Source: Toxoplasma gondii ME49
Taxonomy: Eukaryota; Apicomplexa; Conoidasida; Eucoccidiorida; Sarcocystidae
Direction: 5' to 3'
DNA: 64,000 nucleotides
Assembly: GCF_000006565.2 (NCBI RefSeq)
Contig: NC_031469.1
Span: 310,001 to 374,000, forward strand
Within the stretch, counting starts at the first letter, position 1. Each line of letters opens with the position of its first letter. The notes under the pieces were generated by a model, which was not told where the DNA came from, searched no databases, and saw only the letters and a program-made list of their open reading frames with translations. The position numbers were made by a program, and so were the translations under genes. Below, in pieces: positions 1 through 64,000 of the stretch.

Positions 1-3000
1 GCAGACGAGACGGTCTAAACGCGGACGACAGACGGCAAGAAACTGGTCAACGGCGGTTCCTCAGTGTGACAACGCGCACGAACAGCAGCAGACTCTCACG
101 GCTTACTCCCAGAATCGAGAGGTGACGGCTCTCGTCAGAGCGTACAGCGGGGAAAAATCCGACCGAAAGGACGATTGCTTACACAGAAAATTCGATACAC
201 CCGGTCTCCGCTTACTTGAGAGGGGAAAATGTTAGGAACACGAAAGGGCGATAGCCACGTTGTCCTCACCGAATGGCGTGCTACGTCGCTCGTTGTAGTC
301 ACCGCGCGAGCTCCCTTTCAAAGGATGATGGTATTCTTGTTCCAACGCAGAAAACTCTTCGTTTTCTTCTTTCGTTGGATAGGAGGGTGCCTCTTGGAAC
401 AAACGGAAACAAGAAAAAGGCGTTGACGATGTTTCACCCTCTGTCCGCGGTATTAGCTGGATCGAAGCCTAGTCCTGAATAGCCCAGCTGTTGAATCGGG
501 CGCGCGCTGAAGACTTTTGTGTGGCTAATGGGGCACTGTGCTACAAGGGTCTTTCGTAACTAATCTAGTGACACACCACACACTCTTTTTTCCATCGATG
601 ATATGTGGATCTGTACAACTCCCACCAAAGGGCGGAGCCATTCAAACCAATGTATGCAAAGTGGTGCAGCTTGATAGTGTAGACACGTGTTGGAATCGCT
701 CGACCACGCGGGAAGGGCAGGGAAAAACCTGGAAGGTTCTACGCCGTCAGGTGGACTGGCTCTACGTCGTGGGAAGAGGCAGAAGTGGTACCCAGTCGCT
801 TAGATAATCGAGAAAGCAAAAGAGAAATGGGGACCTTTAAGTCTTCCCCAAGTAAACGGCTGTTTTAGACTCCCGTGAAAACGTACAAATTAGCAATATA
901 ATCGTGTGTCCAATCGCCAACGACAGAAAAACGTAAGTTTTTGACGGACGCCGTACAATGAGTAATCCCTTTTATACACGTAGGATGGCGAGTTCAAGGT
1001 GCGATATGTCACGCTTTGCTGAGACAAAAATGGAACAAGGCCGGGCTCACGAGGTTCCCCAGCACGAAAAGTGAAAGCCTAAAAGAACTGCTACTACACT
1101 GAATAATCTGAAAGAAGTCTGCCTCAGTTGGGAAAGATCGAACAGGGTAAGTCGTTCAAGGGGAGCAGGCAAAACCTGGATAATATATTTAGTGAAGACG
1201 GAAGCAGGCCATGATTTTCGGGTTTCATCATACCTCGGTTCTCGTCATACCCAGCTACGAAGCCTCCACATATCTACGAGGCCCTCATGGTTCTACCAAC
1301 AAGACCCACCTCCACAACAGCAACCACGTTGACCTAGCTCAGAAACTTCCAGAAAAAGATACGCTCCGGTATCAGCGCAAGACATCTGCACGCGCCAAGG
1401 CGCTTTTCACGTCAGTGAAATGTGCGAGCGTTCTATGGAAGGCAAGTGCGTTCGCTTCGAACCTCTTTACTACTCCTGGTGTCGGAAAGCACTCTCCATT
1501 ACAGAGCCTGAGGCAGTTCTCTACCACTGCCCGGAATTACCCTGATCCGCTGCCGTCAAAATTTCGATGAAACGACACATTTTTAAAGATAGTTTGTGTG
1601 ATATTGAGGTACAGTTCATGCGCAGTACTCGTTCACTAGTGTAACAAGTAGCTAAGTTTATGTTGAACAGAAATACCCCTTCTTCGGGAGACGGATTCAC
1701 TTTCCAACCAGGCACCATTGGAAATGCGCAAACTTCGCATACACTACTTCCCCACCACACACACCCTGACCCTACACTACCCGCCAAGTCACACGCGGGA
1801 ATAAATTTCACTTTTTTGTTACAGAACTGTACTACCGTAATACTTGCACTACCCCTTCAATTTGCGTTGTGACAGCGGGAGGAAGGAGAAACGAGAAAAC
1901 CGCTGGGAAAAGGCGCCTATGATGAACAGTTTATTGCTCCCTCTTAGGCACACGACGGGAAACTGTACACTACAACGGGTCAATAAAACCTGGTGTCAGT
2001 TAACCAGATGTACACTGGCCCGCCTTGAAAGAAAGCTCATCCCTCCGTGTATTCCTGACATCTCAAGGGACGTGCGTCGCCAACTTCGTGCTGTGCGTTA
2101 CTTCCACAGCCTCTACAGACGACGCGACTGCCGCTTCAACACGCACCATCCCGCTGCTTCGTCCGTAAAAACATACTCCCCGAATCCGCTTTATGAGACC
2201 AAAACCAGACAGGAAACAGAACACTGTCATTTGAAGAAACGGCATCTCTTACACGGACAGTGTTGTCTCCATCGACATACCGTCGCGTTCGCAATCATGT
2301 TGGCAGGATTCGTCAACGAAAAAAATCGAACGGATTGGATAACCTCCTCAGACTAGATGCTCGCGTGAACAACCTCCCAAAAAGCAACGATCCAAAAAAC
2401 ACCGTCACCATCACCTAATTGGTAACACCTGCCCCCAGCCATGTGTATCCTCTCCATCAAGCCTCAAAAAAATTCCCACACTGCAACTCACTGCGATATC
2501 CACAGAGGACGCAACGGACAAAAGTACGTATTTTGATGACGATTGAAGCCACTTGGAGCGTCTCGTGAGGTGTGACACTGTAGACGGTAAACATCAGTCC
2601 GTGGATGCGGAATGCTATATATGCGGAAAGTGAAAGATGAGCACCCACGCCGTTTCCGCCAACCGAGCCACCTCCCACAAGTCTGCACTACTAGAGCGTT
2701 CTTAGAGTAAAAACGGACCGCGCACACAGAACACACTTTGATAAACGGCGGAATCGACAGCGCCGCTACTTCTCCTGGTCAATGCCACTACAATCACGAG
2801 CATGCGCCAGCATTTCCAGAGCTGAAAAAAACGCCGTTAGCGAATTCTCTGCGCCGCATTCACCGACTATGAATGTCCGCAACCAGAAGATGCTCACGAA
2901 CACCGACCGCTCCCTGCCGGTGTCCTTCCATACACCAGAACAAAAAACCGCAGTTCCCTCTGTTCACATCGACCGAACATCATTTTTCTGCACTACGAAG

Positions 3001-3477
3001 TCTACGCTACGGAGAAAGACGGCTTCCGCGCCTTCTGCTGGGAACTTAGTCTTGAAGAACACTGCGGTCTCTGCCAGTCCTTACGCCCGCCGTACCGCGA
3101 AGCCATAAGCTCTATGAATATGACTCATTAGATCGTCAACTCCAGCCTCTAGTTCACGGCCCTATCGATCTATACAATTCTGCGTTAGACACCGTCCGTA
3201 CGCGTAGTTCCGTAACGAGTTCTCCCCTATCCGCACGAGGTCCCATTCGACCGGCAGTAATCGCGCGTCCGTTCTACCACGATTCGTACGTTATCAAAAT
3301 CCCGATGAGCTCTGACGCTTCCCTCGGAACACACTGGTTGCCTGTTTCTAGTTCCCACGTGGTGCGCCCACACTGACACCTACGACAACTTATGATAAAA
3401 CTCCCTCGTGTCTTCAAAGGCGTCCGCTAAAAACTCCCTAGAAGAAACAGTATCTGACACTCGGAGGACCCCACCCT
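1..3477. other. Gene-poor flank, no supported gene
   Basis: Only short open frames in several phases occur here. None shows a recognisable domain, a splice-compatible chain or the biased composition seen in the genes of this window. The right part probably holds the 3' untranslated region and polyadenylation site of the minus-strand gene that stops at 3478. I saw no tRNA, rRNA or mobile-element signature. Confidence 0.5.
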
Positions 3478-6400
3478 TCACATGCGCACTGACACATTTT
3501 GCTGGGCAGGGGTGAGGCTTTCACCGGGAGATCCCTGATTCCACGAAGAACTCGCCTCCCCCTGTCCGTCCATGTCTTCCCACTGCGACTCAAGGTCGTC
3601 TTTCTCGGTCCTTTCCAAAAGAGAGGCGGCAGCAGCTACAGCCGCCTCTTCGCCCACCGCTTGAAACATTTCAATCATCAGCTCTACGCATGCAGCTGTC
3701 GTACGCGAGTCTTCGCTACCACACGTCTTCTCACCTGCCTCCTCCGCTTCCTCGAAGTTTCCGTCAGCCCCGTCGCCTAGCTGTGTCTCTGCACGCAAGC
3801 CCTTGGTGCCACTCAAGTCGATTGCGAGCGCAGGACGAGCACTACCTGACTCTTTGTCACCCCAAGTTTCCCCGGATTCCGGAAATGTCTCCGATCGAAC
3901 GACGGCGGCAGGAGTCACAGGAAGTGGCGAGACACCGAGGGTCCCAAGTCCCCCGTCTCCACACTCGCCGCCTTTCTCGAGACAGCTGATACTTCCTGAC
4001 CACCCTGACAAAATCTGGCTTGCGACTGGAGACAAATCGTACGCCGACGTCGTTGTCGACGAGGCTCGCGAGAACGACCCCGCAGTACAGACAGTCGACC
4101 GGCTAGAGAATCGGCGGAGACATGAGAGAGTCCCCATCGAGAGCGTTCCAACTCGCGACAGCACAGAACCGTTCGCCCACGCAGGCCCCGAATCCGCCTT
4201 CCCCTCTCCTTCAGAGCTGTCTTCTTCGAATTTCCCTTTGTGCTCACCGCTTCCTAGAGACTCGGCTGCGCAAGTGTCGGAGACTGGCACACTTGCCTGG
4301 CCTTTCCCCTCACGCAGAAGCGACGCGTTCCTTGATACATCTCCCTCCTCGTGTGGCTCGACACCACCATGAATCGCCGTCGCTTCGACCTCAGTGCACG
4401 CGCCTGCGGTTCCAGTACGGTCAAAGACGCGACATCTCCCCTCACCCTCATACCTGCCCACCTCAAGTCTCTCAGCGCACACCTTTGCCGGCACAGGTTG
4501 CCGTGAATCCGAAGAAACTGCCAGAAGAGACGACGTTTCCTCGTGACAAACACGACTTTCCTGGATCGACGCCTGGCGACTCAAACTCCGATCTTTCACC
4601 TCCGAAGCCGTCTCCTCGTTGGACTGCTGCTCGGTCTTTCGATCAGAGTTTCGAAAGCCTTCCTCTCTACCAGCCCGTCCTTCCACTGCCTGGACGAGAA
4701 GACGACGTGTCTGATCCCTTTCTCCGGACGGCTCGGGGTCGAGGACGTCTCCACTCGAAGCAGACACCGGCGCTGCGCCTGCCGCCAGACGACTCTGGGC
4801 TTCTCCCCTCCACTGCAGCGCCTCTTCGATGTCTTCTAAACCACAGGGGATGCCTAAAAGAAACTGCAGCTTCCGTCGCTTCCGCAGTTGCTCCTCCTGG
4901 TCGTCCGCCACGTTATCTTTGTTGCTCTCCTGCCGACCTTCGCCGGATGTGAATGTCTCAGACACGCCGCGTTTCACTGCCGTGGTTTTCTCCCCGAGGA
5001 CAGATATCGAGACACTTCGTCTGACCCTGGGCACCGGATTCCCCGCGCCTCCATGCACCACATGTTCCGCCGCGCGTTCCGCCGTCAAGCGCGCATATTC
5101 GTTGTGCGGCAATACACCTGCGATAAGGCACTCGATCGGGTCTACCACACTCACGCCGACTTGGCTATCCGCGACGGTCTGGGACCCGCGAGGTTCTCCC
5201 AGGCGTGCTTTCCTCGCAAACTCCTTGGCCAGCGTCGCGGCCTCAACTGGCAATCGGGGAACCGATTTCTCTGAATCCCCAGCTATCGAGAACGCCTTCG
5301 CCTCGCCAGCCTTCTCTCCAAGAAAGCCTTCTCCGGCTTCCACCTCCGCATGCCTCTGACGCCAGGCTCCGTAGGACTCTGAGGCTTGCATACAGTCCGA
5401 TCGACTTCGACTGTCCTCCTTTGCGTCACCCAGGCTGGATCCGTTCGTCGCCGGGGACCGACAAGCCCCCTTCGCCTTCGCCGAGGACACCTGCGACGTC
5501 GACAGTGTCTCTCTGTTGCCTTCAAAACGGGATCCACACGGTCCTTCCGACCCGACCTGAGCGCAGTTCCACAGTCCAGCGAGGTTGTCATTTTCGGCGT
5601 CGCAGCCTTCGCTGGAAACCGCATGGCCTGGCAAAGTCGTCCCCCCCCGCTCAGAGGGTACCGCGCGCAGGGCGTGTCGAGAGGACCGGCCAGCCATCTG
5701 GTCCTTCTTGTGGCCTTCAAGGCGACTCCGCAGCACCGCCGCAGCTGCCGCATGCAAGGCGTCGAGCTGGTGTTGAGTCGCGTCAGGCGCCGACGATGCG
5801 TGACCGCTGTGACTCGCCCCTCGCCCGTGGGTACCAGGCAATAAAGAACGTCTGCCGCAATCTTGCTTATCTCGTCGCGGAGTGTCCCTGGCTCTGCGGG
5901 GACCAGCGTTTCTGGCGTTCGGAGCTGCAGAGGCGGCGCGGCACGACCCGGCCCGGAGAAGCACCGCGGAGCTGCCGGCCTTGCCGTCTTTGTCCACTCG
6001 ACGGTCGCTGGCATGCCCTGCTTGGATCCCAGGTTCTCGGGGCTTCACTGCGACTGCAGCCTTCGCCAGGCCAGGCATGGTCTCCAGCTGCCCCTGTCGT
6101 CGGACTACTGTCCTTCTGGGAGGAAACGGTGACGCTGTGGTGCCGGCTGCGCTTCGAGAGAAACGCACATTCAACGAAGCGATTCGTGCTTCGGCCAGCG
6201 TGCGAATCGGGGCGCCCGGCCCCCAACTCTGGACTGGGGGGACCTGTCTGGGACTGTCGCTCGGCGCACCCTTGAGTTTCTCTGTTTGCAGCGCGGCACT
6301 TCGTCCGACCTCGTCTGTTCTTCGCCGCGACACACCCGCCTTAGACAACTCGGGCCGTGATGCCCCCGTTCCAAAGGCGCCACCAAACCTCGCCTCCGCC

Positions 6401-9400
6401 TCCGTCAACGACCGTGGCACGGCTGTAGGTGTCTTCACTCGTCCTGGCTGGTCTTGGAGAACAGCTTTGACTACGTCGCCGCAAGAGGGCGACCTCGATT
6501 CGGATCCTCGCGCGAAGCCGTGGGCGTTGTCTGTCGCGTCCAGACCCGCCTTCACGGAATTCTTGCAGGATGACCAGCAGCCACTCAGCGGCGTGCACCG
6601 CGCCTCAGTCCCGCCGACTTCTTTAGGTGACCCCGTCTGTCGGACGAGTCTCCCGAGTTTCTCGCGGCACTGCATGCTCGACAGCTCGTTCGCACTGCCC
6701 ACCGGGCTGTCCATCGTTGACAGTCTGGACGGACCCATGACTCGGTCTGCTGCCACCTTCTGCGCGGACGTCGGTGTCACTGAGATCTCTCCAGCTCCGT
6801 TTGCCTCTCGTAGCCTCTCTAGCAGGGACTCCAAAACCATTTGTGACCACAGTCCGCGAGAGCGCGCCACCGCTTCGAGAGTTTCAGAAAGCAGTGATCC
6901 GTTCTTTTTCGTCGGCGCCACGACCTTGCCTATCTCTTCGTTCTCTTCTGCTCCCGAGCCCTGCTGCAAAGTGTCAGTAGTGCGGTGCAGCCGCTCGTCC
7001 TCATTTGGTTGAAACGCGTCCTTCGATTTCAACTCCGACTTGCTTTCTGCCTTGGCCTGCGTGCTGCCCTGCTTCTCAGAAATCCATCCCAGGGACTGGA
7101 AGGTATCTTCGCATGCATCTGCGATGGCAACAGCAGCTGCCGCCGTCTCCTGCGGCCCGAGGAGAAATGGGCAACCACCGGAAAAAAGCTGGACCTGAGG
7201 CAAGCAATGCTTCGTCCTACACGCGACGGGGCAAGCGCCCGTGATGTCTCCGTATACCGCAGCGCGCGAGGCCTGGAGTCTGCGGAGATTAACTGGGTCC
7301 GCCCTCTCCACGAAGGTGCAGGCACTCGACGAAACACACCCGCCGTGAGAGCGGCCAGCACCTGCAAAGTTCCCCGGGAAGCCGCCAGCGCAACAACTTT
7401 CTGCAGCGCCCCGTACGAACGTTGACGAACTCTTGTCTCCACTTGCACTGCGGACCGCATCAGCTGTCGCCACTCTCCAGCACCCACTGCATGTGCTCTG
7501 GCCGCAGCTGTCCAGCCGAGAATCGCCTCTCCACGGTGTGACACAGTCCATGCCGCTCAGACTCAGGCATTCATGGTCGATCGTGACGCCTTTCTCATTC
7601 ATCACCTCCGCATGTCCCCTGGCCGAACTTCGCTCGCAGCCACACACGACGACCTCACCGAAGCATCCGGTAGTTCTCCACTCTCTGTTGCTCGGCGACG
7701 GGAAGCTCTTGGCCGCATTCAAACTGCAGGCGCACATTCTCGGCGGGACCGCACAGCGGCAGAGCCGTACCGTGCCACAACACGGTAGATTTACCTCATC
7801 TCTCAATTTCTCGCCCACGGAGACGTCGGAGCGACACCCTGGGGTCCCCGCGAGAAGGCTGTTCGCCGGAGAGGCAACCCCCAGCTTTGAGTTGGAGGGC
7901 GACATTATTTCCGGTGAGCTTGTGCACAGTGAGTACTGGCGCTTCGCGCCTGACGCCGACACCGTCAAGGAGCACGACGCTTCCGGTTGCGCGTCTACGA
8001 CCGCCGCGTCAGCTGGAGATAATACACTAGAGCCTTCTCGTCCTCCAAAGATTCTGGACGCCGGCGACTCTGAGCCACACTCGAGGCGGTTTTCGTTGTC
8101 ACTGCTGTTTTGGTTATTACATAGAGAAGCGGGAACTGGAAGATTGACACTTTGCTCCGTTGAAAGCACCGCCGCGGAGGACTCAGCTGCCACGACTGAG
8201 ACGAACACATTCTCGTCAATGGGAGGTGTCTGTTAACATACACACACACAGAGCAGAAAAGGGTATGACACAGATTCAGGCAGGTAGTTCTTCTGTATCT
8301 ATTTTCGTACAAGGCTTTCGTCGACACTACGTGACAACTGTAGCTGTAACGCATTACGTAAACTGTAAAGATAATGCTGTCCGACTCTGATACTTCACGC
8401 AGGAGTTGCTGTCTCCTTGGATAAAGCAAGCGCTGTTTGTAAAGTTATCTCCCTTCTTACCCGAACAAGACGGGACCCTGGGGATGAGGCAGCTACAGGA
8501 GTGTTGTCCTTGGATTCTTCTTGAATTGAAGTTGGAGTATCCTCTCCTCCTGTTCGCCGTAGAACAAGTCGTGGTCTCGTCAGCTTCTTGTTTTCCTTCT
8601 CCGCATGTGGCTGGCACTGCAGACTCTGCACCTCGCCTTCTTGAGTGGAGTCGTCTTCCTTGGTCCCCGCGGCCAGTTCAGCACCTGTCGACACGGCACA
8701 TCCGATCTCTGACGGTTGCGGTTCCTTGTCACGAACTCCAGTCTCAGAAGTCTTGCTTGGATGACTCTTAACTTCCTCCGTCGGCTCTCCCTCCATCCTT
8801 GGCTCCGTTTCTGCCAGTTGCCTTTCCGCAGACTCCTTCCTCTCCTCTCGATGCACGGGCACAGCGGATTTTCCTTCCGCCGCGGTACTCCCCCAGGTGT
8901 CCCGCTTTGCTTCGTCTGCGCTCTGTCTGTTCGGCAGACTGCGCGTTTCTCCCCCGCTACCGCGCGCCTTTGTCTCCTGGGTTGTCTCCATGTGTGATGA
9001 GCGCTGCACGGTCTCCGTGATATCCCGATTCTCAGAGGCTTCAACTCGTGTCTTGAACATCGTTTCAGAACGCGTTGTCCTCACCGTTGCCTCTGTGTCT
9101 TTTGACTTTTCAAAGTCGTCTGCTCCCTTCTCCGGTATCGCCGCGTCATTGGCTGGAATGTCTGTTTCTCTCCGACCCTCCGGAACAGTCTGGCACCTCG
9201 CCATCGCTGCGTCAACTCCGACTGTCTCACTCGCTGCAAGCGCCACACCGGCGTCGTCTTTCTCGGCGACGAAACGGTCGCTCTGCTCCCCGGACTTTCC
9301 CCTATCTGTTCCAGGCAGATCCACAAAGTCTTCACATCCTCTCTTGTTCCACACGCCATCCGGCAGCATGCACAGTTTGCTTATCTCGTCCGGGGACTTG

Positions 9401-9714
9401 TCTTGGTCGGCGGAAATGCTTTCCTGGTCACTGAACTCTTGGGCTGCGTGGTGTGCAAGAGACGACGGCGAGGACTGGTCCCGAGACTCCCCCCAGGATG
9501 CGCTGTCCGAGAATGCACAGGTGGACGCCGCGGCTTCACTGCTTGGAGGTGAGAGGTCCTGCTCGTCGGTATTGTCCATCTTTGTCTGAGAAAGACACTG
9601 ATTCGCGTCGAGTAAGTCCCCCATATCCGGTTCCTTACACGGCATCGCATAGTCCGAGACACCGCACACTCGCCTTTGTCTTTGCAGACCCGGAACCGGA
9701 AGACCGTTCAGCAT
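3478..9714 (-). CDS. Large disordered hypothetical protein, two exons
   Basis: I do not recognise this protein. Exon 1 runs 9714-8461 and exon 2 runs 8229-3478. The 231-bp intron has a GTAAGA donor after a CGG codon and a TTAACAG acceptor, both phase 0, giving about 2001 aa. The start chosen is the first ATG (9714-9712), because an in-frame stop lies just upstream of the preceding GTG. The protein is rich in Ser, Gly, Glu and Ala and looks mostly disordered. It has Cys-rich stretches early in exon 2 but no signal peptide or clear membrane segment. One island at about residues 1525-1560 looks less random: a basic RKRRK patch followed by LQFLLGIPCGLEDIEEAL, which could be a nuclear-localisation signal plus a short helix. 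Overlapping long plus-strand frames are judged shadows. That the locus is coding is fairly sure; the function is unknown. Confidence 0.72.
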
Positions 9715-11604
9715 GATTTCCCGGAGGCGTTCAACCACCTTTCACAGACTCCCCCGTGGGTTCGGCAAGACTCGCCTTGGAACCCTGTGTGCCACCCCGA
9801 CACGGCCGCCGGAGAGAGCGCTAGACACGAACGGCCGTTGGAGAGGGCGCAGTATGCCGTTCTTCAACGCAGAGTAGAGCGCGTCCTTTGAAGGAAACAA
9901 CAACGCACTGGAGGCGGCTAAATTCCACCGTGAAAAAAACGGAAAAAACTGTTTTCCCTGGCCGACTCTTGCCAGTGGAGTTCGGTAACGGAGATTCCCT
10001 CTCTGGTCTGATTCTGTGCACTACCTCAAGAACGGGTTTGAGCCCTGGACATACGAAGGAGACCGCAGCACACCTGAGTTGAGCTCGTTACCACGACTCG
10101 GAGACGATTCTCTTCACAGAGTAGTCTTCCTCGCACGAAAGTGTCCCCGTGTTCTGCAACATGTACACACTGTTACAACCGGATTCTGGGCACCGTTCCA
10201 AGAAGCCGGATCGCAGGTGCGATCGCCGTGTTGACAGGCTTTCTAAAGCTCTGGTAAACGGTTAAGTCGCGGAATCCGGACGACAAAAAGTGGACGCAAC
10301 GGCACCGGGCTTTTCCCTAATCTGGAAGGCGGTTCTGTGGCGACGGATTTCGGTTCCGTATCCAGGGCTTCTTGGGTGAAAAAACGCGAATGGCAGAGAA
10401 AAGCGACGAATGCACACACTGGATCTTGGGGCTTCAACAACTGTGGCCTCAGTTCTGCTCACAAACACGCAAGGCTGCTCCAGGTTGCCGACTGCATTTC
10501 CCGGACCCGCCAGACCCGAACTTCAGAGAGACACACGGACCTGGAAAAGCGAGAGCTGCACTAGAAAAAACGAGCAGAACGCCCGTCTCATGTGCCCAGC
10601 CGTCTCTCTGGACAACACTTCTCGTCCCCTGGGGGAGGACCCGGAGAGAAAGTGACAATCGGGAGATGTGGGTTTGGACATCCCGCGAAAATCGAGGGAC
10701 ATCGGGACGGAAAAAGAGACGCCCCCCCCCGCGCGCGCTTCACCCGCCAGTGACGAAGTGGCTAGACGGCACACCTTCGGCGATTCGACCTCAGACTTTG
10801 TCTCCAAAGAAAAAACCAGCGCTGCAAGATTTTTCTCCCCGAGAAAGAAACAGAGCGGCACGCCGGGAGCAAAGAGTCTGCAGAAACGGAAGTCGGATCC
10901 GCGCCCTCTGCCTGCCACCTCTCGGTCTGCAAGCCGAGGTAACGGCTCTCCGGAACCAGCTTGCCGCACTGGACGACTCCCAGCGCGGCAGAAGAGGTGT
11001 GCACATACAGAACTTCCCTTGGAAGGACGGTCAATGCGTGGCGGAGTTTGTGAACAGCGGCGTCGCTACACAGTCCATTTCTCTTTGAAAAGAGGGTAAA
11101 GGCCACACGGAAATGCTTTTCCAGGAAAGTGACTCGAGGTATGAGCAACACCTGGCCCCACAGTTCTCCCGAAAGGCGTTTTCCCTGGTGGGTGGCAGGC
11201 AGGCTCTGAGCGTCGCACGTACCAGAAGCCCTCTTTTCTCCGGCGACTCTAGGGGCGAAAGGTGTCGAGTAGACACAGGACGCGAAGACAGCCGAATCCA
11301 CTGTTGCAGAACCGGGGAAACAGACGATTCGAACGTTAACCGACCAGCATTCTGAAGCGAAAAGTGAAATGAGGAAATGGAAAGACGGCAGGAGAAGAAG
11401 CACCTGACGGAAACGGCTAAAAATGTGTTGCGCAACGTCTCCGGCTCTAGGATCGGCCAAGCGGCTCGTCCCTTAACACAGGGGGGGTGCGCCACGAATC
11501 GAGACGCGAGGAGCTTTGGGGCTTTCGGGAAAGTCCCGAAAGCAAAGCGCCCTGAAAGGTCTGCGAAGCAGCTTTGCGCGCCTGTTGCACCCGATTGTAC
11601 GTCC

Positions 11605-11629
11605 GGGGTTTGGGGGAAAGGGGGGGTGG
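11605..11629 (+). repeat. G-run cluster (possible G-quadruplex)
   Basis: Runs of 4, 5, 7 and 2 guanines are separated by one to three bases. The longest run can be split, so a four-tract quadruplex is possible. It lies in the long divergent intergenic region. Confidence 0.4.
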
Positions 11630-14092
11630 TTGTAAAGGTTCACGTGGAGAGAAATGCGAAATTGTGATGACCAGCCGTTCACACCAAACACACGATTCGG
11701 GCAGATGGCGAGAAAAACATTCATTCCAGGGAACACACAACGCCTCAGTCCGACGCCAGTGCGTGACACTCGAGCCTCTCAGTCCACGGAGAATTCGCAG
11801 TTCCCTGTTCGGGACGAATTCCTTTTTGCACTCTGCCGGCACCGCCGGATGGGGCTCTTTGGCGTTCTAAAAAGGGAATCAAATTTGCACAAATACGGTA
11901 GAAATGCATTTAGAGAGAAGTCCAGGCGTTAGCTATCGAGAATGTTTTGCCATACGACTTGATGCAACTGCTTGCCAGCGATAATGCCACGATTTTGCCA
12001 CACCACTTTCGCCGTGGCATACCCGGGTTGCGTCGTGGTCTTGAAAGATCAGGAGAACGCCGGCTGCGTTGCCGAATCTGGTAGCGCCGTATACCGCTTG
12101 GAAATTCAGCGAAATCGGGCGAGAGAAACTTGTAACCTTTGTGTTGCTAGAGAGAGAGAGAGTCAAAATGGGGGGGGGTCGAGGCACGGTGCTGCGCCTG
12201 GCACTACAGGGTTTTAACTCACACCGCAGAAGTTAGGGGTACGGACTTCGAAAAAAGCGAACGCATTCGCGTACCTTCTGGAACAGACACAGGGATAATA
12301 GAGATTTTGGAAGCCGCCACTTTAGCTAGACAAACTGCGGTCGCGTGGGAGGCAGTGCTTCGCTACAGTACAGGGCTTAACCGAGACAGGAGACGAAAGG
12401 CATTTTCAGAAGATGTGTGCTCTTGCGGGAATGGATGAAGTCACCTGCAGGGACTATTAAGGTTGCGATCCGTTTGAAGCTGTCCTGTCAAAAATGTACC
12501 ATGAAACAGGGGACAAACGATCGGGAACGTCGCCGCAGAATCGAATTAAAAACACAGATCACCGGTCCACATCTGTGAGTACTGGAGGTCTTAGCGAGGG
12601 ACAACGGGTTGCACACGGAAGACACCCGACACAGTGTGTGCGAGGCCATGACGGCGGTATGTGTGTGCCGACTTTATTTTGCGGAACGACCAAGCGCCAG
12701 AAGGGAAGACACTCGTGTTCGAGTGTGTTGCTCGCGCAAAACGTTCCTCGTAACGATGTAAGTATCGCAACTGAAATGTGCAGAAAGATAGATGTGAGAA
12801 TACATGGAATTACAGCTCACCTGTGCGACATTCGAGACAGAATGGACAATCGACCTGTGTGGAGGTTCCTGGGGGGGGAGGCGGGCAGGTCACGTCAACC
12901 AGTCCTTCCGGGGCGCACATCGTCGTCTCTATGAGCCTTTTTTCGCGAACGATTAGCGATTTGGTCCCAGCATTGGCTCGCAGTATTTTGTCCGTGTTCA
13001 TGGCCGCTGCCGCAACGCGTGGTGTGTTCCGGGACCTTGTGGAGGTAGCTATAACCGCGTCGCACATCGTTCCGCGCCTCGTTTCACCAGCCTCCCCGAG
13101 GAAATGTTGCTGCTAGGCCCGGACTCAGTGCTCTCTGGCGCGAGACACTTACCACGATATCTGTAGCGTTCCAAAGCTACTTAGATCGAAGGAACTACAT
13201 TACCTAGCATCGATGGCGGCTACATGGTGCGAAAGACGTGAACGAGTACGCCTCTTTGTAAGCCCTGTTGTCCTTGTCAGAACAGTTCAGCAGTATCCAC
13301 GAGACACAATGTTGTGTTCTATCCACCACCTACTCTCGAGTGCAGCGTCTGCTGCCAGCGACGCACTAAACACGAGTTGCGTCGCGTACAATTCACAAGC
13401 AACAGTTATGGGTAGAGTTTTTCTCTCTTTTTTTGTGGCGGTATGGTGAAATGTAGGTATTCCAATAGCTATTTTTTGTACAACAGATGCTTACACCGCC
13501 GGACGAGACGTGGTTCCAGAAAGGGAGACGTCCCTTTGATTCGCTGCCAGTATCCTCACATCGTTTATCAGATTGCTCCTACCTTAGTAAGCTCGTCCTA
13601 GGTAGTTCGGACTGGCTACGGCTTGCTGCCACAGCGAGGCTATTTTTCTCAGAATTTCCGAGATCCAACGGTAGACTTGCGCGAGGGCGCAGAGTTCACA
13701 CCTAGAGATCAGGCTTGCCTACACAGTGCTGTCGTGGTTCGCGGAACTTCATTACATCGATAAGCTGCAGAGTACGGTTCTATCTAGAAATCATCTAAAA
13801 AGTGAGTCTGCTGTTTCTGGCCCACGACAGAATCTCCGGCTCATCGGGCTCGGAGCCTGCGCAACAGTGACCGGAGGTAATCCTGTCAGCTCCACCTTCG
13901 AGTTTGGACTTACATACGCTTTCATTCGGAGAGGACATCTAGCAAGGCGTTAGCGTCATCATGAGAATCACCTCCACTTTTTCATTCGCCTACGGTGCTG
14001 TCTTCACGATCTCGTTGGCCAAACCCCGAATATATGTAGCGCTTCCTCTTTGCGGTGAGGACGCCCTTGTTGTGTGTCAGGACTCTTGTCGC

Positions 14093-14106
14093 GGGGGGGG
14101 GGGGGG
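14093..14106 (+). repeat. Poly-G homopolymer of 14 bases
   Basis: An uninterrupted run of 14 guanines in the intergenic region. Its exact length may be a sequencing uncertainty. A second run of ten occurs at 24902-24911 in the first kinesin intron. Confidence 0.6.
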
Positions 14107-16153
14107 CGTTAGATCGGGGGAAGAAGACGCGTTCTTTTTACGTTTCTCCCTTGCAGTTTCTCGCAACCTACGTTCTGTCAGAACTCTTGTCAACTCTTCA
14201 TCACGCCAGGGAACAGCAACTCAGGCTTCGACCGGTGCAACAGGACGACGCATTCTCCGCTCTAGCAACGCTGCCAAGAAAAACAAGAAGCAGCGGAAAA
14301 AAACTTCGTCTGGGACGCTTCCGATCGAGAACGCAGGAAGGGGAAGTTCCTCGGAGCCTACTCCCCTCACTCCAGGCTGCCGACCTCGCGGTCTGTTGCC
14401 GTGAAGGCCGCCTTCCTCACAACCGCACCATCCCCAGTGCGCTATTTGTTTAAGAAAAGAAACACAGGCCCTTTTCATTGAGCTGCAACTGAAGATATTA
14501 TCAACAGCGTTCTTTGAAAGAAACGACGAAGTCTGCGATGCTGTGGAGGCGGTTGATTCCTATGGGGAGCAACTACGGTCGAGACAGTCGTGTCTCCCGC
14601 TAGCTGATTTGCGTCCCGTTGCCCTGCATGCACGGGCTTCTGTCAAAAGAGGGAAATTATTCCCGAAACTTCTTGCCGCTTTCTCGTTCGCATTTCCTGT
14701 TTATGATCATCACAAGACAGAGGGTGCGGACTCTCTGCCCGTGGAGAGTGTGGTGTGTGCGCCCCTGCCTATGCAGTCTTGCCGATCCCGTGCCTCGCGG
14801 TTTCCCTGGAGTTCGGTTTTGTCTCTCACTCTTCGTTTCTTCCTTTTCGCTCTGCGAGTCTTTCTTTTTCAACTTCCCCTTTTCGTTCGTTCTTCTCGCT
14901 TGGCATTTCTTCTGCAGCGGCTTCCCTCCAAAGACTCCCCGTAACGCCTCTTTCTCTTCGGCGGGTTCCCCCAAGCACGCGAGCCGGAACTCAGCGGCTG
15001 CTCTGCTTCGTTCTCTGGTTTTCCTCTATCGTTTGCGTCCGCTTCAGCTCCCTTCTTTTGTCTTTGCTCGTTTCTTCTGTTTTGCGTTGGAATTTTCACT
15101 AGAGGCCCACGAGAGCGGCACCCGGCGCCGAGATGTGACAGTCCGGAGAAGCGAGTCACGGCTCGGGCTGCCTGACTCCCCGCTCGTTAGGAAGGCAACG
15201 TACCTCCCAGGGAAGACTCCGAAACACGAACTTCAGAAAATTCAATTACTTAGAGGGGTAAAAATCCAGTCTTATATACACCTATGTGTGTCTTGTTACC
15301 GCCATTTGCAGAGACGCGGTACATAGAATGAAACCCTACTTCCCGATGTCGCCGCCCTCCGCGCCTGCGCCACACAGCATTTCTGGCGCGAACGGTGACT
15401 CTGTGGATCTTCTGTCTTGTTTGAATATGTCTTCCTGAAGTCGCAGAGCTTTCTCCCTTTTTCCAGTCTCAAATGCATGCGGGTGCTTCCTCACGGTTCG
15501 CCAAGCAGCTCCGCCCGTGCAAGGTTTCGCTGGCTCGTCGGCTATTTTCGCGCCGTCCACACCCGTGTTTCGTCTCCCGTCAAGTCTTGCGTCTTTTCTT
15601 CTCCGTATAGTCTCTCACGGTTCTCTCTCTCCTTCCCACTCTGCATCTTGTCAGTTCTCGCGCCTCCTGGGTGTTCTGTGCCTCTTCTCTCGCCTGTCAT
15701 CTTCCTACGCCTCTGTTTTTTCTCGAGTCGCCCTCGTCTCCTCCCGCCTACCTCTTTGATCATTCGCCTCTTGTTTTGCGTTCTCGCGCTCTTTCTCTCT
15801 CCGTTAACTCGACCGTTCCTCGTTTCCCCTCCACCTTCCCTCGGGGACTCTCTCTCGGTCCTTCTTTCCTCCCGCGCGGATCCGAGCCACCGTAGAACAT
15901 GTTGTTCTTCTTTCTCTCTCCTCTCATCTTCTCACTCTTGTCCCGGTCCTGAGCCTGCTTGCGCCTTCTGTTCCTCGGCTCTCTCTGCGGCTCTCTTGCG
16001 AGGCGCGTGCGATTCGCGCTGTCTCCTTCGCTCTCCCCCTGCGCCACACTCTCGCTGTCGCGTTGTTCATCTCTTCTTCCTTCTCTTTGCCCCTCGCTTT
16101 CCCCTCTTACCTTCCACTTTTTCTTTCTGCTCTCCCTCCTGTGTAAAGAGGAG

Positions 16154-19100
16154 ATGAAAGAGTCGGCGGAGTCTGGGGCGTCTTCGCGGCGCCGTTCGTC
16201 GGGGACGCCTGCGCTGGACTGGAGCACGCAGAGGCAGCAGCTGCGGCGAGTCTCTTCAGGCTCGAACTTTGCGTCTGCGGCGACTCCTGAAGATTTCATT
16301 TTCTTTGAGCAGTTGCCGCTGGTCCTCGACTTGGGCACTGCCTTCATCAAGGCTGGCCTGGGAGGCGAGCCGGAGCCGCAGTGCGTCTTCCGTGCAGGTC
16401 GTCCTTCCGAACTGGAAGAAAATGGAAAGCTCATCCCGAGCATCTACGTGAAACAAACGGCGGCAGAAACGCATGAGGCGCTCAAGTGCAGGCTCCGCAT
16501 CGCTCTCGACGATCTCTTCTTCCGTCGCCTCTCGATTCAGCCCCGGGACCGGGCCTTCGTCCTTTGCGAAGGCCTGATGAAGAACTCCTCCGAAAAAGCT
16601 GCTCTCGTCGAGCTCCTCTTCGAAATCTACGATGTAAACTTCTCCACAGCCACTACGGCCGCCCTCCACTCCGAAGAGCCACAGTCTCTTTCCAATGCAA
16701 ACTACATGCAGAGAATGTTTTATGACCCTCTTTAGCGAGTACACTATGTCTATCTTTATCCATATACCCCGGTCTGTCTATATTTATCTCTATCCCAGTC
16801 TGTCTCTATCCCTCTATCCCAGTCTGTCTATATTTATCTCTATGAGGAGCTGGAAACTCGTTCTGGCGAGGCTGCTTGTGTAGAGAACTCAGCTCTTTCT
16901 TGCGAGGGATATAAATAAATATATATACGTATATAGATGTAGGTTTGTCGGCTTCTTGAGGAAGTGGAAATGTATATACATGAAGAGGCTGTGCATAGGG
17001 ATGTATCGGCGTTTTCTACGGAGCATGCTTGAATGATGCTTGGTCAACTCCATGGCGTAGAAATGTTTGTGGACTCTGATGTGGAGCACTCTCGACTTCA
17101 GTTTGAATCCTCTTCATCCGACTCTCATCACGTTTAGTGACTCCAACCATTTCAGCAGACCCAGGCAGCTCAGACACCCGTGAGACGAAGCACCTTCAGT
17201 TGTGCGTCTTGTCTCTTCCCAGGTTCCAAGCATTTCGTTCATCCCCGACCTTGTCTCCCCTCTCTACTGCTGCGGAGTGGATACAGGCATCGTTGTCGAT
17301 GTCGGGTAGGCACGCAAAGGCTCCACGAGTTCGTTTTTTCTTTTGCCCTTCTTTGACGGTCGCTGGTTTCCGTTTCTCCGGCAACACGGTGTCTCTAAAG
17401 AGGCACTGCTTCCCCGCCGTCTGTGCTCCGTGAACGGCGCAGCCGCGGATAGAAAGGCTGCTCCCGTGATTTCTCTCATGTTCGGATTCAAGGCTTCTGA
17501 CCAATGAACCACTCTTGCGTAGATGCACGCAGATAATTATGTGACTGTGTACTCAGAAGACCATGAATTCTAGCGACAGCTCCTACGACTTTAGGGGATA
17601 GGTGCACTCTCTGGCGTTCCCGATCTGTGTCTTCTCCGCCTTCACCGTGTCCGGTCTCCTTTGTGCAGAACGTTTTCACGCTGGTCTCCTCTTTTTCGAC
17701 TGCATTCACCATTCCCCATTCCCTCTCCCTGCACCGAAAGGTGTATTTCGCTTTCCTTTCTCGCGTTGTGGTTCTGCAGATACCAAGACACACGAGTTCT
17801 GGCGACGGTCTTGGGGTGTCCGTACCTCCGTTCGCTGACTGCGGCGGGCGTTGGCGGAGCCTCTGTGGATCGCGAACTTCGCCAGTTGCTGCGGGCCTCC
17901 TTTGCGAACGAACCAGCGACTGTCAGTCTGGTGAGTTTCCTAAAGAAAAGTGATCGCGCATCTGCGTTCCCTGAAAGGAAAGAAACGTTCTCTGTATCGC
18001 GTGAAGAAAGTGCAAAAGGAGTGCGGTGAAAAAACACGAGTGCCTGCGAAACGCCTTCGCCGACGAACCAGCGACTGTAAGTCTAGAGCACCTCTAGTTC
18101 TTTTTCGTCCTCACTCGCGTTCGAGCAGTCTTCTGTCTCGTTCCCTGCTTTCTTCACCGCATTCTTGTCGCCTTCTCTCGCCTCTTCTTGATCGGAGACG
18201 TCGGCTGTTCTCGCCTGCTGTCGGGGTGCACTCTGGAGGCGAGAAGGTTGTCCAGACTGCGCTTCTTTTCCACTTCTGTTTCGTCACTTGCCGCTGTCGC
18301 GTTCTCTCCGCGCTGTCGCCAGGTCGAGTCGCTGTCTCCGGAACAAATCGAAGAAATCAAAGTGACATGCTGCTACGTCGCCTTCGACCTCCAAGAAGCT
18401 GCTTCACAGCGGGAGAAGAGAGATGCGAAGAGACGCGAACCAGCGGGAGAGACAGTCGAATTCGCACAAGTCGAGAGCGGAGTCGAGGCCTTCAAAAGCG
18501 AAAAGGCGATTCAGTTCCGCGTGAACAAAGACACGATTCTGACCATCAGTCCAGAGTGCCGGTACGCACGTCGAAGCGAAGCAGGAAAAGTGGACAGGGC
18601 ATTTCCAGGCGAGAACAGATCGGCCCAGGCGCGAGACAAGAGGAAAGGCAGAGAGAAGGGCAGAGGCAGACGAGACAGGAAAAGCGACAGGAAGAGGGGA
18701 GAGGAGGAAGGAAATACAGATGGAACAAGAAGGGGAGAGACATGTAGCGAGAACCGTGCGCTTTGCTGCGTCGCGCCTCTGAATCAAGAAAGACGATACA
18801 CCTCACAAGTTGTCCATTTGCATTTCACCTCGTTAACGAAAAACCACTCACGGAAGGGGTGTTAGCCAGCGAAAAACGGGACTTTCCGTGGGTGTACGCC
18901 TCAGTGAATCTCAGACACCCTACGCGTCTTTGCTTCTGCGAGCGCGGAGGACAGTCTCTCTGATCCTTGTCTCTTTCTTAAACGGGAACTCTTCGTAATC
19001 GCTGCAGGTGGAAGGCATGTGAAGTTCTCTTCGGCGCTGCGGATGGCGCAATCTCGTCCATCCAAGAGGCCATTGTGGAGTAAGCTTTCGGTCGTTTTCA

Positions 19101-19936
19101 TTTCGTTTTTCCTCGACGAAAACAGCGGATTCTTCGTGCATTATGCTCCCTTGTAGTGACATCGAGGGCGACCTGTTGGCCTAGCCACTGGAGAAGCAGA
19201 GCTGCATGTACATATGTAGATATATATGAATGTTGTGTAGTCGTGGTTTTCCTTATCCATACCAGCCATTCGGTGCATTTGCGGGCCCTTCAGCATGTGT
19301 CTCGGCAGAAACGTCTCTTTGTGGTACCCACCAAGACACCTTATTCTTTTATCCCCATCCTTCATACCCGTGTATAAATTACATATTTGCATACATGTGC
19401 GCATATGTACGAATGTATATACATATATATATGCATATATATATATGTAACTATTGCTGTTTGTGAACACGCGCTGATGCACTGGTAAATCGGTTTATTT
19501 ATGCATGCACTGCTTTCTCGAGGTGCATCTGTCGTGCTTCGCCGTGAGGTCTTTCCTGGTTGTTCTCGATAGGCCGCAGCTCTATGACACCCGGCAGTTT
19601 CGAGGCTGGTTCCTGTTTTTGCGTCGCAGATCCATTCGCAAATGCCCTTTCGAAATGAGAAGATTGATTGTACAAAACATCCTTCTGTGTGGAGGTACAA
19701 CTCAGTTTCGAGGCTTCACAACTCGACTGGCCGTGGAACTCGAGTAAGTCTACTCTCAACAAGTTTACGCTCTTCTGTAGCCCTCATCCGTAGATATCCA
19801 TTCTATACAGCCATCTATGCACTGCCCACTGTCCACATCGTCTGCATCCTACATATATGTACATTTGTGAATATGTTTTCTCGGTTTCATATATATATAT
19901 ATATATATCTGCATCTACATGTACGTGTATGTATAC

Positions 19937-19972
<36 letters not shown>

Positions 19973-20893
19973 GCATGCGAGTGAATGTTTTCAGATGTGT
20001 GCATAGGCGGCGAGTGGGAAGAGATAATTGCAGAGAGGACAACTTGTGTGTTTTGCGTGAATTGTGAATCGTTTTTTTCAGAGCGCATTTGGCGGAAGAG
20101 CCAAAGCTTCAAACACTCCGACGTTTCGTCCAGTTCGGCGTTCCGTGTTTTGCTCCTCTTTTGCGAGCGTGGACGGGAGGCTCCATGCATGCAGGCCTCG
20201 AAGGCAGACAAGTCAGTTCGGAAATGAACATCGTCACAACTTTCATTCTTTCCCTTTTCGTCTGTGTCTCCCTGCTTGTCTCCCCACGCGTCGAGCCTCA
20301 CCACTTGGACGCGACATGCGCAAGCAGCGACCCGCGTTTACCCGCTGTCCCTGCTGTGGTCCTTCTCTGTGTAAATAGAGAAACGAAGCAAATGAAAGCT
20401 GGAAAATCTCTGTTCTTGTGGTGGTGTAAGTAGCCAACGGGGAGCCTCTCTGCAATTCGAGGCTTTTGCGGGAAATACATGCAAGTCTCAGGGACTGCAT
20501 GCACCTCGAGAACTGAGGGTTTCTTCCCAACGTTCTCGAAGGCTCGTTTCGCCTAGAAAGACCAGATGGATGAGAATGCGTGCATTCCGCCCGTGTAGCG
20601 TTATCCCCCTCCTTCAAGAGTTTCTAGTCTCTTCTTCCCCGGAGTTTCGAATCGAAGACGCATACGACGCGACAAGTGACGGAGAGACGTCGAGGGAGAG
20701 GGTCAAACCTTGTCTTCACTTTGTTTCCTGTTTCATTCAGGAGTACACAAAAACTGAGTACGAACGCGGAGTTCCTGTGCCCGACTGGACGTCGTGGATT
20801 TTCCACTCTCTTCCATCGTCAGAGGATGCCACGCAGGCGTCTGCAGGAAACACAGCCGAGACTCACGAGCCTTCTTCTCCAGAGACACACTGA
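16154..20893 (+). CDS. Actin-related protein, Arp10/Arp11 (dynactin pointed-end) type
   Basis: Eight exons join in phase to 473 aa: 16154-16633, 17223-17305, 17780-17930, 18323-18561, 19008-19079, 19630-19743, 20082-20211, 20741-20893. The actin fold is clear. Phosphate-1 loop: LVLDLGTAFIKAGLGGEPEP in exon 1. Second nucleotide loop: DTGIVVDVGYQDTRVL across exons 2-3. Then the VDREL helix, the QIEEIKVTCCYVAF segment and LLCGGTTQFRGF (phosphate-2 type). Arp10 is favoured over other ARPs by NPRDR-like IQPRDRAF, LLFEIYDVPSISF, the WTGGS near the end and the PVPDW tail, where known Arp10 proteins carry WLGGA and RIPDW. In animals and fungi Arp10 caps the Arp1 filament of dynactin, the dynein adaptor. 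Extra features are a basic Ser-rich N-terminus and a charged insert in exon 4. The first in-frame ATG with coding character was chosen as start. Family is sure; the Arp10 subclass is likely. Confidence 0.85.
16763..16836 (+). repeat. Degenerate tandem repeat in the first Arp10 intron
   Basis: A CAGTCTGTCTATATTTATCT-like unit recurs with small changes about three times. It lies inside intron 1 of the Arp10-like gene and is a simple-sequence tract with no coding value. Confidence 0.5.
18063..18084 (+). repeat. Copy of the exon-3 3' end inside intron 3
   Basis: These 22 bases match 17908-17929, the end of exon 3 of the Arp10-like gene, at 21 positions. The single difference turns GTCAGT in the exon into GTAAGT in the copy, a consensus splice donor. 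See the finding on this duplication. Confidence 0.6.
19889..19970. repeat. (TA)n microsatellites in an Arp10 intron
   Basis: Two long alternating TA tracts (19889-19908 and 19939-19970) lie between exons 6 and 7 of the Arp10-like gene. Confidence 0.8.
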
Positions 20894-23800
20894 CGCTGTC
20901 GCTTCTCTCTGAAAAGGCGACGGCAGAAGGCAAACTAAAACTCATGAAAGGGAAAGGAGAGGACGGAGGCGGGCCTCTTGAGCGGGTCTCTAGGCGTTTT
21001 TTGGGTGTGTGGTTTGCGCCCTGAAAGGAAGACTTGGACTACGTAGTGTTTTCTGCAAAAAAGTAACTCTCTGACCGTCTCTAGCCACTCCAAGCGGAGC
21101 GTTTTCTCTCGACAGCTGCCGCAGAAGTACTGAGAGGTCTTGTCGCAACTCTTTACTGGCTATAAGTCAAATGCCAATGGGTGAAAGGCGTATCTCGTGG
21201 CCATATTCTCGATGTGCAGCTACGATGCAACAGCAAGAGAACGGGTCTGAGTGCGTGCCTAATAGAATGATAACTAGCGTTTTAAAAGTTTCAGGGGGAA
21301 GGAACGTTTTTTGTTTTAATGCGACTATGAAAAAGAGACCGTTCGAGGACGATCTACGGCCGAAAAGCGCACCTTTCGATCCTGGGACAGAGACGGGCTT
21401 TTCACCGGTAGATTTATGAAAAACTCGACTCTTCGATAGTTTAACCGCTACTGTCGGGACTGTATGTTATGTACTTGCGGCAGTACTAAGAAGCCTATTT
21501 TTCCGAATAAATTTCAGGGAAAACCTAATATTCGCAAACCCTTCCATTTACTCAAAATTTGTACAGTTCAATGGTAAGTATGTAACCGGAGAGCTATACT
21601 ACCCTGATTAAAGAAGCACTTCAAGGTAGCATCGACAATAAAATGACTTAAATGTATAACGGTGAGTATAAATAGACCATTCTCAAATTCTTGACTGGTC
21701 GCGCAGGCGGATGCGAATTCGTTATAGCCTAGTGCAGTGTGGCGTGTGAACGGCACTCGAATCCGTCGTTCTTTTAAAGGGCGGATCTTCGTCCATTTTG
21801 AAGAATGTGGTTTCTCCTGTCGATGGAGCTTCGACTGCTTCATCAACACACACGGTTCTGTCGAGGGTGGAATGCACAGCCCGTCGCGGAAAGAGTACAA
21901 TACAGGAGCGACACTTCAGACCGAAGTTGACAAACTGTTCGACAACACAGGAATAGGCGCTTGCGTGTCAGGCAATGACTCCGTAGAAACCTACTCGGTA
22001 CAAAATCAGTCACAAAAACCACGTTCATATCTGGTGAACGTACGTTCTAACGTAAAGAGTGGTGCACACTGTTCTATAAGTGCGCACACACGTGAAACAG
22101 AGACGTTCTCTACCAGCGAAAAAAGGGTCACGAAACAACACACAGTCTCGGAAAGGACTGGAAGGTCTCTTTTGTATTCTCAAGGGACCCCTTTAACGAT
22201 TTCTGGTTGGCAACGTTGGTTTCCCCTGCTTTTCGCAGAGTCAGGCATTTGTGTGAATTGCACTCCCTGTTTCTGGACAGACAAGTCAGGAAAGTTGTTT
22301 GACAGTGGTGGAATCCTCCGCTTATCATTTACGTCACGGGTGAACAAAAGTACGATGTAACCCCGACGAGGGAAAAGGCGCATTTTGCGACCTGAACTGA
22401 CTAGCAGGTGTTTCTCGACAGGCTCCTGAGCGTTTCTCGTTCAACGTCGAAAGCAACGTTCTACCCTGTTGTCCTGCATGTGGTGAGTAAGAGTCCAGCA
22501 GCAATGCTCGGTCTGACGAAGTACGTCCGGATGGTGCGGTTTCAGTGCGGCTGCTGCAACGGAGAGGCGACAGAAATCCCAAATTTGGAAGCTGAAGAAA
22601 ACAGATGCAGGCACGGCATCAATTCTTGGTAAGATTTCCGAGTAAAAGCATTGAACAAGGAGTACTCCTCCATCGCATCTCCATCTGGCAACTTCGTCGT
22701 AGAAGAACTCTTCATCTCAAGCGCGAACGACGATTCCAATTGACAATCGCTTAACAACCCGCCTGTCTCCTCCAGAGCCGGAGCACTTTGTTTCTGCTGG
22801 TCCACTGCCTTCCCTGATATGGTTCCGAAATAGCTTTCTCTTGAGCGCTTTGTCTCAGTATTTTTCTCTAAGTTGCTACCCACTTAGAGAAAATTTCCGT
22901 TGCGCCTTCCTTTTGCTTCCCTCCGACGCACTTTATTTTCTGTCTTCCACAAAGTCGGGAACGGAGTCCCGTAAATCCCATGTAGCAGTATTTGTACAAT
23001 GCTTGCCCATGCCCGAAAAGTTTACCGTACCAGCGGCGTTCTGCTGTGCTTCAACACGTTTCTCTCTGCTCCGTTCCATGGCGTTTTCAGCTTTCTTCGT
23101 GGATCTTCGTGGATGACTAAGGGCACTGCGGTGGCGGAAAGAAGCGATTTATCGGGAGTTTTATCCGTGTTATTCCTTACGACGAAGCTCCAAGACTTTG
23201 CGACCACCGCGAACGGTTTTCTCGTGGCTTGACAAGCGTAGGGGCAAATCGGGAAGTCCCAGCCCCATCAGCTCTGTAACGAACACTCTTCAGCACGAGT
23301 TCTGTTTCGGCACTGGAACGCACACAGAGACTTTTCTGCTAACCGTCGCTTTCCATCTGGGTGTCTCCCTATGTGTGTGTCGCACGCGCAATTGCTTCAA
23401 ATAGGGGGGCAAGCAGACTTCACACCCTAGCGTTTGCTTGAGTGTAAAACTGTAAGCTCCATACTAACTGAGTTAAATTTTATTCCCCGTGCTCGCCGAT
23501 TCTTGAGTTTGAAAGCTTCCTCTCCACGAGTCTCTCCTCTTCCATACTCACAAAGGGTTGTCAGACTCGACTCGTGTATCGACAGAGCCCAAGCACACTG
23601 CGGAAAAATGCCATCACTGACTCGCTGCATTCGAAGTTGATTCCTGTTTCCTCGAAATGCGGGTATTTCTCTGGCGACATAGGAAAGCAGCAATACCATC
23701 ACCACAGCCATTCAACTAACAACGTAAAGAAAGTACTCTCGATGAGCAGATGGGAGTCTTTTTTTCGAGATAGACAGATCGCCCCCTATGCACACAAAGT

Positions 23801-23917
23801 CAAGTCACTGAAGCAGCATACCGGTCCAGGTTTCGTTGCGCTCACTGAGAGAAAAGAAGGGAGAGTCTTGGTGAAATCTGCGTTGATCGTTGAGACAGGG
23901 TTTGTTACCAAGTCAAA
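20894..23917. other. 3-kb region between Arp10 and kinesin genes
   Basis: No supported gene. The longest frame (21737-22360, plus) has no recognisable domain and unbiased composition. Both flanking genes are on the plus strand, so this should hold the Arp10 3' end and the kinesin promoter and leader. Confidence 0.45.
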
Positions 23918-26900
23918 ATGAGTTGCAGCGTGCAGGTCGCTGTACGGGTTCGCCCGTTCAACTCCCGAGAACGGAACTTGAATGCGTTTTGCTGCATCAG
24001 TATGAATGGACGGCAGACAGTGATTACTGATTTGTCAAAGAAGAATGACGAGAAAAAGTTCACGTTCGACTATTCCTACTGGTCACACGACGGGTACCAC
24101 GAAGAGCCGTCTGGCTACTTTTCTCCAGCACCTGGTAGCCACTATGCAGATCAGAAACAGGTTTTTTCCGATGTTGGACAGGGGGTCTTAGACAGTGCCT
24201 GGGAAGGCTACCACGCGTGTTTGTTCGCCTATGGCCAAACGGGGAGTGGAAAAAGCTATTCGATGGTTGGCTACGGAGAGAACAAGGGGATTATTCCCAT
24301 TGCTTGCGAAGAGATTTTCAGACGCATCGCTCAAAACAAAGACCCTGCCAAGTCCTTCGAGGTCTCCTGTAGTATGCTTGAGGTCTACAATGAACACGTT
24401 CACGATCTTCTCATCAAACCGTCAACTCGACCACCAGGAGGACTAGAAATAAGGTATTCTCCGCCCACCACGGGCAACAGAATCTCCAGTATTGGGTCTT
24501 ATCACAACAATGCTTTTTTTATCCCGCGGCAGGCCGTAGACTTCCACCTCCATAATCAAGCCAGGCTTGCTCTTCAAACAAAGAGATCGCACGCTCAAGC
24601 TCTAGAAGGAGAGACATGGCGTCGGCCTACGTTGCCCAGAAAAGAGCACGAAACACGCAACCAAACCACACCCACAGACAGACGCAACGGCGTAGTTACG
24701 CGGCTGGTCAGCTGTGTTACCTTGGGAAGCAGAAGGCTCCCATGTTTTTATATATGTTGGTTCTCTGTCTTGGGAGGTGCACGGGAAGCAGCTTGACCAA
24801 GCTACACTTATATGGAATTCACCAGGGCATTCTCCCTTTTGGAGCGTTCGTGGGCGTTGAGGTAATTTACACCAAACGGAAAACTGTCACAAACATGTGG
24901 AGGGGGGGGGGCAAGATGTCGGAATACGGGGATTCCGTTTCTCGTCTGACAAACACAGAGAAACGAACACAAACAACAAGCAAACGAAGGATATCCACCA
25001 CGTGTTCAGAGTTGTCCTGCGCACTGTTGTTGGCAGTCGAGAGCCCGACTCGGGCGCCTCAGGCAGAGTGCTACAGAGGTAGGCACAGTTCGTGATCTTG
25101 GGGTGTGTACATCTCTGTGCTTTTCTACATGGTTCTACTTGGCTCCAGAGAATCCAAGGTCCTGGGAATTTTTGTGGAAGGCCTTTCAAAACGAGCTGTG
25201 AATTCCTACGCGGGCATCCAGAAAATCGTCGACGAGGGAACTTCCAATCGATCCAGTAGGTCCCTCAGCATCATCGTTAGAGAATTCTCGACGAACAATA
25301 AGTCCAACGATGAAGTTGTTTTCCCACCAACATCTAGATGAACAGTCGTGCAGTAACGAAAGGATGGTTCACCGGAACGTGCTGGGGGCGATTCGTCAAA
25401 CATCTTTGTCAGTCTTTCCTGTTCTCACCTGGAATGTAGAGAAGACATGAATTCCTGGTCAAGCAATCAAAACGAACCCTAAATGGTCGCAGACTGGGGA
25501 GGAGATGGCAAGTGGACGCTAATTTGTAGGTTCACTTCCACCACCGAGGAGAGACACGATTTTTCTGATAGTGTAAGGAAGCAGATGGAACTCGTCGAAT
25601 CTTTTTTCGCAAGTCACAGGCCTTCTTCAAATTCTACCACACCAACACTGCAGGGTTTTGACGTGAGCCGTGGAAAACCTGGTGCAGCAAGCGCCAACAA
25701 TGTGTACAGCTAGAGTGAAATGCAGCAGTTAATTATTGTCTTCAATTAAACATATATATATATATATATTTGCCTGAAGTAGATCTGCGGAAGCCGAAAA
25801 TCTATATTTTATGTGGACTGCCTTGTATCATTTGCAGTTGGAGCAACTCTGATGAACGCGACGAGCAGTCGGGTGAGTGCTTATGTTCGTCAAATGTGTC
25901 ACAAGAGCAAAGATGCGAACAATCCGTGAGAGAACGGATAAATGGGAGAGCAGCATCTCGTGGTTTCCCCTTGACTGATAAGCAAAACACGAAAGACACC
26001 AGACCGACAGGTTTTCTGTAGGCAGCGTTGCCTCGTCTGCGCGTCTGTTCTCTATCGACGGGGAAACGGCAGAAAAGGAAGCGAACACTGACGAAATGCG
26101 CGGCGAAACAATCTTGCAGAGACCAATTCGAAATTGCATTTCAAAGCGTACTACCCAGCGCAGGCGGACACCCATTTAGGTCTCTTACACAATCTCTGAC
26201 GGGCCGCACTTACGGAAATGCCGAGAGGGGTAAAACCGGAAAAAGCACCTTGACATTGAAAACTGATCTGCTACGTTTCTTACGGAACCGCGTTCTAGAA
26301 TTCAGAGCCGAAACCGTACGCCAGCCGTGTCACTCTGTTTCCGCTGTCTCACTCTGTACAGCAATGACGAGAGTAGGAACAACAGTGTTCCTGCCTCTCC
26401 AGGGTGAAGCCTCTCGAGAGGGTGAAAACCACCGGAGGGGAAGAGTGATGGACACTGTTAGTGAAACACAAAGGAAAGGAACTGTTAATTAGGTTTTCTC
26501 CTGAAGAGAAGATTCTGTCGGTCACCACAAATTGACACAAAGAACGCAGCCGTTTTTCACCGGTGCGTTTTTGCCCTCCTTTTCCCCTTATGCCGTTTGC
26601 CTCTCTTAGGCGCACACTGTCGTGTCAATTGAGTTGCATCAAGTCACAACGATGAACGGGAAGCAAGGCCGCAGACTTTCTGTCATTCACCTCGTCGACC
26701 TCGCAGGCTCGGAAAAGAACGACCAGACACAGGCGATTGGGGACCGTCTCAAAGAGGGATGTGCAATCAACAAATCTCTGTCGGCGCTTGGGAACGTTAT
26801 TTCGGCCCTGGCCGACAAAGCTGCCGGAAAAGACAAAGGCCGAGTGGTTCCGTACCGTGATTCCAAGCTCACGCGACTTCTGCAGAACGCGCTAGGCGGC

Positions 26901-29900
26901 TCCTGCAAGACAATCATGCTCTGTGCTCTTTCCCCAGCTTCCAGCAACTACGACGAAACTCTCAGTACGCTGAGATACGCCGACCGAGCGAAGCAAGTCA
27001 AAAATTTTGCCGTAGTGAACGAAGACCCGACGCTCCGGCTCATCCGCGAACTCCGGGAAGAAAACGAGGAACTCAGGGCTCTCCTGGAGGGTAAGCAGAC
27101 CTCGTTTGCTGCAGCACAAACAGAGGTGCCAGGCACACAGGACGACTGAGGGAAGAACTGGATGAGACTGAGACGAAGACAGCAGGAAAAAGCTCTGAGT
27201 AAACGTGCTTTTCCCAGTGAACCGAAACCTGGTTACGTCTGCCGAACGTGGATGCGGACGGAAAGCATGAGTCTACTGCAAAGATGGCTATACGTCTTTT
27301 ATTCATTTATATTTTTACTCGCGAAGGCGTGCACCTGATCTACACGGACGCGTTAGCTCGTTGCGCATATTTCCCTAGGTGTCAATGCACATTATGTCAA
27401 TGTCGCTACGTGCGTACATGCAAACAGGCAATCGAATACACACGCTCAAACACATACGCACTTACACAAATACAGATTCGAGCGTGTAAACCGCTTTCAC
27501 TACGCGAGGAGCATGCATGCGGCATAGCTTTATGTGAGTGACCTGCAGAAGGGTAAGATCTGGTTATCACCCATGATTAGAATAAGGGATAAGTCGGGAT
27601 GTTTTTGGGAGGCGCCTTTCCGTCGAGGAAGAAACAATTCCCACTGATCTGTTCGCCGTATTGGTTCTGTGAAAAGAAAGACGCGGGATTCTGCGCTTTG
27701 CTTTGTTGTGTGCTCGCACAACAGGCAACAATGGTGCGAGCCGCGGTTTGTCTGAAGCCGAGAGAAAGGTGCTGGAGGAGGAACACCAGAAGGAAATCCG
27801 GGCGATGGAAAATGCACTCCACGACATGGAGAAATCGTTTCAGCAAAAACTGGAGGAGTCGCAAAAACAGGCTGCAGCCCAGACCGCGCAAGGTCCGTTA
27901 CGAGTCACAAAAGCACTCGTTTCTCACACCGGGCCTTTGGCGTTCGCACTGAGGGAATCGCATGTGACGCGCTGGCACACGAAACAGCAGAAAGGAAAGC
28001 AACACAAAACGCCCAGGTGCCTCACTGTTGAACTTTAGATGCACACTATCTCCTGGGGCACCATCTGAATTTCCGCGGCGGTGTCGACCAGCTTTTCGAG
28101 CTAACCTTACCATCTGAGGACATTCAAGACCAACACTTTTACCATTCTTACCGCACTGATCGAGGCTCACTTTGCTTGCTGCTCCGCCACAAACCAACAG
28201 ATCCAGGTTTTCAGGTATCCTTCTACCAACTTTTTCTCGATTCACCCATTGGCGTATCACTGTGTGTGTCTCCACATTGTGACGCTTGATTCAAGATGGG
28301 ATTTCTCCCCTCGTTTTCCACGGTTCTTCCCCAATTGCCCCTTGCCACTACCTGCTTGTCCAGCCTAGCCGGACTCCAGGCATTCCCTAACTTCTTTCTA
28401 CTGTAGTACGCCGGCCACCTAACTTCTACTTTCAAAGATTTGTCGTAGACAGACCCACAACACAATGTTATTTACACATTTCACCCGTAGACTGAACAAC
28501 TCTCTTGTGCTAAACAAGGCTGATGCGGGGTTGAAAGTCATTCTATCCAATGCCGGCGGTTTGTCTGTAGCTCTGTTACCGTTTGCTATTCTGGGCCAAC
28601 TGGTTTAGGATCATTCGTGGCATAGCGTTAGATCCGAGTACATGCACAAATGAGAAGATCACCGTCCTAGTCAAGGACAGCAGAAACCCCCAATTTAATA
28701 GGGTGAAGAGCCTGTATCCATGAAGTTGATTCAGGTTGTCTCCGACCCGTGTATCTCTCCTCCCCTCTAAAACGCGTTTCCCCCCTCGGCATTTCGCCGT
28801 ACGAGTACCGCCGCCTTTCCCGTCTACTTTTCCCCTGCGGTTTTTGTGGTGGTCCATCCCGCAGGCGCCATCGACTCGGCAACTGTTCCGCACTTGACCG
28901 TTTTGAACGAGGACGTTTTGCTGAGTGGGCAGGTGAAGTTCGCGTTTCCTCACGCGCCTGGGCAGCTCTGGATCGGCAAGAAGAAAGGCGACTGGACTCC
29001 GGACGTGTCTCTTTCGGGGCTTGGCATTTTTCCACGGCACTGCAGCTGTGCGTTCGACGCAGGAAAACGAGTGGTGTATCTGACGGTCGAGGAGGGGGTG
29101 AATTACACTTTCGTGAACGGCGAGAAAATCGGCAACAAGAAGCTCGTGGCGCTCAAATCCGGAGACCGCCTGGTGCTGGGGCAGGCGTACGCGTTTCTGG
29201 TCGTTTTTCCTGCAGAGAAAAATCCAAGGCTCCTCGAGGAATACACGTACGACAATGCGCTCCAGGAAGTGTGTGTCGCACAGGGCGAAGTCAAACGCGC
29301 GAAACCTAGCGAGGCGGAGCTGCAGGAAGAGAAAGCCAAGACCGAAGCGTATCGAAAACAGGTAGAGGCCATGCAGCGTGCGCAATCAGAGTTCGAGGAG
29401 AAAATGCGGCAAGCGGCGCTGAAGGCCAGCGCGGAGGAGCGACAGAGACTCGAGGAAGAGTTCCGGAAAAAACACGAGGCGCTCGACCGAGAGAAAAAGG
29501 AACTGCAGCGAAAGGAAATGCGCCGTCTAGCAGCCGAGACAGACCGGAAAGAGGTGGAGGCTACGCTCGTGGAAATTCTGCCCCGCGTCAAGGAAGCAAA
29601 CCTGATTGCGGCCGAACTCAACAAACCGTACAAGCTGATCCCTTCGTTCGACATGTGTTTCACCTCGACAGGCGAGCGGAAGTCTAAAGTCCTCGTCTCG
29701 GTGAAATACTGCGGAAAACTCGTCTATGAGTGGACCCCCGCAGTCCTCGACAACCGCCTCTTCCTCATGCGCGACCTCCTCGAGAAATACTATGAGGAAA
29801 CAGACAAGGACGGATTTCTAAGGCGTAGGCTGGAACATGAAAAGCGCGAAACATCCGCGAGGAACTCGGAGCTCGCCAGACAACACTTTCAACCAACACA

Positions 29901-30245
29901 AAACGAAGTTCGTGGTCTGGCGTTCACGGGCGTTTCTAAAAACCGAAACGCGACCGTTTGAACCAGCGTCCCAATGAATGGGCGAAGTGTACACACCACA
30001 ACGTTTCCTCTCTCCATCTGTATGCACTCTAAATAACTCCTACCGAGCACTTTTCCCCGTGCAGGTGATTCTTTTCCACCCAGGAGTCACTCGTTTGGCC
30101 GCCTTCCAACCAGCTGAATATTCAATTGCTTGACAAAGCTCTTTCATGGGAAGACAGATCTCCACAGGATCGCAAGCCTCCATACACCATAAATCACGAA
30201 CCTTTTCCATGTGAAAATTATATCTATCTATCTATCTATCTATCA

Positions 30246-30284
<39 letters not shown>

Positions 30285-32715
30285 CATACACGGATATGCT
30301 TATGCTCCCTGGCGCGGATGCATCTACCTCACGAGTGGTCATAAACGTATCAACGTATATATACATATATATATATATATATACATACATATGTATACAC
30401 ATATTCATGTACGCGGGCCTACATCACGTAAGTGGACAAGATGGTCTTTGTGTGAGACCTTCAGGTCTTAGGAAAGAGGAGGATCCTTTCTGGGATCCAA
30501 TCGAGAAGGAGAAATGCATCGGCAAAGCGGTCCTGTTTCTGCAGTCGCTGACCGCACAGTTGGAGTCAGAGTCAAATGCTCACATCTTCAACAAGGAAGG
30601 CGTGGAAGTAGGACAGGTTCGACGCCTACACTCGCTACACTCTCTATCGCTCACAAGGCAATATGCAAATACATGCGAATACGTAGTACGAACATACGCA
30701 TACACATGCTTCTCTCTCTCTCTCTATCTATATACATATATATATGCATAAGTATATATATCTGTGTATAGCCGCTGAACTAGAGACACGAAAGCTTTAT
30801 TTTTCTATCGCATGCTCGGGAGACTGAGTTTCACACTAGCATGTAAATTGCATGGCTGCTGGTACTTTGAGATCACACTGACGGCGAGAAGGGAAGCATG
30901 TTTCAGGCGACAGGGAGGTTAAGCGGGGAAGTTCGTGTCTGACATTTGTAAGATAGCAATGTAACGTAAATTCCAGATGGACACAAGTCATCCTCGTACC
31001 GTTCCCCTTGCAGACTCGTTTTTCCGAAACGCGAGGGAAACTCGAAGAATTCAAAGAAACACTTGGCAAACGCCCGCAGGGCCGTTGTCGTTCCATTTGC
31101 TCATAAGTCAAGCTACACGCAAGGCCCGAAAGTGCGAAGAAACAACATTTGTACAGGTGTTGAGGAACCTCGCTTGTGTCGTTCTGCTCTTCAAGGAAAC
31201 GCGAAATGAAAAGAGTTTCTCAATTCTTCGGCTATACCTGAGCTCGAAATTGACAAGTGACACTGTCTTCATGAAACAGACCTATACAGATACATGGACA
31301 TACATAAATCCATACATATATATATATATATATATATATACGTATTTATATGGAAAGGATTTCGACTGCTCGTACAGATGCTTGTGTGTCCTCAAAGCTC
31401 TCTCTGCATGCGAATATGGTCCTTCCGGCTCTCGACCTGCTGTCGATTGTTCTCCCTTTGTAGACTTGACAAGTGTCTAACCTTGTGTCTTTTTGCGGAC
31501 CAGGGAGTTCAGTGGAAAGTCCGAAGGAAACACGTTCGCTTCTGTGCTTTTATGCAGCTGAACGTGGCTGTGTTTCCGGTAACGAAGGACGGGAAGGAGT
31601 TGGAGGATGATGACATCAAGGAGAGTCCTGAAGAGCTGCTTGGCACTTCCGCATGTAAGTTACTGCGAGACGTTCGCTCTACAGTGCTGCTTGAGAGAAA
31701 ACCAAGTGCAGATACTTTCTTCGACTCGCTTCAGGTGTTGGCGTTCTCTCCGCAAATCCAAGCGGAGGAAACCGGAAAGGACGTGGAATTTGCAAGGTGG
31801 AACCTGACACTGAGGCAAGTGATCGATCGGATCCCAGAATCCGGCTTCCCGACAGGCAAGCTGAGAGGAGAGAGACGACTGAACTTCTACCTCGCTTCGT
31901 CTCCAGATGCATTTCTGGAGGACAGCCGCTGACGTTTTAGGTCCATTCGTTTTTTTGGAAAAATTCATTCCCTCGGGACAAGGAGTCCCCATATTCACAG
32001 TGGAGCATCTCCTCTCGTCGTGCGGTGCACTCTCTCTGGAGAAGACATTTTCCTTTTTCGCTTTTGAAAAAGAGCTGGAGACAGCGCGGTCTTCAAACGG
32101 GAGAGGCCGCGAATGTATGTAAACACGAATCATGCTGTTTCTTTGGAGAATGTCGACTCCGTGACTGTGCTCTGGACACGAATGTTTCCACCTGGAATCG
32201 CCTTTCCGAGAGCTATGGTGTATGTGGATATTCCGGGTCCGGGAGTTTTTCTTCCTCGACAGCGGCAAAGAGTTCCTTTTCTTCTCGGGTGACAGGACCT
32301 ACGGGTGTTGGGAGTTTCGCTCTCAGTTTTAGTCTCTCAAAAACGCGCCCCTGTCGTCGAATGCGAAGAAGCGATACACTCAGGAGTGCACTGCGTCGCA
32401 ACACCGTGCGCTGAGAATCCTCTGTTTTCCTTTGTCGCGTCCTCGCTTTTCGCGCTTCTCTCAGACTACGAGGTGAGGATTCTCAGTGCCTCGGGACTTC
32501 CCAAAGAGCTCTCCAACAACACCTTCGTCAAATTTAAGTTCTTTCGCTGTTCGAGCTACACCGAGACCCCGCGAGTCAGAGGTTCTACCGCCAACCCTGT
32601 CTTCAACTTCAGAAAAATTTTCGAAGAATCCGTCACACCGGCGTTCACGGACTACCTCGAAAACGAGGTTTTGATCTTTGAGGTCTACGGAGAGGATCTC
32701 CGAGCTACAAAGTAG
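23918..32715 (+). CDS. Kinesin-3 (KIF1/Unc104-like) motor with FHA domain
   Basis: Nine exons join in phase to 928 aa: 23918-24453, 25149-25255, 25838-25872, 26610-27090, 27725-27892, 28865-29824, 30465-30616, 31558-31654, 32465-32715. The start ATG sits in a CAAAATGAG context. The N-terminal motor (about residues 1-360) has the P-loop GQTGSGKS at 106-113, switch I ending SSRAH at 224-228 (SSRSH in most kinesins) and switch II DLAGSE at 256-261. A short coiled coil follows. The FHA domain is at about 451-540, from PHLTVLNED through [11 protein letters not shown] to YTFVNG. Next come a long charged coiled coil, the KIF1-type segment around [12 protein letters not shown] and a C2-like stretch ending near [16 protein letters not shown]. 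This order is typical of kinesin-3, plus-end-directed cargo motors on microtubules. No pleckstrin-homology domain was found before the TAG stop. The stop could be bypassed by a weak GTAGAA donor, so more 3' exons cannot be excluded. Confidence 0.88.
25751..25769. repeat. (TA)n tract in a kinesin intron
   Basis: Short alternating TA run upstream of the 35-base third exon of the kinesin gene. Confidence 0.7.
30220..30386. repeat. (TATC)n, (TC)n and (TA)n compound microsatellite
   Basis: A TATC tetranucleotide run passes into TC repeats and TA repeats (30220-30292), with another TA tract at 30358-30386. It lies in the intron just before kinesin exon 7. Confidence 0.8.
31315..31340. repeat. (TA)n tract in a kinesin intron
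   Basis: Alternating TA run between kinesin exons 7 and 8. Confidence 0.75.
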
Positions 32716-34002
32716 AAACAAGAACGAAGAAGAAGCACCCGTCTCGTGTGCTGTTTCAGTGGCGATCGAGAAAAACCTTTCCAGGATGGGGCGCCTTCCT
32801 TTCTCTACAGTTGTTATTTCTCTTCTTTGCCTGACAGTCACCTGCACGTTTGATTCTTCCTCTTTCTACAGTTTTCATCCCTTTTCCCGTTAATAGTCAC
32901 CTCCCAGCTCTGTCTCTTGGTTCTGTTGTGAGAGGTTTCCGCGTCGCCGAAACGCGCCATGTCGCTCAGTCTGCCTCAGCACTCTCACCACTCAGAGCGA
33001 AGTAGTGAAAACCCGGAATTTTGGAAGAAATTCATCCCTTTCACCTAAGGACTGGAGACGATTGCCAGAAAGTTCTTGTGGCGCTGAAGAGCCTTCGATT
33101 TCCGACTTCTCCTGGCTGTCTTCAGAGAGTCCTCTTCCACCTCAAACACACGTTTGTCTCTCGCGAAATCACACTGATAAACAATCCTGTCCAGAGTTTT
33201 ACCGACACCACGGTGGTGTGCTTCTTCCTTCCGTGGGAGTCGCTGCTTTCCACCCTTAATCCGATGGCTATCACCGCAGTCCCTATGCAGTAGATGAGAA
33301 CCGTTGCACAGCGAAGACCTGGCTGTACGACAGCGATCTTAGCTGGAATAAATAAAAACCTAGACTTTTGGCAAAACTCGGAGGCTTTCCTGGAGCCCTG
33401 TGTTCCTTTAAAATATCATCTCTCCTAGACCGTTCAGTTCGTATACATGCCTCGGCTGCATGCACGCTGGCGACCTCGGGCAAAAGACGCTAATTTCTCG
33501 CTGGACTCCTGAAACGAGGATCAGTTCCAAGTGCGAAAAAATCCAATTTCCAATGTTGTGCTCATGAATGTGTCCAGACATGCGGGGGATGTGCTTCGCA
33601 ATCGATGGATGTTCTGCTGCCTGTGAAACGCGGCTTTCTCGAACTGCATGCGGATGTACGCGAAACTCGCAGGTCACCTGTCCGCCGTTCCGGACTCTTT
33701 TTAAAAGAAAAATCAGCACCCCCTCATCCTTGACAGCTTTTTTCCCCGCTGGCTGTTTGCGTTTCTTCGTCGCTTCCCAAAGCTCGGCCTTTTTTCAAAG
33801 AAGAAAAACCAAAGTTCCAGCCTCTGCTGGGCTCCAGCAGCCGCTCGTGGTCCTTCGAGTCAAGGCGAGTCTCTTGCCTGACCGTTATTTTTTCAGTAAG
33901 GGAATCTTTTTCTTCTCGATAAAAGTTTCATTCGGCTTCCTGCTTTTGCTCTGGAAGCATTAAAAGGCTCTCGGAAATATTTTCCTTGGCACAGTCTCTA
34001 AG
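32716..34002. other. Intergenic region after kinesin
   Basis: Contains only short frames. A 90-codon frame (33021-33293) has no kinesin-like features. It is expected to hold the kinesin 3' untranslated region and the promoter of the next plus-strand gene. Confidence 0.4.
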
Positions 34003-36510
34003 ATGAGAGGGTCTCTCCTCTCTCCCTCTCCGTCGTTCTCGCCTCTGACAGCTTCCTCGCCTCGCTTTCCTCTCCGATGGCCATCTTCCAGGAAGCCTTT
34101 ACGCGGTTCCTCATGTCTACGCTCCGAACCTCTCTCTGATCTGTCTTCTTCTTCGTCTCCTTCTCGTGTGTCTGTGCTGGTTTCGCTGCCCTCGTCTCCT
34201 TTGCCTTCCAGGGATGTTTCTGTGACTCGTTTTCGAAAGATCCCTCATCTTCTGCTCCGATGTTCTCTCTGCAGTCGGCCGGGGACTTTCCTGGCTCGGC
34301 CTACATTTTCCCTTGTCACACCCGCCTCCCGTTCTTCCTCTACCTCTGCCTACTACCTTCCACTCTCCCCTTCCTCTTCCTTTCGTACCTGCTCTCAATC
34401 TCCTGACTCGTGTATTTCTTCCTTGTGCGAGTGGGCTCCACCGTCGCTGTCTCCACCGTCTTCGTCTCCTTCCTCGGCTTTCTCAGTGTCTCCTTTCTCC
34501 TCGTTTTCAGTGACTCCTCTCTCCTCGTTTTCAGTGACTCCTTCCTGTCTCCTGGGAAGCAGAAAGGCCGACGGGGGACAGCGTGAGTTGAAGAGGCCGG
34601 GTATGTTTACTCTCTCTCTGTGTTCTGACGCCTGCGTCGGACTCTCCTTTAAACATTTCAGAGTTCTGCATGAGAAAACTGCAAACGCGTTTCCTTCTCT
34701 CGAGCTGAAGCTAGCGTTGTGCGTAGACGAGGCTGTCGGGTCGAGCCCGGGTGTACGTACACCTGAAAAATGTCCTTTCCAGGACAAGTCGTTGACACCT
34801 CGCGAATCTCTTCATGCTGTGCGAGTCGAGTCTAGAATGACTCTGAGCACTAGAGCTCCCTTGAGTCCCGAGAATACAAAACATGCCTTCTCCGTTGGTG
34901 CACTCTCTGGAGGTTTTCCGGTGTCGTCGCTCACGGCTTGCCCTCCTCTCCGTTCGTTCTCTTCCTCGTCTCAAGGAAGTCTCGGAGGGAGAGAGCTGGA
35001 AAGCTCCGCATGTTTAGAAGAGGCTGCAAGCGCTGCGCCTGCGGGTGTGCGTATAGCTCAGGGAGAGAACCTGTGTGAATTCGAATACATCGACGAACAA
35101 GAGAGAGAAGATGCTTCCAAACGATGTGAGAGCAATGAAGCCTTCAATTCGTCGAAGCGACTGACCTGCCGCCAGCTTTCGAGGCCGAAAGGAAACCTCT
35201 CGCTCCGAAGCGACGAGGAGCCTCCAGGTGTATGCACACCTGAGCGACCCGAGGCGGACCGCCAGAAGATGCGGCGTTTCTCGCTTAGAAAACACAGGGG
35301 CGGTGCTCTTTTGACAGCGTGGAAGAGCGTCCATTCCGCGCTGCGGATTCAGGACTTCGTGGAGCGAGAGGGGGAAGATCTTTTTTCTTCTCGTGGAAAT
35401 AGAGGTATCGCCTTTGACGGCACCCCAGACCTCGCGTCCTCTGTGCGGAGACGCGCCCTGCCGCCTCTGCCGCTGCATGCCAAGAACATGCGCAGATACC
35501 CAACCACGAGCCTGTCGGCGAGAGAAGAACTCAGAGCAGACTCAGAGACGCACAGCGCCGTCCAGGGACTCTTAGCGCCGTCACCTGGAAATCTCACGCT
35601 TGTTCGCCTGGAATGCGCAGAAAAGAAACTGCGGCGGAAAGGTCAAGAGACGCTGACGAGACTGCTGCGAGAGAGGATCTGGGCCGAGCGAACAACTGAG
35701 GCGAGGGAGTCTAAGAGCGAGTACAGGGAGGAGGAGAAGAGAGAGGACGAGACGGAGACGGAGAGTGTGAAAGAGAACAGGAGAGAAGAGGGAACGGCAA
35801 AGACCATTGAAAGGATTTCAGTGCGTGAGGACGAAGGGAGAAGAGGTGAGGAGATTCGATTTGAAACAGCAGAGTCTGTCGAGGACCGGGACAGGCTAGA
35901 TGCCGATGAGTTGTCGGCGAGCTGCGAGTCAAGTGTCCGTACAGAGGAGCTTCGCAGCTACCTGCGGTATGTGATCTGCACGTTGCATCACCTCGAGTTG
36001 GAGACGCTGTTTTCTCTTTTTTGTCGGAAGAACCTCGAGTCCTTCTCCGCCAAGCAACTCCACGAGCTGCACTTTCTGTTGTTTTTTGAGGACCCGACAG
36101 AGCGAGGAGAGAAAAAGGGAAGAGCTCCGAGGGAGTTCGCGGAGGCCTCAGAGTCGGCAGAGTCGCTCGCAGCTCCGAAAGAGACAGTCTGCCTGGGAGA
36201 AGGACCCAGAGACCCCCCAGACTCGGAAGTGGAAGAGAGGAATGGAACGGACAAGACGAAACCAGAAAGGAAGGCAGCGTCGAAACAAGGAAGAAACGCG
36301 TTTCTCCTTTCTCTCCTCAATGGAACGGCTAAGGAGGTTCCGCAGTCTCTTCGAGAGAACCAGGTCCTCGCGCTCCTGCTCCACTACCTCCACACCGAGC
36401 ATCCTCTCCTTCCTCAAATGACGTTGCTTCGTCGAGCGGAAGGAAAATGTTCTCTCTCTCAAGCCTCAAATATCTCTGAAAAGATATCAACTCGGAGTCA
36501 CCTATGGTGA
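34003..36510 (+). CDS. Uncharacterised protein with Ser/Pro N-terminus and charged middle
   Basis: An open frame of 835 codons begins at an ATG. I do not recognise the family. Residues 1-190 are Ser/Pro/Arg-rich with almost no acidic residues, as in organellar targeting leaders, but this is inference. A 27-base direct duplication at about 34490-34545 repeats SFSVTP. The middle is charged (Glu/Arg, about residues 560-640). The last part looks folded and helical: ELRSYLRYVICTLHHLELE and VPQSLRENQVLALLLHYLH, which loosely recall helical repeats of apicomplexan organellar RNA-binding proteins. The TGA at 36508-36510 may not be the true end, because a phase-2 GTGATA donor overlaps it and splice-bounded coding-like pieces follow to 37805. 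Two GGTGTA-type palindromes encode PGVRTPE and PGVCTPE. It converges with the minus-strand gene ending at 37974. Confidence 0.6.
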   Translation: MRGSLLSPSPSFSPLTASSPRFPLRWPSSRKPLRGSSCLRSEPLSDLSSSSSPSRVSVLVSLPSSPLPSRDVSVTRFRKIPHLLLRCSLCSRPGTFLARPTFSLVTPASRSSSTSAYYLPLSPSSSFRTCSQSPDSCISSLCEWAPPSLSPPSSSPSSAFSVSPFSSFSVTPLSSFSVTPSCLLGSRKADGGQRELKRPGMFTLSLCSDACVGLSFKHFRVLHEKTANAFPSLELKLALCVDEAVGSSPGVRTPEKCPFQDKSLTPRESLHAVRVESRMTLSTRAPLSPENTKHAFSVGALSGGFPVSSLTACPPLRSFSSSSQGSLGGRELESSACLEEAASAAPAGVRIAQGENLCEFEYIDEQEREDASKRCESNEAFNSSKRLTCRQLSRPKGNLSLRSDEEPPGVCTPERPEADRQKMRRFSLRKHRGGALLTAWKSVHSALRIQDFVEREGEDLFSSRGNRGIAFDGTPDLASSVRRRALPPLPLHAKNMRRYPTTSLSAREELRADSETHSAVQGLLAPSPGNLTLVRLECAEKKLRRKGQETLTRLLRERIWAERTTEARESKSEYREEEKREDETETESVKENRREEGTAKTIERISVREDEGRRGEEIRFETAESVEDRDRLDADELSASCESSVRTEELRSYLRYVICTLHHLELETLFSLFCRKNLESFSAKQLHELHFLLFFEDPTERGEKKGRAPREFAEASESAESLAAPKETVCLGEGPRDPPDSEVEERNGTDKTKPERKAASKQGRNAFLLSLLNGTAKEVPQSLRENQVLALLLHYLHTEHPLLPQMTLLRRAEGKCSLSQASNISEKISTRSHLW
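34750..34763. repeat. Palindrome GGTGTACGTACACC
   Basis: Perfect 14-base palindrome inside coding sequence (reads GVRTP). It belongs to a small set of similar palindromes at 35226, 41828 and 43173. Confidence 0.7.
35226..35241. repeat. Palindrome AGGTGT-ATGC-ACACCT
   Basis: Six-base inverted arms around a four-base centre, inside coding sequence (reads GVCTP). Same family as the element at 34750. Confidence 0.65.
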
Positions 36511-36639
36511 TAGTCGTGTACAAATATTAGTCTCTACTTTTTTTGTGCGTCTAGATGCTGCTTTCCATGGAGGTGTATCCACTCATAAAAATACATATAC
36601 ACACATGCATCTACACAGGCGTGTATAAACAAATACATC

Positions 36640-36673
36640 AATAAATATTTATATATATGTATACGTAGATACA

Positions 36674-36713
<40 letters not shown>

Positions 36714-36770
36714 TGTATATATGCATGCATATAAATATATATATGTATATATATATATATATGTATGTTT
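36640..36770. repeat. (TA)n-rich tract
   Basis: Interrupted TATATA/CATATA repeats directly after the long frame that ends at 36510. This is consistent with an intron separating it from the small downstream exons. Confidence 0.75.
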
Positions 36771-36804
36771 CTATTCCTTTGTGTGCTTAAGTGATATTTG
36801 ACAG

Positions 36805-37805
36805 CTGCTTTGGTGCATGAAGAAGAAAGGTGATGTCACTGAAGAAAAGAATGTCTGCCGTGCAGCGTTGAACTTTTGCCTCCAGCTCGGGTATGTCGAG
36901 TGAGGTACTTTGTAAAAAATCTTTTTCGGATGCCTCCTACCCGGAGCATGCCCATTTCAGTGGCTTTCCGAGGACGGAAGGACAGATCCGCAGATCCACG
37001 CAGGTCTACATATCCATCTTCCGCTGTACGGCAATTCGTTAGGACACACATATACATGTTCATGTGCATCTGTTTGTAAGACCATTTTCTATGAGCTTAC
37101 AGACATATTTTTATGTATATATCTATATATCTATCTATATATATCTATATATCTATCTATATATATATATATATATATATATGCGTGTACGTCCTCACTG
37201 CGTGAACAAGGACGCCCCCCTCTTTGAGGAGAAAAAAGACTTTGTGGAGGTTCGATCACTTGGCGCCGCAGCGTTGGAGAATTCGGATTTTTTCTTCCAG
37301 AAAATAATGTTCATTCTGCTGGCGATTCAAGAGAACACCGAGATTCTTCCCTCTGAAATACGCGCGTGTCTGTACACGCAAAAACACTTAGCTCACCACT
37401 CGCACGACGCGCCAAGTCGACAATCGGAGATGGACGAAGTTCATTTTCACCGGAAAAAAGACTCTTTTCCCTTGTCCCCATATTAATTATATATCCAACA
37501 TAAACGTGTATATGCGTATGTGCGCATAGATGTATATATATATATATATATATATATGGTACACACATATATTAAGATGTACAGATATATTTTTGCGTGG
37601 GTATGCACTGACAAATGCAGATTTATTTGTCCGCATTCATGAGTTGAGGAAGGTCAAGCGTTTGAGGGCCAATCGACGAGAGACGCGCGAGAGGCAGCAG
37701 AGAAAATCCAGAAAAATACAAAGAAGGCCTGGCCACTCTCCAGAGAGGACGTTCACCGGACGAGAAGAAAAGAAGCAACAACAAGGAGACTCTCGCCTTT
37801 TATAG
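36805..37805 (+). CDS. Candidate 3' exons of the preceding gene
   Basis: Four short splice-bounded pieces can be read. They are 36805-36892 (after TTGACAG, before GTATGT), 36959-37003 (after TTTCAG), a piece from about 37303 (after CTTCCAG, reading KIMFILLAIQENTEILPSEI) and a last piece from 37613 (after ATGCAG) to a TAG at 37803-37805. The last is Lys/Arg-rich (FVRIHELRKVKRLRANRRE). They chain in phase with each other: phase 2, then 0, then 1 through a weak GTCTGT donor. I could not find a convincing phase-matched donor linking the first piece to the frame ending at 36510. The model is therefore tentative, and some pieces may be non-coding. Confidence 0.3.
37117..37183. repeat. (TATC)/(TA)n microsatellite
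   Basis: TATCTATA and TA repeats lie between the candidate 3' exons. A further TA run occurs at 37537-37557. Confidence 0.7.
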
Positions 37806-37973
37806 ATCAACCGCTGCTACATTGCCACCCCACCTTGCTTTCTCTTTTTCCTCTCGACTCGTTTTCTATCTCTCTTCTCGCTCTGTAATTTTCTCCCCTT
37901 CCAAGTGTCTTGTTTGTTGTTCCTCTTCGCACTCTTCCGCGTCTCTGACTTTCGCAGACTCGTGACGCTTCGT

Positions 37974-40900
37974 TTATTCTTTCAGCGTCTTCTCTTCTTC
38001 GCTTTCTCGACCTTTCCTCGCACCGCCGCTATGACTGCGGCCCTCGTTTTCGCCGTCGTCTTCTTCTAGCACACGGAAAGAGAGAACAGACTCATCTCCA
38101 AGAGGGCAGCGACAGCCGCCTCGCTCTGTCGGTGAAGCTTCCGCGCTGAGAGGAGACAAACGAAGAGTAGACGGAAGAGAAGACGAGGAGAAAGAAGGCG
38201 AAGAAGAGGGAGAAGAAGCACAAGCGGAGAGAGACGAGAGACGGGGAGAAGCAGGGGGAGAAGACCAGGCAGGGAGAGCAGAGGGGGGAGAAGAAGAGAC
38301 AGCAAAAGAAGGGGACTCAGGCGAAGAAGGAACCGCATGGAGGGAAGGCAAAACAGAGTGGGGTGGAGTGGATGCGGCTAAGTGCTCAGAGCGAGAGAAG
38401 CTCGCCAGAGGTTGAGCTCGAAGAAGATCGGCGACAGGCGAGCGAGGAGGACAGGGGGAAGACGAACGAGAAGACGGAGAAGAAGGGAGGAAGGAGAGAG
38501 GCGAACTCGCCACGAAGAGAGAAGGCGACCAGCCATGCTCGCGCTCACTCCGCGAAGACCGAGACGAAAAAAAGGAAGAAGGAGAATGAGGGGAAGGAGA
38601 GACAGAACAAGACGGAGAAGAGGAACTCAGGGTGGAAGTCTCGTTTCCCTTCTGAACGGGCAAAAGAGATGTTCCTTGCGCATTGAAAGCCACAGGGGCG
38701 GCGACGTTGACGCGCTCCACGAGATCGGCTAGAGAGAATGTGGAGGCGTCGACGGCACCTCCAGATAAATATTCTCTCACGGCCTTTGTCTCAGCCACTG
38801 CACGCTCTGCATGCGCCTCAACTCCCTCTGCCACAGACATCTGTTCTCCATTTTCTTCTCTTCCCCGCGCCCCCTCTCCGTCTCTATCGGATGCAGCATG
38901 CACCTTTCGCGCGTCCTCTCTCTCCGGGTGTATTTCCTCTCCGCCATCCGTTGGCTCTTCTCCTCTTTCCTCGCCTTCCTCACTACCTACTCCCGGTTCC
39001 CTCTGTTCTGACGCTCTTCCTTCTTCTCTCTGTTCGCGTTTAATTTGCTCTCCTTTTTGCCCTTCTCGTCTCTCCCCCTCTTCTCTTTGTGTCTTGTCAT
39101 TTGCTTCTCTGCTTCCTTCTCTCTTTTCCAGATCCCCCTCTGCGTCGCACCTTCCCGCTTCTACGGACTCCTCAGTTTGTCTCTTCTCGTCTCTCTCCTC
39201 TCCTCGCGTGCAGGCGCCTTCTCTGCCGCGTCTCTGAAGGACCTGCGTCCACGTTCTCGGTTGAGCCTCCTCCAGCTTCCTCTCCACACAGATTTGGATT
39301 TCTTCCTCTTCAGGTCCTGTCTCCATTGACGTCTCCTCTTTCTCTGTTGTCCACCTTGCTTCTCCTCTCTCCCGTATCTCTTCGGCATCTTCTCTCTCCT
39401 GTGTCTCTCTCTCTTCCCTCTTCATTTCCTCATGGTAGTCTCCAACGCTTTGTTCTTCCCTTGTCGGTCCTTCTTCTTCGCTCGCTCTGCCTTCAGGCGC
39501 GTCGCTTGTTGGTCCTTCTTCCTCGCTCGCTCTGCCTTCAGGCGCGTCGCTTGTTGGTCCTTCTTCCTCGCTCGCTCTGCCTTCAGGCGCGTCGCTTGTT
39601 GGTCCTTCTTCCTCGCTCGCTCTGCCTTCAGGCGCGTCGCTTGTTGGTCCTTCTTCCTCGCTCGCTCTGCCTTCAGGCGCTTCCCTTGTTGGTCCTTCTT
39701 CCTCGCTCGCTCTGCCTTCAGGCGCGTCGCTTGTTGGTCCTTCTTCCTCGCTCGCTCTGCCTTCAGGCGCTTCCCTTGTTGGTCCTTCTTCCTCGCTCGC
39801 TCTGCCTTCAGCCGCGTCGCTTGTTGGTCCTTCTTCCTCGCTCGCTCTGCCTTCAGGCGCGTCGCTTGTTGGTCCTTCTTCCTCGCTCGCTCTGCCTTCA
39901 GGCGCGTCGCTTGTTGGTCCTTCTTCTTCTTTCGCTCTACCTGCTTGTTCTTGCTTTGTGTATCTCGCTTCTTTGTTTCTCGTTTTCTGCTCTGCGTGTT
40001 TGTCTCTTTGCGTTACTTTGGGCAAAGGTCGCCTTCCTCGTTTTTCGTTGCGTCGCTGGTTCTCATCACCTCCGTTTTCTCTTCCTGCCTCGTTTGTTTC
40101 ACAGAAGGCGGCAGAAGCGCTTCCTCTCCGAGCATAGATTCCCTCTGCTACTTTCCGATTTCCTGTGTCTCCCTGCTCCGCGCATCTCAGCTTCGAGGAA
40201 GAAGGAAAGGAAGAAGAGGAAGAATAGCAAAACGGGAGGTGAGGCCGGAGAGCCGTGGACGGCCGCGAACTCGCCTCCCGGCTCTCCTGACGACATGTTT
40301 CTTTCTTTTCCGCTGGATCTCCAGGACTTTTCTCTCTCAGTTTCCTCTCCACCGCCAGTGTGACTCTTCTCCGTCTCTCCAGCGCCAGGCCGCGCTGCGT
40401 CTGGCCGCTCTTGAGAACTTGCGACCTCCCCCCTTCTCGCTCTGTCGCCTTCTCGGGCGTCCGAGGTTCGACGTCGGGGAGAGCTTCCAAGAGCGCGAGA
40501 AGTTTCGCGAGATTCTTAACTAAGTTTGCGTCGCTCATCTCGAACGCTGTGCCTGCGACCTGTCTCTGTCTCTGCTGGTCTTCCTCGAGATGTGTCTCTG
40601 TCTCCTCGCTCGTCTCACGCGTCTCTCTCGCCGGCCTCCCGCCTTCTGCGCCAGGACGCCCCACCGCCTCCAGTCCGAGAGAGGCGCAGCTGACGGCAGC
40701 TGCGCATCCAGAAGGAGAGATCCGACTTGCTGGAGAGTGAGAGACCACCGAACTCGCAGACGAGCCAGGCGAAGGTCGGCCGAGAGGCAGAGGAAAGTTC
40801 GAATCTTGGAAACAAGCTGTGGGGTTCACTCCCGGCGTTCCCTTCTCTCCGAGGCTGTCGCGAGAGGCGCGAACTGTCTGAGAAGATGCCCAAGCAAGCA

Positions 40901-43900
40901 GAGCGTTCCACGGCGTCTCTTCGGCTGCCTCTGCTCGCGTTCCTCGCTGTTCTGGAGCTCTCATGTCTTCCCAGAGAAGCGATGCATTTCCGAGATCGGC
41001 GCAAAAACAAAGTCCATTCCCCTCGTTCACGGTCGCCCACGCTGCCTTAGTTCTCCCTCGACGCGACCTCTCGGCCTCGGTGACTTTCGTCGGAGAGACT
41101 GGACTGCGATCCGGCGTTGCGCTTCCTGCCTGTGGTTCGCTGGCTGCTTCCTTGGCGCAGTCAAGACGCGCGCGGGCGTCTCCCTTCGTTTGCGGCGTCT
41201 CCATCGACAGAGACGAAATGTTCGAGAGGCTGCGCTCGTCCTCCCGACCTGCGGGAGCGACTGTCTGTTGCCAGGCGACAGATGAAGAAGAGGGCAAGGC
41301 GACAGGAGGAGACAGCGAGGAGGCCGCGGCCAAGGAGGCGTCGCGGCTATCTGGACGAGAAGGCAACTGCGACTCGGACAGTGCACAGGAAAACCGTTCC
41401 TCCTGCGTGGAATCAGATCCGCGAGAGGAGAGTCGCGATCGGAGAACAAGAGAAGACGCCGCGCTGCTTGAGGGAAAGCTGCAGTGAATGCTCGCCGCAG
41501 ACTCGGAGGCCGGCGTCGAAGTCTCCAGCACAGATGCACTCACTATTGACCGGAGAGCAGACCCGCGTGGATGCGAGGCTTTCTGCGCCGTTTCAAGTGG
41601 CGACAACGGACAAGTCGCCAACTCCAGGTTCCCTCCTTGGGGCATGCGTACAGCCGACAGCGCCTCATGCGTTGCGCAGTCTTCTTTCCGGAAAGTATCT
41701 TTCCTTCCCCTGAGCTCTTCAGAGTCAGCAGCAGTCGGAGAAGAGGGAAGCGAAGTGGAAACGAGAAACCATGCGGAGCGCCCAGCTCTCCTCTCTCTCT
41801 GCTTCTCTGCCTCAGGCGACACTCCTGGGGTGTACGTACACCCGGGAATAGCCGCGTTGAGCTGTACATACGCCAGATCGCCTTTCCGCGGCTCAAACAA
41901 CGCGGAGATGTCACCATCTTCATCCCCTTTCTCTTCTACTTTTCTTCTTCCTTCCTCTGCTTCTCTTTTTCTTTCTTGTGTTTCTCTTCTGCTTTCCGAT
42001 GTGTTTCTGTTCGTCACTTGCGCCTCTGTTTCCTGCTCGTCCACAGCCTCCGCGAAAGAGGCGGCCGAACGCGCTCTGGAGACATTTCGCGCAGTGACAG
42101 ATGCGTACGGACGCAGCCGTTCTTCTCCGCCTGCCAGCAGCGTCGCTTGCGCAAGGCGCTCCTGAAGAAGTTCCTCAAGGACGGGGAGGTCCTGGTTGCA
42201 CGCAGTCACTTCTGCTTCCAAGGCAAACAACTCGTCTTCTTCTGCGAGCCGCCGGCCCAGGAAGGAACTCGGAGTCTTCTGAGCCTCTGTTCGTCTGCTG
42301 CTCCGTCTGTGTTCGCCTCTGCTCTGACTCCGGCTGCTTGAAAGTTTGTCTCGAGTCTTCTCGCCCGGCACACAGCGTCTGTCCAGCGCGTCGCGCAGGA
42401 CGCGCTTTTTCTCTGCGGTGTCTGCGAGGGGAGAAGAGGGAGCAGAGGAGAAGAGCGTTTTCGAATCGTCGGCGAGGAAGGACGACGAGGAGGAAAGAAC
42501 CGAAAGGGAGGAAGCGGAACTCGGAGACGGCCGAGCGCGCAGCGACGACCTTTCGAGGATTTCTTCGATCTCCATAGAGAGTCGCGACAGCCGCTGAAAA
42601 GGAAATCCAAAAAAAGCAGCCGGAGACCGAAACAAACCACAAACGCAGAGAACTGCACGATGCAGGCAGGCGATACACACCGACCTTTTCTCTCTACGTA
42701 TGCCGACATGCATATACATGTGGAGACATGGACACCTGCGGTGTATGCGTCTTTGCATGCAAACAGCGAGGGAGACCGCTGGAAGAGGGACCAGAGGCAT
42801 GAATACGAAGCGGGGAACGAGGTTAAGACGTTCTTGGCTTTTTCTGAAGCAAGCGCGAGAAGGTGACACTGCGCAGTTTGCTGGCTGCTGCGAAAGAAAC
42901 GAGTTGTTGCCAAACCACCACGAAGAACTACCTCGAGGAAAGGCACAGATCCACATTTGCGCAGACTCCCTTTCTCACTCGCGAGGAGAATCGCCGTCAT
43001 CTTCGAGAGAGTATCTTTCATTAAGAACGCCTTGAAGGGACTCTAGATTGACTCCATCTAAACCGAGTTTCCGAACAACACTGGGATACTTCTATGTGCG
43101 AGACGCGAACACCCTTGCGAAACGCCCCTCTGCTTTATTCAGCAACTCTTCGTAAACGACGGGAGGCGATCCAGGTGTACGTACACCTCGCCGAGCGTCT
43201 CAGAGGAGCCTCGCGTTGAGAGGCACCCCCATGGAGAGCAGCGCTACGAATGTAAGATCCTGCCGACAAATTCATGTTTGCTTGAAAGACCGAGTCCCTG
43301 TAACAGTGCTGCTTTTCTGTGACAAGAGAGCCTGCCCGGTAGCAAGACGGAAGAGACTAGCTGACCGACCGAACAAAAAAGGCATGCTGCTTTTGAGGAA
43401 GACGTACCTCTTTTTTCCTGAGAATCTCCGCTTCGCAGGCCCGCAGCTCTCTGCGTTTCTCCGACATTTCCTGTCGCAGTGGAGAGGTTGGATTTGCGCT
43501 AGCCGCGGCGCCTGGCCCCGACCTGTCGCCGGAGAGCGAAGAGACAGGCAGGTGGAGACAAAAACAAAGGAGAAGCGGAAAGCGCAGAAAATAACGGCAC
43601 CGAGAAGAAGAACGACGAGTAGAAGAGAAGAGAGAAGAGAAGCACAGGAAGAAGAGGGAGGAGCAGAAGAGCGGAGGAGAGAAGCAGGTCGAGAAGAACA
43701 AAGTGAAAGAGGTAGGTAGAAGAGAAGAAAAGGAAGGAGGAAAGCCGATCCCCGACGTACCGTTCCGTTTCCGTGTCTCTCGCATGTTTCTCTCTGTCTT
43801 CAATCTCAGCATGATGCTTCATCTCCGCATGCAGACGGAGGTCCTGCTGAGCTCCATACAGCCGCCTTCGGAGTCCCTCCAGAGTCGATTCTTCGGCCTC

Positions 43901-45915
43901 GATTCTCCTTTCTTCTTCACTCAGGTCGTCCTGCGCGAGCTGGAGAACCTGTGCGGCGCTGGCCGTCCTCAGTTTGCACCGTAAGCGCCTCCTTTCTTGC
44001 AGAAGAGAGGCCTTCTGCTTCTGAACCTGAGAAACAACCGTTCTCTTGTCCTCCAATCTTCTTTCACAAGACAGCAACTCTGCCTCGCGACGCGTCTTCT
44101 CCTCGAGTGCAGCGCGCACAGCGTCCGATCTCGCGACCCGCAGACTCTGAGGAGAAAACAGAAAAAACGCAACGGCTGTGTTCCTTCGCGCGGTCGGAAG
44201 AAAGTCGGAAGAAACTCAGATGCTCCTGCATGCATGCGAGAGAAACTGCGAAAGACGCGCATGCAGCTGAAGGAACAGAAAACAAAAGACGCAGACGCAT
44301 CGAGCGCAGGGGAACGCAAGAGACTGGGAGAGAAAGAGAGAAGAGAAAGAGCGAGAGCGAGAGACTGAAAAAAGAGAGACTGTTGAAGCAAGACAAGACA
44401 GAGGGGAGAGTGACATTTTTCACAGAACGAAAAGAAGCGCTTGAAAAACAACACACGCATGCGGTAAAAACAGTGGGATATCCACATGCATCTCCTCTTT
44501 CAAGGAAGAGAAAACTGACACTCGAAAAGCCGATGAAGTTCCCTCTTCCGTCCAAATACACACAAAACTTCACAGCTCCACGGTCTCGAGTATTTTTGAT
44601 TCATGCAGACATGCGTTTATGTAGACAGACAAACGTATGTACACATATGCCCATTTATAAACATACACACACATCTATACAAATATACATATATATATAT
44701 ATATTTTTATATGTATCTTTTACAACTGCATTTCCCTGAAATCAGAGGTAAGTCTCCGGCAGGACATGCGAGGCTTCTCATTGACTCAATTGCGCAGATC
44801 TGTATCGACTGATTAGACACATGCCTATATATATATATATATTTAATATCTATATTCGTACGCATATATATATGTATATATATATATGTATATATGTATA
44901 TATATATATATATATGTCTGCACATACCTGTGCATACATGTATAGATCTGTGGTTAAGATCTGCGTAGATAAACGGAAGTCAGTGTTTTAGATCTGCGCA
45001 CATGGCCAGAGGTGCAGGCATTTGTTTCATCATATTAATTGTTTTTACTCGGATTTGCTGGAGAGTTTGGACAGCGGTCATCCAGGCGCGGCGACGGTCT
45101 GCGCGAGCGAGAAGATGTAAAGTTTTGATCTCGAGACTCCTCAACTTCTGCTTCCGACGCTCGTACAAAGAATGGAGACGTTTCGCATGTTTTCTCAGTC
45201 CCTGCTGCGTCGTCGGACAGCGACAGACCATGTCTCGCGCAGCGAAAGAAGTCGAAGAACAGCGAGAAGAAGAGGAAGAGGAGCAGGAAGACGAAGAGGC
45301 ACAAACGCGAGGAAGGGCAGCGGAAGAGGAACAAGGAGCAGCTGAGAAGCCGAGATGCGTGCGACTGGATTGGCGACGAGAGGCCTGAGAGAGGAGAGCG
45401 CGAGAAGACCGCGAGCACGGCGCCAGTTGATTCTCCACCGAAAGTTCTGCCGAATTTTGCGGGGACAAAAGAGGCCGGGCCGCAGAAGAAGCAGCGAGAT
45501 GCGAAGAAGAGAGACGAGAAGAAGAAGAAGCAGCGAGATGCGAAGACGAGAGACGAGAAGCAGAAGAAGCAGCGAGATGCGAAGACGAGAGACGAGAAGC
45601 AGAAGAGAGACGAGAAGAAGAAAGACAGGAGGAGTCCGAGTCATGTAGGGGGGTGGAGAGAGAGGTGGGGAGACGCGTGGAGGAGACAGGTCGAAGGACG
45701 GTCTCTGACGCGTCGGACGCGAGGAGAGGGCAACAGGATGGAGAAGAGGAAGCGAGAAAAGAAAGAGGCGCTGGATACGAGGGGGAAACGGGTGAGCAGG
45801 CCTCCTCAACGGACCGGAGAAAGTCAGGAAAAGCCTCCTTCGAAGAAAGCTGCGGAAGTCGCGAGGCGAACTTGAGGCGTGTGGCGCGTCCTGCCGCCTC
45901 TCCAAACTCCTCCAT
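37974..45915 (-). CDS. Large coiled-coil and tandem-repeat protein, four exons
   Basis: Exons 45915-45049, 44146-43761, 43522-43408 and 42593-37974 join in phase (0, 2, 0) to about 1995 aa. The start ATG has a strong AGAAAATGG context. I do not recognise the family. Residues 1-210 are Ser-rich with three 13-residue repeats. Residues about 225-470 form a continuous charged coiled coil that stays in register across all three introns (for example QTLQQIR joined to SLRVARSDAV), which supports the model. The rest is low-complexity Ser/Glu/Arg sequence. About residues 1348-1498 are ten 15-residue repeats of the EEEGPTSDAPEGRAS type, followed by a Glu/Arg-rich block and a Ser/Pro-rich tail. No signal peptide or membrane segment is evident. 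A structural or cytoskeletal scaffold is possible, but this is a guess. It is divergent from the ASH2-like gene and convergent with the gene to its left. Confidence 0.75.
39466..39930 (-). repeat. 45-bp coding minisatellite, ten copies plus a partial
   Basis: Ten units start every 45 bases from 39466 to 39871, with a shortened unit from 39916. On the minus strand each encodes a 15-residue EEEGPT[SD/RE]A[P/A]EGRAS unit. Copies differ at only a few bases, which suggests recent expansion or homogenisation. Confidence 0.95.
41828..41843. repeat. Palindrome GGGTGTACGTACACCC
   Basis: Perfect 16-base palindrome in exon 4 of the coiled-coil gene (reads GCTYTPG on the minus strand). Same family as the elements at 34750 and 43173. 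Confidence 0.7.
43173..43188. repeat. Palindrome AGGTGTACGTACACCT
   Basis: Perfect 16-base palindrome in the last intron of the coiled-coil gene. Its presence in an intron shows that the motif is not only a codon-level coincidence. Confidence 0.7.
44826..44924. repeat. (TA)n tracts in an intron
   Basis: Several TATATA runs lie between exons 1 and 2 of the coiled-coil gene. A shorter run occurs at about 44690-44705. Confidence 0.75.
45491..45607 (-). repeat. 39-bp coding repeat, three copies
   Basis: Three units start at 45491, 45530 and 45569. On the minus strand they encode SRLSSSHLAASS-type repeats in the Ser-rich N-terminal part of the coiled-coil protein. The unit is unrelated to the 45-bp repeat of the same gene. 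Confidence 0.85.
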
Positions 45916-47221
45916 TTTCTTTCGCCAAAGAAGAGAGCAAACGACTAAGACTTTAGCATCTGTAATAGAAGTCTTTTCACTATTAAGTATTACGAAAGAA
46001 AGTCGTTTTAAAATCTTACGTAAAGACAAAGTTTTAGAGTGAAGACGCGAGAGAGACGAAACGAGAGAGAGCGCCTCCAAGACAAAGGAGCTGCGGAGCT
46101 GAGACCAAGACGGAACTCACAAACAGAGAGAAAAGGCCTCGTCCTGCACAGACTCTGCGAAGGGAAGAAACCGTTAAGGACGTCCCTTGGAAAGGAAGCA
46201 AAGCAGTTTCTTCAGAGGCTTTCCTAACCTCCGTTTTCTGGGGAGGACATTCTGCGCGTTCGCCCAGGTGACCGAGAGCTGCGACAAGAAGGGGAGCTGT
46301 CCTGCGTTTCCGGTCTTCGCCCTTCACAGTTTCTGCCCAGAGTGCAGCCGACGTGGACTGACAAGAATCAACAGCACACTGCTGGAAGAAAAAAGAATTT
46401 GCATGCGTTGGCTTGCAGCTCTTGAAAATCCGAGCAAGCTGAATTTAACGCGTGTATATAATACTCACGAGAATGCTCCTCAAGGTCTGCTGAGACATGT
46501 ATGTCGACTTCCTGCCTGAAACTCGCCGCGAGTCTCAGCGAGAGGACGCCTTCTCCGCGAGAGACAGACGCAGCGCGGCTTGTCTTGTTTCAAGAAAGAA
46601 AAAGGAAATTCTACACATCCTCCTCGGTCGTTGCTGCTTCGCCGACGGTGACAGGTTCCCTTGTCGAGACACTGCCAGAGCAAGCTGGGGGCCGCCTTTT
46701 CCCTTCTCGCGCATGCGCCGCCGGCCAGCTGAATCTTGGCGCAAGTGGAAAAACGTTTCGTTTTCTTTTTTTTCCGGGAAACTGGCACTGTCTTGACACT
46801 CCCTCAAGCGAATCGAGAACATGCAGAAAGAAAGCAAGAGGCGACAGGCGAGAGGCGACAGGCAGGACGCTTTTTCATCCGTCGCCTTCATGTTCGTCTC
46901 CTTTCTCTTTTCTTTAGATGTGATCCTCTGCCTCCTTACCAGCCTACTCATCTAATTTGTTCTTCTCTCTAGCCTCTCCATCTCTCTTACACTTCCTCTC
47001 GCCTTCACTCTTCTCTCTGTCTCCTTGTATGTCGTCTGTTTCTTTCCGTCCTCTTGAATTCCGGTCGATCTTCGCCTGTGGTCTCCGCCTAATACCGTCG
47101 TCCGTTCTCGCTTTCAGAACTTTTGTGTTTCTTTCTCTCTCGCCTCACATCGCGTCTTCGGCGAAAGTCTCCACTCTTCTCCTCTCCACGTCCTTTATAT
47201 TCACTTCTTCTTTCCTCCGCA
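45916..47221. promoter_or_regulatory. Shared 1.3-kb divergent promoter region
   Basis: It lies between two head-to-head starts (coiled-coil protein, minus; ASH2-like, plus) and so must carry both promoters. TGCATGC-type motifs occur at about 46399-46406 and 46709-46716; these resemble a motif reported upstream of apicomplexan genes. No TATA-like element is expected or assigned. Exact start sites cannot be read from sequence. Confidence 0.4.
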
Positions 47222-48875
47222 ATGCAGCCAAACACTGTTCCTCCCCACCCTATCTTCTCGAATCCTTCTTCCTCTTCTCTTTATTCGTCTGCTTCTTATC
47301 CGCCTTGCGCGCCGAGCGCGTACTCTTCCTCTCTCTCTCCTTGCTTTTACCCTCCTGCTGCTTCTCCGTCTTCTTCTGCTGCTTGTACGTCTTATTCTCC
47401 GTCTCCTTCGTCCTTTGCTTCTTCCTCCGCGTATCCTCGGTCTTCTTCTCCTTCATGCCCTTCTCTTTCTGTTCGGACTTCGTCTCTCCGCTCTCCTCCC
47501 TCTGCCTCTGTCTCCTTTGCTTCTGCCGCACTGGCAGCGCCCCCACAAGGATCTGCCTCTGGCTCTTCTGGCGGCCGAGAGACACAGCGACGAGCGAAGG
47601 CCGAAAGCAAAGAAGCTTCCTCTCTCCCCGCAAATCGCCGTTCGCCCTCATCGCTCTCGCCTGTCTCTTCCGTCTCTGCTCTCCGGGATGAGGGAAGCAA
47701 GCCGCGACCGCCGTCGCCGCGACAGAGAGGCCGAAAGAACTCTGCTCTCGCAACCGCCTCTTCACTGCCCAGACACGCTGCCCTCAAGCGGCCTCGCAGC
47801 GAAGAAGACCGAGAAAAAGAGAGAGAAGGATCTTCCGTTGCTGCTCCGCTGCCTGCTCTCGGTCCGTCTCCCCACAGACAGACTCTCCCGTTCTTCTCTC
47901 TTCAGCAACATCCTCACGACCAACATGCAAGACATGGAACCTACGGCATCATCGCTCGAGGCGTCTGCGAAAGAGAGAAAAGCGAAGATGCAGGAAACAA
48001 ACGTGGAAGACAAAACAAAACTCCACAACTCCGAGGCAAGACGCATACGTTCTCCTTTCTCCTCGACTCCAGACATAGGCGATCGTAAATCAATATAAAG
48101 AAATACACATATAACACACATACGGATATATATATATATATATATATGGATATATGGATATAGAAATGTAGATACGTGTATGTAAGTGCAATTATTCATC
48201 CAGGCAGCCAGTGGTTTTCCCTCGTCTTTCCCACAGATCTGGTTCTGCAACAACATAGAAGTGTCTATTTACATGCATATGTATATGTATAAATATGTAT
48301 GTATGTGTGCATGTAGTCATGCATGCGTATGAATGCATCTATCCCTGTATATGTATATGTATGTATATGTATTTATATGCATCTCTTCATCTGTCTGTGT
48401 ATACTTGTGTGTTGTGAAATATGTAGGTCTTTGTAAACGCATGCATTGTTTGCTTGAATGTATCTTTGACACGGCGTCTCCTTGAATCTGAACGCTTGTT
48501 TTTTTCTGCCTTCGCAAGAAGTAGACTTCTGGTGTGCGAGTTCCGTTTGTTGTGTTTCTTCTGCGTTCTTCGGGACGTTTTTCTTTCTGTTTCCGCTGCT
48601 GTCTTCCTTCTCTCAGACGACCGCCCATTCGTCTGCTTCTCCTGGCGCTACCGCGATGCCTTTCTGACTCTCTCCACAGATCGCCTCGTCGTCACTGGCC
48701 ACAAAGTCCGCACACCCTTCCCAGTGCATGCGAAAAAAACCGCCTGCACAGCTTCTCTCTCCACAAGCATGTGACTCTCTCTCTTCATCTGTCTCTCCAT
48801 GTACCCGCATGGCTAAATACATCTGTTACACGTAAACATAAATATATATATATATATATATGCATATTAATATTA

Positions 48876-48907
<32 letters not shown>

Positions 48908-51900
48908 GTATATGTATGTGTGTCTGTCTGAGTCGGCATCGATGTGGTGCCGTGCATGCTTTCCTCGATATTTGCATGCGTATGTGTACTGAGATACAGA
49001 TATAGGTATCCCTTTTTAGCGTTGTTACTTAACTACATATATATTTATATATATGTACATATATATATATATATATATATATTGATAGATAGATTGGTAG
49101 ATGTACGTGTATATGTCGGTGTGCGTGCTCCAGTTATGGACTCCGTCTTGGGAGAGAGACAGTATTGGTGCCTCGTTTTCGTTTGCAGGGATGGAGCAGC
49201 GCCTTCGCGACGCACTGCTCAGAGAAAGACAAATGGTACTTCGAGGTCGAGGTTCTGCCATGTGAGACACAGAATCTGCGTTTCATTGGTTACTCCCAGG
49301 AGAGCCTTCCTCCTCTGAAGGCGCACTGGAGGTAAGCGGTTTTCTCTCTTGCTCTCGGAAGTCCTCCTTTTCAAGACGCCGTACCTTCTCTCTCTCTGTA
49401 GCTGCGAGTCGCTGTCTTCTCCGAGTTCCTTCCTCTCCCCGCGACAAAAGACCGCCGCATGCCCTCCGGTGTGCATCCACCCCAGCGTACACATGCATGC
49501 ACCACGGCCAGCGGCGCGACCTGACTCTCACCGGCTGGACTGTGTCTCTACATTTTCTTGGCAAGCGTCAACTGAACGGGCAAGAGCGGCGTTCGTACAC
49601 TCGCACTGGCGGCAGGCTTTCCCTCGGCCTTTTTGCGCAGAGTTGGCTGGGCATGTCGCTACCAGACGTACGACGTTCCGATTGGAGGCAATTTGCACTC
49701 GTTTGCGCTCTGCGGCGCATGCAACGAAACGCCGATGCTCGCGACAGGCGGTCTGAAGAGACGCCTCGCCGGCGAAGCCTCCTGCCGCGACCTGCCTCTG
49801 CTCAGTAAGTGTAGCTGAGGAAAAGGCCTCGAGACTGCAGAGTGCAGCTCTCGCGCCGTTCGCCGGTACAGTGAAAGCACAGAGGGGCGTCCTGTGTAAG
49901 GAGCGCGCATAGGAAGCAGGAGGCCGAAGTTTTTTTTTCTGCGAGCACTTTGGAAAAAGACGCTGTGACTCTGCGCCCAGTGGCGGAATCTGCAGGGGAG
50001 TCGAGTGCAGGAGAAGGTAGCGAGGGGAGAAAAGAAGAGAGAGGATTGCACGACGGAGAAACGCAGCAGAAGAAAAAGGAGACGAAGAGACGGAGAAAGG
50101 ACGAGACAGGAGGACTGCAACGACAGAAAGAAGCGAACAAAAAAGAAGAGACAGACGGTCCCTGCTTCCGAAGAAAGCAGTTGGTCGAGAGACTGCGTCA
50201 CTGAGGATCAATTCTGCCTGTTCAGAGAAGCCGTCGCGGAAGAGGAAAGAACACAGATGTTTCTGCATGCATTCGGTCGATCCATAAAGGAACTGAGCAA
50301 CTGGGGAGGCGTTCTGTCTCCGTTTTGGTGGGGGTGCATGTTTCGAAGCCGCAGTGCGTCTTTTCGCCTGACTTGTTCTTGACGCGGTGTTCACTCAGCT
50401 CTGATGTTTGTCTTGCCTTTGCACTCTGTTCAGAGGAAGGCGACATCATCGGCTGCTTCTTGACGCTCCACGAGCCGCGCTGGTGGCTGCCCGATCCTCG
50501 CAAGGATCCGAAACTCCACGAATTTCTCCAGGGTGAGGACCGCAGAAAAAACCAAGAATTTTTCCTCCTTTCCAGGACTCACCACTGCGAACGATCAGAC
50601 GAGGAAAAGCAGGACAAACGAGAGAGACGAAACTTCGTCAAAGGACGCGACATGCCCCCCTCCCCCCCGTATAGGTGGAGAGAGATTGGTGCAGAGAGAT
50701 ATGGATATATAAATATATCTAGAGTTCTATTTTTATATTGTTATATATTATATAGTTATAAATTGATATGAACGCCGAGAGAGTCACGTGAGTGTAGAAA
50801 TGTCGACAAACTGTATGCGCATATTTGAGCAGCCTCAAAAAACGCACTGCTGTTCCTTCTCAATGAGATGTCCAAGCGAGTTCAGATGCATGTCGACTGT
50901 GGAGATACTCGTCCAGGTCACGCATTCAAATGTATCGTTTAGTGTTTATGCATGCATATATGTGTATTTTATCTGTATAGCCCTGCATGCATGTGTAGAG
51001 AGAGGACTGGAAAAATTTATCAGTTGCGTTCCGACGTTTGCACCTCTGCTCATCAGCGGGGATCCTCTGCAGTCCAGACGCTCAGCCTCCGTGCGTCGTC
51101 AATGAGGGCGCGTGGATTGAATTTTCTGTCAACGGAGAAAGGTAAGCAAAGACACTCGCATTTTAACTATATATATATATTTATACATATTTATATATAT
51201 TTATACATATTTATATTTATATGTATATATATATATATAAATGCATGCTCGCTTATGGGGTTGTGCATTCATCACGAGATGCGTAAACGAGTGCATATTT
51301 GGATGCATAAAAAGGATTGTAGACTTCCGCGTCTGTTTGCGTGACTTTTATGTGGATGGTCATTTGTCTGCTTGTTTCTGTCTGCACATCTGCGAACATT
51401 CGCTATGAGAAGGTGGAGCGTCGTTGTCTGCCAGATAGCGAGGAGAGAAAGGAAATATACGAGACGCAATTCGTCTTTTTCTCACTTCAGGTTGGGACGC
51501 GTCTTCGAAGGCATGATTGGCAACGGCGTTTATCATCCAGCTGTTTCGCTCTACATGGGGGCGAAGCTTCGTCTTAATCCAGGTAGTAGCAGTGAACTGT
51601 CCTTCCTCACGTTATATTTCCTTTCTTCTCTTTCTGTATGTTCTTCCGGTATAATAGGGGTGTTTGTGTGCTTCAACTTCTTTCGCGGTCTTCTGCGCGC
51701 CTTTTCATCTCTTGCTGTTTTCTCTGTCTCTCTGCCCCTCAACCTTTCTTTGTCGTGGTCTCTCTCTTCATTCGCCTCTCATATATGTTTACACATTTTT
51801 ACATATATATATATATATATATGTATATTTATCTATATTTATATGTATTTATATACTTCTTCCTTCTCTCTCTGTGTTTCTCCATTTCAGTACCTGTTTG

Positions 51901-52091
51901 CACGGATATACTTCCTTGTCGCATTCGTCTCTGTACTTTCTCTGTTTCTTTGGCCTCACTCTCACTCTCGCCTTGGAAAGACTGCTCCTTCGCTCTCTCC
52001 GATTTGTTCAGGCCCAAACTTCTCCTTTCCACCTCCGCCATCTGAGGGATTCCAGCCATGCAGCGAAATGCGCCGACCTCACATCCCCTGA
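47222..52091 (+). CDS. ASH2/Bre2-like SPRY protein (Set1/COMPASS subunit type)
   Basis: Eight exons join in phase to about 463 aa: 47222-47861 (donor uncertain), 48617-48705, 49189-49331, 49641-49804, 50434-50532, 51057-51141, 51491-51582, 52012-52091. Residues 1-213 are Ser/Pro-rich low complexity with a basic patch. The rest is one SPRY domain that follows ASH2L step by step. It has a TDRLVVTGHKGWSS opening (ASH2L has DRLTVTGEKGYS), DKWYFEVEVLP, VGWACRYQTYDVPIG, EGDIIGCFLTL and IEFSVNGERLGRVFEGMIG, then GVYHPAVSLYMG and GPNFSFPPP. In yeast and animals ASH2/Bre2 supports H3K4 methylation by Set1/MLL complexes in the nucleus. No PHD finger or winged helix is seen. The protein stops about 20 residues after the SPRY domain, without an evident DPY30-binding helix. 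An alternative first donor in the same phase is at 48002. Confidence 0.85.
48840..49083. repeat. (TA)n tracts in an ASH2-like intron
   Basis: TA-rich runs at 48840-48906 and 49036-49083 lie between exons 2 and 3. A smaller run at 48125-48148 lies in the first intron. Confidence 0.75.
51167..51240. repeat. TA and TTTATA repeats in an intron
   Basis: Alternating TATATA and TTTATACATA units lie just after ASH2-like exon 6. A similar tract at 51797-51850 follows exon 7. Confidence 0.75.
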
Positions 52092-53652
52092 AAAAGAGTC
52101 AAACGCGGCTTACGCGTTCAGCGCATGCAGTTTGCATGTGTGCGTTGCATGCGTCGCCTCCCTGGTGGTGGCGGGCGTTGCGTCGGAGGATGGCGAAGAC
52201 TGAGAGACTGCTTTGTCGGCAGAAGGGAAGATCGTCTTTGCACAGTGTTGATTGTCACTTTTTCTTCGGTCTGTCTCTGGAAAAAGACGGAGGACGCGGA
52301 GATGGAGCAGAGGCCGAATAAACCTCAATCAGGAGGAAAAAAGTCTGTGTTTCAGAGACGCCAGATTTGTTCCAGAACGAAAAGGCATTTTTCCACCTGA
52401 GACGGAGACAGCGAGAGGGCGGGAAGGTACAATGCGAAGAGGAGGAGAGAGAGAAACAAAGGCAGGTGGAGAGAAGAGGAGTGGCGACGCAAGTTGCGGA
52501 GGACTTTGTTTCATTTTTCCTGTTCTCCGTCCAATGTCATTTGAGAGAGAATCCCCTTGGCAGTTATGTTCTGAGACTTTTGACGGCCTCAAGTGCCATC
52601 GTCTCCTCTCCTTTTCGTCCTTTGTGCTTTGCCTTGCTCGCCGTCATTGTGCGTCCGTTGCGCGCCTTCCGCGCTTCTCCTTCTGTCTCCTTGCTTCGCT
52701 TTCTTCTTCTTCCCTCTTCTTCTGCTTCTTTCGTCCTCCGTGATTGTTCCCCTCTCTCCGTCCGCTTGTTCTCGTCCGTTTCTCTTGTCCTTTCACCTGC
52801 GAGGCCGTGACGTCGCCTCGGCCTTTTTTTTGAGGCGAGAGGCGCGCCAACCACCTTGAATGACAGACTGTAAAAATCCGTACACCTGCGTCGAAAACTC
52901 CGTAGAGCCGTCAGTCCTCTGCAACTTCTTTTTTCGAGCGCGAAGGTCACAGTGCTGCTCGCATGCTGCGCTGCGATGCGTCTGAAGAATCGGCGCGTCT
53001 CGCCTCGACAAAAAAACGCCCAACTCCACACCCGGGCATCGCCACGATTTCTCTGGTCGCCTCGATTCCTTTCCCCCTCGACTCATGAGCTCCCCAAATT
53101 CGCCGCTTGCACATCTACTCCATACATGTATAAATCGATATAGCTACAGTTATATACAGAATAGAAGTACATATAAATATATAAATATATATATATATAT
53201 ATGAAACAGACACGCATGCACCTGGCTACATGTGTGTAGTGAGAGAGATAGACAAATGCATGCATGCACGCATAAACAAATAAAGGTGTGTGCACATATA
53301 AACATATGTATATATATATATATATACATATACATACATATATACATATATACATAGATATATGCACTTTTATGTGAACTTGTGTGTCGTGCATGAAGGA
53401 ACTCTTCAGCGTTTCTTTGTAGTTGTCTTTTCTTTGTGGCGTCGTCTGGTACCCATCAAGCGTACGGATACACTTTATCCAGTTTTCGTCGCGAGAGGTC
53501 CACGAAAAAGGCCTGCTCAAGCGTTAACATCCCTCTCCACTCCTGCCTTTTCACAGCGACTTCCATTACAGACGACAGTTTTATTTCTCGGACATGTTTC
53601 TGCGAATTCGAGTGGAGAGAGCCCAAACGGAGTCACGTGAGGTAACTGGCAG
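52092..53652. other. ASH2-like 3' flank and AT repeats
   Basis: No gene is supported. A 97-codon minus frame (53086-52793) begins with ATG and ends in a basic tail, but matches nothing I know. TA repeats lie at 53176-53202 and 53308-53356. A splice-bounded plus piece at about 53570-53631 (after TTACAG, before GTGAGG) reads DSFISRTCFCEFEWREPKRS. It may be an exon of the uncharacterised plus-strand gene that follows. Confidence 0.35.
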
Positions 53653-54875
53653 CTGCAAGAGTTTATGCGCGGAACGGCGCTGTCGAGCGCAGCTGTTGCT
53701 CAGGACTTGGAGCTCGAGCTTCTGTCGACGAATCCTTTCGAACTGCAAGGAGAAAAGGAACGAACTCTCAGCAACGACCCATCGGTAGAGAGTGTCTGCC
53801 GAGACGGTTTTTCTCAAGCGGTGACGAGAAGTGAACAAGGCGCGAGGGAGACGAGAGGCAAAACCTCCGAGTTAGTCGCATGCGAGACGAAGCAATGCAC
53901 AAACCTCGATGGTGCACCGAAAGCAACTCATGCGCGAAGATCTACAGGAAGCTGCTCTGCATTTGGATGTAGTGCCAGCGACAGGCGCGTGGATGTTTCC
54001 ACCGAGGCTCTCCGAGGCGGTCGACTCCTCTCCTGAGGTTCGTCCAGTCAAGCATGGACTTCCTCACACGACTCGAGTCTCTCTGTCGAGTTCGAGCCGC
54101 CTGGAAAGAAATGGAGCCAAGGCGCCGGGAGAGGACAGCACAGGGAGAGCGTCGCAGACGGAAGGAGGCGAGCAACTGGCATCGCGCGCCGGGACATCCA
54201 AGCGCAGGGCATCCGTCTGAGCCTCGCGCATGCAGAGAACGCGATCGGTCTGAAGTCTCTTCTGCCTGGAGAGTCGATTTCTCTCTTTTCCACTGCTCCT
54301 TGTCTTCTTCGGCGCCTGCCCTCGAAGTATCTCTCTTCTCCCCTTCCGACATTCCGAAGGCCTGCGAGAAGTCTCGAACTGTGTTCGACCTCAACAACGT
54401 TTCCGTGGAGACGCTTGTCGCTCGCGAAAACTCGATGCTGACCTTTGGTCGAGACTGGAGAGTACAGGTGAAGTGCACGTTTCGCGACGCTGAGGGCAAA
54501 GCAGCGCCGCGAGTCTGGAAGGAGGCTCAGACGAGCCTTTTTCGTCTCGAACGCAAGCGTCCATCCACTCTCCAAAGAACAGGCCTCGAGCGGGGGGAGG
54601 GAGGGGAGGGAGGGGAGGGAGGGCAACACCGTCGAGACGTCGGCGAACCGTCCACCTCCTCCAGGACTCGCGAACGTCAACTGAAGAACCGAGGAGGACG
54701 AGTCAAGCAGCCTGTGGGGATGTCTCGCTGTGCGGCCCGCCGCGCGAAACTATGGCAGCAAAGACGATCCACTATGTCACTTCGGCCATCTCTTCTCGTT
54801 CTTTCGATGTCCAGAAGAAGCCTGGCTGGTCTCTCCGGCTTGGCTCCCTTTCTGCAGGCCTCCTCTGAGCCTTGA
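53653..54875 (+). CDS. Coding-like plus-strand stretch, structure unresolved
   Basis: Several plausible exon pieces occur in different frames, and I do not recognise the product. Examples: 53653 onward after TGGCAG (LQEFMRGTALSSAAVAQDLE); about 53952-54035 after CTACAG and before GTTCGT (EAALHLDVVPATGAWMFPPR); about 54360 onward after a pyrimidine-rich tract (RTVFDLNNVSVETLVARENS, then LTFGRDWRVQ before a GTGAAG donor). A piece after 54713 in another frame reads TIHYVTSAISSRSFDVQKK. Phases of the second and third pieces agree (both 0). The boundaries given mark the stretch, not a gene model. It would end just before the minus-strand MoaD gene, which is convergent with it. Confidence 0.3.
54592..54623 (+). 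repeat. G4-prone GGGA/GGGGA repeat
   Basis: Six runs of three to six guanines are separated by single adenines. This is a strong G-quadruplex-forming pattern on the plus strand, inside the coding-like stretch, where one frame reads GEGGEGGEGG. Confidence 0.65.
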
Positions 54876-55072
54876 GTCACTTTTCGGAGGCGCCTGCGTT
54901 TCCGCTGCACCTGGAGACGCTTCAAAGCGCTTTCGCTGCTTCCTTTTTTCGCGGAGTCTGAACATTCGACTTTCATGCGCCTCTGAAGCCTGGCGGCACC
55001 GCCTTTGCTCCGTAGGAGGCTCGCGCAAGAGAGAGCGCGAGAGGACGGCGCGTTGCTTCTCTCAGGTTTTTC

Positions 55073-55519
55073 TCACCCGCCGCTGACGGGAGGGAGAAGA
55101 GCGAGTTCCGAGTCTTCAGCAATCGAAACGCGTTCTTCCTGCCCAGCGAGGACGCGATCGACCGCGAGCGCACAGACCGGCAACAACGGCAAGAGAGCAG
55201 GCAGTTGCTCAGCAATCACCGACAGCAGGAAAGACACTGGAAAAGAAGAAGACGGAGGGAGATTGGGCGAGCGAAGCGGCGACGAACTGGCGTCCAGGAA
55301 ACAGCCGCCTTCCTCTTCTGACCGACAGTCCCCTGTGTCGCCTCCATCCCTGCAGGCTCCAGCGTCCGCGCCGCTGTGACGTCCGGCTTGATCCTGTCGG
55401 CGCGCCGCCTCTCCATCGGGTGTGAGATGTCCGTTCCTGGGAGAAGGAAGATCGAGAAACACCGAGGAGGCCCCCACCGCCTCGCGCGCGCTCGCGAAGA
55501 GAAACAAGCGAACCTTCAT
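55073..55519 (-). CDS. Molybdopterin synthase small subunit (MoaD/MOCS2A-like)
   Basis: A single-exon frame of 148 aa with the ATG at 55519-55517. MoaD is a ubiquitin-fold sulfur carrier. Its C-terminal Gly-Gly is thiocarboxylated, and it gives sulfur to the MoaE subunit to make molybdopterin. The N-terminus MKVRLFLFASAREAVGASS matches the first strand and helix of MoaD, and the end LAVDRVLAGQEERVSIAEDS then ELALLPPVSGG matches its last strands and the hallmark PP-V-[ST]-GG terminus. Bacterial MoaD has about 81 residues. The extra length is a low-complexity insert of about 65 residues between the second strand and the helix LLSVIAEQLPALLPLLP. The insert ends in a splice-acceptor-like TTTTCCAG, so it might hold a very short intron, though no good donor fits. 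The PPVSGG end favours MoaD over Urm1 (which ends HGG). Catalytic partners are not visible in this window. Confidence 0.8.
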   Translation of the reverse strand: MKVRLFLFASAREAVGASSVFLDLPSPRNGHLTPDGEAARRQDQAGRHSGADAGACRDGGDTGDCRSEEEGGCFLDASSSPLRSPNLPPSSSFPVSFLLSVIAEQLPALLPLLPVCALAVDRVLAGQEERVSIAEDSELALLPPVSGG

Positions 55520-56571
55520 CAGCGAAACGGAGGGAAGCTCGACCCAGCGAGTGACTTCCTCTCTCCTATTTGAGCAGTCTTTCTTGTTCTCGCTGCTTCT
55601 CCCTCCCTTCTTCTCTGGTGCTCTCCTGTCCTTGGTAGTCTTTTCCAGAGAGTTTCCTGTTTGCCGAGAGGCGACAGACACTGTGTGGAACTCGGTTCAA
55701 CGTCTTGGCGGCCGACGTCTCGGTCTTCCAGAGCGTCGGGAGTCCCCTCTCGCCGTGACGCGGAGAAGGAGCGGAGAAAACGAGGTTCCAGGCAGGAACG
55801 TCTCCCTGCGCGAGAAGACCAGGACGCAGGACAGAGCGAAAGCTGGAGAGAAGAAGAAGACGAACAGACGGCACAAAACTCTCGGGAAGTCGAAAGCGAA
55901 AAGCCGCAGGCTCTCGTGGTGAGTCGTCCGGAGACGAGACCTCGGCTGGTGTCTCGCGCGCGCCGCCGTTGCGCCGTTGCGTCGTTGCGTCGTTGCGCTG
56001 TCTACATACAAACGCGAGGCTGCAGCAGGGAAAGCGGTCGCAAGACATGCGCAGAGAAGAAAAGCGTTTTCTGTTTCCTCTCACACCTGGCAGAGAGGAG
56101 ACGTAACTGCTTTCAACGACGGAAAGAGATCCGCGAAGGTCGCAGAACAGTCCTGCGTCTTTTCTCCGAAACGGATTTCTCCTCAGGGGGTGTCTCTCTT
56201 GTGAGGACGCGGCAAGGAGGCATTATTAGGGGCGCGCGAAAGCGCATGCGCGCCAGGCGGCGGAGAGTTGTGCTTTGCGTCGACGCCTCAGTCCTTCTCT
56301 CGTCTGTTCCTTCTTTTCGACAAGTTTCATCGGGAGAGTTTTTCTCGCGCGCGACTCCTCTGCAGCGGAAAGGGCAGTGTCAGGTTCTCTCGCGCCGGGA
56401 CTGTCCGGCGCCGTCGCTCTTCTGTGTCTCCCCGTCTTCTGCGCGTCTCCTCTGCTTTTTTCGCGAAGCCGCGCCCGGTTCTCCTCGGCGCGACTCGCAG
56501 CTCTTCGCGGCCTTCGCCTGTCTCGCCGCCTTCTCCCGCTTCTGGCTGTGAGTCTCCGCGCCTTGGTGGAG
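55520..56571. other. Region between divergent MoaD and phosphatase genes
   Basis: Probably the promoters of the minus-strand MoaD gene and the plus-strand histidine phosphatase gene. One plus-strand piece, 55649-55918, is bounded by TTTTCCAG and a consensus GTGAGT and is open in two frames. It could be an untranslated or coding upstream exon, but I cannot place it in a product. Plus-strand frames over 56268-56609 are Ser/Arg-rich and without family. Confidence 0.35.
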
Positions 56572-59500
56572 ATGACGACGCGGCTCCTGGGTCTCTGGAG
56601 ACACAATGATGTGACTCACGAGGACTGCAAGTTGACGACGTCGACGTCGACGTCGACTCTCCGGGTGAGGCTCTCTTTCACTTGTTTTCTTCGCAGGCGA
56701 AAAACATGTTGCTGTTTGGACTCAGTCGGCCGAAAACCACAGCGACGTAACTGTCCTGTCTCACGCAAGATCACTCGCAGGATCATAGGCACCTGGCCAT
56801 ACGAACGACTGAGGAGTCCTTTTCTCTCGCTCTCTCTCGTTCCGCGGAGAGACTTCTGCAGAGACGTACAGGCACGAGGACGCCGCACCTCCTCCAGAGG
56901 TTGTTCTCTTCCTTTTCTTCCAGGCGACCTTTGATGCATCCGAGGTCTCTCTTTCTCGGTTCGTCAGTAACGTTTTCACCGTCATCGTCTTCCTTTCTTT
57001 AGCTCTCTAACGAACTCCTGTCTCCTGCGTCGCTTCCTCGTCCTTTTTGCGCCCACTCGTTCTCTGTTTTCTTCCGCTCATTCTGTCCTATTCTCCCTTC
57101 TCCTTCCTTCTCCTTCCTTCGCTCTTTAATAACGCCTCTCCTTCCTCGTCTCTGTCTCTTCCCTCTTCGTTCTTCCTGCACTGCGTCCCTGTTCTCTCTT
57201 GCTCCTTGAACGTTTCCTTTGGCTCTTCGGTCTGCGTTTCGCTGTTCCTGTTCTTTTGCACCTGCAGTTGATCCTCGTGCGACATGCGGAATCGACGAAC
57301 AATGCGTTGTTTCTCAAGTTGCGCGACGAAGCTCTCTGCAGCACCCGGGCGGACCGTGAGTGACGTTGCTCTTCTCTGTCGTCCTGGGTGTCGCCTTTCT
57401 CTCTTTTTTCTTGCTCGTTTCGCTCCCTCTTCTCCTTTTTTCTACCTTCTCTTTCTTCTCTGCCTCTTTCCCCCAAGCGCGCCTGCGAGCTTCGCTCCGC
57501 TCTCCCTCCTCCTCGCCTCGCGTCTCCTCTGTTTGCCTGCCGCTCTTTCGCTGTCTCCTCTTCCTCGTTCTCTCTTCTCGCGTTCTCTACTTTTCACCTT
57601 GTGCCGTTGAGTTCCCTACTTCTCTTCCTGCCTGGCCTCTGTCAAGTCGATCGTCTAGGAACCTTCCTGTCTTCGCCATGACTTCTTTCCGGTCTCGCTT
57701 TGTATTTTCCAGCTATTTCTTTTTCGCTGTCTCCACTTCTCCTTCCTTGTCTTTGCCTTGATTCGGTCTCAGCGCTGCTGAATCTTGAGGAGCTCTTCGA
57801 GGCACACCGGGAAGTGGGTAAGTTCACTCCTGAAGCGACAGCGCGTTTGCTCTCCCTGAGATTTGCTACATTTGTTTTTTTTTGTGTATAACTACAATCG
57901 ATTCTCTACATTTCTTTCGCTCTCTCTGTTTCTCCTTCCTTTTGCTTTCCGTGTGCTTCTTTCATATTTACTTCTCCACTCGCACTGAGGAGTTTCTCGG
58001 TGCATTTTCGTCTTGATTTCCCTCTCCACTTTTCGTCCGTGTCTTTCTTTCTGTCTTTTCTCCACGCACTGCCCGAGGTATTTCGCCGTTTGTTTTTCTG
58101 GGTATTACTTCACAGTTTCACGGTTGCTGCTGGACCGTTTCCTGTGCGTTTCCTTGTGGAGTTCCCTCTGTATTCTTCGGTTTCTTTCTTGTTTGTTGCG
58201 TCTGTGTTTCCGCCCCGTTCAGAGCGTGAGTCCTCTCCCAGCGCGTCGCTTTTTGTGTCAGAGCTGGAACGCTTTCCTCTGCTTTTCTCTCGTCGTGTGT
58301 ATGCAGATCCCGGTTTGAGCGAGCGCGGGAAGGTCCAGGCTGCGCTGCTCGGTCTGCATTTTCGTTCGTACCTCTCAAACTGTCACTCGCTTCCCGGCGA
58401 GCTCTCCGGCTCGGCCTCTCTGCATTCCTCCTCGACGGTCTCGTCCTCGTCCTCCTCGTTTTCTTCTTCCTCTTCTGCGTCTTCTGCTTCACTGAGCGTC
58501 GCCTCTGAGGCTTCGCTTGCGCCGGCGAGTTTCGACAGCGATGGCGACGTGCGTTGGCAGGAAGCAGGGCAAGCTCGCGATCCCCCGTCTCGTCGCTCGG
58601 CGAATGGGATGGGAGTTTCCGCGCCGCGACCCTCTGCTCAAGAGAGCAACGGAACCAAGGAAGGCGAAACCGGCGAGGCAGGTAGTGGCGACTCCGTCGA
58701 CGGTGTCGTAAGTCGCGCTGCGTTCCCGGGGAAGCATCACACGGAAAAGGAAGCGAGAACGGAGCGAGAACGCGGGGAAAGCCGGGAGGCAGACCAAGGA
58801 ACGCAGGAATGGCGGGGCGAGAGTGGAAGCGCAGGACGACATTCGATGGGCAAGGAGAAACGGACGGCAAGGAGATGGAAAGGACTGATGACAGAGAGAA
58901 GAAGACTCGAGGAATGGAGAACGAGGAAGCGGCGGAAGCGCCGGAATGAACAGAAGAGACAAACAGGACAGAAAGACGATCGAGGGAACTGGAGACACAA
59001 GGATGCGAGGAGAGGAGGTAGAAAAAGGATAAACGAAAGCATATTGAAGGTGCACAGCCGAGTCGAAAGGAGACAGAAAGAAGGTGACAGAAGAGATAAA
59101 ACGCATGAGTCGTGGTTGAAACGCTTGTTGAGCTACATAGAATTGGTGTGTGCATACAAAACAGTAGTCACACATGGACAAAAGGATGACACAGTTCGTC
59201 GAGAGAAAATGGGAGACGAAAGGTCCACAAGACTCATACAGAAATCTGTGAGAGGAGCTGGGAGGAGGTCGCGAGCGTCTGCTTTCCGTTCGAGTCTGAA
59301 GAGGCTCTACACCGAAGGAGAGAACGCAGACAAGGACCGCACAAAGCGAGCAACAGAAGAGAAAAGAGAGAAGAAAGGAAGTAGAAGGTCGAGGCGGAGA
59401 CAACAAGGAGGCGGGGTCCGGTCTCGGCCTTCTACTTCCTGGCAGGGAACAAACGTTCGGCGTTCAGAGGACAAGAGCAGGTTGACAAGATGATGGCGAA

Positions 59501-62500
59501 AAGAGAGAAGAGGGCCGGAGAGAAGAGGAACGGAGAGAGAGAGAGAGCTACGCAGACATGTGCGGAGACGCGAAACAGGGTACAACCACAGCAACGCCGA
59601 AGGCAAGGCATGTTTTTCAGCGAGAAACACAAAAGAGAAAATCTCGCATGTCGATTTGCGTTGCCAATCTTGTTCCCGCAGAGAGTGATGATCTCGCCGT
59701 TACTGCGGACAATTCTCACTGCTCTTCCGGTTCTGGACAACCTAAACCTGGTATGCTGGCTCTCGATACGTGTACGAGGAACGAATTGTGTGAGAGCGAA
59801 ATTCTTGTCTCAGAGCTTCTTAGCTTCTTTCTCTGCATCTCTCGTCCTCTAGTGCTCTCTTTTTCCTCGATCTCTCTCCCTTGTCGTTTTGTGCTTCCTT
59901 CCTGTGTGTCTCTCTCTCCAGTTCTTTTCACTTTATTCCTTCCTCGCTGTTCCGTATGCTCATCGCCCCCTGGAATGTGCCTCTTGATTCGTCCTGTGTG
60001 TTGCTTTGCAAGGCCTTGGGCTCTGTCATGTTCCGATTTTTATCCGCTCTTCCTCTTCGTCTCTCCTCTCACGGACGTTCTCTGTGTTCAGAAACAGAAG
60101 GACTGCGTTCTCGATCCCGACCTGTACGAAGTCGGAGGCCTCTACAAAGTCTGTCGCCAGGGGAATCAGGCTCCCGTCTGCATTGCCTATCGAGGTGCGT
60201 GTCTGCGTAACCTCTCTTCTGTTTCTGTTTTTCTCCTTCTTTGCCGTTGTCTCAGGGTTTCTCTGCATTTTCGTCTATTTCTCCCAGTTGCGTGTCTTCC
60301 TCTCTCATGGCTTTCCCTGTTTTCCTTTAGGTTGGTTTCCTTTTCTCCATTCCTTTCTCTCTGACTCCCTTCCTCAGTTTGTTTTTCCTCTCCCCTTTCG
60401 CTCCTTTCGCTCCTCGTTTCCTTCTTTCTCTAGGGGTCCCCCGATTTTAACGTTTCTCCATCTTCTGGGCAAACCGTTCGCGCGTCTCGTTTCCTCAGTA
60501 CCTCCCTTCGAGGAAGCTGAGCGCCCTCCTCCTCGCGGTTTCTGTCCTCTTCTTCAGGGAGACAGAGAGCTCGAGAGAAGCCTGGCTGACGCGCCAGCAA
60601 AGCGTTTCGACGTTGGTATTTGTTGACATGAGCTGCAGATTTTCCTCCGCTTAGCCGCTCCTTTTGAGCTCGTACGGGAGCCCCTTTTCCTCCTTTTTTC
60701 ACTCCCTTCGTAGGACAGGCCTCCGTGTTGGGCGACGTAGACCGACGACTTTGTGTCTGCTTCCTTCACTCTTTGTCGAAGCCGCAAGCCGAGAACTCTT
60801 CTCCCGTTTCTCATTCGCTTTTCAGGGTGCACGAAGCGAGAATACGAAGAGAAATTTCCTGGACGTCTCTGCGCACCTGAGAGCATTGCAAACGGCTGGT
60901 ACAACCAGGGTGAGAACCAACGCGTGGACGCATGAAGTCGCGAGCTTGCTTGGTTGAAGCATGGGTCGGTTCGCGAACAAGCGCGAGGTCTGCTTTCAAA
61001 TGCAATTCCATGAATTCGGTGGCTCTAAGGCGAAAGGCGGCGAACTACGCGACGCGAGAAACAAAGTGCAACGCCTCACTGGAAGCATTTCAAAGACGGA
61101 CAGAATTCCCCACACGGGCAGGAACGGGAACGTCCTGGTGAATGTGAATACTTTTGCGTCCAAGTGTCTGTACCTAGATGTCGTCTTCATTTATGCGCGG
61201 GGAGTGATGCTGAGTGACCACGGTTGGAGAAAGACTGTGTACGCTTTCCTGTTCTTCCTGGTTTTTAGAACGAGGCAAAGAAGGTCCTACAGAGGCTCGC
61301 GCTCGAGCGCACCGCGTTGCGGAAAAGTGAGTCTGAGCAGAAGACGAACTTCAGTCTCCTTCGCCGGAGGGAAAGCTCCTGCAACTCAAGCAACTTCCAC
61401 CGTGCATGCAGACAAACGACCTATCCAGAACTCTATATATCCATCTATGTACGCAAATACATTTATGCAGATAGGGCAACAGATCGCCGCACATGAACGC
61501 GTATACGCATGTATGAATGTAAGCATGCGAGTGTGCATTTCTAGGTATGCATCTGTGTATCGCAAGCGAGATAAAAACAGATAGGCAGGAAGGCAGATGA
61601 ACGTCGATGCGTACGAGACCCAGACATGGAGAGGGAAGGCGTTTCATCAGAGATTTGATTTGCAGGAGAGGGGCAGATGAATCTTTTTTTTTCGGACTTC
61701 AAACGTATAGAGAGGTTTTGTCCACGCGGTTGTCAAGTCCATTGTTGAGAGTGTTGGGATCCTGGGTTGAACGCTTGCAGGTTGCCCTGGTGTCTGCGAT
61801 TTTCTCTTTCGTCTTTCGATGTTTTTTCTGTCTTGTGTCTCGCGGGGTCCTAGTGCCATGCGCGCGGTCGGTCCAGCGCATCGGGCACACGCAGTTGAGG
61901 TTTTCTCTCTTCTGTCTGCCCTTTCAGCGGCTTCTGGCGAATCCCTGTGTGTGGGCTGTCGGAGTCCTGTTCTCTCTCTGCCGAAGGCTGAGTCTCGCGG
62001 GTGTGTCTCGCTTTCGCTTGTTCTGTTTCCCCAGATTTTGGAGGCTCGCAGAGACAGCAGAGGCGGAGAATCTCAAGGCAGTAGTTGTCTTTAGTCACGC
62101 GCACTTTCTAGATCTGTTGATGAAGGCTTTGTGTCCGGCTGACGAGGGAGAAGAAGGCTCGGCTGTCGCGTTCGCTTCTCCGCTGTGCAGTCGGGGAACT
62201 CCGGCTGTCAAGTCGCCCCGCGTTGAGGCGACGAAGGTCCAGACCAACTTCCTCCTCCACAACACAGGCGTGACGTGTGTGCGCCTCGTGGTGTCTCTAC
62301 ATGCTGCCCGCTCTGCAGAACAACCTGGTTCGTTTCTGAAGGCGCAGCGGCGTCTAGCGACGGCCTGCGCTTCTGCGAAGAAGTCTCGAACCGTCGTTGT
62401 CGAGTGGTAGGCGGCGCAGGAAGAGGACGAACGAGGGAAGGGGGGGACGGCTGCACAGACGAGAAGCCGGTGGACGGAAGGAAAGGACATGGAGAGACTG

Positions 62501-62686
62501 TGCTCAGGAAGGAAGACGATTGCTCTGCGAGCGCTAAGCCTCGTTCTCTGGTCACGAGTGGAGAACGAAAATGACGACATTGAAAACGAAGTCGGATGTC
62601 TTTTTCCGGAGTTTGTGTCTCTCGGTTCTGGCTTTCTGTGCAGGATGAATCGCCTGGACCACCTGGACAGTTTTTTGCCCCAGTGA
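56572..62686 (+). CDS. Histidine phosphatase superfamily (phosphoglycerate-mutase-like) protein
   Basis: Ten exons join in phase to about 451 aa: 56572-56664, 57268-57355, 57774-57818, 58307-58707, 59682-59750, 60092-60194, 60826-60909, 61269-61326, 62035-62406, 62644-62686. Family signatures are LILVRHAES (phosphoacceptor His at about residue 37), DPGLSERGKVQAALLG, SPLLRTILTA, YEVGG, NGWYN and VVFSHAHFL (second catalytic His near residue 335). It ends WMNRLDHLDSFLPQ. Such enzymes move or remove phosphate through a phosphohistidine; the substrate here cannot be told. The YEVGG...FPG...NGWYN spacing resembles a PGAM-like eukaryotic clade more than glycolytic phosphoglycerate mutase. A Ser/Ala low-complexity insert of about 110 residues sits in exon 4 between catalytic blocks. 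Exon 1 is the least sure part: an alternative 5' exon with an ATG at 56934 and a GTAACG donor also fits phase 0. Exon 6 could start at 60098. Confidence 0.85.
56634..56656. repeat. GTCGAC hexamer tandem repeat
   Basis: About three and a half copies of the self-complementary GTCGAC hexamer occur. They encode alternating Thr-Ser in the proposed first exon of the phosphatase gene. Confidence 0.6.
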
Positions 62687-64000
62687 GGACGCGAGTTTCG
62701 TCCTCTTTTCTGCGTTGACTTGTTGCTTTTCTGGAAGTCGACAGGAAATCGTTGTCATATCTTCCCTCTCAAATGCCATTCCCGCGCGCGGGGAAATTTT
62801 CGACTGCGCGCGGCTGGGGACGTTTGTGATGCCTAGGTTTCTCTTCGGCAACGCACAGAGGCTTCTCTCGACCGAAGGCAAATGTCGTCTGCTTGTATCG
62901 ATTTGCTTTCCACGTGTATGCACTGGTATTTCCGCATGCATGTATATGTACGTATGCGTTCATGTATATGTAGCTTGAAGTAGGTCAAGACCGAGGCGCT
63001 TCTCCATTGTCGTATGTGTACACCTCTGAACGCTTCTGTATATACCCTCGAGAGCAGGCAAGCGTAGAGAGACAGTCCTCGGTGAACACAGTTTCCCTGC
63101 CTGCTCGCGTGCAGGTCAACGCATGCGCCTCTCTCTAAGTGAACGCTTCAAAAATAGAAGACCCTGGCGAAGAGACGTCGATGCATTTTTAACTCCACCC
63201 GTTTGCATCCACGCGCATGCCGTCTGCCTCGTGCTCGTCGCTCGGCCTGCGAGTCGACTTCGACATGCGAGCGAGTTTGAGAGCTGCTTTCTTGGCGCTG
63301 TTACCACCCCTCAAGAAGGCGCAAATTTGGGCGCAATGCAGCGGTGACTCTGTCGCTTGTTTTTCTGCCCTGTTTGCTTGTGCAAATGGCGAGGGTCGCT
63401 CCAGGCGCGCTGGCGTCGCAGGCCTTGCTTCTCACTCCGTCCCTGCATAGGGAGTTGTACAAAGGGACTTCGGTCCGTCTCGAGGACTGCACCCGCCGAC
63501 AGGTTGCTCTGCGTTTGCCACTTCGTTTCGAGGAGGTTGAAACATGTTTTTTGTCTCAAGTGTCGCGACGAGATGTTTCCTTCGGCTTTCTACCGCTTCC
63601 CGCAGCCGCTTCTCGTTTAAGTGGCCGTGCAAAACAGCAGTCCAGAACAGGGGGTTGGTTTCTGGCCGAGAAATGATCAGTTCTCGTACCCACCCATGCG
63701 ATGCCCCACTCGATGTCGTCATTGCTCTGGCCGCTGCATAGAAAAAGACGCAGGAAAGGCGCTCACGTTTCGACAGGATGGTTCCGGAGCAACAACGCAG
63801 CGTCGACGCCGTCGCCGCAACAACGCGTTGGTGTGGAAAGACACGGGTAATCCACAGATGTTGTGTAGATGTCCTCAGCAGTACAGCGGGGTCGTGGAAA
63901 TACCGAGTACGGCAAGGCACGTGGTACCTAGTCTCGCTCTGCCAGTCTCTTTCGTGGTCTTGTGTATAGGGGAGTCAACCTCTGTTTCCAAGAACTGACG
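62687..64000. other. Right flank, no supported gene
   Basis: Only short frames on both strands, with no recognisable domain or splice chain. The first few hundred bases are likely the 3' untranslated region of the phosphatase gene. TGCATGC-type motifs occur near 62932, 63117 and 63215. A gene may start beyond the window. Confidence 0.4.

Follow-up and report, generated by a model that had tools for sequence, protein, structure and literature searches.

MoaD proteins act by a general scheme in which the carrier is activated by an E1 enzyme, sulfur is transferred in a MoaE dimer, and molybdate is inserted afterwards. Two lysines at the C-terminus of MoaE are catalytic, and in plant Cnx1 the MoeA part precedes the MogA part. 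Among apicomplexans, molybdopterin synthesis is credited to Toxoplasma gondii in passages of three papers from 2015–2016 (PMC4501334, PMC5146892 and PMC4851813). In the relevant part of PMC4851813, Cryptosporidium, Plasmodium, Babesia, Eimeria and Cyclospora are given a minus, with Eimeria tenella and Cyclospora cayetanensis so marked in its Table 2, and the same row in PMC5146892 contains a plus for T. gondii only. A passage of PMC4501334 places molybdopterin synthesis among the pathways common to chromerids and Toxoplasma, which favors retention over recent gain. Excerpts of further papers report that TGGT1_293480 (MoeA) and TGGT1_273350 (molybdopterin converting factor) are up-regulated in a phosphate-transporter mutant (PMC7817038), that molybdopterin synthesis is one of the predicted mitochondrial Fe-S functions (PMC8639094), and that molybdenum use was apparently lost in most alveolates, e.g. 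Ciliophora and Apicomplexa (PMC6147048). In the section of a survey of apicomplexan ubiquitin-like proteins that concerns it, MoaD appears merely as a relative of Urm1 (PMC2408969), and TGGT1_233200 is described, in an excerpt of PMC9045335, as the unique Urm1 homologue and as a protein modifier. Among the matches listed from the open-licence literature, no paper was recognised as describing T. gondii MoaD.

The window, by which we mean the whole 64,000-nucleotide stretch that was analysed, is presumably part of chromosome II of strain ME49. Its minus strand contains a frame of 148 uninterrupted codons that starts with an ATG at 55519 and ends with a TGA at 55073–55075 (Table 1). As claimed in the original prediction for 55073–55519, a MoaD N-terminus (KVRLFLFASAREAVG) and an ELALLPPVSGG end lie in one shared minus-strand frame, and nothing follows the C-terminal Gly-Gly, as the frame closes with ...PPVSGG and a stop. 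A MoaD profile was built from 112 of 127 collected proteins (76–90 aa), with five coccidian-type proteins left out. Both halves of the profile matched this frame in order (77.5 bits in total; the halves are scored separately in Table 1). The runner-up among the 1285 window frames of at least 30 codons reached 4.4 and the best of 50 Markov-2 random windows 9.8, which is a very large margin over the controls, although the control is not wholly independent because the 112 members were fetched by coccidian queries. The library matches cover only the C-terminal part, because the insert splits the domain; they start at residues 97 and 100, respectively, and both end at residue 148. Pfam ThiS (PF02597) gave an E value of 2.3e-4 and 22.1 bits, which is 0.4 bits short of its cut-off of 22.5 bits, a detection threshold and no biological feature. 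NCBIfam moaD (TIGR01682), which ranked first in NCBIfam, gave 4.1e-7 and 30.8 bits, 35 bits short of the 66.15 bits at which equivalogs are detected. The ThiS/MoaD match that the original prediction had named as a check was thus obtained from both families, but below both cut-offs. The related proteins P0001, P0002 and P0003 score above the Pfam ThiS cut-off and below that of NCBIfam moaD. In a Pfam scan of the window protein to an E value of 10, ThiS was the sole family and Urm1 (PF09138) gave no match. A six-frame genome search with PF02597 at an E value of 0.001 returned no matches although the MoaD gene is present; since it misses a real MoaD, absence in such searches means little for the T. 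gondii genome.

Table 1. Features of the MoaD locus, in window coordinates
Feature	Position	Strand	Remarks
MoaD CDS	55073..55519	-	single open frame, 148 aa and TGA stop; orthologues P0001 and P0003
N-terminal core part, residues 1–26, first two beta-grasp strands	55442..55519	-	profile match of 23.4 bits and predicted strands
Loop insert, residues 27–94 (bounded by the profile)	55238..55441	-	open frame, predicted to be mostly disordered
Acceptor-like pyrimidine-rich stretch ending in CAG	55237..55256	-	ends where the conserved C-terminal part starts; no good in-phase donor upstream
C-terminal core part, residues 95–148, helix 1 and remaining strands	55076..55237	-	profile match of 52.9 bits; Pfam ThiS positions 26–76
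C-terminal Gly-Gly codons	55076..55081	-	both Gly invariant across aligned sequences; thiocarboxylate-bearing tail by homology

In the predicted structure, strands are formed by residues 2–6 and 19–23, with a mean pLDDT of 94–95 over residues 1–20. Fold comparison indicated a beta-grasp that is nearest to MoaD proteins, with human molybdopterin synthase (PDB 5mpo) as the top structure; the matched chains are those that we take to be MOCS2A. The link to solved MoaD structures comes from this comparison alone, as a sequence search of the PDB with the window protein gave no matches. Around the gene, none of the seven flanking frames that were scanned contained a Pfam family above its cut-off. Elsewhere in the window there is an exon with a kinesin motor domain (23918–24793, plus strand), and two minus-strand frames that stay open over very long distances (1660 codons at 37977–42956 and 1576 at 3481–8208) have no Pfam family above the cut-off.

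A protein search with the window protein returned five proteins at E values up to 10 among 294 candidates. TGRH88_000520 of T. gondii RH88, with a UniRef name that starts 'Molybdopterin synthase sulfur car', shares 94% identity with it in BLASTP (98% when only aligned columns are counted), and BESB_080490 of Besnoitia besnoiti, which is located on a 3.5-Mb contig and called 'ThiS family protein' in UniRef, is 45% identical; both are hypothetical proteins at NCBI. The Besnoitia protein bears out the conservation of the frame in related coccidia that had been proposed as a further check. The window protein, these two orthologues and P0002 have a common start methionine, a common core and an invariant SELALLPPVSGG end. 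In the loop that joins strand 2 to helix 1, the insert adds ∼65 residues beyond the profile length, so that the protein is, as originally predicted, nearly twice the usual size (148 versus ∼81 aa). The label 'Gly/Ser-rich' that it had been given agrees with 10 Gly and 9 Ser among 68 residues but is a loose one, with 7 each of Pro, Arg, Asp and Ala. In RH88 the insert occupies the same loop and is 7 residues longer, in frame; in Besnoitia it is again found in this loop, and its sequence hardly resembles that of Toxoplasma, as is general for the relatives. Two other MoaD-type proteins, P0006 and P0007, contain two inserts, one in the strand-2/helix-1 loop, shorter than those above, and a second before the last strand, and neither resembles the Toxoplasma insert in sequence. 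The loop is located at the pole of the beta-grasp opposite the Gly-Gly tail, so the fold should be able to accommodate the insert in disordered form. We consider it quite improbable that the insert is retained in the mature protein with a job of its own, e.g. favoring MoaD over Urm1 on a shared E1 or determining the stability or location of the carrier. If it were, inserted loops would be a lineage-wide trait of a normally compact carrier, as related MoaD proteins share the insert position.

The acceptor-like site (94% pyrimidines followed by CAG) ends at the exact start of the conserved C-terminal half, and four in-phase GT dinucleotides lie upstream of it. Part of the insert could therefore be an open-frame intron, which would leave a mature MoaD of 100 to 131 residues, depending on the donor. 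However, each of the four GT sites matches GTRAGT at 4 or fewer of its 6 positions, the length difference in RH88 lies inside the insert and is in frame, and the region is uninterrupted here and translated in the records of RH88, Besnoitia and three further relatives, although its openness in relatives is partly a selection effect because those protein records are predictions. Such an intron is thus unlikely, and the product is MoaD with or without splicing of the insert.

The partners of MoaD expected for the pathway were searched for in the same genome. MoaE matched with 54.8 bits in a 401-codon frame. A candidate C-terminal exon of MoaE (locus L024, 3924–4040), which ends in ...VKHHLPFWKEE and keeps the two C-terminal lysines, was found by tblastn with the MoaE parts of three MoaD–MoaE fusion proteins, after a motif search for this exon had given nothing. 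MoaC scored 137.9 bits. The C-terminal domain of MoaA scored 35.6 bits in the genome search (cut-off, 37.4) and 43.1 when its open frame was scanned. A CxxxCxxC motif on that strand, ∼5.6 kb farther upstream, has surroundings that we take to be MOCS1A-like and is a candidate N-terminal piece. MoeA_N and two MoCF_biosynth stretches share one 1263-codon frame. A candidate E1-rhodanese protein is represented on one strand of contig C12 by two ThiF pieces and by a further frame, whose DVRP and CRRGNDS motifs resemble those of rhodaneses. A Pfam scan at E values up to 1 gave nothing in the frames of the MoaA N-terminal and rhodanese pieces, both of which are candidates named from motifs alone. Sulfite oxidase, recognised in predicted exons by Cyt-b5, by QCAGN and by the C-terminal portion of Oxidored_molyb, was the sole molybdoenzyme found with the three families searched. 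These partners, the E1 and the MoaA N-terminal piece as candidates, occur in one genome; their presence had been set as a check on the original prediction. A transporter of the MFS_5 family, which presumably holds the molybdate transporter MOT2, scored 151.9 bits; the family is not molybdate-specific in such a search because it also matched 5 of 14 control genomes (above the cut-off in 1). Neither MOSC nor PF02738 (xanthine dehydrogenase family) matched in the genome search, which suggests a lack of Moco sulfurase/mARC and xanthine dehydrogenase, with the same type of search having overlooked MoaD. The genome's single PF09138 match, Urm1, lies on contig C10, in a gene apart from MoaD.

In the fused frame MoeA is followed by MogA (locus L027, 3585–7373, minus strand), with relatives in Hammondia, Neospora, Besnoitia and Cystoisospora. 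In the MoaE frame (L024, 2218–4040, plus strand), a long stretch of low complexity separates the N-terminal match from the middle one, and the MoaA frame (L026, 4093–4509, minus strand) contains an acidic low-complexity stretch. Inserts may be common across these molybdenum-cofactor proteins.

The profile search yielded 1175 matches among 7997 scored candidates. Among the best 120 of the 1175, those past the coccidian-type proteins are mostly ∼81 aa in length, the two with an assigned organism (P0011 and P0098) are bacterial, and there is no named eukaryotic MoaD beyond the two coccidian ones. Recent acquisition from bacteria, or contamination, would account for such neighbors, but match ranking is not phylogeny, because the search rewards common exact words such as the widespread terminus, and a bacterial origin was not adopted on this ground. 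The gene is located on a 2.35-Mb contig, the Besnoitia orthologue carries an insert in the corresponding loop, and the human protein heads the structure matches, all of which make this reading very unlikely. A second Urm1-like carrier with another use (tRNA thiolation or protein conjugation) would agree with the fold, which is also common to SAMP1, CysO and ubiquitins, and with a weak match of the window protein to NCBIfam SAMP1. It is most unlikely, given that Urm1 is a separate gene, TGGT1_233200 being its unique homologue according to the excerpt of PMC9045335, that moaD ranks first in NCBIfam and human molybdopterin synthase among structures, and that a MoaE partner is present. A chance frame or dead gene has a negligible probability: open frames are frequent here (40 of at least 60 aa overlap 53000–57500), but the score control, the orthologues, the in-frame length difference, the intact Gly-Gly and a frame free of stops and frameshifts all contradict it.

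We are therefore highly confident that the gene encodes MoaD of the MOCS2A type, the small subunit of T. gondii molybdopterin synthase, which presumably serves the cofactor route to sulfite oxidase. The open frame, its homology, the predicted fold and the presence of the partner genes are established here, and homology together with MoaE, MoaC and MoeA-MogA in the same genome upholds the identity that was originally proposed. With these partners, the MoaA pieces and sulfite oxidase present and Urm1 separate, ordinary molybdenum-cofactor synthesis is indicated, and there is no need for the proposed recruitment of the carrier to some other sulfur transfer. We infer that the gene is expressed and left unspliced. 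By homology, the E1-rhodanese protein (MOCS3/Uba4 type, the C12 candidate) would adenylate the C-terminal glycine of MoaD and turn it into a thiocarboxylate. MoaA and MoaC would make cPMP, and the MoaD tails, entering the MoaE dimer, would sulfurate it to molybdopterin. The fused MoeA-MogA would insert molybdate, and the resulting cofactor would be used by sulfite oxidase.

As the small subunit is now placed, a single genome appears to have the complete pathway, and with sulfite oxidase as the sole client found, a clean test of the parasite's need for its own molybdenum cofactor is possible. The claim that coccidia kept the pathway holds for T. gondii, which has the partner genes, but was too wide, because Eimeria tenella and Cyclospora cayetanensis are marked minus in the table of PMC4851813; as a trait of all coccidia the pathway was rejected on these entries. 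The finding is an ordinary one, since the pathway is present in and already known for T. gondii. Existing views stand because it is already in print in the passages of PMC4501334, PMC5146892 and PMC4851813, which also removes the surprise that the original prediction had attached to a coccidian with this pathway. The new details are modest, namely a loop insert whose place is common to relatives and an apparent annotation gap. When the MoeA-MogA frame of the same genome was used as a yardstick, 5 clusters were found among 7990 scored candidates: T. gondii (6 member sequences, 100%), Hammondia (92%), Neospora (61%), Besnoitia (47%) and Cystoisospora (36%). The full identity to the first of these clusters marks the genome as that of T. 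gondii. Named coccidian MoaD records among the matches listed are those of RH88 and Besnoitia only, with one member sequence each. With MoeA-MogA so well represented, the MoaD gene looks missed in most annotations searched, within a search range of 0.55 to 1.75 times the query length that a MoaD inside a longer gene model would escape. The locus thus flags a short gene that most deposited annotations searched seemingly lack and that is invisible to a six-frame Pfam search.

In comparison with known systems, TgUrm1 (TGGT1_233200) belongs to the same ubiquitin-fold sulfur-carrier superfamily and may use the same E1, whereas it is the PF09138 match on contig C10 and a protein modifier according to the excerpt of PMC9045335. 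Bacterial MoaD (TIGR01682; PDB 1fm0 and 1jwb) is similar in both halves of the MoaD-like profile and in the PPVSGG terminus; the window protein differs from it by its loop insert and by a score below the NCBIfam equivalog cut-off. The chain of human MOCS2A (PDB 5mpo) has 84 residues, to which the T. gondii protein adds a disordered insert of ∼65 residues.
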